From positions 1-64,000 of the forward strand of contig JADGCV010000011.1 of assembly GCA_015228815.1 (NCBI GenBank): a stretch of 64,000 nt of DNA, in the 5' to 3' direction. Numbering within the stretch: the stretch's first letter is position 1; each line of letters starts with the position of its first letter. Below the pieces are notes generated by a model. It was given only the letters and a program-made list of their open reading frames with translations, made no database searches and was not told where the DNA came from. This document shows positions 1 through 64,000 of this stretch, piece by piece. This DNA is from Magnetococcales bacterium (GTDB taxonomy: Bacteria; Pseudomonadota; Magnetococcia; Magnetococcales; UBA8363). The translations under genes and the position numbers were made by a program.

Positions 1-58
1 CGGGTAAAAGGTCCTTGATACGCTCCCATTGGTCGTCTCGTAATATTTCCCGTTCCAT
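1..58 (-). CDS. IS5-family transposase, N-terminal part (runs off window)
   Basis: The 19 codons seen here start at an ATG at 58 and read MEREILRDDQWERIKDLLP. This matches the usual opening of IS5-family DDE transposases, in which a D-E/D-QW motif precedes an LLP motif. A strong ribosome binding site (AGGAGG) lies about eight bases upstream on the minus strand. The catalytic domain lies outside the window, so it cannot be said whether the element is intact. Confidence 0.65.
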   Translation of the reverse strand, partial: MEREILRDDQWERIKDLLP

Positions 59-117
59 TTCTGATCCCTCCTGGGGACCAGTTTAACGCAACTCAACGAT
101 TGAGAACAGGCCCTAGA
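59..117 (-). mobile_element. Probable end of the IS5-like element
   Basis: This is the untranslated leader and probable terminal inverted repeat of the element whose transposase starts at 58. The segment 86-114 contains the string caacgattgagaaca followed by ggccct. A closely similar solo copy occurs at 13566-13596 with no transposase beside it, which supports this being an element end. The exact outer boundary and target duplication cannot be fixed from one end. Confidence 0.5.
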
Positions 118-151
118 GGGTTTGGAGTTCTTGAAATGAGCGGGATACTGA

Positions 152-453
152 CGGTCATCCTCCCTGAATGCCAAATTGATTCGTCACTTGGGAAGGGACC
201 ATTGGGTGCAGGAATCTCAGGAGGTGTTTGAACGGTTTAAATCGGGTTCCTCCGTGTCACTGATTCCTCATATCGGCAATGTTCTGGCTGAGATTCTGTT
301 CAACGAGGGGATGGAACGGGAGGCAAAGGAAATTCTTGGCCATTTGCCGCAGGATATTCCGGGGAGGGATGCCGTGGATGCGGCGATCCTGTGCCGCCGT
401 TTGAAAAAGCCTGAGTCGGCGGAACCATTCAGACCCCTCCCCGTACTAAAAAT
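152..453 (+). pseudogene. Fragment of a TPR-like protein, cut by mobile DNA
   Basis: An open frame begins just after a stop at 149-151 and has only a TTG start (176). It encodes a helical stretch with the pattern LAEILFNEGMEREAKEIL followed by LPQDIPGRDAVDAA. This looks like one tetratricopeptide unit and recalls the middle of the thioredoxin-like chaperone CnoX/YbbN, which is a weak resemblance from memory. The frame then runs into the hairpin repeat at 454, where it continues as meaningless sequence. With an IS end on the left and a repeat on the right, it is best read as a gene remnant. Confidence 0.35.
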
Positions 454-829
454 TATTGAAAGAAAAAAGGGGTCTGGGGATTGCCCCCAGGGTTTTGATT
501 TTGTTTTTTTCGCGCCATTTCACCCGAAGCAAGATTCCCTCGTGGTTTTTGCGGGAATCTTGCGCAGGCGCACGCCTTGGTCCCGATCTTTTCGCGGTTT
601 TTGCGAAAAGATCGGGACGCCTTGCAGGTTTTCATGCCTTTCAACTTGCAAGGTGTTTGCCCTTCTTCGTAAAAAGCGCGAAGAAGGACAGGCCAAGGGG
701 CGCGTCTTACGCGAATTTCCGCAAAAAACGCGGAAATTCGCTTCGGGTGAAATGGCGCGTAAAAAACAAAATCAAAAACAAAAACAAAACCCTGGGGGCA
801 ATCCCCCAGACCCCTTTTTTCTTTCAATA
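454..829. repeat. Nested-hairpin inverted repeat element (about 376 bp)
   Basis: The outer arms 454-530 and 740-829 are inverted repeats of each other, including ttattgaaagaaaaaagggg against its complement near 810-829 and the pair ending cacccgaagc / gcttcgggtg. Between them lie five separate hairpins: 531-539/553-561; 581-595/603-617 (perfect 15-bp stem, 7-nt loop); 620-626/647-653; 661-669/679-687; and 711-722/730-741 (perfect 12-bp stem). Several loops are T- or A-rich. Open frames through it on both strands are by-products of the symmetry. It has no transposase, so it may be a non-autonomous mobile repeat. Its right end is repeated at 17777. Confidence 0.8.
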
Positions 830-862
830 GTCCCGAATCCAGAGAGGGATCTGAATGGTTAC
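807..862. repeat. Right end and flank shared with 17777-17836
   Basis: The segment starting cagacccc and running through ctttcaatag, cccgaatccagagaggg and ctgaatggttaca reappears at 17777-17836 with only a few substitutions and a 2-base difference. The match extends about 30 bp past the inverted-repeat arm, so the repeat unit is larger than the palindrome itself. Confidence 0.8.
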
Positions 863-870
863 ATGGGGCC

Positions 871-1659
871 TTAGCCACCCTTTCCGAAATCATCCAAAAG
901 TGCGTGTGCCATTTGCACCCGGTATTTCTGGATGGCCTCGCCGCAATGTTCCGATCGGATGGCCGTGGCCTGGTGGTCTTCCAGTTGCTGGTTGAATACC
1001 GGCCTGTCGTTGCCAATCCGATAGGACTCCAGCAGGTTGTTCAAGGCTTGCACCAGTGCAACCATGTCCCCTGGATGATAGGAGCGGACAAAATCACGAA
1101 GAAAGCCGAACTTGTCGAGCGTAAAGGAACGTCTGGCCGTCATGGCTGCCAGACATTCCTCCAGAAGATGGGGACAACGGGTCCAGATCTGGCTTCGGGC
1201 ATAACTCATCCCCAGGGTCAGATCAGCGCCGGTCAAAAGGTTTTTCAACGCCTCATGGATGCTTTCCGCCACGGAAACACGCAGGCGTAACAGATGAATG
1301 TGACGTTCGATCGCCACTTCGGGGATGGACATGACGGTTGAATCGTCACCAAAGACCACCTTGCATTGAAGCCCTTGGGCCTCCATGCGACCGATGAGGT
1401 CCCGTTCGTCATCCGCCGTGATTCCCTCCAGAGGAAGAGATGGTTCACACGCAGCCCGATCTTCCATGGTCGGCGTGAACAGGGGCGAGACCAGAAGGTC
1501 CACTTCGTATTCCTCCCGGTGTTTCAGCACCCCCGGCTTCAGACCAAGAAGCGGATCTTCCACATTCAGGTGTGTCGAGATGGCGCTGGCACTACGCGCC
1601 GAAAGATAACGGTCGCGAACCAGTTGTCCATGAATGATGCGGGCCAGTTGTTCGTTCAC
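871..1659 (-). CDS. Hypothetical protein, 262 aa
   Basis: The product is soluble and mostly helical, with no signal peptide or membrane segment, and I do not recognise the family. The open frame extends to 1800, but that would overlap the end of the EAL gene and translate low-complexity sequence. A GTG at 1659 has a GGGGAAG site about five bases upstream and gives a protein beginning VNEQLARIIHGQL, so it is preferred. It follows the EAL gene by 82 bp on the same strand and is probably co-transcribed with it. It might serve the same signalling process, but nothing in its sequence proves that. Confidence 0.6.
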   Translation of the reverse strand: MNEQLARIIHGQLVRDRYLSARSASAISTHLNVEDPLLGLKPGVLKHREEYEVDLLVSPLFTPTMEDRAACEPSLPLEGITADDERDLIGRMEAQGLQCKVVFGDDSTVMSIPEVAIERHIHLLRLRVSVAESIHEALKNLLTGADLTLGMSYARSQIWTRCPHLLEECLAAMTARRSFTLDKFGFLRDFVRSYHPGDMVALVQALNNLLESYRIGNDRPVFNQQLEDHQATAIRSEHCGEAIQKYRVQMAHALLDDFGKGG

Positions 1660-1741
1660 GTGTTCTTCCCCAAGGAGTGGTCCGGGGGGGCCGGTCCGGA
1701 AATGCCGTTCCTTCTTCCGGACAAGCCCCCCACGACATCGA

Positions 1742-3028
1742 TCAGATGGCCTCTTCGCGCCACAGCACATCGCAGCAGAGGGTGTGTGGTTGACCGTCAA
1801 GATTGATCGTCACCGACAGGGTCGTGACTGTTTGCAGGCTGGCGATGGAACGATAGGGCTGTGACAGGTGGACCTTGCCTGGATCGCGCATGGAATCCTG
1901 AAAGCCGGAACGGTGGGCCACCGTCGCCCCCCGAAGATCCTGGATTGGCTTGAACCGCTTGTCGTGCTTGTCTTCTTCGCCTGGAGGATAAACGCTCTCC
2001 TGGTTCTGAACACCCCTGCCGTCCAGAAGATAGACCCGGAGGACCCGATTCAGGCCAAGGAGCGGTTGGGCCGCGGTTTCCAGGGGAACGCCGTCCGCCA
2101 GCGACCAGGCGCATTCCTGGAATTCTCCCGAGAAGGTTCCCATTTCCAGGGTATTGTTCTTCATATCCTGGAAATATCTTTTCTCCGCCTTTTCCACCAG
2201 GGCCTGGAAGCTGCCTGGGGTATCGCCGGGGCTCCAGCGAACCGGGCGGACGACATGGTCGCCCCAATATTTTCCCTGGCAGAAATCGGCCTCGACCCGA
2301 CGCGCCAGGAAGGCCTCGTCCTCGTTCTCGATCTTTTCCATCAACACCAGCGCTCCCGAGGCGTGAATGAGGGAGACCAGTTTGTTCAACATCCGCTTTG
2401 CTTTTTTCGAGCGTGCAGCATTTTCGATGGCGGAACGTTGCAGTTTGACGACATCGGGGTTGTACTGCCACAAACGATCCAGATTGGCTGCGGCGCCGTT
2501 GAAATCGTCGAACAGCACCAGACACCCCAGATCACGGATTTCCTTGACCTGGGACTTGAACACCGCTTCGTTCTCACCCGGATGCTCCCGGATCATCACC
2601 ACCACCTGGCTGGTCGGCAGCCCGTTCTTGCGCAAAACATCGTGAAAGAATCCAATATCGGGTTCCTTCCTTCCCACCATGGCCTTCGGCTGAATGTTGA
2701 TGAACAGCCACCGGTCATCGATCCTCGCCGACATGAAATTCTTGACATGCAGAATCAACCGCATGCGGTCCATCTGCAAGGCATCGTCCGGATTGGTCAG
2801 TTCATCGAAGATCTCGGCGCTGGGGATGATCCGACCCGCATCATCCCGTCCCTGAAAAAACGCCTCGAACCCTACCTGACGTTGATGAACGAAACTGAAA
2901 ATTCGTTGAAAACCCGATCCAACCTTCCTGTCCCTGTAACGAGCGAAAAAAACGCCACCCTCTTCGTGGATGGACTTTTCCAACACATCAAGACTTTTGC
3001 CACCGTACAAGCCCGTTCCTGCGGTCAT
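1742..3028 (-). CDS. EAL-domain protein with C-terminal sensor-like region
   Basis: EAL proteins hydrolyse or bind cyclic di-GMP in the cytoplasm. Recognisable motifs in order are GFEAFFQGR (EAL position), FINIQPK (metal-binding Asn), VLFDDFNG (DDFG-type loop with the Gly replaced by Asn), VVKLQRS (Lys), VLMEKIENEDE and CQGKYWG (Gln). Most catalytic positions are therefore present, but EAL reads EAF and DDFG reads DDFN, so activity is uncertain. The C-terminal ~130 residues, with PYRSIASLQTVTTLSVTI and LCCDVLW, resemble the PDC/Cache-like sensor found after some EAL domains. The ATG at 3028 has an AAGGAG site; a longer frame to 3097 lacks support. Confidence 0.82.
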   Translation of the reverse strand: MTAGTGLYGGKSLDVLEKSIHEEGGVFFARYRDRKVGSGFQRIFSFVHQRQVGFEAFFQGRDDAGRIIPSAEIFDELTNPDDALQMDRMRLILHVKNFMSARIDDRWLFINIQPKAMVGRKEPDIGFFHDVLRKNGLPTSQVVVMIREHPGENEAVFKSQVKEIRDLGCLVLFDDFNGAAANLDRLWQYNPDVVKLQRSAIENAARSKKAKRMLNKLVSLIHASGALVLMEKIENEDEAFLARRVEADFCQGKYWGDHVVRPVRWSPGDTPGSFQALVEKAEKRYFQDMKNNTLEMGTFSGEFQECAWSLADGVPLETAAQPLLGLNRVLRVYLLDGRGVQNQESVYPPGEEDKHDKRFKPIQDLRGATVAHRSGFQDSMRDPGKVHLSQPYRSIASLQTVTTLSVTINLDGQPHTLCCDVLWREEAI

Positions 3029-3211
3029 TGATCTTCTCCTTTGTTTCCCGGAATCACCCGTTCGCCGAACATTGATCCATCGGATGCCGCCTGTCATGAA
3101 CCCTTGGGAGATTCAAGAATCCCTGACCGAAGGAGGACACCCCTCCGGCCTGGAATCGTCGAAGTTTCTCCCGTGATTCACTCCGAGGCGCTCCGATTGC
3201 GATGGCAGCCG

Positions 3212-4864
3212 TCATGCAGCCCCTTTTTGTTTGGAGCGTTGCTCCTCCCATTCCGCCTCGCGGTCGATGTTGGTGATGCCGGCCAGTTCCTGAAGCAGAC
3301 GCCAGTTGTCCAAACGATCCTGTTGGGACGCGAGAATGACATCGCTGGGTTTACCGTCCTTGCCAAAATGTTTGGAAAAACGACCTTCGGTTCGGGCAAA
3401 GGTGAGGAAATTGACCACCTCCTCGCCATCCTTGGTCTTGCGGGTGTGCCAGTCCTTCTTGACCGAGGGATTTCCCTGAAGTGACAGCCGGGATGCCAGT
3501 GTCGGACCGCCTTCCGGATTGTACACGAACACTGGAAAGGCCCGCGACTCGACGGCAAGGATTCCCTGTTGGCAGGAGACGTCGTCGGCAACCTGATGTT
3601 CGGGTTGACAGGTGGTGTAAATGTTAATCAGGGCAGGACCTTGATAACGAAGCGCCTGTTCCACCCCCTTGTAAAAATGATTGATCATCGGTCCAACGGT
3701 TTGGACGACGAAGACGTTGGGATGCATCATGGCAATGTTGCCCAGTTCCTTGCGCCGTTCGAGTTTGCCCCGCACGACCGATCCATGCACCGACATCTTG
3801 GCATCCTGGCCGATGAAGGTGGCAGTCGATGTCTGCCCACCGGTGTTGGAGTAGACCTGGGTATCGACGCAGACTGCCTTGATATTCATCCCCGAGGCCA
3901 GCATGCGTGACAGGGATTGAAAGCCGATGTCCAACATCGAACCGTCACCGCCCAGGGCCAGAACGACGTGGTCCTTCCGCCCGATCTGATCCCAATGGGC
4001 GCGGATGCCCATGGCGACGGTGGCACAGTTTTCGAAAAGCGAGTTGACCCAGGGAACCCGAAACGGATTGTACGGATAGGTCGAGCCGTAGACGGTATTG
4101 CATCCGGTATTGGCAGTGATGCCAAACTTGTTGCCGTAGACTTCCTGGGTGATCGCCAACAGTTGCCGCAACGCCGATGTCTCGCCACATCCCATGCAGG
4201 ACCCGGCGCCACCGACATACTGGTTGGCGCTGTCCTTGAGCATGATGTCCACTTTGAGCTTGGGATTGATGTATTCGCTCGGGGTTTCTGGGGTTTTCTT
4301 GAAATAATCCCAGATGGAAAAATAATCGGGAAGGTTGTCCCGGGTTTTCTTGATCATTTTCAGGGCTTTGTGGTCACCACACGCCGTGACGCACTCGCCA
4401 CAGCCCTTGCACTTGGTCGGATCGACGAAAATGCCAAACCAGCCCCCCTCGGTGCCACTGCCATCCGAGGATTTTTTCTTTTCGTAGGTTTTCCAGAATT
4501 TGGTGGTTTGAGCGAATTGTCGCCGCACCAGACCGCGGTTTTCCTCGGTATCGACGACACGAAGGCTGTCGTCCAGTTTGCTGCCCGGAACGACAAGACC
4601 CCAGATCGACGAGTCGGGGCAGTTCTGCACGCATTCCATGCAGGCGACGCAGCTTTCGGCGTCGAATTCGGGCAGGTCGGGGGCAATATAGGCAAAGTCC
4701 CGATAGGAACCGGTGCCTGCCGGTACCGCCGAGACACCGACAAAGGCATCGGCAGGCTGGCCGGAACCACTGCCTGAATTGTAGGCATTGATGATTTCCC
4801 GGGCCCGCTTGTTGTCGTACCACTGCGGGGTCGGTTCAAGGTAAATTTTCGCGCGTTGACTCAT
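3212..4864 (-). CDS. Pyruvate:ferredoxin oxidoreductase-like, ferredoxin + beta (TPP) subunit
   Basis: The 550-aa subunit joins an N-terminal two-cluster ferredoxin region to a thiamine-diphosphate domain. Cysteine motifs CVACMECVQNCP and CKGCGECVTAC should bind two [4Fe-4S] clusters. The beta part has SCMGCGE and NTGCNT cysteines for the proximal cluster, and GGDGSMLDIG with YSNTGGQTS for Mg-thiamine diphosphate. With the partner at 4919-6958 this makes a two-gene (delta-beta plus alpha-gamma) enzyme that interconverts pyruvate and acetyl-CoA + CO2 using ferredoxin. It lies 54 bp downstream of its partner. The substrate is inferred from overall resemblance to pyruvate enzymes; another 2-oxoacid is possible. 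Confidence 0.88.
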   Translation of the reverse strand: MSQRAKIYLEPTPQWYDNKRAREIINAYNSGSGSGQPADAFVGVSAVPAGTGSYRDFAYIAPDLPEFDAESCVACMECVQNCPDSSIWGLVVPGSKLDDSLRVVDTEENRGLVRRQFAQTTKFWKTYEKKKSSDGSGTEGGWFGIFVDPTKCKGCGECVTACGDHKALKMIKKTRDNLPDYFSIWDYFKKTPETPSEYINPKLKVDIMLKDSANQYVGGAGSCMGCGETSALRQLLAITQEVYGNKFGITANTGCNTVYGSTYPYNPFRVPWVNSLFENCATVAMGIRAHWDQIGRKDHVVLALGGDGSMLDIGFQSLSRMLASGMNIKAVCVDTQVYSNTGGQTSTATFIGQDAKMSVHGSVVRGKLERRKELGNIAMMHPNVFVVQTVGPMINHFYKGVEQALRYQGPALINIYTTCQPEHQVADDVSCQQGILAVESRAFPVFVYNPEGGPTLASRLSLQGNPSVKKDWHTRKTKDGEEVVNFLTFARTEGRFSKHFGKDGKPSDVILASQQDRLDNWRLLQELAGITNIDREAEWEEQRSKQKGAA

Positions 4865-4918
4865 GACATCCTCCAGACTTGGTTTCCGGAACGAATCCTA
4901 AAGAGACCAAGATGATGA

Positions 4919-6958
4919 TTAAATGAAGAAGGCGTTGACGTCCTTGCCCTTGGCATCCCACTCCACCTTGCCCTCGGCGAGGATTTCCGGAGGGGTCGCA
5001 TCCATGATGGCCCGGGTGACTTCCATGACCCGATCATAGCCGCGTTGGGCTGCCTGAAGGTTGTCCTCGACCACCTTCTGGCCACGCTTGCCGAAATATT
5101 TCGTCAGCGGTTTGCGGACTTTTTCGAACAGATCTTCCTTGCTCAAACCCGCATTCTGCCGGAACGGCGTGACCCGGAGGAAAACCCCCAGAAGGACAAT
5201 CCCCTGGAACCGTTGGATCAGGGAGGGGTCCGAACGGCACGATTCCCGGGCGATTTCGATGGTATCGACGCCATAGAAGTGAATGTTGTTTTCGCGGATG
5301 AAATATTTGGCGTAGGGGGGCAACGAATCCCACAACGCTTCGGGGGTCAGTTCGTCGGTATGTTGAAACACGATGCCGTTGTTCTGCATCCCGACCAGGG
5401 GATTGCCCATGAACCAGGTCGTCGGGTCCATCAGTGGGACAAATTCCACCTGTTGAAGTTCGCAGTGGGTCAATATTTTTCCGACAGGGGTTACCGTCAG
5501 ATAGGTGTTGGTTGGCAGCCCTTTCTTTTCGGAGCCGTATTTGGGCGCTGCCTGGACCTTGAAATTGAACAAATCGCCCAACATCGTGGCGATGATCTTG
5601 TTGGTGGTGATGGTACCATAACCACCCACCGAATGGGCGCGCACGGAAAAAGAGCCGGCAGGACGAACGTCGGGTTCCTCGGTGACCTCCAGGGCGGTCG
5701 GATGATCGATGGCGAGGGTGAAAAACCGTTTCCTGCGCCCATCTTCATTCACCATGTTGCGCACCACCGAGATGATGTGTCCCGGCGTGGTATCCCTGGA
5801 TCCGAGCCCGGCGGCACCGGAACAGACGTAGGGAATCGAGTCCACTTTTTCGAATCCATCGATTCCCATGACCGCCTTGGCCAGGGAGGCCTCGACATCG
5901 GTGGTCAGGGGGTTGTCAACCATGGTGGGAATGTCGCAGCGTTCGATCACGGAGACCGCTTTGCAATTCTTGATCGCGGCGACCAGTTCCGCCGCCGGAA
6001 AGGGACGGTAGCTGACAATGTTGACCACTCCGAGGCGAATGCCCAGTTTGTCGCGGACCACATCGATGGCCGATGTCGCCGTTTCCGACAGGGTGCCCAT
6101 GGCGATGATCGCGTATTCCGCGTCTTCCATCCGGATGCACTCGATCAGATCATACCGCCGCCCCGTCAGGCGATAAAATTCGTCCATGCTTTGTTTGAGG
6201 ATGCCGGGAAGCTTGTCGTAGAAAAAGCGCTGGCCGATCTTTCCCTGCATGTAGGAATCCTGGTTTTGCACCACGCCGACCTGAAGGGGAAAGTCGGTGT
6301 CGAAGACCCGACGCATCATGACCCGGGGGTCACCCAGGTAGTCCCGTACCAGCTCATCCTCGGGAAAGTTCAGGTTTTCGATGGTGTGGGTGCCAAGAAA
6401 ACCATCCTGGACGTTCATGAAGGGAATGAAGGAGCGTTCGGAGGCGTGACGCGAAATCAGACACAGGTCGGCATTGGCCTGGACGCAGTTGCCGAACAGA
6501 ATGCCCCATCCACAATCGGAAACCCCCATCACATCGTCATGCCCCGCATGGACGTTGAGCGATTGAGAGGTCAGCGCCCGGGCGCCGACGTTGAGAACCT
6601 GGGGAAGTTTCTTGCCGGAGATGGTATAGAGCACCTCCTTCATGAGGATCAGGCCCTGACCCGAAGTGAAGTTGGTCACCCGGCCACCTGCCAGGGCAAA
6701 CCCTTCGCAGGCTGAAGCGGAAGAGTGTTCCGATTCAAGTTCCATCCAGGCGATCGGTTGACCCCAGACGTTCTTGAAGCCATTGGCCACGGCAACCTGA
6801 TAGTGTTGCCCCATGATGGTCGAGGATGTGATGGGATAAGCGGCCGCTCCATCCGTCGCTCTTGTTTCGACATAGGCAATCGCGTCGGAACCGTCTCCGG
6901 TTCCGGGAATGCCCGGATAGGGAAAGGCCTGTGGTTGTTCAGCATTCAGCGTGGCCAT
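4919..6958 (-). CDS. Pyruvate:ferredoxin oxidoreductase-like, alpha + gamma subunit
   Basis: The 679-aa subunit carries the pyrimidine-binding alpha domain, with AAYPITSSTIMGQHY at the start, MELESEHSSAS for the conserved Glu, and the QNQDSYMQ region typical of PFOR. A gamma-type domain follows at about residues 430-640, containing GGYGTITTNKIIATMLG. Together with the downstream gene it forms an oxygen-sensitive cytosolic complex for reversible pyruvate decarboxylation. It opens the transcription unit, with about 350 bp of non-coding DNA upstream. In reductive-TCA organisms this enzyme carboxylates acetyl-CoA; that role here is inference. Confidence 0.88.
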   Translation of the reverse strand: MATLNAEQPQAFPYPGIPGTGDGSDAIAYVETRATDGAAAYPITSSTIMGQHYQVAVANGFKNVWGQPIAWMELESEHSSASACEGFALAGGRVTNFTSGQGLILMKEVLYTISGKKLPQVLNVGARALTSQSLNVHAGHDDVMGVSDCGWGILFGNCVQANADLCLISRHASERSFIPFMNVQDGFLGTHTIENLNFPEDELVRDYLGDPRVMMRRVFDTDFPLQVGVVQNQDSYMQGKIGQRFFYDKLPGILKQSMDEFYRLTGRRYDLIECIRMEDAEYAIIAMGTLSETATSAIDVVRDKLGIRLGVVNIVSYRPFPAAELVAAIKNCKAVSVIERCDIPTMVDNPLTTDVEASLAKAVMGIDGFEKVDSIPYVCSGAAGLGSRDTTPGHIISVVRNMVNEDGRRKRFFTLAIDHPTALEVTEEPDVRPAGSFSVRAHSVGGYGTITTNKIIATMLGDLFNFKVQAAPKYGSEKKGLPTNTYLTVTPVGKILTHCELQQVEFVPLMDPTTWFMGNPLVGMQNNGIVFQHTDELTPEALWDSLPPYAKYFIRENNIHFYGVDTIEIARESCRSDPSLIQRFQGIVLLGVFLRVTPFRQNAGLSKEDLFEKVRKPLTKYFGKRGQKVVEDNLQAAQRGYDRVMEVTRAIMDATPPEILAEGKVEWDAKGKDVNAFFI

Positions 6959-7308
6959 CCGTCTTGCCCTCCGTGGGTAGGTTGAATTGTATGGATAACT
7001 GAATTCTCAGTGAAATCGGGAACTCGATTCCGCACCGGCGTTCTCGGGCATTCCCATGGGGAATTCCGTCGGGATCCGAAAGAAAGGTTTCGCCATGTGT
7101 ATATCATGGACCGTGAAAGAGCACAAAGATTCGTCGATCGCTCAATCACGTTTTTGGATCGCGCGATGATGCTTCCGGCCTGTTTCCTGATTGAAGGTTT
7201 CTGGCGATGCGCCCGGTTTGAATGGGGAGGACAAACCTTTTTTCCACTCGATACCGGGCGATCATCTGGGACTGGGCCGTCTTGATCCGCAGGGCGGGAA
7301 AGGGGCTT
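6959..7308. other. Intergenic region upstream of the oxidoreductase operon
   Basis: Short frames occur on both strands but none shows a ribosome binding site, recognisable motif or sensible composition. It should contain the promoter of the 4919-6958 gene and the end of the ATPase transcript at 7309. I could not identify a convincing promoter, terminator or RNA element. Confidence 0.5.
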
Positions 7309-8670
7309 TCAAGGGACTCTGCGGACCCGGGTCATGGGAATCCTGCCGAAGTTTCCTTGAAGGAAAAATTGTGGCCAGGTCTGTTGCCGTGCCAGCTTGA
7401 CATCCAGGTCACACAGGGGGTAGAGCCGCGATTCGTGATGCTCGTTCTTTTCCATCATCCACAACTGGTCGGGGCGCATGAAGTTCTGATCGAGAAGATT
7501 GGATTTGTGGGTTGTGGCCACCATCTGCGCCCCATTGGTATTTCGCTGGGGATCGTTGAACAGGTCGAGAAGAAACCGGGACAGTCGGTAATGGAAGCCG
7601 ATTTCCATTTCGTCGATCATGACGACGAAGCCGTTATCGATGACATCCTTGATGCATCCGGCCATGGCGAAGACCCGATTGGTTCCCTGGGATTCCATGC
7701 CGGCGCTGAAGGAAACCGAATCGCCGGACTTGGGCATGGTGCGGACAATTTTCAGTTCCCTTCCCTGGAAATCAAGCCCGAGTTTGGCCAAGGCATCGGT
7801 ATCGCTGGCCTTGATGGCATTGACCAGGGCGGATTTTTTCTCATGGCTGGTGGTGACCCGACCAACCAGGTCGATCAGGTCCAACTGGACATCGGCTGAC
7901 AATCGTTCCGATTTTTCCAGTTGCAGGGTATCGATTCCCGGATCGACCACCTGGAGAAGTTTAAGGATCCAGACCATTCGTTCCGTGTCACGGGACAGTT
8001 CGAGCGCCTTGTCATGAGGGACCTCTTGAATGACCGGCATGACCCGCAATTTGTCCTTGAACCAGTTGTAGACCGCCAGGACATCCTCCCACTGATCCCT
8101 CGAATCCTTGGTGAAATGCCCCTGGCAGACATGCGTCAGGGCCAGCCAGTCCTCGGGGACATGCTGTATGGCCAATTGGATTCCCTTGAGTCCCTTGACC
8201 GTCACATGATAACTGTTGGTCTCAGGCTCGTACACCCGCCGGAAGCCATCGGGCTGACCACGACGGTTTCCCTGGATCGAGAGCCATTCTTCCCAGACCA
8301 GGGTGCGATCCGCCTTGAACCCATAACGGCACAGGTTTCCACGGGCAACGATGGCAACCTCGAACATGCTGGGGCGGCGATTGGATTCCGGATCCAGCAG
8401 AAATGGCGTGATGGCCAGGTTTTTCTCGACCGGTTTGCGGTTGGAGTTGAGGACCATGTCACGCATGAATTGCGCCGCCTGGACCATCTGGCTTTTGCCC
8501 GAAGCATTGAAACCATAGATCAGCGCCGAGCTGGCCACCTTCCGTGGATGGTGTTTCAGACCCGTGGTCAACAGATTGGTGGCGAGACGTTTATTCTGCG
8601 TTGCCGCCATTTCCAAACGTTGGGGCTCGTTGAAAGAGCCAAAGTTGCCTATCGTGAATTCAATCAGCAT
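7309..8670 (-). CDS. AAA15-type (COG1106) ATPase, OLD/ABC-like fold
   Basis: A 453-aa P-loop ATPase with SMC/OLD-like layout. The Walker A GFNASGKSQ is near residue 55, a long insertion follows, a possible signature-type Ser region precedes the C-terminal half, and the Walker B VVMIDEMEIGFH is followed by a switch-like TTHKS. These features mark the AAA15/COG1106 family, which often pairs with RloB-type nucleases in phage defence. No partner gene is adjacent, since recR lies upstream and intergenic DNA downstream. The ATG at 8670 (MLIEFTIGNFGSF) is preferred over one 30 bases upstream because the family begins with that strand. Confidence 0.75.
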   Translation of the reverse strand: MLIEFTIGNFGSFNEPQRLEMAATQNKRLATNLLTTGLKHHPRKVASSALIYGFNASGKSQMVQAAQFMRDMVLNSNRKPVEKNLAITPFLLDPESNRRPSMFEVAIVARGNLCRYGFKADRTLVWEEWLSIQGNRRGQPDGFRRVYEPETNSYHVTVKGLKGIQLAIQHVPEDWLALTHVCQGHFTKDSRDQWEDVLAVYNWFKDKLRVMPVIQEVPHDKALELSRDTERMVWILKLLQVVDPGIDTLQLEKSERLSADVQLDLIDLVGRVTTSHEKKSALVNAIKASDTDALAKLGLDFQGRELKIVRTMPKSGDSVSFSAGMESQGTNRVFAMAGCIKDVIDNGFVVMIDEMEIGFHYRLSRFLLDLFNDPQRNTNGAQMVATTHKSNLLDQNFMRPDQLWMMEKNEHHESRLYPLCDLDVKLARQQTWPQFFLQGNFGRIPMTRVRRVP

Positions 8671-9018
8671 TGCACTCACCCCCACTCGATTCAAATGCAA
8701 GGTCCATGGATTGTCTATTTATTTAAAATGAAACCGGAAAGGGATTCGCGATCATATCGGTGACGAGAACGACCGAAGAATACCTGTGTGCGATCCGGGA
8801 GTCACCAAAAAAAACAAAACATTGAAAAGATGTCCTTTTCTCTCCGATCCAGGCATTCCAATCGACCGGATGGCCGCACACGGGAATAGATTTTTTTACC
8901 GTTCGGCGTATTGTTTCATGGAGATTCGATGGACCATGAAACACAAATAAATATTGTATTTCATAGTGGAACAACAAAAGCGAACGCCTGTTTGGGATCG
9001 AATTCGGGGACGGGAAGG
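8671..9018. other. Intergenic region between recR and the AAA15 ATPase, with a 10-bp inverted repeat
   Basis: This AT-richer stretch has no convincing gene. A hairpin at 8912-8921/8934-8943 (tgtttcatgg and its complement, 12-base loop) lies 77 bp after recR and about 240 bp before the ATPase start. It has no following T-run on the minus strand, so it could be an operator or a weak transcription end. The rest shows no recognisable signal. Confidence 0.4.
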
Positions 9019-9615
9019 TCAAAACAGTCTGCGTCCTTCCATGGCCTGAAACAAGGTCGATTCATCCAGGTATTCCAGTTCTCCCCCCATGGGAAGACCG
9101 TAGGCCAGACGTGTGACCCTGGTGGCGAAGGGTTGGGCCAATTGGGCGACATAGTGGGCGGTTGCCTCTCCCTCGACCGTGGGATTGGTGGCGATGACGA
9201 CCTCTTCGATGCCTCCGGCCTGAAGGCGGATTTTCAGGCTTTCCATCCGCAGTTGAAGCGGGCCGATGCCGTGAAGCGGATTGAGACGACCGCCAAGGAC
9301 ATGGTATCGCCCACGATAGATCCCTGCCTTTTCGATGGCCAGGAGGTCGGCAGGTTCTTCGACGATGCACAGCATCGATGTCCTGCGCTCGGGATCCATG
9401 CAGATCCAACAGTGTTCCCCCTCGGCAAGGTTGTGACATTGAACGCAAAGACCGACCCGGTCGCGCAATGATTCGAGGGCGTCGATCAATTGCGTGATCT
9501 CCACGCCTTCGCGCCGCAGAAGGAAATGAATCATCCTTTGAGCGCTTTTCCTGCCGATACCTGGAAAACGGGAGAAAAGGGATATGGCCTTTTCTACCGA
9601 GGGGAGACCTTTCAT
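9019..9615 (-). CDS. recR: Recombination protein RecR
   Basis: RecR (198 aa, normal length) works with RecF/RecO to load RecA at gaps. The helix-hairpin-helix FPGIGRKSAQRM sits at the N terminus. A Cys4 zinc finger follows (CVQCHNL and CWIC), and the Toprim domain carries IVEEPADLLAIEK and ATNPTVEGEATA. It is the third gene of the classical dnaX-ybaB-recR operon and starts 58 bp after ybaB. Confidence 0.97.
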   Translation of the reverse strand: MKGLPSVEKAISLFSRFPGIGRKSAQRMIHFLLRREGVEITQLIDALESLRDRVGLCVQCHNLAEGEHCWICMDPERRTSMLCIVEEPADLLAIEKAGIYRGRYHVLGGRLNPLHGIGPLQLRMESLKIRLQAGGIEEVVIATNPTVEGEATAHYVAQLAQPFATRVTRLAYGLPMGGELEYLDESTLFQAMEGRRLF

Positions 9616-9673
9616 GAGAGAAATCCCGAAAAAATGGGGTCATGCGCATGGAAAGGAAAGGGGGTTCAACGGA

Positions 9674-9997
9674 TCAAAAGGGCAGATTGAGTCCTCCGGG
9701 AAGGTTGAGTCCTCCGGTCAACCGGGACAAACTTTCACGGGTCAGTTCCTGGACTTTTTTCTGGGCATCGTTGAAGGCCGCGGCGATGATGTCTTCCAGC
9801 AGTTCCACGTCTTCCTTGTTGACCACTTCAGGATCGATGCGCACCTTGCGGACTTCCTGTTTGCCGTCCATGGTGATCTCGACCATGCCGCCGCCAGCCT
9901 GGCCAACGACGGTGGTTTCGGCCAGTTTTTCTTGAATCTTGGCCATTTCCCCCTGCATTTTCTGGGCTTGTTTCAGGATGTTTCCCAAGTTTTTCAA
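9674..9997 (-). CDS. ybaB: Nucleoid-associated YbaB/EbfC family protein
   Basis: The protein has 107 aa and begins MKNLGNILKQAQKMQ, a hallmark of this small dimeric DNA-binding family. Its start is a TTG whose bases overlap the TGA stop of dnaX (TTGA at 9994-9997), which implies translational coupling. The C terminus is a Gly/Leu-rich tail containing a repeated GGLNLP. A longer frame running upstream only reads through dnaX in another phase. Confidence 0.93.
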   Translation of the reverse strand: MKNLGNILKQAQKMQGEMAKIQEKLAETTVVGQAGGGMVEITMDGKQEVRKVRIDPEVVNKEDVELLEDIIAAAFNDAQKKVQELTRESLSRLTGGLNLPGGLNLPF

Positions 9998-11673
9998 TGG
10001 AGTTCTCCATAAGGTTGATGATTGTGTCCGTTTGCCGGAGGGGTGATCGAGATGACCTCGGCGTTGAACCGGGTACGCAGAGCGAGCACGCCGGGATGTC
10101 TGCCGATTTCCTTTTCCAATTGACTGGCTGATTCCTCCTGTTCCCTGAGATGTCGCTCCTGCAAGGTTTCGGGTCGATCCTGGGAAGCGGAAGAATGGAC
10201 GATGACTTTGACTTTTTGTTGAAAGTTCTGATCCAGAAATTCTGAAATCGAATCGCCGATGGATTCTGGTGTTCCGAAACAGTCGTTGATCAATTGGAGT
10301 TCGATAATTCCGGAACGTTCCCCGGCGGGAGGCTGATAGCGAAGGCAGGCCAGTTGGGCGCCGAGTTTCATGGCCAGGGGGGGGTGCGTGGTGCGCGCAT
10401 GGGCGATCAGTTGCGCCCAATTGTCCGGGAAGCGGTCGTTTTTGACTGGGAATGGCCTGGAGGCGGAAAGGAGCGGCGCTGCTTGCGAAGAATCGGGACG
10501 GTGGAGTGATGGGTTGACTGGAGGTGTTGGTGGCGCATTGCTTCCTCCCTGGGCCTGGCTGTTGCCCAGAACCCGAATCAACTTGTCGAGGTCCGGGACC
10601 GGGGCCAGATAACACACGCGCAGCATGAGCATTTCCATGGCATGCCATGGATGCGCGGTCTGGCGCAGTTCATTCCCCCCCTTGTTCAATACCATGTAGA
10701 CCATTTGCAGGTGTTCCAGGGAAACCGGGGACAAAAATGCGGAATCGGGATTGGACGTATCGGGAAGTTTGTCCCGGGCGACCTTGATGCGGACTTCGGC
10801 ATGCACTCTTGTCAGAAGGTCGCGGACGACGCTTTCGGGTTCCACGCCCATTCGATGAATGTCGGACAGGGTTTCCAGAAGGTTCTTTCCGTCTCCGGAG
10901 AGGATCTGTTTCAGGAGGGTCAGGATGGTTTCATTCTGGGTCAAGCCCAGGAGTTGACGGACGGTTTCATGGGCAACGACGCCATTGCCATGAGAAATGA
11001 CCTGATCCAGCAAGGACAGGGAATCGCGGACCGAGCCTTCGGCGGCCTGGGCGACCAGACGCAACGCATTGCTTTCGAATTGGATTCCTTCGTGAAGGAG
11101 AATGCGCTCCATATGATCGGCGAGCATTTCCTCCGGGACCCGTTTGAGTTCATATCGTTGGCACCGACTGAGTATGGTGGCGGGGAGTTTGCGCAGTTCG
11201 GTGGTGGCAAAAAGAAATTTGACATGTTCCGGGGGTTCCTCAAGCGTTTTCAGCAGCGCATTGAACGAGGGAACGGAAAGCATGTGGACTTCATCGAGGA
11301 TGAAGATGCGAAAGCGGGAGCGTGACGGGGCATAGGCGACCATGTCGAGCAATTCGCGCATCTGTTCGACCTTGGTACGGGATGCGGCGTCGATCTCCAG
11401 GACGTCGGGATGGTTGCCGGCGATGATTTCGGTACAGGATCCGCATTGACCGCAGGGGGTGGAGGTGGTTCCCTTTTCGCAATTGAGGCAGAGGGCGAGA
11501 AGTCGGGCAAGCGTGGTTTTTCCGGTACCGCGAATGCCTGAAAAAAGAAAGGCATGGGATAGACGACCGCTGTCGAGGGCATTGACGAGGGCGCGCGTCA
11601 CATGATTTTGCCCAATCAACGTGTCGAAGGAGCGGGGGCGCCAGCGTCTGGCAAGGACGACATAATTGGACAT
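9994..11673 (-). CDS. dnaX: DNA polymerase III subunits gamma/tau
   Basis: This is the clamp-loader ATPase of the replisome, 559 aa. It shows the P-loop GIRGTGKTT, a zinc module (CLNCEKG then CGQCGSC), the Walker B LDEVHML and the sensor region ATTELRKLPATILSRCQR. The C-terminal part after about residue 370 is the poorly conserved tau region. It is the first gene of dnaX-ybaB-recR and lies just downstream of the SRP RNA gene on the same strand. I did not find an obvious slippery site for making gamma. Confidence 0.97.
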   Translation of the reverse strand: MSNYVVLARRWRPRSFDTLIGQNHVTRALVNALDSGRLSHAFLFSGIRGTGKTTLARLLALCLNCEKGTTSTPCGQCGSCTEIIAGNHPDVLEIDAASRTKVEQMRELLDMVAYAPSRSRFRIFILDEVHMLSVPSFNALLKTLEEPPEHVKFLFATTELRKLPATILSRCQRYELKRVPEEMLADHMERILLHEGIQFESNALRLVAQAAEGSVRDSLSLLDQVISHGNGVVAHETVRQLLGLTQNETILTLLKQILSGDGKNLLETLSDIHRMGVEPESVVRDLLTRVHAEVRIKVARDKLPDTSNPDSAFLSPVSLEHLQMVYMVLNKGGNELRQTAHPWHAMEMLMLRVCYLAPVPDLDKLIRVLGNSQAQGGSNAPPTPPVNPSLHRPDSSQAAPLLSASRPFPVKNDRFPDNWAQLIAHARTTHPPLAMKLGAQLACLRYQPPAGERSGIIELQLINDCFGTPESIGDSISEFLDQNFQQKVKVIVHSSASQDRPETLQERHLREQEESASQLEKEIGRHPGVLALRTRFNAEVISITPPANGHNHQPYGELH

Positions 11674-11681
11674 GGGATTAA

Positions 11682-11799
11682 GGGCGGCTCCGGTCAGGTT
11701 GAATACGGCACACTCAAGATCTCATTACCGCTGCTACCTTCCGGTCCTGACGGGGTTCATGAGGTTGCGTTGCGTAAGACCTGACCATCGACGCCGCCC
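11682..11799 (-). ncRNA. ffs: Signal recognition particle RNA, small bacterial type (4.5S)
   Basis: The minus strand contains the conserved domain IV core GGACCGGAAGGTAGCAGC, the SRP54/Ffh-binding loop. Complementary ends close a long hairpin: gggcggc at 11682 pairs with gccgccc at 11793-11799, and ccggtcaggtt pairs with gacctgacc. The length of about 118 nt fits the Alu-less bacterial form. It lies between dnaX and tRNA-Ser, a common location. Confidence 0.93.
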
Positions 11800-11890
11800 G
11801 CGCAATCGGATTTTGGGGGTTGGCTCGGATTGCATCCGGGGGCTCCCTGGAGGACCCCGAAGTGTTTCAAGTCATCGTGTTCTCGACCAT

Positions 11891-11981
11891 GGCGGAGGGA
11901 GAGGGATTCGAACCCTCGGTACCCTTGTGGAGTACACACGCTTTCCAGGCGTGCACCTTCAACCGCTCGGCCATCCCTCCA
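11891..11981 (-). tRNA. tRNA-Ser (anticodon GGA)
   Basis: The minus strand gives GGAGGGATGGCCGAG at the 5' end, an anticodon loop CTGGAAA, a long variable arm typical of serine tRNA, the T-loop GGTTCGAATCC and an encoded CCA after TCCCTCCG. The acceptor stem pairs perfectly. Confidence 0.96.
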
Positions 11982-12078
11982 TGGTGCAAATGTTCTTCCA
12001 AGGTTTTCTTCTCAAGCAGGTGGCATCCCGGGGACTTCGATCCGTTCAGGCTTGAGACGAGGCCCTACAATAAGAAAA

Positions 12079-12576
12079 TTATCTTCGAGGTTCAAAGAAA
12101 AAACGTAACAATGCGACGGACCATGTCGAAAAATCGATCCCTGGGTGCGTGGATGGATGGGAATCGCTGACCTGGGGCGCGGGGTGATGGCATGAGAATG
12201 CGGATTGTTCCGTCGGTTTTTCCTCGGGTCTGGCCGCCAGGTGGTTCCATTGCGCCAGTCGAACGGAGCGGATGGCGTTGGTGCATGTGGGGCAAGGTTG
12301 AAGTGATGACACCAGGCGGCAGCCCGTCAGGCGGTAGTTGCCGACGAGTCGGGCAGCGCGGACGATGGCGCGCAATTCCGCGTGGCCCAGGGGGTCGTTG
12401 GCAGCCACGACCTGATTGCAGTCCTCGGCCAGGATTGTTCCTGTCGGGGCGGAAAGGATCGCTCCGACGGGGATCTCGTTGCGGTTTCCGGCTTTTGATG
12501 CGGCCAGCAGGGCCAGGAAGTTCAGGGCGTCGTCATGGGAGAGGAAGGGGTCTTGGAGCGTGGGCGGGGCGCTCAT
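12079..12576 (-). CDS. tadA: TadA-like tRNA adenosine (cytidine-type) deaminase
   Basis: The zinc deaminase core is clear: GHAELRAI supplies the His ligand and catalytic Glu, and LQPCPTCTNAI supplies the two Cys ligands. TadA converts A34 to inosine in tRNA-Arg(ACG). At 165 aa the length is normal, but the PCxxC motif differs from the usual PCxMCAGA and the C terminus is divergent, so a related deaminase of other specificity cannot be excluded. Its start overlaps the stop of the upstream gene (ATGA at 12573-12576). Confidence 0.75.
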   Translation of the reverse strand: MSAPPTLQDPFLSHDDALNFLALLAASKAGNRNEIPVGAILSAPTGTILAEDCNQVVAANDPLGHAELRAIVRAARLVGNYRLTGCRLVSSLQPCPTCTNAIRSVRLAQWNHLAARPEEKPTEQSAFSCHHPAPQVSDSHPSTHPGIDFSTWSVALLRFFFEPRR

Positions 12577-13109
12577 GAATCGCCTTCGATGGATTCGGTT
12601 GGACCCAGGAAGGTCAGATCATACCGTTGGTGGTCCCAGGCAGTCTGGGCGGTATCCCGGGAAAAGACCCAACTTTCGTGAAAGGGGTTTCCTTTTTCGT
12701 CTTGCAGGACGATCCATACTGCGGGATTGACATGCCCCTCGGGACCGTGGATTGCGGTTCCTTCGAGAAATACCAGATCGGGCACGAAAACGACGGGATG
12801 AATCCATCCATCCCAGGGGGCTTTGATTTTTTCGCCGGTTTTGACGACCATGCGATAGACATTCAAGGTGCGTTTGTCAAGAATCATGAAATGCAGGGGG
12901 GCGCCGACTCCTGTTGCGATCATTTCTTCGGAGGGGCGGGCGACAATTTTTGTGACGTGCGGCGCGAGTGCCAGCGAAAGCAGACCTTTTCCCTGTTGGT
13001 TCAGGGGGAGGTACACCGTGCTGGTTTTTTGTTCGAGCAGGGGGGCCGCCAGGACGATGGCGGCGATGGCGAGGAAAAAAAAGATCTTTCCCAAGTGAAG
13101 GCGAATCAT
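12573..13109 (-). CDS. Exported DUF2155-like protein
   Basis: The protein is 178 aa from the ATG at 13109. It opens with a signal sequence or membrane anchor (KIFFFLAIAAIVLAAPLL), so the rest should be periplasmic. The second half, containing FMILDKRT, a WIVLQD strand, and an ESWVFS then DHQRYDLTFLG ending, resembles DUF2155, an uncharacterised alphaproteobacterial family. The frame continues to 13184, but only by reading the tRNA-Ser gene. It is translationally coupled to tadA downstream. Confidence 0.7.
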   Translation of the reverse strand: MIRLHLGKIFFFLAIAAIVLAAPLLEQKTSTVYLPLNQQGKGLLSLALAPHVTKIVARPSEEMIATGVGAPLHFMILDKRTLNVYRMVVKTGEKIKAPWDGWIHPVVFVPDLVFLEGTAIHGPEGHVNPAVWIVLQDEKGNPFHESWVFSRDTAQTAWDHQRYDLTFLGPTESIEGDS

Positions 13110-13133
13110 GTGGGAGCAAAATGGTTGGGTGGT

Positions 13134-13224
13134 TGGCGGAGAGAGAGGGATTCGAACCCTCGATACCCGATTTGGATATAACACCTTAGCAGGGTGCCGC
13201 CTTCAACCACTCGGCCATCTCCCC
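13134..13224 (-). tRNA. tRNA-Ser (anticodon GCT)
   Basis: On the minus strand GGGGAGATGGCCGAG opens the molecule, the anticodon loop reads CTGCTAA, a long variable arm follows, then GGTTCGAATCC and an encoded CCA. The acceptor stem has one G-T pair. This is the second serine tRNA within 1.3 kb. Confidence 0.95.
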
Positions 13225-13344
13225 TTTTCGCTGGATCTTTGCCTCAAATGAAGCAGGAAGTCAATGCCTGCGAGGAAGGTCATCATTTTTCCGAGCAACC
13301 CTTGACGTCGGGATCCCGGATGGGGTAGTAAAGACGGCTTGAAC

Positions 13345-13421
<77 letters not shown>

Positions 13422-13565
13422 GCGATTGAACGATCCGGTCGTCCGTTGTTTCCCCATGCATCATTCCATTGATGGGTCGGGTGTCGTTGGCAGTGGGGAT
13501 CGGTTCTTCCTGATCAAAAATAAAAAACATTCACGTTTTCCTGCACTTCGGCCTTCTCTTCGTAT

Positions 13566-13596
13566 GACGCAGTTCAACGATTGAGAACATGCCCTG
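13566..13596 (-). mobile_element. Solo IS5-like element end
   Basis: The 31 bases gacgcagttcaacgattgag plus aacatgccctgg closely match the element end at 86-114 beside the transposase start. No transposase frame lies next to it, so it looks like a remnant or a single end left after deletion. Confidence 0.45.
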
Positions 13597-13663
13597 GTGC
13601 GTTTTTCCCCGCGTTTCACTCAATGATAAACGAGAAAAATTTGGTATGGGTCTTTGTCTTCAA

Positions 13664-13740
13664 TGGCGTCCCCGGCGCGATTTGAACGCACGGCCTACGG
13701 ATTAGGAATCCGTTGCTCTATCCGGCTGAGCTACGGGGAC
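13664..13740 (-). tRNA. tRNA-Arg (anticodon CCT)
   Basis: The minus strand begins GTCCCCGTAGCTCAG, has an anticodon loop with CCT between matching GGATT/AATCC stem strands, the T-loop GTTCAAATC and an encoded CCA. The acceptor pairs as GTCCCCG/CGGGGAC. Confidence 0.95.
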
Positions 13741-13943
13741 ATGGATTTGATACGATTATGAAAGGTTGCTGTGGGTGTTTCTGATTGTCAAGGGGTCATC
13801 CCTCCATCTTCAGGTTTGACTTTCCCCGTTGACCTCCGTGGCATCCTGACATAAGCATTCGGTGATTTCCAGTGGTTGCGTGCCATCCCGACCGTTACCA
13901 TCCGATTTCCCGATGAACTTTTTCGATTGTCGCATTGAAGAGT

Positions 13944-14885
13944 TCAGACTCCAGGCAACCAGGGTGGAACTGTGGCGATGAACTGAGACCAACACAGGTC
14001 AAGATGTCCCCGGGCATCGGCATATCCTTTGGCCCGCCATCCGAAGACCGCACCCGAAAAACGGAGAACATCGGCGTGGAAGGCTTCTTCCACCAGGGGG
14101 TCGATGATGTTCGGCAGTACCGCCACATCGTTCATCAATCCCAGAATGTTTTGAATCGCTTTGAGGTTTTGCAGAAAAGGGGCGACTTTTTCCCTGGGAA
14201 AAAGGGAGGCGAAAAAATCGGTGGCATATCTCATCTTCTTGCACTCGATCCGCAGGGCATGCAACTCGGTGTCGCTCATGGAGGACAGGTTCTTTCCCAG
14301 GAAACAGGTTTTCATCAACCTTCGATCCAATGCCTTGACCGAAAATTCTCGAATGCTCCGGTTCATCCGGACCCGCTCCCGCGGCGGCATGTCCCACGGA
14401 AACCAGCCGCGCATCTCCAACCATTTTGCGAATTCCTGAACGAACGTCCGATACCGGGGGCTGTCCAGGGTCTGCCGAACCTGGAATTGAAGTTCCTTGC
14501 GTTGGTTTTGCGCCCGTTCCAACAGAATCCGTTCTCCCTCCTTGAATGGTGTCTTGCCAAGCAATGGACAAAGAGATTCATTCAAGAACACATCCAGGTC
14601 CCGCGCCGGTCCCAATGCGGCAGCGATCCATCTCATGTCTTCCCCCCAGGTGGCGAACCGTTGGGGAGAAATGGCCTTGGAAAAAAGTGACAGCGCCGAA
14701 CGCATCTTCCTCAGGCAGACCCGCATCTGATGGATGCCCTCGCAATCGGAATGGTCGTAGGCAACCGGAACCCACATCTGCATGATCGCAAGATTCTGCT
14801 GAAGAATCATGCCAAAAGCATCGCCCGTTCCATGACGGCTCATCAGCCGGATGTCCTGAACATCCCGATCAGGATTGCCACTCAC
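13944..14885 (-). CDS. CHAD-domain protein (polyphosphate-binding)
   Basis: The 313-aa helical protein has the histidine- and arginine-rich pattern of CHAD domains: IHQMRVCLRKMRSALSLF near residue 52, ARDLDVF near 95, and LHALRIECKKMRYATDFF near 208. CHAD domains bind inorganic polyphosphate through these basic helices. The gene is divergent from a PPK2-type polyphosphate kinase 256 bp away, which strengthens the polyphosphate assignment. No CYTH domain is fused to it. Confidence 0.88.
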   Translation of the reverse strand: MSGNPDRDVQDIRLMSRHGTGDAFGMILQQNLAIMQMWVPVAYDHSDCEGIHQMRVCLRKMRSALSLFSKAISPQRFATWGEDMRWIAAALGPARDLDVFLNESLCPLLGKTPFKEGERILLERAQNQRKELQFQVRQTLDSPRYRTFVQEFAKWLEMRGWFPWDMPPRERVRMNRSIREFSVKALDRRLMKTCFLGKNLSSMSDTELHALRIECKKMRYATDFFASLFPREKVAPFLQNLKAIQNILGLMNDVAVLPNIIDPLVEEAFHADVLRFSGAVFGWRAKGYADARGHLDLCWSQFIATVPPWLPGV

Positions 14886-15141
14886 ACGATTCTCTCCCGA
14901 GGCTTCGGGGACGGTTCCCCGTTTTGTGGGTATCCATGCCTGCGTTTTCCGGGCAAATCTATCCCTTCCGGTGACATTCTGTCTACCAGCTTCCGAGCAG
15001 GGCGGTGATAAAGGAAGATTGTTTCAGGACAAAAAAAAGATTTTGTCTCCTGGTCCGAATCTGCCGATCAAGGGGAGTGGAATGATGTGATCGGAGTCGT
15101 CAATTATTGTTTCCTATTAAACCACGGGTTTGGAGTCTGAC

Positions 15142-15981
15142 ATGGCGGAAATCAATGAGAAAAATACATCGAACCCGATCATTCTCGGAGAAGGGAGCAA
15201 ACTGGCCCAACCAACGGAGCATCCAAAGATAAAAAAAATGGCCAACGACGAATATCTTGAGGCCATGCATGATCTGCACATCGAATTGTTGAAATTTCAA
15301 AACTGGGTCAAGGGGAGCAACAAACGGGTGGTGGCTCTTTTCGAAGGACGGGATGCCTCGGGAAAGGGGGGAACCATCAAACGATTCATCGAACATCTGA
15401 ATCCTCGCGGTTGCCGGGTGGTTGCCCTGAACAAGCCGACCGACGAAGAAAAATCGCAATGGTATTTCCAGAGGTATGTTCCCAATCTTCCTTCGGGGGG
15501 AGAAATCTGTTTCTTCGACCGTTCCTGGTACAACCGATCCGGGGTGGAGCGGGTCATGGGGTTTTGCAATCGCGATCAGGTGCGTGAATTTCTCCGCAGC
15601 GTCCCTCTGTTCGAGGAAATGTTGGTCCGATCGGGAATCATTCTGTTCAAGTTCTATTTTTCGGTCAGCAAGGAGGAGCAGTTGCGCCGCTTCAAGAGGC
15701 GGGAGACCGATCCCCTCAAACAATGGAAACTCAGTCCGGTCGATAAGGAATCGCAGGACAAGTGGGACGACTATACCCACGCCAAGGAGGACATGTTTTT
15801 CTATTCTTCGACCTCTCTTTGTCCCTGGACCATCATTAAATCGGACGACAAGAAAAGGGCCCGGGTCAACAGCATCAAATATTTTCTGAGCCGGATCAAT
15901 TATGAAGGAAAGAGAAGGGAACTGATGGATTATGACCCGCGCATCGTGCGTACCGTTCAGGAGGAAATCGGTATCGATTGA
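15142..15981 (+). CDS. ppk2: Polyphosphate kinase 2 family protein
   Basis: PPK2 enzymes transfer phosphate between polyphosphate and nucleoside mono- or diphosphates. Walker A (FEGRDASGKGGTIKRF), the lid/Walker B segment FFDRSWYNRSGVERVMGF and the basic region KRRETDPLKQWKLSPVD are all present. The length of 279 aa fits the single-domain class. The ATG at 15142 is preferred over a TTG 12 bases upstream. The gene is divergent from the CHAD gene, so both may respond to phosphate or stress state. Confidence 0.95.
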   Translation: MAEINEKNTSNPIILGEGSKLAQPTEHPKIKKMANDEYLEAMHDLHIELLKFQNWVKGSNKRVVALFEGRDASGKGGTIKRFIEHLNPRGCRVVALNKPTDEEKSQWYFQRYVPNLPSGGEICFFDRSWYNRSGVERVMGFCNRDQVREFLRSVPLFEEMLVRSGIILFKFYFSVSKEEQLRRFKRRETDPLKQWKLSPVDKESQDKWDDYTHAKEDMFFYSSTSLCPWTIIKSDDKKRARVNSIKYFLSRINYEGKRRELMDYDPRIVRTVQEEIGID

Positions 15982-16049
15982 TTGATGGGCCTGGCGGCAA
16001 TCCGGTCCCCGGAGGTTTGTATCCGGCGGCTTGGGACCGGATGCCCTGG

Positions 16050-16796
16050 TCAGGGATGGACATGGGGTCGCAATTGACGTTGGCGGTTTTCCGGTTGCCG
16101 GACCTGGGACCGTTTCTCTTCAAGCCATTCGAGCCATTGCCGCATCCCGAGACCGTTGCGTGCGGAGATGGGCATCACCGGCGCCGAATTGGCAAGCCGG
16201 CGCAGGCACGCTTCCGCCTCGGATGGTTGGAACGTGTCCATATAGGGCAACAGGTCCGTCTTGGAGAGCAGCATCAGATCGGCAATGCGAAACATCACCG
16301 GATATTTGGCTGGTTTGTCGTCGCCCTCGGTGACCGAAAGGAGGATCACATTCGCCTTCTGTCCCAGATCGTAGGCAGCGGGACAGATCAGATTGCCAAT
16401 ATTCTCGATGAACAGGATGTCGATGGTCCCAAGGTCGATTCGATGCATGGCCTCGTGGATCATTTCCGCATCCAGATGGCAGGCGCTTCCCGTCGTGATT
16501 TGAATCGCAGGCACCCCTTTGGCGCGGATTCGACGGGCGTCGTTTTCCGTTTCCAGATCTCCTTCGATGACCGCCAAACGGTGGTGCGATCCCAACGCTT
16601 CGATGGTCGCTTCAAGAAGAGCGGTCTTTCCTGCCCCGGGAGAGGACATCAGATTGATCGCCAACACCCCGTGCGCTTCCAGATGGTGACGGTTGTGGAC
16701 CGCCATTTCATTGTTGGCCGCAAGGACGGCGGTGTGGACCTCAAGGGTCTCCGATTTGGGATGGATTGTCGCACTGCAACCACAGGAATCGCACAT
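16050..16796 (-). CDS. hypB: Hydrogenase nickel-incorporation GTPase HypB
   Basis: HypB is the GTPase that helps insert nickel into [NiFe]-hydrogenase. The 248-aa sequence starts MCDSCGCS, the N-terminal high-affinity nickel motif. It has the P-loop SSPGAGKTALLEA, the switch residues EGDLETENDA, the metal site GSACHLDAEM and SKTDLL for guanine. Its start codon lies inside the left copy of the 42-bp direct repeat, so the inserted segment upstream has left the coding sequence intact but removed it from directly behind hypA. Confidence 0.96.
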   Translation of the reverse strand: MCDSCGCSATIHPKSETLEVHTAVLAANNEMAVHNRHHLEAHGVLAINLMSSPGAGKTALLEATIEALGSHHRLAVIEGDLETENDARRIRAKGVPAIQITTGSACHLDAEMIHEAMHRIDLGTIDILFIENIGNLICPAAYDLGQKANVILLSVTEGDDKPAKYPVMFRIADLMLLSKTDLLPYMDTFQPSEAEACLRRLANSAPVMPISARNGLGMRQWLEWLEEKRSQVRQPENRQRQLRPHVHP

Positions 16797-16833
16797 GGAG
16801 GGCCTTCTTGTTTCGGGTCAGGGAATGTCGAGT
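16792..16833. repeat. 42-bp direct repeat, hypB copy
   Basis: This copy contains the hypB start codon and ribosome binding region and is identical over 42 bases to 17832-17873. It also contains a dead copy of the last codons of hypA. The pair brackets the HEPN/MNT insert of 998 bp. Confidence 0.95.
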
Positions 16834-17002
16834 GACGGTTTCCGAGAATCACCGCCAGCGCCGCCTGCAGGTCATTGTCCTTGCGCGGCGGGGGCAGAAT
16901 CTCGGTGATGCGGTCCAGGATCTCCAGGGGGCGGCGCTGGGGCGGGCGCAGGCTCAAGCGACCGGAAATGGCGTTGACATGGCGCTGATTCGGACCGTTC
17001 AT
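16834..17002 (-). pseudogene. 5' stump of a type III restriction / DEAD-helicase (Res) gene
   Basis: About 56 codons begin at an ATG at 17002. They read like the start of type III restriction Res helicases, with the typical SGRLSLRPPQRRPLEILDRI followed by a KDNDLQAALAVI stretch. In the family this precedes the helicase P-loop, but here the frame runs into the direct repeat at 16833 and has no motor motifs. The ATG overlaps the stop of the HEPN gene (ATGA), as expected for an intact upstream operon. It is a truncated remnant. Confidence 0.7.
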
Positions 17003-17397
17003 AAGCTTTTTCCGCTCATCTCAACCACATCACTGGCCCAATGCCGCACATCTTCCACCATTTTTTCCGCCTCTTCCACAGGAATTCCGGAGATATCCAG
17101 GTCTTCGTAGCGCAACAGCACGGCGAACGGATTCAGGAGGCTGAAATGATCGGCGGCAAAGGGAAAGGGAAGGCCAAGATCCAGGATCCGGTCCACCAAT
17201 TCGTTCAGGTTATGGGTACGACGAAACGTGATCCCACTGGCCAGCAAGACCGCTTTCAAACATTTTTCCACGGCCTGCTGGGCGTGAAAACAGGCCATCT
17301 CGGCATTGATGCCGGGTTGATTCTTGATGGCGTGAAAGACGGCCCGGTCCTGGTCGGCCTTGCGCAACAGGCGGCGCGCTTCATCAAAGGGAGTCAT
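16999..17397 (-). CDS. HEPN-domain protein (probable toxin of HEPN/MNT pair)
   Basis: The 132-aa helical protein belongs to the COG2250 HEPN group. Recognisable parts are ARRLLRKADQD, CFHAQQAVEKCLKAVL, RTHNLNELVDRI and VLLRYEDLD. Such proteins act as RNases or as nucleotidyl-transfer targets in toxin-antitoxin modules with MNT-type nucleotidyltransferases. The ATG at 17397 lies inside the 3' end of the MNT gene, so the two overlap and are co-translated. A classical R-x4-6-H RNase motif is not obvious, so RNase activity is uncertain. Confidence 0.8.
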   Translation of the reverse strand: MTPFDEARRLLRKADQDRAVFHAIKNQPGINAEMACFHAQQAVEKCLKAVLLASGITFRRTHNLNELVDRILDLGLPFPFAADHFSLLNPFAVLLRYEDLDISGIPVEEAEKMVEDVRHWASDVVEMSGKSL

Positions 17398-17707
17398 GGA
17401 TGATCCTCCCCTCCTGCAAGGCCCAATAAATGGCGCCACTGGAATGGGTGCGACGCTCTTCCATTTCATCGCGGGAGCAAACCAGCAGATCTACGGGGAT
17501 GCGCAAAGGGCGCAGTAACTGTTGCAGGCGGGTCATCTCCCGCACACGGTTTCCCACCTCGGGTTCCACCACCAGCAGATCCAGATCCGATTCTTCCCGG
17601 GCGTCGCCACGGGCGAAGGAACCGAAGAGAATGATGCGCGATGGCCCGATAGCTTCGGCCAGCAGAGCGGCGGCGCGGCGGATGGTCGATTCGTCGATGC
17701 GGTTCAT
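17384..17707 (-). CDS. MNT-type nucleotidyltransferase (probable antitoxin)
   Basis: This 107-aa minimal nucleotidyltransferase has the signature GSFARGDAREESDLDLLV, combining the GS loop with the two catalytic aspartates, and a third acidic strand VDLLVCS. In HEPN/MNT modules it neutralises the toxin by adding nucleotides to it. It is the first gene of the inserted block, overlaps the HEPN gene by 14 bases and has about 70 bp of possible promoter sequence upstream before repeat DNA. Confidence 0.88.
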   Translation of the reverse strand: MNRIDESTIRRAAALLAEAIGPSRIILFGSFARGDAREESDLDLLVVEPEVGNRVREMTRLQQLLRPLRIPVDLLVCSRDEMEERRTHSSGAIYWALQEGRIIHDSL

Positions 17708-17776
17708 GCGTCACCTCCGTCCAGATCCAAAGTAAACTGTTTCATGGGCTCGGACTTGCGCGGCGGCGTAACCGTT

Positions 17777-17836
17777 CAGACCCCTTTTTTCTTTCAATAA
17801 TCCCGAATCCAGAGAGGGCTCTGAATAGTTACACAT
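17777..17836. repeat. Partial copy of the 454-862 repeat end
   Basis: Starting cagaccccttttttctttca, this stretch copies 807-862 with few differences. It ends exactly at the border of the 42-bp direct repeat, which begins at 17832. Only the right end of the repeat is present; the hairpins are missing. Confidence 0.8.
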
Positions 17837-17873
17837 GGAGGGCCTTCTTGTTTCGGGTCAGGGAATGTCGAGT
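17832..17873. repeat. 42-bp direct repeat, hypA copy
   Basis: This copy carries the last codons and stop of hypA, plus a now useless hypB start region. It is identical to 16792-16833. Confidence 0.95.
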
Positions 17874-18205
17874 TCCAGGCGGGCCAAGATCAATGTATCA
17901 CCACCCGCCACCTCCGTGGCAAGCGAGGAACAGGCCGGACAACGCCAATCATTGACCGCGACGGCGCCGATATGGGCACAATCGCGGCATCGAACCGTGA
18001 GCGGCTGATCCTCGATGGTCAGGGTGGCATCCGCAACGATGGTCCCTTTTTGAAAAAATTCGAAAGCATGACGCAACAACGAGGAATCGACACCCGAACA
18101 GGGACCATTGTGCAGATGAATTCCCCGAATGTGCCCTCCCGGATGCGCGGCGGCGATGGCCGTCACCTGGGTCACCAATGCCTGACAGACCGACATCTCA
18201 TGCAT
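17858..18205 (-). CDS. hypA: Hydrogenase maturation nickel metallochaperone HypA
   Basis: HypA delivers nickel to [NiFe]-hydrogenase together with HypB. The 115-aa protein starts MHEMSVCQAL (His2 binds nickel) and has a zinc site made of CRDC and CPAC motifs. Its last four codons and stop lie inside the direct repeat. It was evidently followed directly by hypB before the insertion. No hydrogenase structural gene is in the window. Confidence 0.95.
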   Translation of the reverse strand: MHEMSVCQALVTQVTAIAAAHPGGHIRGIHLHNGPCSGVDSSLLRHAFEFFQKGTIVADATLTIEDQPLTVRCRDCAHIGAVAVNDWRCPACSSLATEVAGGDTLILARLELDIP

Positions 18206-18244
18206 TTCAATTCCTGTCTGGCTTTGGGATCGGTGCCCAATACA

Positions 18245-19369
18245 TCAAGATCCCGGTTGATCGTCTCGTTTTTCCTCGGAGGACCAGGTAAATTTTTTCG
18301 TTTCTCGTCCCGGACTCTTGGCCTCGAGCTTGAACGCCAAGGTCCCGGGAAAAGGATTCCAAAGACCTTGGGCCTCGCCCCAAACCTGCAATTTTGGTGA
18401 AGACAGACGTAATGTCTTTGCATGGAATCGGGGGCCGGTCAAGGTACTCGACAGGGTGATCCGGGGAAACGCCATTCCCCATGAGGGGGTCAATCCGGCA
18501 TAAGCCAGGAGACCTCGGGCCAGGTCTCGCGGACCCTGTTCGAAAAAGGCATCGTTGACACGAAAGGTGGACATCTCCACGCCAATTTCCGCCCGTACCT
18601 GGTCGATGGTCCCCTGGGTTGCCGCATCGTTCCAAAGGGCGTTGACCACCGCGTTTCCCGTACTGGCATCGAGGGCAAAGGCTTCTCCGAGAATGACCTT
18701 GCACCGACCCCTGGATCCGAAAACCTCCATGGAGCCATATCCGATGGGACGGGCAATCGGTGGATCGAGATCCTTGAAAGGAGGCCGGGAAAGGTATAAC
18801 GGACCGGTGCGAATCGCCCACAACCCATCGGGACTGAACCGTCCCCGTCCCCGGGTCAGATGACCATCCCCGTTTTCCGCCCGTTCGAAGCGAAAGGCGA
18901 TCCCTTCGGCGGTCATCAAAACTTCCAACCCGGTCAGTTTGACTTCTCCCAGTTTCTGTCGATTCAGCAACCAATGGGATAATGCGGACGTGCCAGCCAT
19001 CCGTTTGAGCCACAGCTCCGGATTGCCCACGACCGTATCGAAGCGGATCATGCTGACCAGCGGTTGCAGGGAATGCAGTACCATCCGTCCCTGCCCGCGA
19101 AGGCCCAGGGGTTCCAGATCCATGTATTTGACCATCAGATTTTCGCCGCGTCCCATGGACTCTTCCCAGGGCTGATCGGGATCGAGCGGGGGCGGGGTGA
19201 CGAGTCGCTCGGGATTGGCCTGAATCAGGGCCGGGGCAAGAATGGCCGTCAGTCCCACCATCCACAACGGCGCCAGCCGCCGGCAGCGTTCGCGTTTCAT
19301 TCCAATGACGGTTGCCAACCGTGCGGACATTGCGTTCAACCATCGTGCAAAGCGTTGTTTTTTTCTCAT
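18245..19369 (-). CDS. Membrane-anchored protein of unknown function
   Basis: The product of about 374 aa has a basic N terminus followed by a hydrophobic signal or anchor segment (LAPLWMVGLTAILAPALI), so the rest should be periplasmic. The body is beta-rich, and I do not recognise the family; the repetitive strand pattern loosely recalls DUF2125- or AsmA-like envelope proteins. The ATG at 19369 has a GGAAGGG site; another ATG lies four codons upstream. It starts 18 bp after the HtrA gene and is probably in the same operon. Confidence 0.65.
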   Translation of the reverse strand: MRKKQRFARWLNAMSARLATVIGMKRERCRRLAPLWMVGLTAILAPALIQANPERLVTPPPLDPDQPWEESMGRGENLMVKYMDLEPLGLRGQGRMVLHSLQPLVSMIRFDTVVGNPELWLKRMAGTSALSHWLLNRQKLGEVKLTGLEVLMTAEGIAFRFERAENGDGHLTRGRGRFSPDGLWAIRTGPLYLSRPPFKDLDPPIARPIGYGSMEVFGSRGRCKVILGEAFALDASTGNAVVNALWNDAATQGTIDQVRAEIGVEMSTFRVNDAFFEQGPRDLARGLLAYAGLTPSWGMAFPRITLSSTLTGPRFHAKTLRLSSPKLQVWGEAQGLWNPFPGTLAFKLEAKSPGRETKKFTWSSEEKRDDQPGS

Positions 19370-19387
19370 TTTCCCTTCCATGGAGGA

Positions 19388-20749
19388 TCAACGAACGAGA
19401 ATGAAAAAACCTTCCTGTCCCCGTTGGATGTTGAGCAGCATTTCGCGACTGTTTTTCTGAACGATCGCCGATAAGTCCTCGAACGTCCCGACCGCTTGAC
19501 GGTTGACCGCGAGAATCCGATCGCCGTCGCGCAGCCCTGCCTGCCAGGCCGGTGTGTCGGGTTGAACGGAGACGACGACAATGGGTTCGTTTTGTTCTCC
19601 ATCCTCCAGTTTTTCCATGACGGCCCCGAGAAAACGGGGATCGATCCGTTTTCCTTCGATTTTTCGCGTTCTTGGTTCGGTGACCTCGGTTGTGATCTGC
19701 TGGCGTTTGCCGTCACGCAGAATATCCAGTTGGATCCGGTCGCCCACCAGGGACAATCCGATCAGAGTGCGCAGACTGGCCGAATCGGTGATGGGGCGTC
19801 CATTGGCGGACAGCACGACATCACCCGGACGAACCCCGCTCTTGTCGGCGGCGGATCCGGGAACGACCCGCGTGATGACCGCTCCCTGAGGTTGGCGGAT
19901 GCCGAAGGCGTTGGCCAGGTCGGGGGTCAGATCCTGGGAGCTGATACCCAACAGACCGCGGCGAACGGCCCCGAACTGGATCAGTTGTTTGATGATCCGT
20001 TGCGCCATATTGATCGGAATGGCAAAACCGATGCCGACATTGCCCCCGCCCTGGGCAAGAATGGCGGTGTTGATCCCGACCAGTTCGCCGCGCAGATTGA
20101 CCAGGGCGCCGCCCGAGTTGCCCGGATTGATGGAGGCGTCGGTCTGGATGAAATCCTCATACCCTTCGAGGCCCAGCCCTTTGCGTCCGAGGGCGCTGAC
20201 GATGCCGGAGGTGACTGTCTGCCCCAGGCCAAAAGGATTGCCGATGGCAACGACAAAATCGCCAACCCGAAGGGTATCGGAATCTCCGGGGGTCGCTGCC
20301 TTGAGTCCTTGTGGCGGAATCTGGATCAGGCCAATGTCGGTGTCACGATCCAGTCCCACCCGCTTTCCCTGGAGGATTGTCCCATTGCGCAGGGTGACCG
20401 AAATGGAATCCGCTTTTTGAATGACATGGTTGTTGGTGATGACGAGTCCTCTTGCCGCATCGACGATGACGCCCGACCCGAGGCTTTGCTGGGTTTTTTC
20501 CTGTTCCATCCGCGGCAGGTTGAAAAAGCGGCTGAAGAAGGGATCACTGAGCAGTGGATGTTCCACGGTACGAATGCGGGTGGATGTGGTGATGTTGACG
20601 ACGCTCGGGACCACCTTTTCCAGCATGTCGGCCAGGGAAGGGAGGGGTTGTCCGGCCACGGTCGCGGGAAGTGCCGCACGACCGGGCGCGGCCATGAAAA
20701 AAAATCCATACAAGAAAAGAATGGCAAGGGATCTTGTTTTCCGATTCAT
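19388..20749 (-). CDS. HtrA/DegQ-type periplasmic serine protease
   Basis: The 453-aa protein has a signal peptide (LAILFLYGFFFMAAPGRA), a trypsin-like domain with ITNNHVI (His), DRDTDIGLI (Asp) and NPGNSGGAL (Ser), and two PDZ domains with LLGISSQ and GVRPGDVVLS, then WQAGLRDGDRIL. It degrades or refolds misfolded periplasmic proteins. It follows the Nudix gene by 6 bp. A second, distinct HtrA lies at 27125. Confidence 0.94.
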   Translation of the reverse strand: MNRKTRSLAILFLYGFFFMAAPGRAALPATVAGQPLPSLADMLEKVVPSVVNITTSTRIRTVEHPLLSDPFFSRFFNLPRMEQEKTQQSLGSGVIVDAARGLVITNNHVIQKADSISVTLRNGTILQGKRVGLDRDTDIGLIQIPPQGLKAATPGDSDTLRVGDFVVAIGNPFGLGQTVTSGIVSALGRKGLGLEGYEDFIQTDASINPGNSGGALVNLRGELVGINTAILAQGGGNVGIGFAIPINMAQRIIKQLIQFGAVRRGLLGISSQDLTPDLANAFGIRQPQGAVITRVVPGSAADKSGVRPGDVVLSANGRPITDSASLRTLIGLSLVGDRIQLDILRDGKRQQITTEVTEPRTRKIEGKRIDPRFLGAVMEKLEDGEQNEPIVVVSVQPDTPAWQAGLRDGDRILAVNRQAVGTFEDLSAIVQKNSREMLLNIQRGQEGFFILVR

Positions 20750-20755
20750 CGTTCG

Positions 20756-21193
20756 TCACTCCCGAAGCGGTGTCAGGACGCCGTCTTTTCGCCAGGACAG
20801 ATAATCCCGCAGCATGAGGGCATGGTCGAACGCCAACTCCCGGGGAAGGTTGTCGATGTCATGAATGGCGACATTGCGTGCATCGTCCCGGGCCTCGGGC
20901 AATCCGTGGGCCTGGGCGACATAAAGCGCGGTGACGGTATGAAAACGCGGGTCGCGGTCGGGGGCGGAATAAAGACCGAGCAATTGTTTCAGTTCGACCT
21001 GCAACCCCGTTTCTTCCAGGGCTTCGCGCCTGGCGGCGTGTTCCACCCGTTCACCACGATCGACGAAACCTCCCGGAATGGCCCAACCATGGGGTGGGTT
21101 TTTTCGTTCGATCAGGACGATGGGGCGGTTGGGAAGGTCTTGCAGTTCGATGAGTATGTCCGCTGTCAGAAGTGGGGTGCGCGGTGTTTTCAT
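20756..21193 (-). CDS. Nudix hydrolase
   Basis: The 145-aa enzyme has a full Nudix box, GFVDRGERVEHAARREALEE followed by TGL, which binds Mg2+ and cleaves nucleoside-diphosphate-linked compounds. IERKNPPHGWAIPGG precedes it, as in ADP-ribose/NTP-type members; the substrate is not determined. The start codon overlaps the stop of lipB (ATGA). A longer frame upstream only reads lipB out of phase. Confidence 0.9.
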   Translation of the reverse strand: MKTPRTPLLTADILIELQDLPNRPIVLIERKNPPHGWAIPGGFVDRGERVEHAARREALEETGLQVELKQLLGLYSAPDRDPRFHTVTALYVAQAHGLPEARDDARNVAIHDIDNLPRELAFDHALMLRDYLSWRKDGVLTPLRE

Positions 21194-21930
21194 GGTTGAA
21201 CCTTTCCTGGAGCGGCAATCGTTGAATCGTGTCTTTCTGTCGAGGATTCGACCGCGGAAGGGGTGGTGAATGAGGCATCGAAGACCGGGGGAAAGTGTTG
21301 CAGAAGGGTTTGTTCCAGTTCCAGGGCGCTGGCGTGACAGCCGAGACGTGCCATGGAGGTGACTCCTCGATCGCGGATGCCGCATGGAATGATGCCGGAA
21401 TAGTGTGTCAGGTCGGGATCGCGATTGATGGCGATGCCATGATACGTGATTCCGCTGCGTATGCGAACCCCGAGCGCGGCGATTTTTTCCCCTCCCACCC
21501 AGACACCCGGATTTCTTCGGTCACGGTCGCCGTGAATGTCGAACCGGGCCAGGGTCCGCAGCACCCATTCCTCCAGACGACGTACATGATCCAGTACCCG
21601 ACCGGTGTCGGGTCGCAGATCGCGAATGACGTAGGCCACCTGTTGTCCTGGTCCGTGATAGGTCACCCGTCCGCCGCGGTCGGTGGTGACGACGGTGATG
21701 GATGGATGGCCGGTCGCCGAGGGAAGGATTTCCTCCATTTTGCCCGATCGTCCCACGGTATAGACCGGTGCGTGTTCCAGGAGCATCAACAAGTTCGGTC
21801 CTCCGTGACGGATCAGGCGTTCGACCCGCAGCAACTGAAGGGCCAATCCTTGGGCATAATCGATCCGTCCCGGACGGAGCAGGTCGTAGCGAGCGGTTTC
21901 CGGGTGGTCGGGTTCAGGAATCGCTGCCAT
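21190..21930 (-). CDS. lipB: Lipoyl(octanoyl) transferase
   Basis: LipB moves octanoyl from acyl carrier protein to lipoyl domains. Typical segments are LLEHAPVYTVGR, RGGRVTYHGPGQ, KIAALGVRIRSGITYHG (catalytic Lys) and IIPCGIRDRGVTSM (catalytic Cys). The ATG at 21930 gives 246 aa and overlaps the end of lipA by 17 bases; the frame opens further upstream without support. The C-terminal 25 residues are unconserved. Confidence 0.94.
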   Translation of the reverse strand: MAAIPEPDHPETARYDLLRPGRIDYAQGLALQLLRVERLIRHGGPNLLMLLEHAPVYTVGRSGKMEEILPSATGHPSITVVTTDRGGRVTYHGPGQQVAYVIRDLRPDTGRVLDHVRRLEEWVLRTLARFDIHGDRDRRNPGVWVGGEKIAALGVRIRSGITYHGIAINRDPDLTHYSGIIPCGIRDRGVTSMARLGCHASALELEQTLLQHFPPVFDASFTTPSAVESSTERHDSTIAAPGKVQP

Positions 21931-22807
21931 GAAACAACCCTTCGGCATGAAAGGAAGAGCGTGCCAGGGGGTGACTGGCGACACGTTCGAAGCCCATGTC
22001 GCGGGCAGTCCTGCCAAGGTGATCGAATTCCTCCGGGGAAACGTAACGGTGAACGGGAAGATGTACGGGTGAGGGTCTGAGATATTGACCGATCGTCAGC
22101 AGAGTGACGCCATTCGTTCTCAGATCCCCGAGGGTTTGCACCACTTCGGCGGGTTCCTCGCCCAAACCGAGCATGATCCCCGATTTGACCACGCCTGTCC
22201 CGGTAGCTCGGGCATGATCGAGCATGGCCATGACCCTGGAGTAGTTGGAGGCGGGCCGGACCTGGGGATAGAGGCGGGATACCGTTTCCACATTCAGGTT
22301 GAATACGTCGGGCCGTGCGGTCAGTACCTGGTCGAGGCTGGCACGATTCCCCTGAAAATCGGGAGTCAGGACCTCGACCGTGGGTCGGTTGGTCAGGGAC
22401 ATCAAGGCATGGATGCAGGCGGCAAAATGACAGGCCCCGCCATCGGGCAGGTCATCACGATTGACCGAGGTGATGACGACATGGTTCAATCCCATGGCCT
22501 GGACGGCACGGATGAGTCGTTGCGGTTCCCCAGGATCCACGGGACCGGGGCGTCCCGTGGTGACATCGCAGAAGCCGCAGCGTCGGGTGCAGACGTTACC
22601 CAGAATCATGAAGGCCGCCTCGCCTTTGCTCCAGCACTGTCCCCGATTGGGGCAGGTCGCCGATTGGCAGACGGTATGAAGCCCCAGGTTTCCCAGGAGT
22701 CGTTCCACCTCCAGGCATTCCGGGGTCAGCGGCGCCTTGACCTTGAGCCATCGGGGTTTGGCTTCACGGATCCGGGGGGGAGGGGAGGGGGGCTGTTCGT
22801 TTTTCAT
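21914..22807 (-). CDS. lipA: Lipoyl synthase (radical SAM)
   Basis: LipA inserts sulfur into octanoyl chains. It has the auxiliary-cluster motif CQSATCPNRGQC, the radical-SAM motif CTRRCGFCDV and the C-terminal RSSFHAE Arg-Ser-Ser cluster ligand. The length is 297 aa from the ATG at 22807, which overlaps the stop of the DHH gene (ATGA). It forms a lipA-lipB-Nudix run. Confidence 0.97.
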   Translation of the reverse strand: MKNEQPPSPPPRIREAKPRWLKVKAPLTPECLEVERLLGNLGLHTVCQSATCPNRGQCWSKGEAAFMILGNVCTRRCGFCDVTTGRPGPVDPGEPQRLIRAVQAMGLNHVVITSVNRDDLPDGGACHFAACIHALMSLTNRPTVEVLTPDFQGNRASLDQVLTARPDVFNLNVETVSRLYPQVRPASNYSRVMAMLDHARATGTGVVKSGIMLGLGEEPAEVVQTLGDLRTNGVTLLTIGQYLRPSPVHLPVHRYVSPEEFDHLGRTARDMGFERVASHPLARSSFHAEGLFHGSDS

Positions 22808-23904
22808 GGCTTGTCGGCCCCGATGGCGGCGAAAAATTTTTTCCTGATCTTGGCGTTGAAGGTTTCCCATTTCATCCGTGCCAGGTCCTCGTCTTCCGAT
22901 CCCGACAGAAATCCCAGCGGAATTTCAAATCCGCCCGCCGCCGCCTTGCCACCGCCATAAAAGGACCCGGTGACGGAGCGTCCCAGACCTTCCTTGATGA
23001 AGGCATCGGGATTCAGGGCCGATTTGGTGGTTCTCAGGGAGCCGCTGATTCCCTCCTCGCCGGTCGAATGGGTTACGATTCCGAAGACGATGGCGGTGTG
23101 GACCGTCTCTTCCGTCAAGAGGAAATCCGCGGCCTGGGGAATGGAATCGCGATCGCTGGCGCGCAGATAACCGACACCCGAAATACAGAGTCCTTCGCGG
23201 ATTTCCCGATTGGCCAGGGCCAGGCGAATGATTTCCATGCCGCGATGGGAGCGCTGTTGGTGGAGAATATCCACGAGAAGGTCGTTGTCGTAGAAAGGTT
23301 GAAGGCGGGCGGCGGCGAGAAAATCGATGGGTTGCGCCCGGATCATGGAGGATGTTTCACTGATGATGCCATGCATCAGGGCCGTGGCCAGATATTTGTG
23401 TTTCAGGTTGGAGGCGACCAGGGTCATCGCCCCCAGAGCCAGATAGTCGGTGAAAATCGAGGCGCAGGCGCCGACGGGACGAATATCGACAAACAATGGT
23501 TGCAACCGTTCCTGGGGGGCATGATGATCGATGACCGCCAATACCGGAACACCATTTTTTTCGAGACGATCGACCAGGTTGGTCGTGGTCCCCTGGTTAT
23601 CGACGAAGACCGATCCCTGATAACGTTGTTTGTCCAGGGGTTGATCCGAGGGGATGGCGAGGACATCGATCTTGAGCAGGTTGATCAGCGCAAGGTTTTC
23701 CTGATGACTGATGCGACCGCCGTAGATCAGATCGGTCTCGATTCCCATTCCGGCGACAATCTGCCGGTAGGCCCAGGCGCAGGACAGGGCGTCGGGATCG
23801 GGAAAATCCTGCATCACCACCGCATGTCGCTCCCCTTTTCGTCCTTCGAGGATTTTCAGAAATCCTTCCAGCTTTTCCCGATCCCCGACGCCGCCAATAT
23901 CCAT
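22804..23904 (-). CDS. DHH/DHHA1 phosphoesterase (NrnA-like)
   Basis: The 366-aa protein has the DHH motifs QDFPDPDALSCAW, FVDNQG and VIDHHAP for two-metal catalysis, and a C-terminal DHHA1 substrate-binding segment SFYGGGKAAAGGFEIP. Close relatives degrade nano-RNA, pAp or cyclic dinucleotides. The usual GGGH is GGGK here (GGGKAAAGG), so substrate binding may differ. It is directly upstream of lipA with a four-base overlap. Confidence 0.85.
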   Translation of the reverse strand: MDIGGVGDREKLEGFLKILEGRKGERHAVVMQDFPDPDALSCAWAYRQIVAGMGIETDLIYGGRISHQENLALINLLKIDVLAIPSDQPLDKQRYQGSVFVDNQGTTTNLVDRLEKNGVPVLAVIDHHAPQERLQPLFVDIRPVGACASIFTDYLALGAMTLVASNLKHKYLATALMHGIISETSSMIRAQPIDFLAAARLQPFYDNDLLVDILHQQRSHRGMEIIRLALANREIREGLCISGVGYLRASDRDSIPQAADFLLTEETVHTAIVFGIVTHSTGEEGISGSLRTTKSALNPDAFIKEGLGRSVTGSFYGGGKAAAGGFEIPLGFLSGSEDEDLARMKWETFNAKIRKKFFAAIGADKP

Positions 23905-23985
23905 TGGATTACCTCGTTGAACTAGGGTTGCTCATGATGGTTTCCTGATGTCTTGATCCGGTGGCGTGAGGGCAATGGTTCCGGA

Positions 23986-25773
23986 TCATGTTCCCGGTTT
24001 CGAAATGAGCCACGTCCCGATGAGCAGATGATCGAGTCCCGAGCGCAGGAAGGTCGATACGGCATCCTCGGGTGTATGGACGATGGGTTCGCCATGAAGA
24101 TTGAACGATGTGTTGAGCAGGGCGCCAACTCCGGTTTCCCGTTGAAAGGCGGAAATCAGCTCATGGTAACCGGGATTGGCTGCGCGTGTGACGACATGGG
24201 GGCGGGAGGTTTTGTCATAGGGGTGAAGGGCGCCGGACATATCCTGTTGGCCGTCCCGGGTGGAGTCGAAGGCGAGGGTCATGAAGTCGCCATGGAGGTT
24301 TTTCGGGTTGACGACGTAATCATCCACCCGTTCCTCGATGATGCTCGATGCGAACGGCATCCAGAAGTCGCGTTGCTTGATCATTTCGTTGATGGTTCGC
24401 ACCACCTCGCGGGGGCGGGGGTCGGCGAGAATGGAACGATTGCCCAGGGCGCGTTGTCCAAATTCGGCCCGTCCGACAAAACGACCGAGGACCCGTCCCG
24501 ACGCCAGAAGGTGTGCCACTTTGGTCGGGTGACCCGTCTCGATGGTGCATCCCTGCAATTCCACGATCCGGTCCAGTCGGTGTCGGATGTCGCTGTCCTC
24601 GAAGGAGGGGCCAAGGTAAATCGAATCCATGGGATGGCATTCGCCGATGGTTTCCGCCGGGATCTGGGCAAAGTGGACCGCCGCCATGCAGGCGGCGCCG
24701 ATGGAGAGTGATTCATCGCCCGATCCGGGGGGAACGAAGAGGCTTTGCACATCTTCCCGTTCCCAGATGACCTTGTTGGCCTTGATGTTCATGGCAACGC
24801 CGCCCGTCATTGCCAGATGGCCGCAGCCGGTTGCGGCGATACCATTTCCGGCCCATTCCGACAGGAGTTCCTCGGTTCGTTTTTGCACTCCCCAGGCGAT
24901 GCCGTCGAAACGCATCCCTTCAAGACGTTCCTTGAAATGAAAAAAATGATCCCGCGGTTTGACCCGATAAGAAAAACCCAGGCCATCGACCTGAAGGGTT
25001 TCGGCAAATATTTCGTAGGCCTGTTGTCCGTACTTTGGATTGGCATAGGGGGCCAGTCCCATGGTCTTGAAGGCGTGTTCGAACTGTTTCATTCCGAGGA
25101 GCAGGGTGGCGTAGCGGTAGATGCGGCCAATGTTGCACTGGTTGGTGCGATGAAGGACGCGCAGTGGTTGTCCCCGGGGCGCATGCCAGACACTGCCATT
25201 GATGCCGTCGCCTGCGCCATCGGCGGCAAAGACGAGGGTATCGTGTTCCAGCCGTTCGGGATGGACCATGAAGGCGTACCAGGCATGGCAGGCATGGTGG
25301 TCATGCACCGAGATTCGATCCCGCGGCAGGCCAAAGAACTGTTCATGGTGGCGCAGGCGGGCTTCGAGCATTCCTTCATGATCTTCTTCGTCTTTGACCA
25401 GGGAGGAATCGTAGATGAAGCGGGATGGATCCAGACGATCCTTGAAAACGTCGCAATAGGAAGGGCGGGCCCCATCGAAAAGACGTGGTTTCCAGTATTC
25501 GTTCTGTTCCCGCCAGAAGTCGCGGATCGAAAAGGATTCCCGAGGCACCCAGAAATATTTGGGTGGAAGTTGCCTTGTGGCGAGGGCGACCCGGTCGATG
25601 TCGGCGAGGGTCACGCTCCCCAGGGCGAGGCATTCGTCAATGGCGCGGAAGGGAAAGCCGGAACGGGTGGTTTGCCGTGTCGGTCGGTCTTCGCTGATGG
25701 CGGCGATCAGTTTTCCGTCCATCATCAGGGCGGCGCTGGCGTTGTGGCCTTCATTGATGCCTAGAATGATCAT
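23986..25773 (-). CDS. NodU/CmcH-type carbamoyltransferase
   Basis: The 595-aa enzyme has the Kae1-like N-terminal domain with GINEGHNASAAL, the metal-binding HDHHACHAWYAF and FAADGAGDG. A C-terminal carbamoyltransferase domain holds GRAEFGQRALGNRSILADPR and LNTSFNLHGEPIV. Such enzymes carbamoylate sugars or secondary metabolites from carbamoyl phosphate and ATP. No polysaccharide or antibiotic genes surround it, so the substrate is unknown. It lies 82 bp upstream of the DHH gene on the same strand. Confidence 0.9.
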   Translation of the reverse strand: MIILGINEGHNASAALMMDGKLIAAISEDRPTRQTTRSGFPFRAIDECLALGSVTLADIDRVALATRQLPPKYFWVPRESFSIRDFWREQNEYWKPRLFDGARPSYCDVFKDRLDPSRFIYDSSLVKDEEDHEGMLEARLRHHEQFFGLPRDRISVHDHHACHAWYAFMVHPERLEHDTLVFAADGAGDGINGSVWHAPRGQPLRVLHRTNQCNIGRIYRYATLLLGMKQFEHAFKTMGLAPYANPKYGQQAYEIFAETLQVDGLGFSYRVKPRDHFFHFKERLEGMRFDGIAWGVQKRTEELLSEWAGNGIAATGCGHLAMTGGVAMNIKANKVIWEREDVQSLFVPPGSGDESLSIGAACMAAVHFAQIPAETIGECHPMDSIYLGPSFEDSDIRHRLDRIVELQGCTIETGHPTKVAHLLASGRVLGRFVGRAEFGQRALGNRSILADPRPREVVRTINEMIKQRDFWMPFASSIIEERVDDYVVNPKNLHGDFMTLAFDSTRDGQQDMSGALHPYDKTSRPHVVTRAANPGYHELISAFQRETGVGALLNTSFNLHGEPIVHTPEDAVSTFLRSGLDHLLIGTWLISKPGT

Positions 25774-25889
25774 CGATCGTTTCCATTCAGGATAAGGGGC
25801 GCTTCGTCATCGGTTCTTTCAAAATTAATGTAATGAAAAAAGGTTATCTTGAATCGCGTGTGAGGGGAAAATTTATTTTGAATAAAATA

Positions 25890-27104
25890 TCACGAAAAGC
25901 CCCGATCACACCCGTGAAGCACGGTTTTGATGCGGATACTGCCGATGCGATCCTGTGTCCTGATGATTTTCTGGCATAATCGCAACGATGACTGTCGCAA
26001 CTCTTCAAGAGAGCGCCGGGAATCGACCGAAAGCACCAGATCCGCCACCATTCCCTCACGGGTATAGTGCAACACCAGATCGGAGATGGCAATCAATCCC
26101 TCCTCTCCTTCGAGCATCCGGGAAACGGCGGCGACCATCTCCTGACGTCCCGGATAGTCGATGGGCATGGGCAGGCTCTGGTCTTCCTCCGGATCGACAT
26201 GGACCATGACCTCGGTCACGGCAAGAATCCCGTCGATGATGGAACGCCTGAGACGTTCGGCAATCTGGTGCCCTTCGGACACGGAAAGGAACGGATTGAC
26301 GACGACATGGATATCGACGTGAAGATTGGGGCCGCTGCGGCGTATCTTGAAAAGATGGGCGGAATGGACATCGGGATGAGCGCGAACCATGGTGACGATC
26401 TGGTCTTGAATCGCCTTGTCGATCGCCGCGGATGCGTCGGTAAATTCCAGAAAGGCATCCCGACAAAACCCGTAGGCCATCTTCATGAGAATGACCGAAA
26501 CGACAATGGCGGCGATCGGGTCGGCCACCGGCCAGCCGACCATCGCTCCGGCGATGCCGATCAGGGCGGCCAGCGAGGAGATGGAATCGGAACGGTGATG
26601 CCACGCATTGGCCACCAAAGCGCGAAGGTGCCACGTTTCTCCGACCCTGCGGGTGTAATGGAAGAGCCATTCCTTGGCCAGAATGGCGATGATGATCACC
26701 ACCAGGGCGGCATTTCCCGGAATGACATCGGTACGATCCTCGACCCGATTCACGGCGTCGATGACGATTCCCCCCGCCAGGGCAAACAACAGCACCCCAC
26801 TGAAAAGAATGGCCATGGTCTCGTAACGCCCATGTCCGTAGGGATGCCCCTCATCGGCGCCGGCGCGCGACATGCGATTGGCGATCCAGATCGCTCCGTC
26901 GCTGAACAGATCGGAAATGGAATGCAGTCCATCCGCAAGAAGAGCAGGACTCTGGGCCAGAATCCCAACGACCGTCTTGACCAGCGACAAAAGTATATTG
27001 ACCACCATGCCGATGGCCATGGCACGGTCCGCCATCTTCAGGCCCAGGATCTCCTGGGCCTGGCGCACCTTCTCCCCGGAGGAGGCGGTTGCGAAGGCGT
27101 CCAT
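25890..27104 (-). CDS. Cation diffusion facilitator (CDF) transporter, long form
   Basis: The 404-aa inner-membrane protein has about six membrane segments, the site-A motif ADGLHSISDLFSD and the second motif HHRSDSISS, which fit divalent cation export or Zn/Fe/Mn handling. The cytosolic part is longer than usual, with two consecutive dimerisation-like domains (HLFKIRRSGPNLHVDIHVVV, then DLVLHYTREGMVADLVLSVD). It starts 20 bp after an HtrA gene. MamB/MamM are CDF proteins paired with HtrA-type MamE in magnetosome loci, but this one is longer and the locus has no other mam gene. Confidence 0.9.
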   Translation of the reverse strand: MDAFATASSGEKVRQAQEILGLKMADRAMAIGMVVNILLSLVKTVVGILAQSPALLADGLHSISDLFSDGAIWIANRMSRAGADEGHPYGHGRYETMAILFSGVLLFALAGGIVIDAVNRVEDRTDVIPGNAALVVIIIAILAKEWLFHYTRRVGETWHLRALVANAWHHRSDSISSLAALIGIAGAMVGWPVADPIAAIVVSVILMKMAYGFCRDAFLEFTDASAAIDKAIQDQIVTMVRAHPDVHSAHLFKIRRSGPNLHVDIHVVVNPFLSVSEGHQIAERLRRSIIDGILAVTEVMVHVDPEEDQSLPMPIDYPGRQEMVAAVSRMLEGEEGLIAISDLVLHYTREGMVADLVLSVDSRRSLEELRQSSLRLCQKIIRTQDRIGSIRIKTVLHGCDRGFS

Positions 27105-27124
27105 GGCGGCAGGTCAATTCACGA

Positions 27125-28567
<1,443 letters not shown>

Positions 28568-28777
28568 CCGATACTCCCAGAGTTTACCAACGGTCCCCCA
28601 GGGGGTTCCTTCCCGTATTCATTTTTACCTTGATAACGCCACATTCAAGAAAATCGACTTTCATTGCGGGAACAGCCGGCGATTTTCATGACGGCAAGGC
28701 GGCTTCAACTTCCCATAACCCAAGCCACAAGGCAAGGGAAGGCAACATCCATGACCGCGCCAAAGGGCATTTCATGG

Positions 28778-29530
28778 TCATGGCACGAACGAAATCCAAA
28801 GAAGGGCCGCCAGAAGAAATACTGTCTCCGAAAGTTCACAAGCGGCCCCCAGGACATCTCCGGTCACCCCAGCCAATCGGGCCGTCATCGAACGGCGAAA
28901 CGCCACCATGAACAGAGCGGTCGTCGCCACGGCCAGGCTGACGGAAAAATCGGCAAGGAACAATGGAGCCATCACCGCCAGGGCAACCACGGTCCAGCCC
29001 TTCTTCCTGGAGACCTCCCGGGCAAGAACCGTTCCCATCCCCTGGGAACGTACATAAGGGGTGGAAATAACCAGAAAGACCAGGGCCGTCCGTCCCACCC
29101 AGGGGGCGAGAAGCAACAGCAGTGGCATCCGAAGTTGAATCAGGGTCTGGATTGCGGTGAATTTGACCATGAGTTGCATGACGATGGCCATGACTGCCGC
29201 CGGACCGGCGCGGGGGTCCTTCATGATCTCCATCATCCGCTCCGGTCGTCCGTGCCCCCCGACCCAGGCATCGGCCAGATCGCCCAACCCTTCCAGATGC
29301 ATGCCGCCCGTCAGGGCGAGCCAGGCCAGGAGCAGCAGCACCGCGGTCATAGTGTCCGCCGCCATGTCGAGCAGCCACGCCAGGCCCCAAAGCATGACGC
29401 CGATCACCATCCCGACCGGCGGATACCAGAGCACCGACGCCCCCATCGTTTCGTCATCCGGATCGCGGACGATCGGCATGGGTAGGGTGGTCAACAATCC
29501 CAGGGCAAGCCGGAAGGGTCGTCCGATCAT
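28778..29530 (-). CDS. cobS: Adenosylcobinamide-GDP ribazoletransferase
   Basis: CobS joins adenosylcobinamide-GDP to alpha-ribazole in the membrane. The 250-aa protein is strongly hydrophobic, and its LTGGMHLEGLGDLADAW corresponds to the acidic Mg2+ motif of the family. The start at 29530 overlaps the stop of cobC (ATGA). It is the last gene of the cobalamin set. Confidence 0.93.
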   Translation of the reverse strand: MIGRPFRLALGLLTTLPMPIVRDPDDETMGASVLWYPPVGMVIGVMLWGLAWLLDMAADTMTAVLLLLAWLALTGGMHLEGLGDLADAWVGGHGRPERMMEIMKDPRAGPAAVMAIVMQLMVKFTAIQTLIQLRMPLLLLLAPWVGRTALVFLVISTPYVRSQGMGTVLAREVSRKKGWTVVALAVMAPLFLADFSVSLAVATTALFMVAFRRSMTARLAGVTGDVLGAACELSETVFLLAALLWISFVP

Positions 29531-30144
29531 CGCACCCCCAGGAACAGGGACCGCGATGAGACAGGTTCGTCGCCCCGATCGAGGACCAGGCGCACACATG
29601 CCCCTGGCGGCAGATTCAGGGACCAGATGTCGCGGAAGGAGCGTCCCAGCGCCAGTGCCGCCAGTTGACGCATGACTCCGCCATGGGTAATGACCAGAAG
29701 ATGTTCCGGCGCCGGAAACTCCGGTGATGAACTGGTCGTCAGTGAATGCAGACAACCCGATATTCGTTCGGCGAAGAGGTCCATTGGCTCGCCACCGGGA
29801 GGGGGATGAAGGGTCGGGTCGTCCCAGAAGGCCGCAAGACCCAAGGGATCCATGGCCATGACTTCGGCGCTGGTCCGCCCGTCCCAAAGACCAAAATCAT
29901 ATTCGCGCCAGGCCGCATCCAGGACCACCGGGATTCCGTTTTTCTTTCCCCACCACTGGGCAAAGACGGAACAACGTTCGAGTGGCGAGGATAATAGGCC
30001 ATCGGCCTTGTCGGACAGTGCCGCCGCCCGTTCCATCGTCTTCCAGCCGGCCTCGGTGAGGGGGGGATCGCTCTTTCCATTGAAACGGGCCCCGCCGGTG
30101 ACTTCTCCATGCCTGAGAAGGTCGATCAAAAGGGGGTCAGTCAT
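29527..30144 (-). CDS. cobC: Alpha-ribazole phosphatase / histidine phosphatase
   Basis: A histidine phosphatase fold of 205 aa with LLRHGEVTGG (phospho-accepting His), SSPLERC, and VITHGGVMRQL (second catalytic His). Position between cobT and cobS supports removal of the phosphate from alpha-ribazole phosphate. It overlaps both neighbours by a few bases. Confidence 0.9.
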   Translation of the reverse strand: MTDPLLIDLLRHGEVTGGARFNGKSDPPLTEAGWKTMERAAALSDKADGLLSSPLERCSVFAQWWGKKNGIPVVLDAAWREYDFGLWDGRTSAEVMAMDPLGLAAFWDDPTLHPPPGGEPMDLFAERISGCLHSLTTSSSPEFPAPEHLLVITHGGVMRQLAALALGRSFRDIWSLNLPPGACVRLVLDRGDEPVSSRSLFLGVR

Positions 30145-31195
30145 GATTCTTTCCGGAAACGGCGGCTTCTTCGAAGGTTGCCATTCGGTTGTGCAGGGCG
30201 CAGGCGATCCGTACCAGGGGAATCAGAGTCGCGGCGCCGCTCGCCTCGCCCAAACGCATCCCGAGCGACAAAACCGGGACTGCCTTGGCCGCCTGCAATA
30301 CCGCGACATGACCTGGTTCCTTGGACATGTGGGAAAACAGCAGCCAGGGATGGATTTCCGGTCGGAAACGGAGGGCGGCGAGGGCGGCGACGGTGGTGAT
30401 GAAGCCATCGATGACGCAGGGGATCCCTGCCTGGGCCGAGGCCAGATAAAACCCGGTCAGTGCCGCCATTTCCAATCCCCCGAGCCGGCGCATTGCATCG
30501 AGGGGGTCGTCCTGGGAGACCTGATGAAAGGCGATGGCCTTGGCGATCAGACGTGATTTTTCGAGGATCCCTTGCCGATCGAGGCCGGTTCCCGGACCCG
30601 TCATTGCCTCGGGGGCGGTTCCGGTCAGGATCGATCCGACCGCGGATGCGGCGGTGGTGTTGCCGATTCCCATCTCGCCCCCCGCGAACAATCGTACCCC
30701 GACCGCGATTCCGCGGGCGACTGCCTGCCGTCCCAGATCCATGGCGGCGAAAAGTTCATCTCCGGTCATGGCCGGGGCGTTGCGGAAGTCCGTGGTTCCC
30801 GGCGCCACCCGTCCCGCGACCACCCCGGCGAGAGGCCCGGGGTCGGTTTTCACTCCGGCATCCACCACCTCCAGTTGGGCCCCGATTTCACGGGACAGAA
30901 CGCAGATGGCCGCGCCCCCCCTGGCAAAGTTGCGCACCATTTCGGCGGTGACCGATTGTGGAAACGCCGATACTCCGGCCGCGGCGATTCCGTGGTCCGC
31001 GGCGAAGACGACGATACGTACCGGATCGATGTCGGGAGCGTCGGTTCCCATCCATCCTGCCGCCCGGACGGCCAACTCTTCGAGGATTCCCAGGGAGCCG
31101 GGCGGTTTGGTCAACCGGTTCTGCCGTTCCCTGGCCCGGTGGGCGTGAAACGATGAAACCGGAGGTACGGGAAGGGCGAGCCAGTCTGGACGCAT
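30137..31195 (-). CDS. cobT: Nicotinate-nucleotide:dimethylbenzimidazole phosphoribosyltransferase
   Basis: CobT makes alpha-ribazole phosphate from the lower-ligand base. The 352-aa sequence has LTKPPGSLGILEELA, FAADHGIAAAGVSAFP, GGEMGIGNTTAASA and MRLGEASGAA, all family hallmarks. Its 3' end overlaps cobC by 8 bases and it follows cobU by 3 bp. Confidence 0.96.
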   Translation of the reverse strand: MRPDWLALPVPPVSSFHAHRARERQNRLTKPPGSLGILEELAVRAAGWMGTDAPDIDPVRIVVFAADHGIAAAGVSAFPQSVTAEMVRNFARGGAAICVLSREIGAQLEVVDAGVKTDPGPLAGVVAGRVAPGTTDFRNAPAMTGDELFAAMDLGRQAVARGIAVGVRLFAGGEMGIGNTTAASAVGSILTGTAPEAMTGPGTGLDRQGILEKSRLIAKAIAFHQVSQDDPLDAMRRLGGLEMAALTGFYLASAQAGIPCVIDGFITTVAALAALRFRPEIHPWLLFSHMSKEPGHVAVLQAAKAVPVLSLGMRLGEASGAATLIPLVRIACALHNRMATFEEAAVSGKNHD

Positions 31196-31198
31196 GGT

Positions 31199-31729
31199 TC
31201 AATCCTTTTTCAATTCGAGGGGAAGGCCGGCCACCATCAGGGTGACACGACGACACATCTGGGCCAGGGCTTGATTGAGCCAACCGTTTTCGTCGGAGAA
31301 ACGGCGGCTCAGGGATCCCATGGGGACGATGCCGAGGCCGGTTTCGTTGTTGACCAGGAGGACTGTGCCTGGAACATGGGGCAGCAGTTGCAGCAGCAGC
31401 CCTTTTTCCCGTTCCAGGGCATCCGGGTCCTCGGGAATGGAAAGCAGATTGGTCAGCCACAGGGTCAGGCAATCGACCACCAACACCGTGCCGCAAGTGG
31501 CATGATCGCCGAGGACCCGGGCCAGATGGACCGGTTCCTCGATCAAGCCCCAATGGGAGGGGCGGGATTGCCGATGCAACCGGATCCTTTCACGCATTTC
31601 CAGATCGCCCGACCGGGCGGTGGCGACATAGGTCACCGTCCCTTCCAGGGCCAACGCCCGATTTTGGGCGAAGGCGGTCTTGCCACTGCGGGCGCCGCCC
31701 AGGATCAACTCCACCGCCATCGATGACAC
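31199..31729 (-). CDS. cobU: Adenosylcobinamide kinase / guanylyltransferase
   Basis: The 176-aa bifunctional enzyme has the P-loop LILGGARSGKT, TYVATARSGD, the RLHRQSRPSHW segment that carries the GMP-accepting His, and VVDCLTLWLTNLL. It phosphorylates adenosylcobinamide and adds GMP. It could start at 31729 or three codons later. Confidence 0.95.
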   Translation of the reverse strand: MSSMAVELILGGARSGKTAFAQNRALALEGTVTYVATARSGDLEMRERIRLHRQSRPSHWGLIEEPVHLARVLGDHATCGTVLVVDCLTLWLTNLLSIPEDPDALEREKGLLLQLLPHVPGTVLLVNNETGLGIVPMGSLSRRFSDENGWLNQALAQMCRRVTLMVAGLPLELKKD

Positions 31730-31767
31730 TCCCGCGCAATAATTAAACCCGAAGCGTATCCGGGAAG

Positions 31768-32712
31768 TTATAGAAGAAGCAATGCAATAAAAAGACTCGT
31801 GATCGACCAGACCATGCCGCCGCGGCGGACCAGCCCGGTTGCCCGGTCAATGTCGGACGGAGTTGGCGCGACCGTCCCCCCGAGAAGTGGCGCCGGCTGC
31901 CAGATTCCATGATAAAACGCCCCCCCGCCAAGACAAAGTCCCAGCGCTCCCCCACCAGACGCCATCACCAGAGTGGCGTTGGGGCTTTTTCTCACGGTGC
32001 ATCCGCGCCAGGCGCGCAAAGCCCCGCGACGATCGCCCAGAAGGAGGTAGGTCAACGCCGTCAGACGGGCGGGGATGTAGCCCAGGACATCGTCCAGACG
32101 GGCAGCGGCCCAGCCAAACTGGCGGTAGCGTTCGTTGCGGTAGCCCCACATGGCATCCAGGGTATTGGCCAGACGAAACAGAACCACTCCCGGCCCGCCA
32201 AGAACGATGAACCAGAACATGGCGGCAAAGACGGCATCACAACCGTTTTCCAATACCGATTCCACCGTCGCCCGGGCGACATCGGGCGATTCCATCGTCC
32301 CGGTTTCGCGACTGACGATCCATCCCACCCGTTGCCGCGCCTGCGACAGGTCTCCCCGTTCCAGGGCGTGTCGCACCCGCCGGGCATGATCTTCGAGACT
32401 TTTCCCCCCCAATGCCAGGTACAGCAAGATGATCTGCGCCACGCCACTCCCCAACCATCCCCAAGGCTCGCCGAACGAGACCATTCCCGCCAGTACGACC
32501 GGAGGAACAAGCACGAGGATCACAGCCACCCCCCCCGCCAGACGCCCCCGCCAACCTTCCATCGGGCCGCATCCGCGAAGTCCCCGTTCCACCCATCCCG
32601 CCATCCGGCCAAACCCGACCAGCGGATGAAACCGCCCCGGTTCCCCCAGCCACCGGTCCAATATCCACCCCAACCCAACCAGACCCGGGCACCCGTATGA
32701 GAACAGGATCAT
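31768..32712 (-). CDS. cobD: Adenosylcobinamide-phosphate synthase (CbiB/CobD)
   Basis: The membrane protein of 314 aa attaches aminopropanol (phosphate) to the corrin side chain. Typical features are LDRWLGEPGRFHPLVGFGRM, ENGCDAVFAAMFWFIVLGGPG and LANTLDAMWGYRN. The ATG at 32712 has a GGAG site; the open frame continues upstream without similarity. It heads the run cobD-cobU-cobT-cobC-cobS, the late, cobinamide-to-cobalamin part of the pathway. I saw no cobalamin riboswitch in the 250 bp upstream. Confidence 0.93.
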   Translation of the reverse strand: MILFSYGCPGLVGLGWILDRWLGEPGRFHPLVGFGRMAGWVERGLRGCGPMEGWRGRLAGGVAVILVLVPPVVLAGMVSFGEPWGWLGSGVAQIILLYLALGGKSLEDHARRVRHALERGDLSQARQRVGWIVSRETGTMESPDVARATVESVLENGCDAVFAAMFWFIVLGGPGVVLFRLANTLDAMWGYRNERYRQFGWAAARLDDVLGYIPARLTALTYLLLGDRRGALRAWRGCTVRKSPNATLVMASGGGALGLCLGGGAFYHGIWQPAPLLGGTVAPTPSDIDRATGLVRRGGMVWSITSLFIALLLL

Positions 32713-33058
32713 CGTCCGACTCCATCTTCCATGACGCGAAAAGGTTCCATCGCGCACGCGATTCTGGAGTATTCGCTCAAAGGTTTCAATAGTGAAGATC
32801 ACTCGATGCGCCATCGCGACGTGTTCTCCCGGCGAACTCCGGCGCTCGAGCCTGGGACAAATGTGTCAAAGTGTCATCGTTGCCTTGAACGGATGACACT
32901 TCATGAATCAATGTTACAATACGAATATTAATGCAACCATAAGCAAAGAACACTCATGTCGAAATGCTTTCATTTATGATTTTTGCCGAAGGATCCGTTG
33001 CGGGTATCGAGAAAATGGGAATAGAATGTCCATGTGGCATGGGGTCCACCAATCCCTC

Positions 33059-33063
33059 GGAGG
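33059..33063 (+). promoter_or_regulatory. Ribosome binding site that fixes the CHAT gene start
   Basis: GGAGG at 33059-33063 sits five bases before the ATG at 33069, whereas the longer open frame from 32964 has no comparable site. Confidence 0.7.
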
Positions 33064-33068
33064 TTGGA

Positions 33069-36000
33069 ATGAACATCGATCGATCACCGTCCGCGTCCAC
33101 GAATCAAGGAGTGTCCCGATCCGGACGCCCGACGTGGAATCTTGTCTCCTGTTTCGTTTTTTTTGTTTTTTTTCTTGCGAACCCAGCCTGGTCCACCCCT
33201 GCCGGTGATTGTGGGCACGATTGTTTCAAGGCAACCCAGGCAGTGGCCCGAACCGGTTCCGGAGAAGCGGAAAACAGGATGGGGACCATGTTTGCCACCG
33301 GCATCGGCGCTCCCTACGATCCGTCCACCGCCGCCGCATGGTACGAACGCGCCGCCCGCAGGGGCCATGCCCTGGCAAGCCTCAACCTGGGCATGCTCTA
33401 CATGACCGGAGAAGGGGTTGCGGAAGACCTCAAGCAGGCCCACCATTGGATCGCCAAGGCCGCCGATCTGGGACACGGCCCCGCCAGCCAACTCCTGGGA
33501 CTGCTTCATGAACGGGGCATCGGGGTCGTCGCCGATCGTTCCGAGGCGCAACGCTGGTACCAAAAGGGAGGGGAACAGGGAAGCCGGGAGGCCCGTTCCG
33601 ACTGGTCGCGTCTGACCGGCACCCCCTGGCCCGCCACCCCTCCCGTCCAGCAGGCGCATCAGGTCCAACAACGGACAAATACGTCAGGATCGGTGCAAAC
33701 TCCGCACCCGCCCCAGGTCACGAGCCAACCCCGACACGAACGGCAATCCACCGAACGTCTGGACTCTTCCGTCGGGAAAGCGCCCGCCGTTATGGCCGCC
33801 GTTCCGCGGAATCCTGCCTCCACCGGCGACAAACGGGTATCGGCCCTGTTCGAAAAAACCCGCGCGGCAGCCCAGGCGGGGGATCCGGAAGGGCAGAATC
33901 ACCTGGGCACCATGTATCTTTCGGGATTTGGCGTCAGTCCCAACACCAGGGAAGCCTTTCGCTGGTTCCAGGAAGCGGCGAAGAAGGGTCATGCCCGGGC
34001 GCAGATCAACCTTGCCTCCATGATCCTGACGGGAATGGGAACCCGTGAAGATCCGGCGAAGGCAGTCGGTTGGCTGGAACGGGCGGCATCCCAGAACCAT
34101 CCCGAGGCGCAATACCTTCTGGCCACGCTCCTGGAAAAGGGAACGGGAACGCCCGAGGATCCGGTCAGGGCTTTGCAATGGTACACTCTGGCGGCGGGAC
34201 AGGGGCAGAGTGCGGCGGGAAAAGCGAAAAACAGGATGATGGCCAGCCTGTCACCCGAAGAGATCGACCGGGCGCGACGGGGAATGAACGCCCTTGTCCG
34301 CCGACCCGAAGTTCCTTCCCCCGAGATGCAACTGGCGCATCTGAAACCTGTTTCCCTCGACGGACCTCGATGGGCCATGGCGGAGACATCGCCCCCCCCA
34401 GGCAACCACCCGGTGGTCACCGACATTTCCGCATCCCGAGTCACGTCTCCCGGAATGTCCGCCGACCCGTCCAGCCAGGTCCAGACCCCTTCTTCGATGC
34501 AAATGGCCCGTCTGGCGTTGGAAGATGATCCCGCCACGCCAGCCCCGTCGGCACGTCGCGGCACGAGACAACAGGAACCGATCGAGGAGATCGTTCTCGC
34601 CGCCAATACCGGCAATTCGTCCGGCAAACAACCTCCATCCGCCGCGGATCAGTGGCGGAAGAAGGTTTCCGAACCCAATGGCACGACGAAACCGGACGAG
34701 ACCAAGGGATCCCATCCACTTCTTGTTTCACCGGTCGTCAAGGAAGTCGATGCCACCAATCAACGAAAGGCGAAGGATGAATTGAACCTTGCGCTGGCCG
34801 CGGAAGGGAAAAAAGATGTCGGCGCCATGTTGCGCCATCTGACCCGGGCCCATGAAATCGATCCCGGCAATCCGGAAATTGCCAAACGTCTGGGCGTTCT
34901 GACGGTGGATGCGGGGAAACCCGCCGCGGCCCTTCCCTTTTTCAAAGCGGCGGCCCAGGGAGCGGCGTTGCAGGGGAATGTCAACGAGGCGACCTTCGCC
35001 AATGACCGGATCGGGGAAATTGCAGGGCTTTTCCAGTCCTGGGTCGATGAAAAGCTGGCCGCCGCCGGAGTCATCCAGCCCGACAAGGCCAACATTGCCT
35101 CCACCTGGACCAACCTGCTGGAGCAGGCCATCGATACCGCCGGCAAGGGCGACCTGCCCCAGGCGATCGATCTGGGACGACAATCCCTGGAACTGGCAAG
35201 GAACAATCTGGGGCCGGAACACGCCTCGACCATTCTGACCTTGCGAGAACTGGGCAACCTGCATGTGCAAAATGGCCAGCTCGATGCCGCCGAACCGTTG
35301 TTCCGGCAATCCGCCGAAATTGGATCCAAGGTGCTGGGCGACACCCATCCCGAAACCCTGGCGGCCAGGACGCTGCTGGCGGAATTGATGGAGTCGCGAA
35401 TGCAACTGGAACCCGCCGCGGCTGCCTACCGGGAGATCACCGATCGGTATGGCAAGGGGTTCGGGACCAGCCATCCGTTGAAGCTGCACACCGATCTGTC
35501 ATTGGCACGGGTGCTGAAGAATCAGGGAAATGCCGCCGAAAGCGATCGGATTCTCAAAACCGCCTGTCCTCTGGTTGCCCAGACCTACGGATTCCACCAT
35601 CCTGAAACGGCAACCTGCCTGCAACAATTCGCCGAGGTGCAACGATCCCTGGGCCATTTCGATGCGGCGTTGGCGAACCTGAATCAGGCCCAGGCGATCC
35701 TTTCCCGGGTCACTGCCACACAGGATCCGCGGACCGTCGGCGGTAACGTTTCCCTGGCCGGGGTGTTCCGCGATCTGGGAAAATATGCCGAGGCCAAGAA
35801 ACTGCTCCTTTCGGTTCTGGAAGAGATCAAAAATGACAGCCATGCCCTTGGTTTTCTCCAGTCCGACGCCCGGACCGTTCTGGCCCGGGTCCATCTTGAC
35901 CTTGGAGAACTGGATCAGGCCCAGTCTCTGACCCAGATCCAGTTCGAGGAACAGAAAGCCCGATCCGGCCCGGAGCATCCGGGGACACTGGCCGCCTTGA

Positions 36001-38513
36001 CCGATCTGGCGGGCATCAAGGAAAAGAAGGGCCTGTATGACGAGGCGGAACGAGGCCTCAACGAGGCGTTGGGAAGCTACAAGAAAATATTTGGCGAAAA
36101 ACACCCCGCCACCATTACCGTTCTGAACAATCTGGGACAGATGATGGAAGCGGCGGGATTGTACGACAACGCCGAACCGGTGTTGCGCCAGGCGGTGACC
36201 CTGTCGGAGCAGGTATTTGGCCCGCGCCATCCCACCACCATGACGGCGAAGAACAATCTGGCATTGCTGCATGAAAGCCAGGGAAACTTCGATGAGGCCC
36301 AACCGCTGTATCAGCAGGTGATCGAGGGGACGAGTCATCTGATGGGTCCCCGACATTCCGACACGCTTGCCGTGGTCAACAATTTGGCCTACCTGTACCT
36401 TCTGCAACGGGAATATGCCAAGGCATTGCCTCTGTTCGAAAAAATTGCCACGATCTGGCGGGAAACCCTGGGTGAATCCCATCAACGGACGCTTAAGGGA
36501 CTGAACAATCTGGCCCGGGTCCAGCAACACCTGGGCAAACTGAAACAGGCGGAAGAATTATTCGACAAGACCCTCGCGTTACGGACCCAGGTTCTGGGAC
36601 CCAGGCATCCGGACACCTTGCGTTCCATGCATGATCTGGCCAACCTGTACCAGGAGACGGGACGGCACCAGGAGGCGGAGGAATTGTTGAAGAAAACCCT
36701 GGCCCTCGACGATCAGGTGGCGGGGCGTCTGCACCCGTACACATTCGAAACCATCAACACCCTGGCCACGGTCCTGGAAAAGAAGAAGGATATCGAGGGG
36801 GCGTTCCAGGTTCGTCAGGAAGGTTTTTCCCGGAGGACCGAATTTCTCAATCGCATGCTCTGGTCGGCGGGAGACAACGCCCGCGAGGGTTATATCCGTT
36901 TGCACCGGCCCGAACTGGACGACTATCTGGCCATGCTGACCCGGTTGGATGCGGCGACTGCCGGTCGCGAGGCGATCAATGTTGCCTTGAAACGGAAGGG
37001 AATTCTCCTCAAGATCACCTCCGAGATCCAGCAGATTGCCCACATGACGCAGGATCCGCAACTGGAAGCCCTCGCCAGGGAGCTGACCCAGACGCGCAAG
37101 GATCTGGCCGCGTTGACTCTGGCCGGTCCTTCCCCCGACACTGTGGATACCCATCTGCAACGGATCCAGGGATTGGAGAACCGTATCAATGAACTGCAAC
37201 TTCAATTGGGCCAGTCGAGCAGCCGGTTTCGCCATTCCATCAGTGACATTCTCGTCAATCAACTGATCGAACACCTTCCCGACGATTCGGCGCTGGTTGA
37301 TTTTCTCGTCTTCCGGGAGGGCGATAAGGAGAAAATGCTGGCCGGAGTGCTGACCAGGAACAAAGATCAGGCGCAATTCAACCTTGTGGTCCTTTCCGAC
37401 CTGGAGGCCATCCAGAAGGCGGTTCTCAATTATCGATCCGTCATCCAGGAAGAGGAAGCCGACAATGATGAACTCGTCGAACTGGGACAGAACGCCTACG
37501 CACTGATCTGGCAGCCCATATCCCGGATGATCGGGACGCGGTCGGCGGTCTATGTCGTGCCCGATGGAATTCTCAACATTCTTCCGTTTCCCGCCCTGGT
37601 GGATGAGAAGGAGCAGTATCTGACCCAGGGGACCGATATTCATCTTTTGGGTTCCAGCCGCGACCTGATCCCTTCGGATGTCCCGGCTTCGACGGGTGAA
37701 TTTTTGATTCTGGCGGGTCCTGACTACAATTTCGACCAGATTGTCGCCGCCAACACCAGCGTCAACGAGCAGCAACGAAAGCGTTCTGCTTCCCTCAAGG
37801 CGGGCCTCCGGGCTTTTTCCTCGGGAATGCGGGGACTGCGGTTCGACCCGCTCCCCGGTGCGGAAAAGGAAGGGGCGCTGATTTCCAAATTATCGCAAAC
37901 CGGGAAAAAGAAAAACAGAATGTTGACCCGGAACGATGCCCAGGAGAAGGTGTTCAACGAACTGACCCGACCGCCGGAGGTGTTGCATATCGCCACCCAT
38001 GGCTTTTTCTTGAAGCCGGACGATAACCTGAGAAAACGGCTCCTCAAGTTGCAACGGAGTTCCGACATCCAGATCGTCCCCCCCGGAGACAATCCGCTTT
38101 TGCGTTCGGGCCTGGCCTTTGCGGGGATCAATTCCAATGCCCAATTCCTTGGGGAGATCGATACCGACAATGATGGCGTCCTGACCGCCCTCGAAGTCAT
38201 GGGACGCGATTTTTCCGGAACCCGGCTTGCGGTGCTTTCGGCCTGTGAAACAGGATTGGGAGAAATCCACGAGGGCGAGGGGGTTTATGGTCTGCGGCGT
38301 TCGTTCCAGGAGGCGGGGGTCGGTGCGGTCATTTCTTCCCTGTGGGAAGTGAGCGACGCGGGGACCCAGGAATTGATGTCTCGATTCTATCAACGATTGA
38401 ACCAGGGAATGGAACCCCACAAAGCCTTGCGGGAAACCCAGTTGCAAATGATTGCCTCGGACGAATGGAAAGCGCCCTACATCTGGTCGGCGTTCATGAT
38501 GATGGGACGTTGA
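33069..38513 (+). CDS. Exported Sel1-TPR-CHAT protein, about 1814 aa
   Basis: An N-terminal hydrophobic stretch (LVSCFVFFVFFLANPAWS) predicts export. Two blocks of Sel1-like repeats follow (for example AAAWYERAARRGHALASLNL and EAFRWFQEAAKKGHARAQIN), then a Pro/Ser-rich linker. Next come about a dozen kinesin-light-chain-type TPRs, each with an H-P-x-T pattern such as FGPRHPTTMTAKNNLALL. The C-terminal 350 residues form a CHAT caspase-like domain with His1644 in LHIATHGFF and Cys1726 in LSACETGLGE; the family's dyad is intact. CHAT proteases cut partners recruited by repeats. It stands alone between divergent and convergent genes, with no CRISPR nearby. Confidence 0.92.
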   Translation: MNIDRSPSASTNQGVSRSGRPTWNLVSCFVFFVFFLANPAWSTPAGDCGHDCFKATQAVARTGSGEAENRMGTMFATGIGAPYDPSTAAAWYERAARRGHALASLNLGMLYMTGEGVAEDLKQAHHWIAKAADLGHGPASQLLGLLHERGIGVVADRSEAQRWYQKGGEQGSREARSDWSRLTGTPWPATPPVQQAHQVQQRTNTSGSVQTPHPPQVTSQPRHERQSTERLDSSVGKAPAVMAAVPRNPASTGDKRVSALFEKTRAAAQAGDPEGQNHLGTMYLSGFGVSPNTREAFRWFQEAAKKGHARAQINLASMILTGMGTREDPAKAVGWLERAASQNHPEAQYLLATLLEKGTGTPEDPVRALQWYTLAAGQGQSAAGKAKNRMMASLSPEEIDRARRGMNALVRRPEVPSPEMQLAHLKPVSLDGPRWAMAETSPPPGNHPVVTDISASRVTSPGMSADPSSQVQTPSSMQMARLALEDDPATPAPSARRGTRQQEPIEEIVLAANTGNSSGKQPPSAADQWRKKVSEPNGTTKPDETKGSHPLLVSPVVKEVDATNQRKAKDELNLALAAEGKKDVGAMLRHLTRAHEIDPGNPEIAKRLGVLTVDAGKPAAALPFFKAAAQGAALQGNVNEATFANDRIGEIAGLFQSWVDEKLAAAGVIQPDKANIASTWTNLLEQAIDTAGKGDLPQAIDLGRQSLELARNNLGPEHASTILTLRELGNLHVQNGQLDAAEPLFRQSAEIGSKVLGDTHPETLAARTLLAELMESRMQLEPAAAAYREITDRYGKGFGTSHPLKLHTDLSLARVLKNQGNAAESDRILKTACPLVAQTYGFHHPETATCLQQFAEVQRSLGHFDAALANLNQAQAILSRVTATQDPRTVGGNVSLAGVFRDLGKYAEAKKLLLSVLEEIKNDSHALGFLQSDARTVLARVHLDLGELDQAQSLTQIQFEEQKARSGPEHPGTLAALTDLAGIKEKKGLYDEAERGLNEALGSYKKIFGEKHPATITVLNNLGQMMEAAGLYDNAEPVLRQAVTLSEQVFGPRHPTTMTAKNNLALLHESQGNFDEAQPLYQQVIEGTSHLMGPRHSDTLAVVNNLAYLYLLQREYAKALPLFEKIATIWRETLGESHQRTLKGLNNLARVQQHLGKLKQAEELFDKTLALRTQVLGPRHPDTLRSMHDLANLYQETGRHQEAEELLKKTLALDDQVAGRLHPYTFETINTLATVLEKKKDIEGAFQVRQEGFSRRTEFLNRMLWSAGDNAREGYIRLHRPELDDYLAMLTRLDAATAGREAINVALKRKGILLKITSEIQQIAHMTQDPQLEALARELTQTRKDLAALTLAGPSPDTVDTHLQRIQGLENRINELQLQLGQSSSRFRHSISDILVNQLIEHLPDDSALVDFLVFREGDKEKMLAGVLTRNKDQAQFNLVVLSDLEAIQKAVLNYRSVIQEEEADNDELVELGQNAYALIWQPISRMIGTRSAVYVVPDGILNILPFPALVDEKEQYLTQGTDIHLLGSSRDLIPSDVPASTGEFLILAGPDYNFDQIVAANTSVNEQQRKRSASLKAGLRAFSSGMRGLRFDPLPGAEKEGALISKLSQTGKKKNRMLTRNDAQEKVFNELTRPPEVLHIATHGFFLKPDDNLRKRLLKLQRSSDIQIVPPGDNPLLRSGLAFAGINSNAQFLGEIDTDNDGVLTALEVMGRDFSGTRLAVLSACETGLGEIHEGEGVYGLRRSFQEAGVGAVISSLWEVSDAGTQELMSRFYQRLNQGMEPHKALRETQLQMIASDEWKAPYIWSAFMMMGR

Positions 38514-38538
38514 AAAGCAGGCGATCCGTAATTTGAAA

Positions 38539-38614
38539 AATCTGCGTTCATCTGCGAAATCCGCGGATTCACGACATACCCGCTATCCGCGGATTTCGCA
38601 GATTCGCGCAGATT
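38539..38614. repeat. Intergenic palindrome
   Basis: The arms 38539-38568 and 38585-38614 are near-perfect inverted repeats built on tctgcgaaatccgcggat. It lies between convergent genes and resembles dispersed intergenic repeats; no other copy was seen in the window. Confidence 0.75.
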
Positions 38615-38636
38615 CAAGACGAAGAATTCTATAAAG

Positions 38637-38661
38637 AAAAGGTCCCGCACAGGGACCTTTT
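38637..38661. terminator. Bidirectional rho-independent terminator
   Basis: The stem ggtccc/gggacc with a 5-base loop is flanked by AAAA on the left and TTTT on the right. It can end the CHAT transcript on the plus strand and the HPF transcript on the minus strand. Confidence 0.85.
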
Positions 38662-38699
38662 CCGTCGTATCGTTCTTCTGTAACCCGGGTTTTGGATCT

Positions 38700-39008
38700 T
38701 CAGTGGGGCGCCTTTTTTTTCTTTCGTTCCGTATGGGCCTTGAGTTCTTCCGTCAGGGTATCGATGGTTTCATTCACGGCGGAAACGACCGTTGCCGACT
38801 CCTTGGTGGCGGTAATGGTGCTGCCGGGGACATTGATGACCGCCTTGGCTTCGGCACGTTGTTCATTCTTGTGCGCATGTTTTTCAATGGTGAACCGGGC
38901 ACTGGTGATGGGACCGAAACGTTGGTCCAGATTTTCCAGTCGCTTGGTGATCCGATCCCTCAACTCGTCGCCGATGTCCAGTTGGCGGCCTTCCAGTTTG
39001 ATTTCCAT
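38700..39008 (-). CDS. hpf: Ribosome hibernation promoting factor, short form
   Basis: The 102-aa HPF/YfiA family protein starts MEIKLEGRQLDIGDELRDRI and has the beta-alpha pattern KRLENLDQRFG, FTIEKHAHK, AKAVINVPG, then two helices and a Lys-rich tail. It binds inactive ribosomes in stress. The start at 39008 fits the family; the frame continues 13 codons upstream. Confidence 0.88.
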   Translation of the reverse strand: MEIKLEGRQLDIGDELRDRITKRLENLDQRFGPITSARFTIEKHAHKNEQRAEAKAVINVPGSTITATKESATVVSAVNETIDTLTEELKAHTERKKKKAPH

Positions 39009-39234
39009 GGGATTATCTTTCCTTGTGTCCAGATTTCGTCCCTCCAAGACGATGTCGGCATCCCCCCGGCATTTCTTTCCTTGGGATCTTGCGTCTCGAA
39101 GCAGGGACGTTCATTTCTGCTGCGTGGAATCATGCCACCCGGGAAAAGACGCTTGAGCCTATGCGCGGATGGCGACAGTGAATCCCTGTCCGGAATAACC
39201 TGCATGACCTTCCGGACAGGGGTGTTTGATTTGT

Positions 39235-41061
39235 TTATTCGATGGTCAGCAACGGAGCACCCACGTTGACCAGATCACCCTTGGCAACATTGATGGCAGT
39301 CACCGTCCCCGCCCTGGGGGCGTGAATTTCCGCTTCCATCTTCATGGCTTCGATGACCACGATGACATCGCCGACCTTGACCTGTTTTCCCACTTCGGCA
39401 ACCACCTTGCAGATCGTTCCGGCAAGATTCGAAGGAACGGTCGTGCTTTTGCCGTCGGCGGCTGGAGCGGAAGCCGCTGCCGATTTGGGGGCTGCGGACC
39501 TTTTTCCCCGGGTTTCCTTCTGACCTGGAGGAAGAGGGGCGAATTGGCCACCACCAAACGCATACATGTCGCCGATGAACACCATTCGCTTGTTGCCGCC
39601 AGCACTGTCGGCGGCGGCTGCCGGAGCTGCCGCTGCCGCCGGGGCCGCCTGAGGCTTGGCTGCCTCGGTACCGGGGGCCGGTTCGAAGGCGGACGGATTG
39701 TCCCGGTTTTGCAGAAACTTCAAGCCAACCTGACTGAACAGGGCGTAGATCATCACGTCATCGATGACATCGCTCGCCAGACGAATTCCCTTCTCGGCGG
39801 CCAGCTTTTTCAATTCGGCGGTCAGTTTTTCCACTTCAGGCTCGATCAGATCGGCCGGGCGACAGGTGATCGGCTTTTCTCCTTTTTCCAGGACCCGGGC
39901 CTGAAGCTCCTTGTTGACCGGGGCCGGAGTGGCGCCATACTCGCCACGGAGGATCCCCCGGGTTTCCTTGGTGATCGATTTGTAGCGTTCGCCGCTCAGG
40001 ACGTTGAACACCGCCTGGGAGCCGACGATCTGCGAGGTCGGGGTAACCAGGGGAATGTAGCCCAGATCCTTGCGTACCCGGGGGATTTCTTCCAGGACGG
40101 CATCGAACTTGTCCATCCCCCCTTGTTCCTTGAGCTGACTTTCCATGTTGGTCAACATGCCACCCGGAACCTGGGCCACGAGAATCCGCGAATCGACCCC
40201 CTTGAGGCTGCCTTCGAACTTGGCGTATTTTTTACGCACATCGCGAAAGTAGGTGGCGATCTCTTCCAGAAGCTTGATGTCCAATCCGGTGCTGCGCGGC
40301 GATCCGTCGAAGATGGAGACGACCGATTCGGTGGCGGAGTGGCCGTAGGTCATGCACATGGAGGAGATGGAGGTATCGACCATGTCGATGCCTGCCTCGG
40401 CGGCCTTGACGATGGCGGCGGTGGACATGCCGGTGGTGGCATGACAGTGCATGGCGATCGGCAGTTTGACCGTTTCCTTGAGTTTGCTGACCAACTCTTC
40501 TGCGGCATAGGGGTTGATCAGACCCGACATGTCCTTGATGCAGATCGAATGGCATCCGAGGTCTTCCAGGTTCTTGGCCATGTCGAGCCAGAACTGGGTC
40601 TTGTGGACCGGGCTGGTGGTATAGGAAAGGGTTCCCTGGGCATGTTTGCCCACCTTCACCACGGAACGAATGGCGGTTTCAAGGTTGCGCACATCGTTCA
40701 TGGCGTCGAAAATGCGAAAGACATCCATTCCGTTGGTGGCGCAACGTTCCACGAACTTTTCGACGACATCGTCGGCATAGTGCCGGTAGCCCAGGATGTT
40801 CTGTCCGCGGAAAAGCATCTGCATGGGCGTTTTCGGCATGGCGGCCTTCAGGCGCCGCAGTCTTTCCCAAGGGTCTTCACCGAGAAAACGGATGCAGGAG
40901 TCGAAGGTGGCGCCACCCCATGTTTCCAGAGACCAGTAACCAACCTGATCAAGTTTTGCCGCGATGGGCAGCATGTCATCGATGCGCATGCGTGTGGCCA
41001 GCAACGATTGATGGGCGTCCCGCAGAACGACTTCGGTAATTCCAAGGGGCTTTTTCTTCAT
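39235..41061 (-). CDS. Biotin-dependent carboxyltransferase (oxaloacetate decarboxylase alpha / pyruvate carboxylase B)
   Basis: The 608-aa protein starts with the DRE-TIM barrel ([16 protein letters not shown]; metal-binding [13 protein letters not shown]). It continues through the PYC/OADA domain, an Ala-rich linker of about 90 residues, and a C-terminal biotinyl domain with [14 protein letters not shown]. It transfers CO2 between biotin and pyruvate/oxaloacetate. No biotin carboxylase (pycA) or membrane oadB gene is adjacent, so the direction cannot be decided. It is 150 bp downstream of hisG. Confidence 0.9.
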
Positions 41062-41210
41062 GTTGGTTCCTTGCTTCCTGACGTCTGTTGGTTAAAGGCC
41101 AAGCGGGTAACGATTGTCAACGAACGACCGGTGTGGTGTCCATCGGAAGTTTACCACGATCGTTGAAGAATTCTGGAACGATTGGACAAAATACATGCGT
41201 TTCCGAAAAA

Positions 41211-42098
41211 TCATACCACTTTCTTCAAGTCGAATTCCAGGATGCCCATGGCGCCCGCCTGTTTTAACCTGGGAAGGAGGTCTCGGACCAGGCTTCGATC
41301 GACGACGGTCTCGACGGCGCGCCACTCCGGGTCAAGCAGCGGATTGACCGTGGGGGAGTGGATGCTGGGAAGAAGGGCCAACACCTGGTCGAGATGCAGG
41401 GTGGGGACGTTCATTTTGAGCATGACCTTGTGCCGGGCATCGAGGGCGGCGTTGAGCAACAGCGCGATCTGCCCGATCTTGGCTTTTTTCCAGGGATCTT
41501 CCATCGCCTTGGGATTGGCGATCAGTTTGGTACGGGTTTCCAGGAGTTCCTCGACGATGCGCAACCGATGGGCGCGAAGGGTGGAACCCGTTTCGGTGAT
41601 TTCCACCACGGCATCGACCAGACCTTCGACAACCTTGGCCTCGGTCGCCCCCCAGGAAAAAATCACCTCTGCCGCGACGCCGCGTTCTTCGAGATATCTC
41701 CGGGTGAAACTTTGCAATTCGGTGGCGATTCGTTTTCCCTGGAGGTCCTGGATGCCCCGAATGGGGGAATTTTCCGGGGCCACCAGAACCCAGCGGCATG
41801 GTTTATTGGAGCTTTTCGAGTATTCCAGAGTGGCGACATCGGCAACCTTGTCCTGGCAGTCGCGTTCGATGATCCAGTCCCATCCGGTCAGCGCCACGTC
41901 CAGGGTGCCATCGGCGACATAGAGGGCCATTTCCTGGGGCCGCATGAGTTTGCATACCAGGGTCGGGTCGTCGATCGCGGGAAAATAATTGCGCGAATTG
42001 ATGGCGATGCTCCACCCTGCCTGGGCGAAGAGTTCGACGGTCGCCTTTTCAAGGCTTCCCTTGGGAATTCCGAGTTTCAACTGAGGTGTCGTGTCCAT
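41211..42098 (-). CDS. hisG: ATP phosphoribosyltransferase, long form
   Basis: First enzyme of histidine synthesis. The 295-aa length and the C-terminal ACT-like regulatory domain (VMLKMNVPTLHLDQVLALLP) mark the HisZ-independent long form. The catalytic part shows LGIPKGSLEKAT, DVALTGWDWI and the PRPP loop VEITETGSTLRAHRLRI. It is followed by carboxyltransferase DNA rather than other his genes. Confidence 0.94.
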   Translation of the reverse strand: MDTTPQLKLGIPKGSLEKATVELFAQAGWSIAINSRNYFPAIDDPTLVCKLMRPQEMALYVADGTLDVALTGWDWIIERDCQDKVADVATLEYSKSSNKPCRWVLVAPENSPIRGIQDLQGKRIATELQSFTRRYLEERGVAAEVIFSWGATEAKVVEGLVDAVVEITETGSTLRAHRLRIVEELLETRTKLIANPKAMEDPWKKAKIGQIALLLNAALDARHKVMLKMNVPTLHLDQVLALLPSIHSPTVNPLLDPEWRAVETVVDRSLVRDLLPRLKQAGAMGILEFDLKKVV

Positions 42099-42111
42099 GG
42101 AATCAAAACCG

Positions 42112-42804
42112 TTATCCCCCCCGGGTCAAACCCAGGAGGCCAGTGAGTTGGTTGAAATGATGCATGATCGCATCCGGCTGAAGATCTTCAAGGGGCAGAC
42201 CGCGGTTGTAGCCGTGACTGACCAGAAGAAGGTGACACCCCGCGTTCCGGGCCGCAAGGCAATCCGTTTCGGAGTCGCCGATCATGAGCGTCTCCGATGT
42301 CGTGCTCCCCAGTTGATTCATGGCATGATGGAGCGGCAGAGGATGGGGTTTTCGTTCTTCCAGGGTATCGCCACCGACAATGGTCCTGAAATAGTGGGTG
42401 AGGTCGAGTTTATCGAGCATCAGGTGGGCCAGCGATTGCGGTTTGTTGGTGACGACGGCCATGGGCAGGTCCAGGTCATGGAGGGTTTCCAGACATGCGA
42501 CGACACCGGGATAGGGAAAAGAATGATCGGTGATATGAATGCGATAGTAGTCCATGAAGTCCGCGACCGCCGCTTCGAAATCGGGATCGTTTTCCGGTGG
42601 ATTGGCGTTGATGCCCCAGAATCCTCGCGCCAGAAGATAGCGGGCGCCGTTGCCGACATAATCGCGGACCAGATTCAGGGGGAGGGCGGAATGTCCCCGG
42701 CGGGTCAGGGTATGATTGGTGGCGTGCCACAGGTCGGGGGCGGAATCGACCAGGGTCCCGTCCAGATCGAACAGGATCGTCCGGCATTGGGAAAAAAACG
42801 TCAT
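42112..42804 (-). CDS. gph: HAD phosphatase, phosphoglycolate phosphatase-like
   Basis: The 230-aa HAD enzyme has motif I FDLDGTLVDSAPDL, motif II AVVTNKP, the Lys ERKPHPLPLHHAM and motif III MIGDSETDCLAARNAG. Overall layout fits Gph, which clears 2-phosphoglycolate. Its start overlaps the stop of hpt (ATGA). Confidence 0.88.
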   Translation of the reverse strand: MTFFSQCRTILFDLDGTLVDSAPDLWHATNHTLTRRGHSALPLNLVRDYVGNGARYLLARGFWGINANPPENDPDFEAAVADFMDYYRIHITDHSFPYPGVVACLETLHDLDLPMAVVTNKPQSLAHLMLDKLDLTHYFRTIVGGDTLEERKPHPLPLHHAMNQLGSTTSETLMIGDSETDCLAARNAGCHLLLVSHGYNRGLPLEDLQPDAIMHHFNQLTGLLGLTRGG

Positions 42805-43331
42805 GACCGGATCCAGGCCAGATGGGGCAGACCGCGATGGCGGTTGGCATGGTCGAGGCCATAGCCGACGATGAATTGATCGGGAACCTCGAAGCAGTGA
42901 CCATCGAGCGGCGTCGGAATCTGTCGCCGCGAGGGTTTGTTCAACAATACGACACTGATCAATTCTTGTACTCCCTTCTCGCGAAGATGTTTTTGCACGG
43001 CGTTCATGGTGAATCCCGAATCGATGATGTCATCCAGGAGAAGAACCTGCCGATGACGCACGTCCAGGGTATGATCGAGAAGGATTTCGATTGTTCCCGG
43101 ACTTGTCAACCCCAAACGGTAGGAAGAGACGGTGATGAAATCGATTTCGGGGTCCAATCCCAGGCGGCACAAGGCGCGGACCATGTCGGCGGTGAAGATG
43201 AAGGCCCCCTTCATGACGCCAATCACGACCGGATCGGGTTGAAGTCTGGGAAGGAGTTCGTCCGCCATGAGGGTGATGCGTTGCCGGATGATTTCCTCAT
43301 CGAGAAATTTCGACAGGTGGGAAGAGGTCAT
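42801..43331 (-). CDS. hpt: Hypoxanthine phosphoribosyltransferase
   Basis: A purine salvage enzyme of 176 aa. The PRPP loop VLLLDDIIDSGFTM is clear, and IGVMKGAFIFTADMVRAL and FIVGYGLDHANRHRGLPHL are family hallmarks. It overlaps metW upstream and gph downstream by four bases each. Confidence 0.94.
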   Translation of the reverse strand: MTSSHLSKFLDEEIIRQRITLMADELLPRLQPDPVVIGVMKGAFIFTADMVRALCRLGLDPEIDFITVSSYRLGLTSPGTIEILLDHTLDVRHRQVLLLDDIIDSGFTMNAVQKHLREKGVQELISVVLLNKPSRRQIPTPLDGHCFEVPDQFIVGYGLDHANRHRGLPHLAWIRS

Positions 43332-44014
43332 CCTTTTCCCTTTTCCAACAGGAACACCGCCACGGGGGCCAGGAGGTTGGCCACGGTCCGGGGAAGAATA
43401 TCGACCAGATGTCTTTTGAGGGGGCTGCGCGGCGGTCCCCCCCAGGCGGCCAGGGGAATCTGTTCGATGATGTTGATCCCCATCTGCCGGCACAGGTCCT
43501 GAAAATCGAGGATGGAGCACATGCGAATGTTTGGCGTATCGAACCATTCGTAAGGAAGCATCGGTGTTTTGGGCATGCGACCGGTCGTCAGGAGTTTCAG
43601 GCGAATGTTCCAATGGCCAAAATTGGGAAAGGAGACGATGATCTTTTTGCCGACGCGCAACATTTCGCGAATGACGAACCGGGGCCGACGAACCGCCTGA
43701 AGTGTCTGCGACAGGATGACATAATCAAACGCGCCATCGGTATGATCCGACAGTCCCTGATCGATGTCGCCATGATAGACCGGCAGGCCGCGGGCGATGC
43801 AGGCATGCATTCCCTGGGAGGAAATCTCGACGCCAAAGCCGCGGGCATTCTTGTTTTTGATCAGGAATTCAAGGAGACGTCCGTCACCGCAGCCAAGGTC
43901 GAGCACTCTGGCGTCCCTGGCGACGAGGGTGGCGATGATCTCCTGGTCGATACGCAGGTCGGAGGCGTGGACATGGGCGGCGTGCGCAGGATCATGGCGG
44001 TGGGGCATGCTCAT
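43328..44014 (-). CDS. metW: Methionine biosynthesis methyltransferase-like protein MetW
   Basis: A 228-aa class I methyltransferase fold with VLDLGCGDGRLLEFL, GFGVEISSQGMHACIARG and FDYVILSQTLQAVRRP. NFGHWNIRLKLLTTGRMP is typical of MetW. It works with MetX in homoserine acylation. It overlaps metX by four bases. Its C terminus is a short hydrophobic tail. Confidence 0.95.
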   Translation of the reverse strand: MSMPHRHDPAHAAHVHASDLRIDQEIIATLVARDARVLDLGCGDGRLLEFLIKNKNARGFGVEISSQGMHACIARGLPVYHGDIDQGLSDHTDGAFDYVILSQTLQAVRRPRFVIREMLRVGKKIIVSFPNFGHWNIRLKLLTTGRMPKTPMLPYEWFDTPNIRMCSILDFQDLCRQMGINIIEQIPLAAWGGPPRSPLKRHLVDILPRTVANLLAPVAVFLLEKGKG

Positions 44015-45192
44015 GAATTCCTTTGGGATGGCGGATGCAGTTGTTCATTGTACAACCGGTTGATGAAGGTGGCCATGGACAGGGCGTATTCATGATCCTG
44101 GAGGAGGAAGGAGTCATGGCCATGGGGTGAATGGAATTCCTGATAGGAAACGTTCTTCTGGTGCAGATTGAGAATGCGGACCAGCTCCTTGGATCGGGAA
44201 CTGTCGAAGCGCCAATCGGTATCGAAGCTCATGACGAACAGGCGGGCACGGACCATCTTGAGCCTGCGGGCGGTTGTTTCGGGGTCGGGAAAGGGATCGA
44301 AATAGTCCATCGCCTTGGTGATGTAGAGATAGGTATTGGCATCGAATTTCTTGCCGAAGGTCGATCCCTGATGCTTGAGATAGGATTCGACGGCAAAGTC
44401 GGTTTCCAGGGCGAAGGAGAAGGATTCGCGGTTTTGCAGACGGCGACCGAATTTTTCATGGAGCCCCTTCTCGGAAAGATAGGTGATGTGGGCCATCATC
44501 CGCGCCACCGACAATCCCCGTTCCGGTTTGGGTCCATGGTAGTAGTTGCCATTGTTGAAATCGGGGTCCTGGGTGATGGCCTGACGGGCGACGGCGTTGA
44601 AGGCGATGTTCTGGGCCGAAAGTCTGGGGGTGGAGGCGATGATCAGGGCGCCGGCGATGCTGTCGGGATAATCCAGGGCCCATTGCAGGGCGATCATTCC
44701 CCCCATCGATCCTCCCGCCACGGCCAGGACCTTGTCGATTCCCAGGTGGAGGAGCAGGGACCGTTGCAGCCGGGCGATGTCGCCGATGGTGATGAGGGGA
44801 AAGTTCAGGGCATAGGGGGTCTGGGTTGCCGGATTGATGCTCGATGGACCGGATGTGCCGTCGCACCCCCCCAGATTGTTGGCGCAGATGACAAAAAAAT
44901 GATCGGTATCGAACGGTTTTCCAGGACCGATATAGCCATCCCACCAACCGGTCTTGGTATCGGTCGGATGATGGCGACCGGCGGCGTGGGCATTGCCCGA
45001 AAGGGCATGACAGATGAGGATGACGTTGCTTTTATCATGGTTGAGCCGGCCATAGGTTTCATAGGCCACCTGGATCGGTTGCAGGGTCGCCCCGCTGTCA
45101 AGGCGCAATGGTTCTCCCTGGTCGAACAGGGTGACTGTCTGTGTCGTCACCAGACCGACGGAAGTGGGATCGTTCGTGGAGGTTGAATTCAT
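44011..45192 (-). CDS. metX: Homoserine O-acyltransferase MetX
   Basis: Alpha/beta-hydrolase of 393 aa that acylates homoserine for methionine synthesis. The oxyanion region ICHALSGNAHAAG, nucleophile GGSMGGMIALQW, acid SFDTDWRF and base SPHGHDSFL are all present. The ATG at 45192 is preferred; the frame upstream lacks similarity. It leads metX-metW-hpt-gph. I did not recognise a SAM riboswitch in the leader. Confidence 0.95.
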   Translation of the reverse strand: MNSTSTNDPTSVGLVTTQTVTLFDQGEPLRLDSGATLQPIQVAYETYGRLNHDKSNVILICHALSGNAHAAGRHHPTDTKTGWWDGYIGPGKPFDTDHFFVICANNLGGCDGTSGPSSINPATQTPYALNFPLITIGDIARLQRSLLLHLGIDKVLAVAGGSMGGMIALQWALDYPDSIAGALIIASTPRLSAQNIAFNAVARQAITQDPDFNNGNYYHGPKPERGLSVARMMAHITYLSEKGLHEKFGRRLQNRESFSFALETDFAVESYLKHQGSTFGKKFDANTYLYITKAMDYFDPFPDPETTARRLKMVRARLFVMSFDTDWRFDSSRSKELVRILNLHQKNVSYQEFHSPHGHDSFLLQDHEYALSMATFINRLYNEQLHPPSQRNS

Positions 45193-45305
45193 GGTGGTCT
45201 GGAATTCATGGATGGTTTCGCATCCCGATGATGGCGGCTTTTCGGCGAACCTTGGGATTTTCCATCGGTTTCTTCCCGTCGTCAAGGGGTCATTCTGGCA
45301 CCAGG

Positions 45306-45413
45306 TCAGGACAACACCCACTCGCCGTTTGCCTTGATCTCGTCGTACATGGCGTCCGGAGCCAAATCGATCTCGCCGGGCCAAGTCACAGCCGAAACAT
45401 TCAGTGACGTCAT
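45306..45413 (-). CDS. 35-aa ORF coupled to the Rpn gene
   Basis: A short frame begins at an ATG overlapping the Rpn stop (ATATGA at 45410-45415) and encodes MTSLNVSAVTWPGEIDLAPD plus fifteen more residues. The composition is acidic and plausible for a real peptide, and coupling supports translation. I do not recognise it. It could be a regulator or inhibitor of Rpn, or chance. Confidence 0.35.
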   Translation of the reverse strand: MTSLNVSAVTWPGEIDLAPDAMYDEIKANGEWVLS

Positions 45414-46321
45414 ATTGATTCCGCGAATACATCCTTCAGGGACCTGGCATCCACAAATCGAAGGCTCCACGCCTCCAGGATGGGCAGTTCGGCGTTGGCG
45501 ATTTTTTCGCTGGCCCATTCAGGCAATTTGCCAAAACGGTGTTGTAATAAGCGGGTCAGGATCTTTGCTTCGCCAATTTGTTCTCCTCTCCGCTCACCGA
45601 TTTGAATGCCTTCTTTCCGTGCCAGTTCGATACGTCCTCGTGCGTCGGCAATGGCGATTCCAGCCTTGTCATAAAGGTCCAGCTCATCTTTCGTCATGTT
45701 GGCGATCATGGCTTTTTCAAACGCATGCCGAAATGGTGGCAGATCCAGTTGGTCGGGTACCCGTTCCAGGGTTTCGGCATGGCGGATGAAATAAATCCAT
45801 TTCTCAAGGATTCCGTCACACGCTTCCAAGGTTTTCGTGAATTTTGTCAACTCCACGAAATAATGGACAATATCGCTCAGGTACGAATCGCCGGTGATGG
45901 TTTCCTGGGACTGGTGGCAGGAAACGCTGTGGTCGAAGTTTGGGAACAGGATAAAATCGGTGATGGTGATCGCGATGACCTGTCTTAATTTGGGGTAGTC
46001 TTCAGCCCTGCTGATCTGTCCAGAATAGGCCTTGGCACTGTTGTATTGGATGCGGTTGAGAAACCCGGCAACCTTCTCCATCTGCATCTCTACCACATAC
46101 GAAATGCCGCGATGATCCTTGCAGCGCACATCCAAAACAGAGGATTTGAGGTCCTTGATGCGTGGCGCCAGAAACGGGTCCAGGATGGTCAACTCCACAA
46201 TACGCCGATCCCCATCCAACCCGAGCAGACTCTCCAGAAAGGAGATCAGGATATCCTTTGCGTCTTCGCTGCCGAAAATTTTCTTGAAGGCAAAGTCGAT
46301 ACGTGGATCGATGAATTTCAT
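45410..46321 (-). CDS. Rpn/PDDEXK-type recombination-promoting nuclease (transposase-like)
   Basis: The 303-aa protein begins FIDPRIDFAFKKIFGSED, a hallmark of Rpn/PD-(D/E)XK_2 proteins. It carries the catalytic strands SSVLDVRCKD and SYVVEMQM, and ends with a coiled region containing IQIGERRGEQIGEAK and a helix set like other members. These DNA endonucleases promote recA-independent exchange or act in phage defence. They are often multi-copy and mobile. Confidence 0.88.
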   Translation of the reverse strand: MKFIDPRIDFAFKKIFGSEDAKDILISFLESLLGLDGDRRIVELTILDPFLAPRIKDLKSSVLDVRCKDHRGISYVVEMQMEKVAGFLNRIQYNSAKAYSGQISRAEDYPKLRQVIAITITDFILFPNFDHSVSCHQSQETITGDSYLSDIVHYFVELTKFTKTLEACDGILEKWIYFIRHAETLERVPDQLDLPPFRHAFEKAMIANMTKDELDLYDKAGIAIADARGRIELARKEGIQIGERRGEQIGEAKILTRLLQHRFGKLPEWASEKIANAELPILEAWSLRFVDARSLKDVFAESI

Positions 46322-46619
46322 GATCTATTCCTTGCCGTTGATCAGAGAAGGCGTGTCCGGTGGTTCATTGTCCTGTGGAAAGGGTGTGCCGTCAATCAGG
46401 ATCAGTCGGAATCGGGTTGTGAAGTGATTCGGACCGGACTGTTTGCGCTGATCGCAAAGACTTCATCACCTCCTGAACCCGTGCAAATTTTTTCCAAAAA
46501 ACATATAGCGTCCCCGAATTTTCACGAAAACGGAATCCGGGGACTGAATCCTGTCTTAAGGTCCCAAAGTGTCCCATGGACAGGATTGTCCCCAAATTTC
46601 CGCCCTCGGGCTGACCCCA
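46322..46619. repeat. Intergenic DNA with palindromic repeats
   Basis: No gene is supported in the first 200 bases. Two imperfect hairpins occur: tccccgaatttt against aaaacggaatccgggga at 46511-46542, and aatcctgtc/gacaggatt at 46547-46555/46579-46587. A related segment with ggaaattcggagacaatt lies near 46840. They resemble REP-type repeats. Confidence 0.5.
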
Positions 46620-46745
46620 TCAAACGCTGACCCAGGACAAAGCCAGCAGGGTGAACAAAAACAACAGAACAGGAAGGATCACCTTCTTCCAGTCGAGTTC
46701 CTCCTTGTCTCCATGGATTCCACTCTCGATATGTGCGATATGCAT
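46620..46745 (-). CDS. 41-aa single-span membrane protein
   Basis: The frame begins MHIAHIESGIHGDKEELDW and then has a hydrophobic helix KVILPVLLFLFTLLAL, ending WVSV. The ribosome site GGAAAGGAG lies upstream of the ATG at 46745. The polar-to-membrane layout and good start signal suggest a real small protein. It is divergent from the tetraheme cytochrome gene 280 bp away and may assist an electron-transfer complex; that is conjecture. Confidence 0.55.
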   Translation of the reverse strand: MHIAHIESGIHGDKEELDWKKVILPVLLFLFTLLALSWVSV

Positions 46746-47024
46746 GGCCGTCTCCTTTCCCGTCCCCAAGTCTGCCGACAACCCCTCCCTTCAGCCCCCA
46801 TATCGGCTTGGACAAGGGAATGGCGGAGAAGTTCCACGGAAATTCGGAGACAATTCAGTCACCAGATTTCCATCAATTTGTCTGATTCCATCCACGGCGG
46901 AACCGAAGACGTAATGCCTGGTGCGCGATGGATTGTGTGTACTGCTTGTCTTGTGTGGACAGTGATGGAATTCCGAAGTACACTGGGAAGATGAAGAATA
47001 CCGTAGCCTCGGGGAGAGCCCTGT

Positions 47025-47633
47025 ATGTCCCACAAACAACCTCACAACCGTCGGGCCATGGCCGACAATCGTGGCGCCACGCTGCCACTGGCCGTTCTGG
47101 GCGGTCTTGTTCTTGGGGGTATGGTTTTTTTTCTCTTTCATTTTCTCGTCATGGACGGTCCCACGAACACCTTGGAGTTTTGCATCTCATGTCATGAAAT
47201 GGAAGGGGTCTACAAGGAATACAGCGAAAGCATTCACTACAAGAACCATTCCGGGGTTCGGGTGGTGTGCGCGGACTGTCATGTTCCCCATGGCAAAGGG
47301 TTGGTCGATTATCTGGAAAAGCTTGAAGACAAGGTGCTGGTTGGAGGACGTCATCTGTACCATCACCTCATCGGCACCTATCCGGATTCGGCTTCCTTTG
47401 AAAGGGAACGATACCGCCTGGCCCAATATGTTCTTGGAAAGATGAAGGAACGGGACTCCAGGGAGTGCCGCCGTTGCCATACCTTCGAGGCGATGCAACT
47501 GGCCGATCAAAGTCGTTCCGCCGCCAACAAACATGGACGGCTGATGAAGCAGGGAGATGGCACCTGCATCGACTGTCATTCGGGTGTTGTCCATGAGGAA
47601 CCGAAGAAACCCGGGGAGGAGCAACCGAAATGA
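47025..47633 (+). CDS. NapC/NirT-family tetraheme cytochrome c
   Basis: A membrane-anchored quinol-oxidising cytochrome of 202 aa. One N-terminal membrane helix (LAVLGGLVLGGMVFFLFHFL) is followed by four heme sites: FCISCHEM, CADCHVP, CRRCHTF and CIDCHSG. It passes electrons from quinol to periplasmic reductases. GGGGAGAG precedes the ATG. The monoheme gene follows with a 4-base overlap; no reductase gene is in view. Confidence 0.94.
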   Translation: MSHKQPHNRRAMADNRGATLPLAVLGGLVLGGMVFFLFHFLVMDGPTNTLEFCISCHEMEGVYKEYSESIHYKNHSGVRVVCADCHVPHGKGLVDYLEKLEDKVLVGGRHLYHHLIGTYPDSASFERERYRLAQYVLGKMKERDSRECRRCHTFEAMQLADQSRSAANKHGRLMKQGDGTCIDCHSGVVHEEPKKPGEEQPK

Positions 47634-48142
47634 ACGCGAGAACCCTCATTATCCTTTCCCTGAGTTTATCTCTTTTCGTGGTTTCCCCGGCGCTATCGGC
47701 GGAACCATCCCACCGCGACACCTATGTGCAAGGAGTCATCGCCATTCTGCGTCAACATGCCGCGCACATTCGCATGTTGGCGACGATCGATTTCAAGTAC
47801 AGCCATAACCTTGTTCGTCATGTGTCGGCCCTTGAAGACAGCTTTGGTCTCCTCGGTCCCATGGACTGGCACGCTGCCCGGGCCGTTTCTCTTCAAGAAA
47901 ACGATGGCAACCATCCTTTGATGGATACCGAAGCATTCGAGTCCCTTGCCCGTGATTGCCAAAAATCCATCAAAACCCTCCATCAAAGCGCGATCCACCG
48001 GATCGAGGGAGGAACCGCCGAACCCGTATTGGAGGCGTTGGACAAGGTTCAAAGCAAGTGTAACCACTGTCATGGTCTTCTGGGCGGCGCCGCTCCCGAT
48101 GTCTGGGGAAATGGCGTACCGGATCAACCCGTCGTGCCCTGA
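47630..48142 (+). CDS. Exported monoheme cytochrome, cytochrome c'-like
   Basis: The 170-aa protein has a signal peptide (LIILSLSLSLFVVSPALSAE) and a helical body, with the single heme motif KCNHCHGLLGG near the C terminus, the layout of the cytochrome c'/c-prime fold. It is coupled to the tetraheme cytochrome by an ATGA overlap and is a likely redox partner or terminal component. Confidence 0.85.
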   Translation: MNARTLIILSLSLSLFVVSPALSAEPSHRDTYVQGVIAILRQHAAHIRMLATIDFKYSHNLVRHVSALEDSFGLLGPMDWHAARAVSLQENDGNHPLMDTEAFESLARDCQKSIKTLHQSAIHRIEGGTAEPVLEALDKVQSKCNHCHGLLGGAAPDVWGNGVPDQPVVP

Positions 48143-48215
48143 AACGGTCCTGCGCAAGGGGCTTCCTCGGGCCACCCTTTTCGACAGGACCGAAGAGAAA
48201 TCCAGGTGGTTAGGC

Positions 48216-49388
48216 TCAAGGCGTTCCTTCGAGAATCCCCTGGACATGGTGGGCAATCATCAGGTCTTCATCGGTGGGAATGACATAGGCGGGAATTTTT
48301 GACCGTGCCGTGGTGATGCGCAGGGCATGACGTTCGTTTTCCATGGCATCGCGTTCAAATCCGAGCCATTCCAGACCATCAAGAATTCTGCCGCGCACCA
48401 GACTTGAATGTTCCCCAATGCCTGCCGTGAACACCGCGCCATCGATCCCCCCCATGGATGCGGCAAGGGCCCCGAACTGCTGTTGAATCCGATAGACGAA
48501 AAGATCGATCGCATCGCAAGCCCGCGGATCATCCGACTGTTCGAGAACCCGCATGTCATGGGTTTGTCCGGAAACGCCCAGCAGTCCGGATTGTCGGTAA
48601 AGAAGATCCTCGATTTTTTCCAGAGGCAGACCAAGTTCACGAGCCATGAAGAACAGAACACCCGGATCCAGCGCCCCCGACCGGGTTCCCATCGGCAGTC
48701 CGTCCGCCGCCGTCAGTCCCATGGTGGAATCGATGCCCCGTCCCTGGTGAATGGCACACATGCTGGCCCCGTTTCCCAGGTGTGCCACCACCACCCGCCC
48801 GCGGGCAACGACCGGATCGACCTCCCGCAGTTTCAAGGCAATGTATTCATACGAAAGACCGTGAAAACCATAGCGACGGATTCCAGCATCGGTCAAAAAC
48901 CGGGGCAGGGGAAACATGCGCGCCTCTTTTCTTTTCCCGGCGTGAAAGGCGGTATCGAAACAGGCCACCTGCAACAGGCCGGGATACAACCGGGAAAGGG
49001 CGCGAATGGGCTCAAGATTGTGCGGCTGATGGAGTGGCGCCAACGGAATCAATTGTTCCAGGGAATGGATGACGTGTGCGTCCACGACGATCGGACGGCA
49101 AAAATCAACCCCGCCATGGACCACCCGGTGCCCGGCGGCGTGGACATCGGCGTGCTGGCCAAGCCATTCCAGCAAAAATTTCAGACAGCCATGATGCCCG
49201 GCGTGGGATTTTTCCAGGGTCTGGTCATGCTGCCGGTCGCCGACCCGGGCGGAAAAAACAGGGACCGTCATGATTTCGGAAATCTGGCCGCGGATGCGCC
49301 GCACGGGCCCATTGGCCGTTGCCGCGAAAAGGGAAAACTTGAGACTGGAGGAACCGGCATTGAGGACGGCGATATTCCGTGGAACCAT
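48216..49388 (-). CDS. ackA: Acetate kinase
   Basis: AckA interconverts acetyl phosphate and acetate, making ATP. The 390-aa sequence has VLNAGSSSLKFSLF, HRVVHGG, RYGFHGLSYEYIAL, HLGNGASMCAI, MGTRSGALDPG and FTAGIGEHSSLVR. The ATG at 49388 is preferred (about 33 bp after the pta-like gene). It is the second gene of the operon. Confidence 0.97.
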   Translation of the reverse strand: MVPRNIAVLNAGSSSLKFSLFAATANGPVRRIRGQISEIMTVPVFSARVGDRQHDQTLEKSHAGHHGCLKFLLEWLGQHADVHAAGHRVVHGGVDFCRPIVVDAHVIHSLEQLIPLAPLHQPHNLEPIRALSRLYPGLLQVACFDTAFHAGKRKEARMFPLPRFLTDAGIRRYGFHGLSYEYIALKLREVDPVVARGRVVVAHLGNGASMCAIHQGRGIDSTMGLTAADGLPMGTRSGALDPGVLFFMARELGLPLEKIEDLLYRQSGLLGVSGQTHDMRVLEQSDDPRACDAIDLFVYRIQQQFGALAASMGGIDGAVFTAGIGEHSSLVRGRILDGLEWLGFERDAMENERHALRITTARSKIPAYVIPTDEDLMIAHHVQGILEGTP

Positions 49389-49420
49389 GGCGTGTTGTTC
49401 TCCCTCCACTGACAATGCGA

Positions 49421-50389
49421 TCACCCTTTTTTGAGAAGGCCCCTTTTTCGAGCCTCCACCACCCGGGTTGCCACGGCAACCGATGCCAATCGGGTACGGG
49501 TATTGTCGGAACGGCTGGTCAGGATGATGGGAACCCGCGCCCCCAGAACGATCCCTGCCCCATCCGCATGAGCCTGCCAGGTCAATTGTTTGGCCAACAT
49601 GTTTCCCGATTCCAGATCGGGGGCGACAAGGATGTCGGCCTGTCCCGCGACCGGACTGCGGATGCCCTTGGTCCGCGCCGCTTCAAGGCTTACGGCATTG
49701 TCATAGGCCAGGGGTCCATCGATGATCCCCCCGACGATTTGACCCCGTTCGGCCATTTTGGACAGGGCTGCCGCATCGAGGGTCGATGGCATGTCGGGAT
49801 TGACCGTTTCCACGGCGGAAAGGATCGCCACCTTGGGGTTGGGAATGCCCATGGCCCGAGCCAGATCGATGGCGTTTTGACAAATATCGACCTTGACCGC
49901 CAGGGTCGGGTTGATGTTGATGGCGGCATCGGTGATCAGCAAGGGACGGGGAAAATCGGGAATATCCATCAAATACACATGGCTGATACGGCGTTCGGTA
50001 CGCAACCCTCCATTCTTCTTGACGACCTCGCCCATGATTTCATCGGTGTGAAGGCTGCCTTTCATCAGGGCTTCCGCCTCGCCCTCATGCGCCAGGGCAA
50101 CGCCGATCTCGGCGGCGTGATGGCTGTGATCGGCGGCAATGATGCGATAGGAGGCGATATCGAACCGGGCTTCGCTGGCGACCTGCCGAATCCGGGCGGG
50201 TGGGCCGATGAGAACAGGTTCGATCAACCGCGCCTCGGCGGCGTGTATGGCCCCTGAAAGTGAATCGAAGTCGCACGGATGGATCACCGCTGTTTTCAAG
50301 GGTGCGACCGGGGCACAGGAATCGATCAGGCTGTCATAACGCCAATACTCCTCCAGATCCGGTCCGGGACATGGTTTATGTTGGTTCAT
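49421..50389 (-). CDS. pta: Phosphate acetyl/butyryltransferase family protein
   Basis: The 322-aa single-domain enzyme has LMKGSLHTDEIM, TDAAININPTLAVKVDI, ILSAVETVNPDMPSTLDAAA and VAPDLESGNMLAKQL, all Pta/Ptb family hallmarks. With ackA it links acyl-CoA and ATP through acyl phosphate. Acetyl or butyryl preference is not settled from sequence; the acetate kinase neighbour favours acetyl. Confidence 0.9.
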   Translation of the reverse strand: MNQHKPCPGPDLEEYWRYDSLIDSCAPVAPLKTAVIHPCDFDSLSGAIHAAEARLIEPVLIGPPARIRQVASEARFDIASYRIIAADHSHHAAEIGVALAHEGEAEALMKGSLHTDEIMGEVVKKNGGLRTERRISHVYLMDIPDFPRPLLITDAAININPTLAVKVDICQNAIDLARAMGIPNPKVAILSAVETVNPDMPSTLDAAALSKMAERGQIVGGIIDGPLAYDNAVSLEAARTKGIRSPVAGQADILVAPDLESGNMLAKQLTWQAHADGAGIVLGARVPIILTSRSDNTRTRLASVAVATRVVEARKRGLLKKG

Positions 50390-50596
50390 GAGCCACTCCT
50401 TGATAAGGTTGTCGCATTGAGGCCGCATGATGGACCTTGAATCCATCGTCCCACTTTCCATGTGCGCCGCGCCATTTTCAAGGGTTATTCGTAATCGATG
50501 GCGCAACACTTGCTTTCCTGCTTAACGATTGGCAACAAGGATCTGTCCCTTTGATGGATCGTGTCGGCATCACGGTACACAATTCGGGAGGAACTC

Positions 50597-51235
50597 ATGG
50601 AATCGACGGTATCAAGGCAGGAAACAACCGAACCAGACACCGAAGGGATGGTTTCATCCGACATCATCCCCAAACCCATCAGCGCCAACGCAAGAAGGGA
50701 CCGATGGTTGAAGCGGTCGTCCCTGGGCAGAAACCTGATGTTGGCCTTTTCGTTTCTTGTTGTCGCCCGGGCCGGTTCGGCCCTTGACGGAAACCTGTTT
50801 CTGTTTTCCCAGGAAGAGGAGATGTCGTCCGAACTCGCGACATCGCCAATCTTTTTCCGCCACGCCCTTTCCTGGTTGCCACAATCCTCCAGCGGACTGA
50901 AATTTTCAATGCCCCCTCATGGAATGCACGACGCGCCTCTGGCGGCGCATTCGGAAACCGAAGCCGTGGTCCGGGAATTGATGGCCTTCACCATCGGCGC
51001 ATCGCCACGGGATGCCGCACGTCCTTCCCGACCGGAAACGTCCACGCCGCATCGATCCCCTGGGTTCCATGCCGTTGCCAACCTTGGCGACATCGACCCG
51101 GAAATCCTCAAATCGGCCATCGAAATACCCGATCCGGCACACTTCGGTCAAAAGAGTGAAGAAAAATCGGTTGCGGATTTGAAAAGCAATCCCTTTTCCC
51201 AGGAAGAACTGGTAGAGTTGGCCATGATGCGTTAA
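50597..51235 (+). CDS. Hypothetical protein with internal hydrophobic segment
   Basis: About 212 aa from the ATG at 50597, which has a GGGAGGA site; the frame extends 12 codons upstream. After a 45-residue polar start comes a hydrophobic stretch (LGRNLMLAFSFLVVARAG), which could be a long signal peptide or an anchor. The rest is disordered-looking and rich in Pro, Ser and acidic residues. No family recognised. It precedes the receiver-PAS-DAC-like gene by 35 bp on the same strand, so the two may be co-expressed. Confidence 0.65.
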   Translation: MESTVSRQETTEPDTEGMVSSDIIPKPISANARRDRWLKRSSLGRNLMLAFSFLVVARAGSALDGNLFLFSQEEEMSSELATSPIFFRHALSWLPQSSSGLKFSMPPHGMHDAPLAAHSETEAVVRELMAFTIGASPRDAARPSRPETSTPHRSPGFHAVANLGDIDPEILKSAIEIPDPAHFGQKSEEKSVADLKSNPFSQEELVELAMMR

Positions 51236-51270
51236 GCCAACTGTCGTTCGATTGTGGAGACGGAAGAGAC

Positions 51271-53283
51271 ATGGAGAACGAGGATCACCATCTTATTCTG
51301 GTTGTGGATGATGATTGCGTAATCTTGCAACTGCTCGAAGCCTTCCTCAAGGAAAACGACTTTTCCGTCCTCTTGGCCGACAATGGGTTCGAAGGGCTCA
51401 AGATTTTCGAACAGCATCACCCCGATCTGGTCCTTCTTGATGCGCAGATGCCTCTGATCGATGGGTTTGACACCTGCCAGAAGATCAAGTCGCTCCCCGG
51501 TGGCGACGATGTACCCGTCGTCATGGTCACCTCGCTTTCCAGCAGCGATGCGATCAACCGGGTTTTTCAGGCCGGAGCCGAGGACTATGTTTCCAAACCG
51601 ATCAACTGGGACCTTCTCAGGCAACGCATTCGGCGCATTCTGAAACACAAGGCCTCCTTTTTTGCCCTCCGGGAAAAAGAAGAACAGATTCGCCTGGCAA
51701 CCGATTCCCAAAACGATGCCATCATCACCGCCAACGCTCAGGGCAATATCGTTTTCTGGAATCGAGGGGCCGAACTGACCTTCGGATATTCCAAGGAAGA
51801 GGTCCTGGATCGCCCCCTGACCATGCTGATGCCCTATCGGTTTGCCAGCCAGCATATCGAAGCGGTCAACCGTGTCCGGGAAACGGGCAAAATCAAGCTG
51901 GCCGGACGTTTATTGGAATTGATGGGACAACGGAAAAATCGCGAGGAATTTCCTCTGGAAATTTCCATCACCCACTGGTACGCGGGGAAAAAAATGTTTT
52001 TCTCCGCAGTGATCCGCGATATTACGGAACGAAAAAAAGCCCTCGGCGGTCAGGAAGGGCTGGCCCTGTTCGATTTTCATATCATCGACCAGATTCTGGC
52101 ATTGGCCAACCGCGTCCATCCCCAGGGGGCGGGGCTTCGGGGGTTTCACCATGTCAAATCGATCATGGAGAATGTTTTTCTCGCGGGACTGCGCCGCGAG
52201 GAGGACCTTCCGGTCAAGGTCAGCGTCGCTCTCGGTGACGAAACGCTCCTGACCAGCACCCCTGGATTTGACGCTCCGTTCATCCGTTTCGACACCCCGG
52301 TCCCCTTTACCGTCGATTCGCTTGTCAAACTTGGACCGGGATTCGATCCGACGACGACCTCTCTTTTCGTTCGTGCCCGAAAGAACGATTCGAAAAACCT
52401 GGAAATCTGGGGGGCCGTGTTTTCCAGTACCCGGGGCATGGGCATGCTCGATCCGTTCCCCTTTCAGCAGCGCCCCTTGAACGTTTTGACGATCTTCACC
52501 CGCAAAACAGGCTCCCTTGTCATCCGCTGGGGTGACAAAATGCTGGCACATTTTCAATCGGGACACTTTTCCGAACCCGTCGTCGATCCCTTCGAAAACT
52601 GCATCATCGCCTCGACCCTCCTGGATGTCGTGACCACCCATTCCGAATACGCACGTTCCGGTGACTTTTATTGGGAGATTTACCGTTCGGTTCTTTTATT
52701 TCTCTTGAGAACATCTTCGGATAACAACACCGGAGGTACCGTCATCTGGCTTCCGGAGAGCCATACCATCAAGATCCAGGAGTCCCTCATCGATCGTTAT
52801 CCGCTCCAGGAAAGCCTGGAAGGGGTGGACATCATCGATGAATATTGCCAACTGGAAATCAAACGACGCAACCTTGGCGGAGCACCCGGATCCATCTCCG
52901 ATCCGGAAGGGCTCAAGGCCATCGGCCAGGCGATGCTCGATGTCAAACGGCGCATGATCGAACACACCGAGTTTCTGTCCCACCTGACCCGGATCGATGG
53001 CGCGGTCCTGATGTCACACCGACTCAAACCAATCGCCTTCGGCGCCATTCTGGCGGCCAATACCTGGTATGGCAAAGTTCTTTATGACAACCGGGACGGT
53101 ATCCGTTCGGGTCGCGAGGTCGATCGTTCCAAGTATGGAACACGGCACGGATCGGCGGTCGATTTCGTTGCCCGTTATCCGGGAGCCATCGCCTTCGTCC
53201 TTTCCCACGACGGTCCCGTCTCTGCCATGACCTTCAACGACGGCGCCGTTTTCTGGGTCCCGGACTACATCAGCACCTATTGA
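51271..53283 (+). CDS. Receiver-PAS protein with C-terminal DAC-like domain
   Basis: The 670-aa protein opens with a receiver domain (ILVVDDD, VLLDAQMPLIDG with the phosphoacceptor Asp, and SKPINW), followed by a PAS domain at about 140-260 that ends in AVIRDITERKK. A long middle region of unknown fold follows. The last ~110 residues contain DGAVLMSHRLKPIAFGAIL at D576 and GTRHGSAVDFVARYPGAIAF at 623. This arrangement mirrors the DGA and RHR motifs of diadenylate cyclase (DisA_N/DAC) domains, but the second Arg of RHR is Gly627. It may make or sense a cyclic dinucleotide; a non-catalytic DAC relative is equally possible. Confidence 0.75.
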   Translation: MENEDHHLILVVDDDCVILQLLEAFLKENDFSVLLADNGFEGLKIFEQHHPDLVLLDAQMPLIDGFDTCQKIKSLPGGDDVPVVMVTSLSSSDAINRVFQAGAEDYVSKPINWDLLRQRIRRILKHKASFFALREKEEQIRLATDSQNDAIITANAQGNIVFWNRGAELTFGYSKEEVLDRPLTMLMPYRFASQHIEAVNRVRETGKIKLAGRLLELMGQRKNREEFPLEISITHWYAGKKMFFSAVIRDITERKKALGGQEGLALFDFHIIDQILALANRVHPQGAGLRGFHHVKSIMENVFLAGLRREEDLPVKVSVALGDETLLTSTPGFDAPFIRFDTPVPFTVDSLVKLGPGFDPTTTSLFVRARKNDSKNLEIWGAVFSSTRGMGMLDPFPFQQRPLNVLTIFTRKTGSLVIRWGDKMLAHFQSGHFSEPVVDPFENCIIASTLLDVVTTHSEYARSGDFYWEIYRSVLLFLLRTSSDNNTGGTVIWLPESHTIKIQESLIDRYPLQESLEGVDIIDEYCQLEIKRRNLGGAPGSISDPEGLKAIGQAMLDVKRRMIEHTEFLSHLTRIDGAVLMSHRLKPIAFGAILAANTWYGKVLYDNRDGIRSGREVDRSKYGTRHGSAVDFVARYPGAIAFVLSHDGPVSAMTFNDGAVFWVPDYISTY

Positions 53284-53416
53284 GTCTCATGAAATGAGAT
53301 TCTACCTAAGGAGTCGGCACGCCAGACTACTTGAGCATATCTCCAAAGGAGTCTGCCTGCGCGACAGCTTTTCCGATGGTTGGATTTCGTAAACGACGTG
53401 AAAATGGTAAACCATC

Positions 53417-54022
53417 ATGAAAATATGGTATTTTCAATCCATTCCGATCTTCCTGCTTTTGTTTGTTCCCGGGTTCATTTCAATTAAGGTCTACGATTTG
53501 TTGATTCCTGGAGAAGCAAGAGATTTTATGAAAGCAATACCAGAAGCCGTAAGTTATTCAGCACTTAATTTTGCATTTCTCTATCCGATTTCGCTTTTTC
53601 TTCCTTCCGGTATTCAGGAATTGCAACCTAGACTTTTCGCATTATTCATCTATTTTGCTCTGATCGTTTTTCCGGTGGTTTGGCCATTGTTGTTGGTTTG
53701 GATTTCGAAAAAAGAATTTTTTCTTAAGCGGATGCCTAGTCTGGTTCCAACGCCATGGGACTACATTTTTGGACAGAAAGAATCATTTTGGGTTATTGTT
53801 CATCTTACAGATGGAAGAATGATCGGTGGACGATTTGATAAATTCTCAAGTGCCAGTGCTTTTCCAAAAGAAAATCAGATATACATCCAAGAAGTATGGA
53901 AACTAGATGACGGCGTTTTCAGGGAAAAAATAGACAGTACGCGAGGTATTTTGATTCATGGGAAAGATATTTCTTTGATAGAATTCTTTGACAATAGCGA
54001 GGTGCAAGATGAGCAACAATAA
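53417..54022 (+). CDS. DUF6338-like membrane protein
   Basis: The 201-aa protein has hydrophobic segments near residues 7-25, 45-62 and 72-95. A cytosolic SH3-like part follows with PTPWDYIFGQKESFWVIVHL, GGRFDKFSSASAFP and QIYIQEVWKLDDG. This matches what I recall of DUF6338, an uncharacterised family. The gene is markedly AT-richer than its neighbours, which suggests recent acquisition. It overlaps the next small gene by 14 bases. Confidence 0.7.
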   Translation: MKIWYFQSIPIFLLLFVPGFISIKVYDLLIPGEARDFMKAIPEAVSYSALNFAFLYPISLFLPSGIQELQPRLFALFIYFALIVFPVVWPLLLVWISKKEFFLKRMPSLVPTPWDYIFGQKESFWVIVHLTDGRMIGGRFDKFSSASAFPKENQIYIQEVWKLDDGVFREKIDSTRGILIHGKDISLIEFFDNSEVQDEQQ

Positions 54023-54197
54023 ACGATCTGAAGGTCCTGTCATCACAGTAAGAGGATCTTATCAGCCAACGAAAAGCACTCTGAACCCGGCAACTCCTCC
54101 TAAAGGATCTGGCGTTCCTCCCAAGGGTTCGGGATCTGGCGTTTCTCCCAAGGGTTCGGGATCTGGCTCTTCAGATGGTGGGCAAGGGAAAAGTTGA
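54009..54197 (+). CDS. 62-aa repeat peptide coupled to the DUF6338-like gene
   Basis: From the ATG at 54009 it encodes RGSYQPTKS and then repeats of PPKGSGSGV/SPKGSGSG, ending SSDGGQGKS. It is low complexity and flexible, with no membrane segment or fold. Small Pro/Gly/Lys-rich proteins with a YQPTK motif commonly sit next to DUF6338 genes, as I recall. The start lies inside the upstream gene, so the pair is probably made together. Confidence 0.6.
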   Translation: MSNNKRSEGPVITVRGSYQPTKSTLNPATPPKGSGVPPKGSGSGVSPKGSGSGSSDGGQGKS

Positions 54198-54301
54198 TTT
54201 ATTGACCTGCCAGCGCCAAAGAGTGATCAAACTCATATTCACGCCGCGACATTATTTCCACGAAAAATTGTCTTTGCAAAGGGGTCCACATCAATGTGAG
54301 T

Positions 54302-55378
54302 CTATTGCCGCAACAAGGCACGGATCCGCTCGGAAACCGTCGCGAAGGGTTCGACCCGTTCCCGGACCATCTCCGGCCAGGACTCGATCCTGGGACGCCA
54401 TAGCGTGCCATCGGGACGACCGCGCCACCGGGCATGCAGCCAGTTGTATTGTTCGGCATAATCGTGAATCCATGGAGCAAAAATCCGATTGAGTCGATCG
54501 GTCGCCCGTGCCACCGCATCTTTCCCGCCCCTGAGATCATCGAGCGCGACCGGAGGCAAATACTGAATACGATTGCGCCCCGGAGCCTCGCGGAAGACCA
54601 GGACTGGAATCAAAGGCAGGTCCATTTGCAGTGCCAAACGCCCCGCCCCCGGTGGACAGAGGGCGGGCAGTCCCAAGAAAGGGGCTTCCACGCCCCCGTT
54701 CCGAAAATTGATGTCGGTCATCACCACCAGGATTTTTCCCTGTTTCAATGCCCGGATTGTCGTCCGGACATCATCGCGGGGAATCCATTCGACCGGATAG
54801 ATCGACCGGCGTTTCTGAAAAAATTGTTCGCTCAACGGATTGTTTGCCGGTCGATAGAGGCAGGCCATCGGCAGGTTCAGAAGGCCCGCCCCATGGAACA
54901 GGCCCGATTCCCACCCGCCCAGATGAATGCTGGCAAGGATTATCCCGCTCCCTCCACGAAATGCCTCCAACAGATGATGACTGCCATCGACACCACTCCA
55001 TTGGATCCCCTCGGGTTGCAATCCTTCGACATAACTCATGAAAATATTGCGAAAAGCCAGGATACCCAGATGCCGTCGTTCCTTTGGGGAAAGACCTGGG
55101 CCATAGGTCAACCACAGGTTGGTCTGACACCAGGCCCATTCACGGCGCAAGGCGAATCGTCCCAGGTTCGCAAGCCTCATGGCGCGGCGACAGGATTCAC
55201 CCGTCTCCGGACGGTCGAGCCACAAGGCCAAGGCACGCAGCAACCACCATTCAAGACGATGAGAAAACCGCTCAGCCACGGACAAGGATCTCCACGGTGT
55301 GTACACACTCCTCGATGATCGAGAGGACCCCGAATGGATCAACGGGCGAACGGCAAACCGGCAACCCGCATTCATTCG
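54302..55378 (-). CDS. LpxL/HtrB-type lipid A acyltransferase family protein
   Basis: Inner-membrane acyltransferase of about 358 aa that would add a secondary acyl chain to lipid A. The HxxxxE motif (SIHLGGWESGLFHG) and the second block DINFRNGGVEAPFLGLPALCP followed by PPGAGRLAL are clear, as is LPLIPVLVFRE. The frame stays open to 55681, and I cannot fix the start: 55378 is the last ATG before the conserved RLEWWLLRALALWL, but an internal GTG is possible. Confidence 0.85.
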   Translation of the reverse strand, partial: RMNAGCRFAVRPLIHSGSSRSSRSVYTPWRSLSVAERFSHRLEWWLLRALALWLDRPETGESCRRAMRLANLGRFALRREWAWCQTNLWLTYGPGLSPKERRHLGILAFRNIFMSYVEGLQPEGIQWSGVDGSHHLLEAFRGGSGIILASIHLGGWESGLFHGAGLLNLPMACLYRPANNPLSEQFFQKRRSIYPVEWIPRDDVRTTIRALKQGKILVVMTDINFRNGGVEAPFLGLPALCPPGAGRLALQMDLPLIPVLVFREAPGRNRIQYLPPVALDDLRGGKDAVARATDRLNRIFAPWIHDYAEQYNWLHARWRGRPDGTLWRPRIESWPEMVRERVEPFATVSERIRALLRQ

Positions 55379-55636
55379 GCCAACAGCCAGGAAAGACATA
55401 CGGCAAAACGAGAAAAAAAACCACAACGACGTGTACCATGACCACCGCGCCAAGCCCCCCCGGCGATGAAATCGGTAAAACTCTTCACGATCCCAAGCCG
55501 AAGACAATGGAAACCTCCACGCCAGGATGCTATGCTTGCGTCCCGTCAGGATGAGGCAAGGAGATTCCGAACTTGGCCAACACACGGTTTCCAAGGACCA
55601 TCTCATGACCCGACCCAACGCACAAAGAGGAAAATC

Positions 55637-56062
55637 ATGGCGGACGTTCAGGCACGCATCAAATTGATCGAAGGAATCCAACTTCTCGGGGAGTCCGGTT
55701 CAGGCCATACGGTCGTCATGGATGCCCATCCGGACCTGGGTGGCCGGGACATGGGCATTCGCCCGATGGAACTGCTGCTCCTGGGGTTGGGCGGCTGCGC
55801 CAGTATCGATGTCATCGCCATTCTCAGGAAGGGCCGGCATGAGGTTCGGGACTGCGTGGCTACCCTTGAAGCCACCCGGGCCCCGACCGATCCCAAGGTA
55901 TTCACCGCCATCACGATCCACTTTGTCGTCACCGGTCGATCGATTCCTGAAAAAGCGGTCGCCCGCGCCATTCAATTGTCCGAGGAGACGTACTGTTCCG
56001 CCTCTGCCATGCTGGGCAAGACCGCGACCATCCACACCACCTTTGAAATCCGGGAGTCATGA
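55637..56062 (+). CDS. OsmC/Ohr-family protein
   Basis: A 141-aa peroxide-handling type protein with MELLLLGLGGCASIDVI (first Cys) and SEETYCSASAMLG (second Cys), the two redox cysteines of the OsmC family. Its stop overlaps the start of dsbA (ATGATC). The frame continues upstream to 55466, but similarity starts at the ATG at 55637. Confidence 0.9.
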   Translation: MADVQARIKLIEGIQLLGESGSGHTVVMDAHPDLGGRDMGIRPMELLLLGLGGCASIDVIAILRKGRHEVRDCVATLEATRAPTDPKVFTAITIHFVVTGRSIPEKAVARAIQLSEETYCSASAMLGKTATIHTTFEIRES

Positions 56063-56694
56063 TCATGGTCCAGTGGTATCGGTCCATTCTTTTTTTCTTT
56101 TGTTCCCTGTTTCTGTTCCTGGCCCCCCTTCACGCCGAGACCATGACTCTGAAGGCGGGCGTTGATTACACCGCCATCGTCCCCCCCGTCCCGGTCCCGA
56201 CGGGAAAGCCTGAAATCGTGGAGGTTTTCAACTTTAAATGCCCTCATTGCTACGATCTTCACCCGCATCTCGAAGCCTGGTTGAAAAACAACGGTGATCG
56301 CTATCAGTACCGTTCTCTTCCCGTCTATTGGGGACGCCAGACCGATCTTCCCCTGCGTTCCTTTTTTGCCGCCGAATTTCTCGGTCGTGGGCCACAAATG
56401 AAAACAGCAATCTTCAAAGCCCATTTCGACAATAATCTTAATATCGAAAACATCAACGAACTGGGTTTCATCGCCGAGGAGGCGGGTCTGGATCCGGAAA
56501 AGTTTAAAAGTCAGCTTCAGTCATTCGGTGTCTCCACCCGGGTGTCCCAGGCCTTGAGCCTGCAGAAAGCCTATGGCGTGACTGGAACTCCCGCTCTGGT
56601 GGTCAATGGAAAATATCAGGTCTCGTTTGGCCAGCACGCCAAGGGTGACCCGAAGCGTCTGATCGCCATCGTCGAAGCCCTGGCGGCCCGGTGA
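56059..56694 (+). CDS. dsbA: Thiol:disulfide interchange protein DsbA
   Basis: Periplasmic oxidase of 211 aa. A signal peptide (ILFFFCSLFLFLAPLHAE) is followed by the thioredoxin-fold active site NFKCPHCYDLHPHL and the cis-Pro loop GVTGTPALVVNGKY. It introduces disulfides in exported proteins. It overlaps the OsmC gene by four bases, and the EtfB gene follows after 6 bp. Confidence 0.94.
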   Translation: MIMVQWYRSILFFFCSLFLFLAPLHAETMTLKAGVDYTAIVPPVPVPTGKPEIVEVFNFKCPHCYDLHPHLEAWLKNNGDRYQYRSLPVYWGRQTDLPLRSFFAAEFLGRGPQMKTAIFKAHFDNNLNIENINELGFIAEEAGLDPEKFKSQLQSFGVSTRVSQALSLQKAYGVTGTPALVVNGKYQVSFGQHAKGDPKRLIAIVEALAAR

Positions 56695-56700
56695 ACCGGC

Positions 56701-57441
56701 GTGCGGATCCTGGTTGCCATCCGCGAGGTACCCGATCCCGCCTTCCCGGTGCAGGTATTGGAGGAACGACAATCATCAAACCTTGAGGATGTCCCCAGGG
56801 TCATCAATCCGTTCGATGAGATTGCCCTGGAAGAAGCGATCAAATTCAAGGAGCAGGGGCTGGCGACGGACGTTTTTGCAGTCACCGTCGGTCCCAGGGC
56901 CTGGGAAGGTTCGTTGCGCACCGCCCTGGCGATGGGAGCGGATCGGGGCATTCTGATCGAGGCCGAACCTCACGGCGAGCCTCTGCTCGTCGCCCAGGCC
57001 ATCGCCCGACAGGCACGAACGGAGGCCATCGATCTGATCCTCATGGGACGTCAGGGGATTGATTGCGACCATGGGGTGACTGCCGCCATGACTGCCGGAA
57101 TCCTCGATTGGCCCCAGGCGACCTTTGTCAGCCGAATCGACCTTTCGGAAAACACCGCCACCGTCGAACGCGAGGTGGATGGTGGCAGGCAACGGCTGCA
57201 ACTGACCCTGCCCGCGGTCATCAGCGTCGATCTGGGATTGAACACCCCACGATATGCCAGCCTTCCCAACATCATGAAGGCCCGGGCCAAACCCATCGCC
57301 ATCCATTCCCTCCCGCAAATGCCCACACCTTCCTGGGACATCATGGCCCATATTCCGCCACCCGGTCGTCCCAAGGGTCGTCGCGTCACATCGGTTGCCG
57401 AACTGATCGCGCAGCTGGAGCGGTTGGGAGTTCTTCCTTGA
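56701..57441 (+). CDS. etfB: Electron transfer flavoprotein beta subunit
   Basis: The 246-aa subunit starts with GTG at 56701 and has KEVPDP-like IREVPDPA, NPFDEIALEEAIKF, TALAMGADRGILIE, LMGRQGIDCDHG and the signature VDLGLNTPRYASLPNIMKAR. It holds AMP and part of the FAD site in the EtfAB dimer. Its TGA overlaps the TTG start of etfA. Confidence 0.95.
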   Translation: MRILVAIREVPDPAFPVQVLEERQSSNLEDVPRVINPFDEIALEEAIKFKEQGLATDVFAVTVGPRAWEGSLRTALAMGADRGILIEAEPHGEPLLVAQAIARQARTEAIDLILMGRQGIDCDHGVTAAMTAGILDWPQATFVSRIDLSENTATVEREVDGGRQRLQLTLPAVISVDLGLNTPRYASLPNIMKARAKPIAIHSLPQMPTPSWDIMAHIPPPGRPKGRRVTSVAELIAQLERLGVLP

Positions 57442-58397
57442 GCGTCCTTGTCGTGGCCGGAGATCGACTTGGCGGTCCATCGCCAGCCACCTCCCGCGCC
57501 GTTACCGCGGGACGGCAACTGGGGCGGGTCGATCTGCTGGTGGCAGGAGCGGACAGCGACGAAAAATGCCGTCTGGGACGACGCATCGAAGGGGTGGAAA
57601 AGGTTTTTCACGTTGTCCATTCCGCCGACTTTCCTCCAGCCACCGAAAACCTGGCGCGGGTCATTGCCCATGTTTCTTCCCGTTACCGTTGGATCGTGGC
57701 GGCCCATGACAGCTTCGGGGCCGATCTGATTCCCCGGGTCGGAGGAATGCTTGCGACCTCACCCGTCACCCAGGTGACGGCCATCGCCCCACCCGATACC
57801 TTGATCCGTCCCATACACGCCGGACAGGCGCTGGCGCGACTCCTGGTGAAAAGATTTCCCGCCCTGCTGACAATTCGTCCCATTGCCTTTCCGCCCGCCA
57901 GCGATGCCGTGGCTTGCGCTCCGGTCGAAACACTTGCCCCGCCACCCGGTGGTCCATCAAGCCGCCACGAGGCGTTCATGACCACGACCGGCACCCGACC
58001 CGACCTGTCCCAGGCGGCCATCGTGGTGGCGGGAGGACAGGGGTTGGCCGCTTCCGGAAGTTTTGCCACGGTGACGGCATTGGCCGACCGGTTGGGTGGC
58101 GCGGTCGGGGCCACCCGGGGAGCCGTTGATGCCGGACTTGCCTCCAGCGAGCTGCAAATCGGCCAGACCGGGCGGATCATCGCCCCGGAACTCTACATTG
58201 GTCTCGGTGTCTCGGGAGCGATCCAACACCTGGCCGGCATCAAGGATGCCAAGGTCATCGTCGCCATCAATCACGATCCCGACGCCCCCCTGCATGCCAT
58301 CGCCGACCTGTCCCTGGTCGCGGACCTGCATCGTGCCGCCGGGGAGCTGGACGAAATTCTCCACACCGTTCAAAGCTGTTTGCCGGATTTGCGCTGA
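57438..58397 (+). CDS. etfA: Electron transfer flavoprotein alpha subunit
   Basis: The 319-aa FAD-binding subunit starts at TTG (TTGA overlap with etfB, giving MSVLVVAGD). The FAD domain shows VAGGQGLAASGSF, GATRGAVDAGLASSELQIGQ, GVSGAIQHLAGIK and INHDPDAPL. It passes electrons from flavin dehydrogenases; no dehydrogenase or ETF-QO gene is adjacent. Confidence 0.95.
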   Translation: MSVLVVAGDRLGGPSPATSRAVTAGRQLGRVDLLVAGADSDEKCRLGRRIEGVEKVFHVVHSADFPPATENLARVIAHVSSRYRWIVAAHDSFGADLIPRVGGMLATSPVTQVTAIAPPDTLIRPIHAGQALARLLVKRFPALLTIRPIAFPPASDAVACAPVETLAPPPGGPSSRHEAFMTTTGTRPDLSQAAIVVAGGQGLAASGSFATVTALADRLGGAVGATRGAVDAGLASSELQIGQTGRIIAPELYIGLGVSGAIQHLAGIKDAKVIVAINHDPDAPLHAIADLSLVADLHRAAGELDEILHTVQSCLPDLR

Positions 58398-58513
58398 ACC
58401 AGCACAGTCCCGATCCTTGCGCTTCCTTGCTATTTTGCGTGTGTCGGACAGGAAAAAAGGGTATTTTCAGTGGTGGCGTGTACTGACTCGGCCACCCAAT
58501 CCGCAAGCATGTC

Positions 58514-61500
58514 ATGGAATCCGGTATGACCCTTACGAACCAGGAAGTCTTGGAACCCTTGCTTGTTGTTGAGGATTCCCGGAGCTTTGCATCGTTGCTT
58601 CTGGGAACCATCCGCCAACAACTGGGACATCCGGTAGTGCTGGCGAAAAGTTTCGATGAGGCGGTCAAGGCGGTTCAATCGGCCAGGGACCCTTTTCTGC
58701 TTGCCATCCTCGATCTTTATATTCCCGGCGCACCCAATGGTGAAATCGTCGATCTGATCCTGAAATCGGGGATCCCGGCGGTCGTTTTGACGGGCATGTA
58801 CAAGAAGGATTTGCAGGACAGGATCCTTGCCAAGGGGATTCTGGATTATTTTGTCAAGGACAACATTGGCGTCATCGATTCGGTCATCCATTTTATTCGC
58901 CGTTTTCACAAAAACAAACGGATCCGTGTCCTGGCCGTGGACGATTCGCGCTCCGTCCGCGTCATGTTGGCAAACTTTCTCAAACGCTACGGGTTTGTCG
59001 TCCTTCAGGCGGAGGATGGGCAAAAGGCCCTGGAAATTCTTGAAAAGGAACAGGTCCAACTCGTCATCACCGACTATCAGATGCCGCGACTGGATGGCAT
59101 CCAGCTGCTCAAGAAGGTCCGGGCGTTTCATAGCCGTGATGAACTTGCGGTCATCGGCCTGTCCTCGATTTCGGATGGCGATCTGTCGGTCCAATTCATC
59201 AAGGCGGGGGCCAACGATTTCCTGGTGAAACCGTTCGAGAATGAAGAATTGTTGTGCCGTGTCACCCAGAACATTGAAATCATCGAACGACACAACGAAC
59301 TGGAGCGCATGGTCAAAAGACATCAGTCGCTGTTGGAAAATGCACTGGATGCCATCATTACCACGGATGCCAAGGGGATGGTCCTTGATTTCAACCCCGC
59401 CGCGGAGAAACTTTTTGGATATACCAAAAAGGAGATCCTCGGTGGTCAGTTGACCGAATTCATTGTCCCGGTGGCATTGCAGCAACAACATCGTCAGGGG
59501 ATGGTCCATTACGTTCAAAGCGTCGTCAATGGGGATAACACCGTTTTGAGGAAACGTTTCGAAATCCCCGGAAAACGGTCCAACGGAGAAATTGTCGATC
59601 TTCAGGTGGCTCTGACCTCGGTGCAACAAAAGGACGATCTTTCATTCACCGCGTTTCTCCAGGACATTACCGATCGCAAACAGTTGTTGCGTTCCCTTGA
59701 GGAGACGCTGAGGGCGGCGGAATCGGCCAACAGGGCCAAAAGCGAATTCATCGCCAACATGAGCCACGAAATCAGAACCCCCATGAATGCCGTCATGGGG
59801 TTCACCGATCTGGCTCTGAAAAACGAACTCAGTCCCAAGATTCGGGATTATCTTGAGAAAGTGGAGGTCGCCTCTCATTCCTTGATGGGAATCATCAATG
59901 ACATCCTTGATTTTTCCAAGATTGAGGCGGGACAGATGGATCTGGATCCCGTTCGCTTCGATATTTCCGATCTGTTCGACCGTCTGGCCGATCTGTTCAG
60001 CAAACAGGTGGCGGATCGCGGATTGGAACTGATTCTGCTTCCGCCACTGGAATATGATTCGGTGTTGTTTGGCGATGTATTGCGTATCGAGCAGGTATTG
60101 ATCAATCTGATTCGCAACGCGATCAAATTTACCCATGAGGGATCGATTGTTGTGCAATCCCTGGTGGAGGAGTTGGAGGACAAGAAAGTCCAGGTCAGTT
60201 TCATGATTCGCGATACCGGTATCGGCATCGATCCCGACCGGTTGTCTAAATTGTTCAATCCTTTTGTTCAGGGGGACGGATCGACCACGCGCAAATATGG
60301 TGGAACCGGTCTGGGATTGACCATCTGCAAACGCCTGGTGGAGCGGATGGACGGTCGCATCTGGGTGACCAGCACTCCGGGGCAGGGGAGCATTTTTTCC
60401 TTTACCGTCATGGTGACCTTCGCCGCGAAAAACCGCCGCAAGAAAATGACGATTCCGGGTGATCTTTTCGGCAAACGGGTCCTGGTACTGGATGACAATG
60501 ATCTGATTCTTGAACTCATGCCCTCCATGCTCGAACGGCTTTCCCTCAGGCCACAAACTGCCCGAACCGCCGACGAGGTGGAACTTTTGTTGCTTGAGCA
60601 CAATTTTGGCAGGGACCCGATCGAATTGTTGTTGATCGACTGGAGTCTGAACGGTCAGGATGGCATTGGCGTCAGCCAACGGATTCTCAAACGATTGCGA
60701 GAAACGACACCACCTGCAAGGGCGCCGAAAATCATTCTCACGACCTCCTTTGGCGAGGACAAATTTAAACAATTGAGCCAGGAATCGGGAATCGATATTT
60801 TTCTCGACAAGCCCATCACCAAAAACCGTCTGATCCAGGCTGTTTCGGCGGCATTTGGCAAGGAGCAGCCGAAAAACGAACGGCGGGTAACGAAGATTCT
60901 TGCCCAGGATTATGAAACCGCCGATGTCATCGGAGGGGCACGTATTTTGCTCGTCGATGACAACGTCATCAATCAACAGGTGGCGCGCGAACTTCTGGAA
61001 CGGGTTGGATTGATGGTCGAAATTGCCAACAATGGCCGCGAGGCGCTCGACCGGATCGAAAAATATTCCTATGATGCCGTCTTGATGGATCTGCAAATGC
61101 CCGACATGGATGGTTTCGAAGCAACGACGATCCTGCGCAACGATGACCGCTTCAAGAATTTGCCGATCATCGCCATGACGGCGCACGCGCTGGAGAGCGA
61201 ACGGAAGAAATGTATTGAAATCGGCATGAATGGCCACATTGCCAAACCCATTCGTCCCGAACGGATGTATGGCGTATTGACCAAGGTCATCGGTCCGCTT
61301 ACGGTGCTGCCGGCGGCGGAGCATTTTAAACGCGATCAGCTGGAGTTGCCTGAAATTACAGGAATCGACATCAAGGACGGTCTCGAACGGGTGGGTGGCA
61401 ACGCCAAACTCTACTATCGAATCCTGCTTCGTTTTCGCAAGGATCAGCAACATCTTGCCGAGGAAATGCGCAATACCATCCAGAGTGGCAATCGTCTCGA

Positions 61501-61978
61501 AGCGGCACGACTGGCCCATGCCACCATCGGCGTTGCAGGCAATATCGGAGCCGGTCAACTCTGCCAGGTGGCCCAGGAATTGGAATCGGTTTTGGGCGAT
61601 CAGACGGTTGTCGATTGGCATCCCATGGTGGAACGGTTTGTCGGTACCCTCGAACCGATTCTCGAATCCATGAAAGCGCTCGACGACTTGGTCTTGGAAC
61701 CGACTGTATCGGAGCCGGAAAGGGGGGAAGATTGCACTCTTCCCATCGATGGCGAGGCGGCCAAGGTTGCCTTGCTTGAAATGGCGGAACTTCTGGATGA
61801 CAACAGCATCGAAGTTTCCGATTGTTTTTCACGGCTCAATAATCTTCTGCCGGGTGCCGCATGCAAAAAATCATTGCGGGCGATCGAGGGGGAAGTCGAG
61901 GACTATAATTTTGGTAAAGCTATGGAAATATTGAAAGATTTGGCTGACCGAATGAACATCCCCCTCATGCGGACCTGA
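58514..61978 (+). CDS. Hybrid histidine kinase: REC-REC-PAS-HK-REC-REC-HPt
   Basis: The 1154-aa cytosolic protein has no membrane segments. Order: degenerate receiver (17-125), receiver 2 (VLAVDDS, VITDYQMPRLDG), PAS (275-385), HisKA with MSHEIRTPMNAV (His418) and HATPase (LIRNAIKFTHEG, DTGIGID, GGTGLGLTICK). Then receiver 3 (LVLDDND, LLIDWSLNGQDG), receiver 4 (LLVDDNVIN, VLMDLQMPDMDG) and an HPt domain with ARLAHATIGVAGNIGA. It can carry a full internal phosphorelay. Two more receiver genes follow, and a third is 1.4 kb away. Confidence 0.93.
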   Translation: MESGMTLTNQEVLEPLLVVEDSRSFASLLLGTIRQQLGHPVVLAKSFDEAVKAVQSARDPFLLAILDLYIPGAPNGEIVDLILKSGIPAVVLTGMYKKDLQDRILAKGILDYFVKDNIGVIDSVIHFIRRFHKNKRIRVLAVDDSRSVRVMLANFLKRYGFVVLQAEDGQKALEILEKEQVQLVITDYQMPRLDGIQLLKKVRAFHSRDELAVIGLSSISDGDLSVQFIKAGANDFLVKPFENEELLCRVTQNIEIIERHNELERMVKRHQSLLENALDAIITTDAKGMVLDFNPAAEKLFGYTKKEILGGQLTEFIVPVALQQQHRQGMVHYVQSVVNGDNTVLRKRFEIPGKRSNGEIVDLQVALTSVQQKDDLSFTAFLQDITDRKQLLRSLEETLRAAESANRAKSEFIANMSHEIRTPMNAVMGFTDLALKNELSPKIRDYLEKVEVASHSLMGIINDILDFSKIEAGQMDLDPVRFDISDLFDRLADLFSKQVADRGLELILLPPLEYDSVLFGDVLRIEQVLINLIRNAIKFTHEGSIVVQSLVEELEDKKVQVSFMIRDTGIGIDPDRLSKLFNPFVQGDGSTTRKYGGTGLGLTICKRLVERMDGRIWVTSTPGQGSIFSFTVMVTFAAKNRRKKMTIPGDLFGKRVLVLDDNDLILELMPSMLERLSLRPQTARTADEVELLLLEHNFGRDPIELLLIDWSLNGQDGIGVSQRILKRLRETTPPARAPKIILTTSFGEDKFKQLSQESGIDIFLDKPITKNRLIQAVSAAFGKEQPKNERRVTKILAQDYETADVIGGARILLVDDNVINQQVARELLERVGLMVEIANNGREALDRIEKYSYDAVLMDLQMPDMDGFEATTILRNDDRFKNLPIIAMTAHALESERKKCIEIGMNGHIAKPIRPERMYGVLTKVIGPLTVLPAAEHFKRDQLELPEITGIDIKDGLERVGGNAKLYYRILLRFRKDQQHLAEEMRNTIQSGNRLEAARLAHATIGVAGNIGAGQLCQVAQELESVLGDQTVVDWHPMVERFVGTLEPILESMKALDDLVLEPTVSEPERGEDCTLPIDGEAAKVALLEMAELLDDNSIEVSDCFSRLNNLLPGAACKKSLRAIEGEVEDYNFGKAMEILKDLADRMNIPLMRT

Positions 61979-61980
61979 TC

Positions 61981-63186
61981 ATGTCCAGCATCAAGACGCA
62001 ACCGCGAATCCTGATCGTTGACGACCAGCGTTCCAATATCGATGTCCTGAGGGATATTCTGCAGGACTATGACCGGACCATTGCCTTGAACGGACAGCAA
62101 GCCCTCAAGGTGGCACGTTCCAAGAAACCGCCGGACCTGATCCTTCTGGACATCATGATGCCGGAAATGGATGGATATGAGGTCTGTTCGATTCTCAAGG
62201 GCGACCCGGTTACCCAGGATATTCCGATCATCTTCGTCACCGCCAAACGCGAGGTGGCGGATGAGACCAAGGGGTTGCAATTGGGCGCGGTGGATTACAT
62301 CACCAAACCGTTCAATGCCAGTATCGTCAGACATCGGATCGGGGTTCATCTTGAACTGAAGCGCCATCGGGATCAACTGGAAGATCTGGTGCGTGAGCGA
62401 ACCCGGGAACTGATCGAGGCAAGAAACGTGGCCGAGTCCAGAAAAAAGGCGGCGGAGGAGGGGATTCGGGCCAAGAATGAATTTCTGGCGATCATCAGCG
62501 ATGAATTGCGCAATCCCCTCAACAGCATCATCGGTTTTACCTCCTTTCTCGGAGAACCGGATCTACCCCAGGAGGAACGGGATCAATATTTGGAAATCAT
62601 CAATGGCGCCTCTTCATCATTGCTCAATTTGATCAATGAAATGATCGAACTGGCCAAGGTGGAGGCGCGTGAAGTCCGTTTGCAGCCGGAACCGTTCGAT
62701 CTTGGACGGCTCCTGGAGGGGGTGATCACCGAGTTTAATCCGAAAGCGGAAAAGAAAGGGCTTGAACTGACCATGCATCTTCCCGATGGTCTGCCGACGA
62801 TTTTGACAGGGGATGCCAAACGTTTGCAACAGGTCCTGCGTCACCTGTTGAAAAATGCGGTGGGTTTTACCAATCAAGGCGAAATCATGTTGCGGGTCGA
62901 GAGGAAGAGTCAGACCGATACCGAGGAGATCATTCATTTCATGGTCCGTGACACCGGGGTCGGTATTCCCAAGTCGAAACAGGAACTGATCTTCCAGGAA
63001 TTTACCCAGTTGGAGCAGGCGTTTCGTCGCTCCCATGGTGGTCTGGGGTTGGGATTGACGATCTGCAAACGGTTTATCCCTCTGATGGGCGGGGAAATGT
63101 GGGTCGAAAGTGAAGAAGATAAAGGGAGTACCTTCCATTTTACCGCGTCCTTTCTGAAACAACCTGTCCCGGTGGTGGCTTGTTGA
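61981..63186 (+). CDS. Receiver + histidine-kinase-like protein lacking the H-box histidine
   Basis: The 401-aa protein has an N-terminal receiver (ILIVDDQ, LLDIMMPEMDGYEVC, KPFNAS), a coiled linker and a HisKA/HATPase pair. The H-box reads IISDELRNPLNS: codon GAT at 62500-62502 gives Asp174 where a His is expected. The ATP-binding boxes are intact (LLKNAVGFTNQ, DTGVGIPKS, GGLGLGLTICK). It starts 2 bp after the hybrid kinase stop, so it is co-expressed with it. It may be a phosphatase-type or regulatory kinase instead of an autokinase. Confidence 0.9.
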   Translation: MSSIKTQPRILIVDDQRSNIDVLRDILQDYDRTIALNGQQALKVARSKKPPDLILLDIMMPEMDGYEVCSILKGDPVTQDIPIIFVTAKREVADETKGLQLGAVDYITKPFNASIVRHRIGVHLELKRHRDQLEDLVRERTRELIEARNVAESRKKAAEEGIRAKNEFLAIISDELRNPLNSIIGFTSFLGEPDLPQEERDQYLEIINGASSSLLNLINEMIELAKVEAREVRLQPEPFDLGRLLEGVITEFNPKAEKKGLELTMHLPDGLPTILTGDAKRLQQVLRHLLKNAVGFTNQGEIMLRVERKSQTDTEEIIHFMVRDTGVGIPKSKQELIFQEFTQLEQAFRRSHGGLGLGLTICKRFIPLMGGEMWVESEEDKGSTFHFTASFLKQPVPVVAC

Positions 63187-63365
63187 GCGAACTCCCGGAT
63201 ATCGTTTCTTTTGAGAGTAAAGGTTTTTAGAATGGCGGGATATACAAAAATATCATGCATTTAATTGATTCTAAGCGAGCCGTTTCATTTTCTTTTGGGG
63301 GAAATGTCGGTATTGTCGATGACAAATCCACGGCGATCTGTCATAATAGGGACTGGTGAACTTAC

Positions 63366-63815
63366 ATGACCGAACCACGACCATCCATGGCTTCCGATTC
63401 TTTCATGAAATGTCTCATTGTCGATGATCAGATCGAAAACAGAATGGTCCTTTCCAAGATCATGGAGCCCTATGCGCAATGTGATCAGGCAATCGATGGC
63501 GCTGAGGCTGTCGAGCTGTTTTCCCTGCATCTCAATGAGGGAAATCCTTACGACCTGGTGCTTATGGACATCATGATGCCGGTGATGGATGGGCAGGAAG
63601 CGTTGCAGAAGATGCGTGAACTTGAAGACGAGGCGGGGATTCTTCAGGAGAACCAATCGGCCATTGTCATGGTAACCGCTGTCGATGCCACCTCGGAAAT
63701 GAAACGGGCCTTCGAGGAAGGGCGTTGTACCGGATACATCAACAAACCCATCAACCGCGGCAAGATTCTTGTCAAACTGAGCGAACTGGGAATCAGTCCA
63801 AAGGTTTGGTGGTAA
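63366..63815 (+). CDS. Single-domain response regulator (CheY-like)
   Basis: The 149-aa receiver has CLIVDDQIENR, LVLMDIMMPVMDGQEAL (phosphoacceptor Asp), VMVTAVDA and INKPINRGKILVKL. No output domain follows. It may accept phosphate from the nearby hybrid kinase. An ATG at 63387 could be the true start. Confidence 0.9.
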   Translation: MTEPRPSMASDSFMKCLIVDDQIENRMVLSKIMEPYAQCDQAIDGAEAVELFSLHLNEGNPYDLVLMDIMMPVMDGQEALQKMRELEDEAGILQENQSAIVMVTAVDATSEMKRAFEEGRCTGYINKPINRGKILVKLSELGISPKVWW

Positions 63816-63855
63816 CCCGATTTGCGTTTCAGAATTTTCATCAGGGAGCGAAACG

Positions 63856-64000
63856 ATGACCGATGCGAATGAGCAATTGTTGACGGCGGGAAAAATCGCC
63901 AAGGAGTTGGGTATTTCGGATGCCAAGGTCAAAAAAGCCATCAAGGAACTTGGGATCGAGCCGGTCGCCAAGAAAGGGGTGTGCAATTATTATGGACGCG
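63856..64000 (+). CDS. Helix-turn-helix-like protein, 5' part (runs off window)
   Basis: Forty-eight codons are visible from an ATG with CAGGGAG upstream: MTDANEQLLTAGKIAKELGI followed by SDAKVKKAIKELGIEPVAKK and GVCNYYGR. The pattern looks like a small winged-helix or MerR-type DNA-binding start. The 3' end lies beyond 64000, and the function cannot be named. Confidence 0.55.
   Translation, partial: MTDANEQLLTAGKIAKELGISDAKVKKAIKELGIEPVAKKGVCNYYGR

Follow-up and report, generated by a model that had tools for sequence, protein, structure and literature searches.

The gene at 51271–53283 of the window (the whole 64,000-nucleotide stretch of DNA that was analysed) encodes a receiver-PAS protein that, on balance, we take to be a cyclic-dinucleotide synthase gated by phosphorylation and by its PAS domain. 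Its product would probably be c-di-AMP, and it appears to be paired, at the level of the whole genome, with a PgpH-type protein.

The gene, its domains and its neighbours

The reading frame is intact and is directly preceded on its 5' side by the purine-rich stretch GGAAGAGACATG, a likely ribosome site. From the N- to the C-terminus the protein consists of a receiver, a PAS domain, a DACNV domain and a domain with the fold of diadenylate cyclases (DAC). The features of the gene and its surroundings are as follows:

51271–53283, forward strand: REC-PAS-DACNV-DAC protein, intact open reading frame of 670 amino acids
51295–51633, forward strand: receiver domain, residues 9–121 (Pfam Response_reg, E 4.2e-29)
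51688–52035, forward strand: PAS domain, residues 140–255 (PAS_9, E 9.7e-16; TIGR00229 sensory_box, E 2.1e-24)
52150–52419, forward strand: DACNV domain (PF21751), residues 294–383 (Pfam E 2.7e-13)
52711–53250, forward strand: DAC-fold domain, about residues 481–660 (weak PF02457 match, hhalign, AlphaFold and Foldseek)
50561–51235, forward strand: open reading frame of 224 amino acids, a possible operon partner, 35 nt upstream of the DAC gene on the same strand
48219–50509, reverse strand: acetate kinase (ackA) and phosphate acetyl/butyryltransferase (pta/ptb), divergent from the DAC gene and syntenic within the genus

The receiver and PAS domain of the original prediction were thus borne out. 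The Pfam PAS_9 match itself spans residues 148–253, and the residues of the receiver (PF00072) are all found, namely the acidic D13/D14/D15, the phospho-acceptor D57, T87 and K109. The search for a DACNV-type domain, which had been proposed as a check, gave a match of 50.3 bits against a curated cut-off of 27, and DACNV was also matched in 19/19 relatives of our first alignment (A1). Full-length orthologues from five genomes of the same genus are 75–85% identical with the whole protein aligned (pS 0.68–0.77, dN 0.095–0.18, silent sites near-saturated). Judged from these sequences, purifying selection is acting on all domains of the protein.

Conservation of the gene neighbourhood (ackA, pta/ptb, DUF6338 and a lipid A acyltransferase) does not extend beyond the genus, and therefore the context yields no function. 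The upstream 224-residue frame has no Pfam or family match; it is syntenic in 5 genomes of the genus, where it is 31–38% identical with a conserved C-terminal end, and is a genus-restricted, fast-evolving gene and a possible partner of the receiver protein. An Rfam search of positions 45000–60000 returned nothing. Searches of viral contigs, plasmids and BFVD folds found no relatives of the protein and so give no reason to regard the gene as mobile or viral. PADLOC gave only receiver-domain cross-matches and thus no indication of a defence system.

Fold and active site of the C-terminal domain

The C-terminal domain almost certainly has a DAC fold, although one distant in sequence. With the query alone, the Pfam DAC profile (PF02457) matches residues 570–652 weakly (E 0.029–0.058) and at 13.4–14.4 bits, below the curated cut-off of 27. 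The same profile matches 19/19 members of alignment A1 at E<=1 (best 3.4e-5), and two relatives with a full RHR motif pass the cut-off only once neighbouring in-frame scores are summed. A profile-profile comparison with eight CdaA-type proteins from Desulfobacterota genomes gave an E-value of 3.5e-7, pairing DGA with DGA and GTRH with GTRH, and hhalign with the C-terminal domain alone against CdaA gave 1.3e-7.

Structure prediction pointed the same way. AlphaFold models of residues 259–670 and 462–670 have pLDDT values of 90.8 and 92.8, and with both models the top 50 PDB matches from Foldseek were diadenylate cyclases only (CdaA, DacA, CdaM/DacM and DisA); for the shorter model the best E-value was 1.5e-4 and the probability 0.99–1.00. 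The DAC-like C-terminus of the original prediction was in this way upheld by the profile and structure searches that it had called for, neither of which gave another fold. The TM-scores normalised by target are moderate (0.29–0.59), as would be expected if the superposition is displaced by extra helices and by about 16 residues inserted between DGA and RH. This insertion also affects an argument made at the outset, that a spacing of about 45 residues between the motifs matches the DAC layout. D576 and R625 are 49 residues apart, against 32–33 in characterised DACs (D171/R203 in B. subtilis CdaA, PMC8573169; positions 72/105 in M. tuberculosis DisA, PMC3328451); taken alone, the spacing is a poor match. 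A sequence-only PDB search with the query, A1 and A4 gave nothing significant; three DACs appeared at E 0.22–0.84, and matches to SEC13 and a designed protein were put down to chance.

Conservation of the active site was counted over 74 distinct relatives, for these motifs:

52732–52743, forward strand: G488-T-V-I491, at the position of the DAC GALI motif; G488 invariant (74/74)
52996–53004, forward strand: D576-G-A578, the DGA motif; D and A in 74/74, G577 in 73/74
53137–53151, forward strand: G623-T-R-H-G627, the GxRHR motif, with another residue in place of its last arginine; G623, R625 and H626 in 74/74
53203–53217, forward strand: S645-H-D-G-P649, at the (V/I)SEE position; S, D, G and P in 74/74

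DGA and GTRHG lie exactly where the original prediction had put them, and among all the relatives there is no variation at D576, A578, G623, R625, H626, S645, D647, G648 or P649. In the model, G488-T-V-I491 begins the first strand after a long helix, G623-T-R-H-G627 is at a helix N-terminus as in CdaA, and S645-H-D-G-P649 comes after a strand, like SEE. D647 occupies the position of the metal-ligand Glu, and the family consensus [IL]S-[QH]-D-G-P keeps the acid as Asp. The His that precedes DGA in CdaA is I or V in this family.

The last arginine of RHR is replaced in 72/74 relatives and retained only by those from Methylobacter and Nitrospira. The residue at position 627 (N30 A13 T10 S8 G7 H2 R2 I1 K1) switches clade by clade on the tree. 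In Listeria CdaA the side chains in contact with ATP or metal are Leu31, Asp71, Thr102, Arg103, His104, Ser122 and Glu124, a list that does not include the second RHR arginine (PMC7288161). Their counterparts here are V490, D576, T624, R625, H626, S645 and D647 (Glu to Asp); the D, R, H, S and D among them are invariant (74/74), and T624 is T in 64/74. S. aureus DacA touches its substrate via the DG residues and the Thr ahead of RHR (PMC6368335). Replacement of the whole RHR motif by AAA abolishes the activity of M. tuberculosis DisA (PMC3328451), a change that also deletes the invariant R and H, and in the literature searched we found no experiment altering the third RHR residue alone.

CdaA-YbbR proteins of several Desulfobacterota genomes likewise have RHT or RHH instead of RHR. 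Those with RHT at L103–L107 have otherwise normal DAC motifs and offer a natural test of the second arginine. The genome of Desulfogranum marinum DSM 2058 has six DAC-domain matches (L101, L111, L118, L120, L121 and L122). Two of these are a CdaA with RHR and a CdaA-YbbR-like protein with RHH; the other four are divergent DAC-fold proteins, and in one of the four GARYN takes the place of GTRHR.

The suggestion that the domain might be non-catalytic, as it reads RHG, is therefore a weak argument: the third residue of the motif varies throughout the family and in CdaA-YbbR homologues, and lies outside the CdaA contact list. Given the invariant residues of the site as well, we lean towards catalysis by the DAC-fold domain, which these alignments make the more probable case.

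Relatives, PgpH and alternative readings

The host is a Magnetococcales bacterium, and its genome encodes three DACNV-DAC proteins: the REC-PAS protein of the window, one on contig C1 and one with a GAF domain on contig C13. The C1 paralogue has a REC-PAS layout by eye, which Pfam confirms in its close relative L046. A DAC profile search of the host genome found no canonical DAC. DACNV-DAC proteins are present in 38/41 searched Magnetococcales genomes, and the DAC cut-off is reached in three of the 41, in two by another DAC-like family and in one by a protein that is itself a DACNV-DAC. This second family, without DACNV (L123:844–3035 in G030 and L124:778–1731 in G037), has the motifs DGC, GARHATA/GGRHASA and SQDGP; a ClpX/Lon-like AAA+ ATPase gene directly downstream of the L123 gene suggests a separate two-gene system. 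Distant relatives consist of DACNV and DAC alone, with about 400–425 amino acids, and come from Desulfobacterales, Syntrophaceae, other Deltaproteobacteria, Methylobacter and Nitrospira.

PgpH is a phosphodiesterase of c-di-AMP. The host genome encodes one PgpH-type protein of 776 amino acids with 7TMR-HDED (E 2.6e-39), 7TM (1.5e-22) and HD (9.7e-18) domains, in whose sequence the HH and HD residues are visibly intact; its gene is on another contig, with no positional linkage to the DAC gene. PgpH was found in 40/41 Magnetococcales genomes. In a sample of 299 Pseudomonadota genomes, 48 from the order Magnetococcales and 251 others (order counts tallied from the table), PgpH exceeded the cut-off in 46/48 of the former versus 1/251 of the latter. 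In the control genomes the PgpH profile matches only where a canonical DAC is present too; one genome outside Magnetococcales (G076) has the 7TM-HD family with no DAC detected. All carriers of both PgpH and DACNV-DAC belong to one clade, and the association is therefore strong within the order but does not represent many independent events.

The earlier remark that c-di-AMP is rare in proteobacteria was right only in part: a canonical DAC occurs in about 73 of the 251 genomes sampled from other orders, and nearly all of these come from one family. None of these has PgpH over the cut-off in the same sample. Families f18 and f42 of the sample comprise about 70 small genomes (1.2–3.1 Mb), almost all from a single family, with this combination of a canonical DAC and no PgpH over the cut-off.

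Searches of the host genome for the known c-di-AMP receptors CdAMP_rec and TrkA_C were negative; by comparison, 13 of 14 control genomes have a TrkA_C (RCK_C) domain. The DHHA1 matches in the host genome, to frames of alanyl-tRNA-synthetase and RecJ size and to a weak DHH-type protein of 357 amino acids, give no clear GdpP.

For the order as a whole we see about an even chance of a c-di-AMP circuit without canonical DAC, in which the DACNV-DAC proteins would synthesise the nucleotide, the second arginine of RHR being dispensable, and PgpH would remove it; in the genus of the host, synthesis would be gated through receiver/PAS or GAF domains.

Perhaps, instead, the DAC-fold domain is non-catalytic, as the original prediction suggested, and binds ATP or c-di-AMP, acting within a phospho-signalling protein as its receptor or output. 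This we consider unlikely, though well short of negligible. The last RHR arginine is missing, the Glu of SEE has become Asp, the His before DGA is lost and the Pfam DAC score is under the cut-off; moreover, several Desulfobacterota have a DACNV-DAC protein alongside a canonical CdaA, so that it need not be a synthase there. However, pseudoenzymes usually lose the catalytic Asp, whereas D576 and the polar contacts to ATP and metal are frozen in 74 sequences, and the Magnetococcales retain PgpH yet have no canonical DAC to provide a ligand.

Quite improbable, in our view, is an active DAC-fold cyclase or nucleotidyltransferase with another product, for instance a different cyclic or a linear dinucleotide, that the 7TM-HD protein would degrade. 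The altered residues do surround the phosphate/metal site, conservation is loose at the adenine-contact positions, 16 residues are inserted between the motifs, and the host genome has no known c-di-AMP receptor family. Against this, the substrate of PgpH is c-di-AMP, and c-di-AMP is mainly what characterised DAC-domain enzymes yield (PMC7288161). That an unrelated domain carries DGA and RH motifs by chance is hardly credible: a motif spacing of 49 rather than 32–33 and the weak Pfam E-value of the query alone would fit, but fold, profile and motif conservation all indicate DAC, and the fold and profile searches refute it.

Proposed mechanism and comparison with known systems

In the synthase reading that we prefer, a kinase would phosphorylate the receiver at D57. 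Two DAC domains need head-to-head contact to act, and in PleD phosphorylation of the receiver drives the pairing of two nucleotide-cyclase (GGDEF) domains. By analogy with such receiver-GGDEF regulators, we propose that the receiver and PAS domain, acting through DACNV, govern the face-to-face meeting of two C-terminal DAC domains. Once paired, these would form a cyclic dinucleotide from two ATP, with c-di-AMP as the likeliest product, and the PgpH-type 7TM-HD protein would degrade it; the catalysis, the identity of the product and the gating by phosphorylation are all inferred. The two paralogues, one REC-PAS and one GAF, might supply the same pool from other inputs. As a speculation, acetyl phosphate from the products of the adjacent ackA and pta genes is a conceivable phospho-donor.

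If the protein is active, it would represent a class of soluble cyclic-dinucleotide synthases under the direct control of two-component phosphorylation, a counterpart to PleD in c-di-GMP signalling. It would also correct the rule of thumb by which DAC proteins are called inactive (RHR is needed, so RHx is dead), and would account for the persistence of PgpH where standard annotation denies c-di-AMP synthesis. In the literature searched there was no report of c-di-AMP in Magnetococcales, and the term DACNV was not found.

The pairing of DACNV with DAC is already known, as the name 'Probable sensor domain DACNV' (PF21751) implies, and was reportedly described by Burroughs et al. in 2015. Such proteins have the same two C-terminal domains (PF21751 and PF02457) in the same order. 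What is new here is the presumed gating by REC-PAS, the site without RHR and the pairing with PgpH: REC-PAS (GAF in a paralogue) is fused N-terminally, RHR lacks its last arginine, and the host genome combines the protein with PgpH and has no canonical DAC.

With CdaA/DacA the protein shares the DAC fold, DGA, GTRH and S-x-[ED]. However, those enzymes have transmembrane helices and a YbbR partner in a cdaA-ybbR context, none of which is seen here, where the sensors are soluble REC-PAS domains; the insertion between the motifs, the change of the metal-ligand Glu to Asp and that of RHR to RHx are further differences. In layout the 776-residue host protein is the same as PgpH (7TMR-HDED, 7TM and HD). 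In working principle the protein would resemble the PleD-like REC-GGDEF cyclases, in which a receiver drives the pairing of cyclase domains, although here the output is DAC instead of GGDEF, with a different fold and with ATP rather than GTP as the expected substrate.
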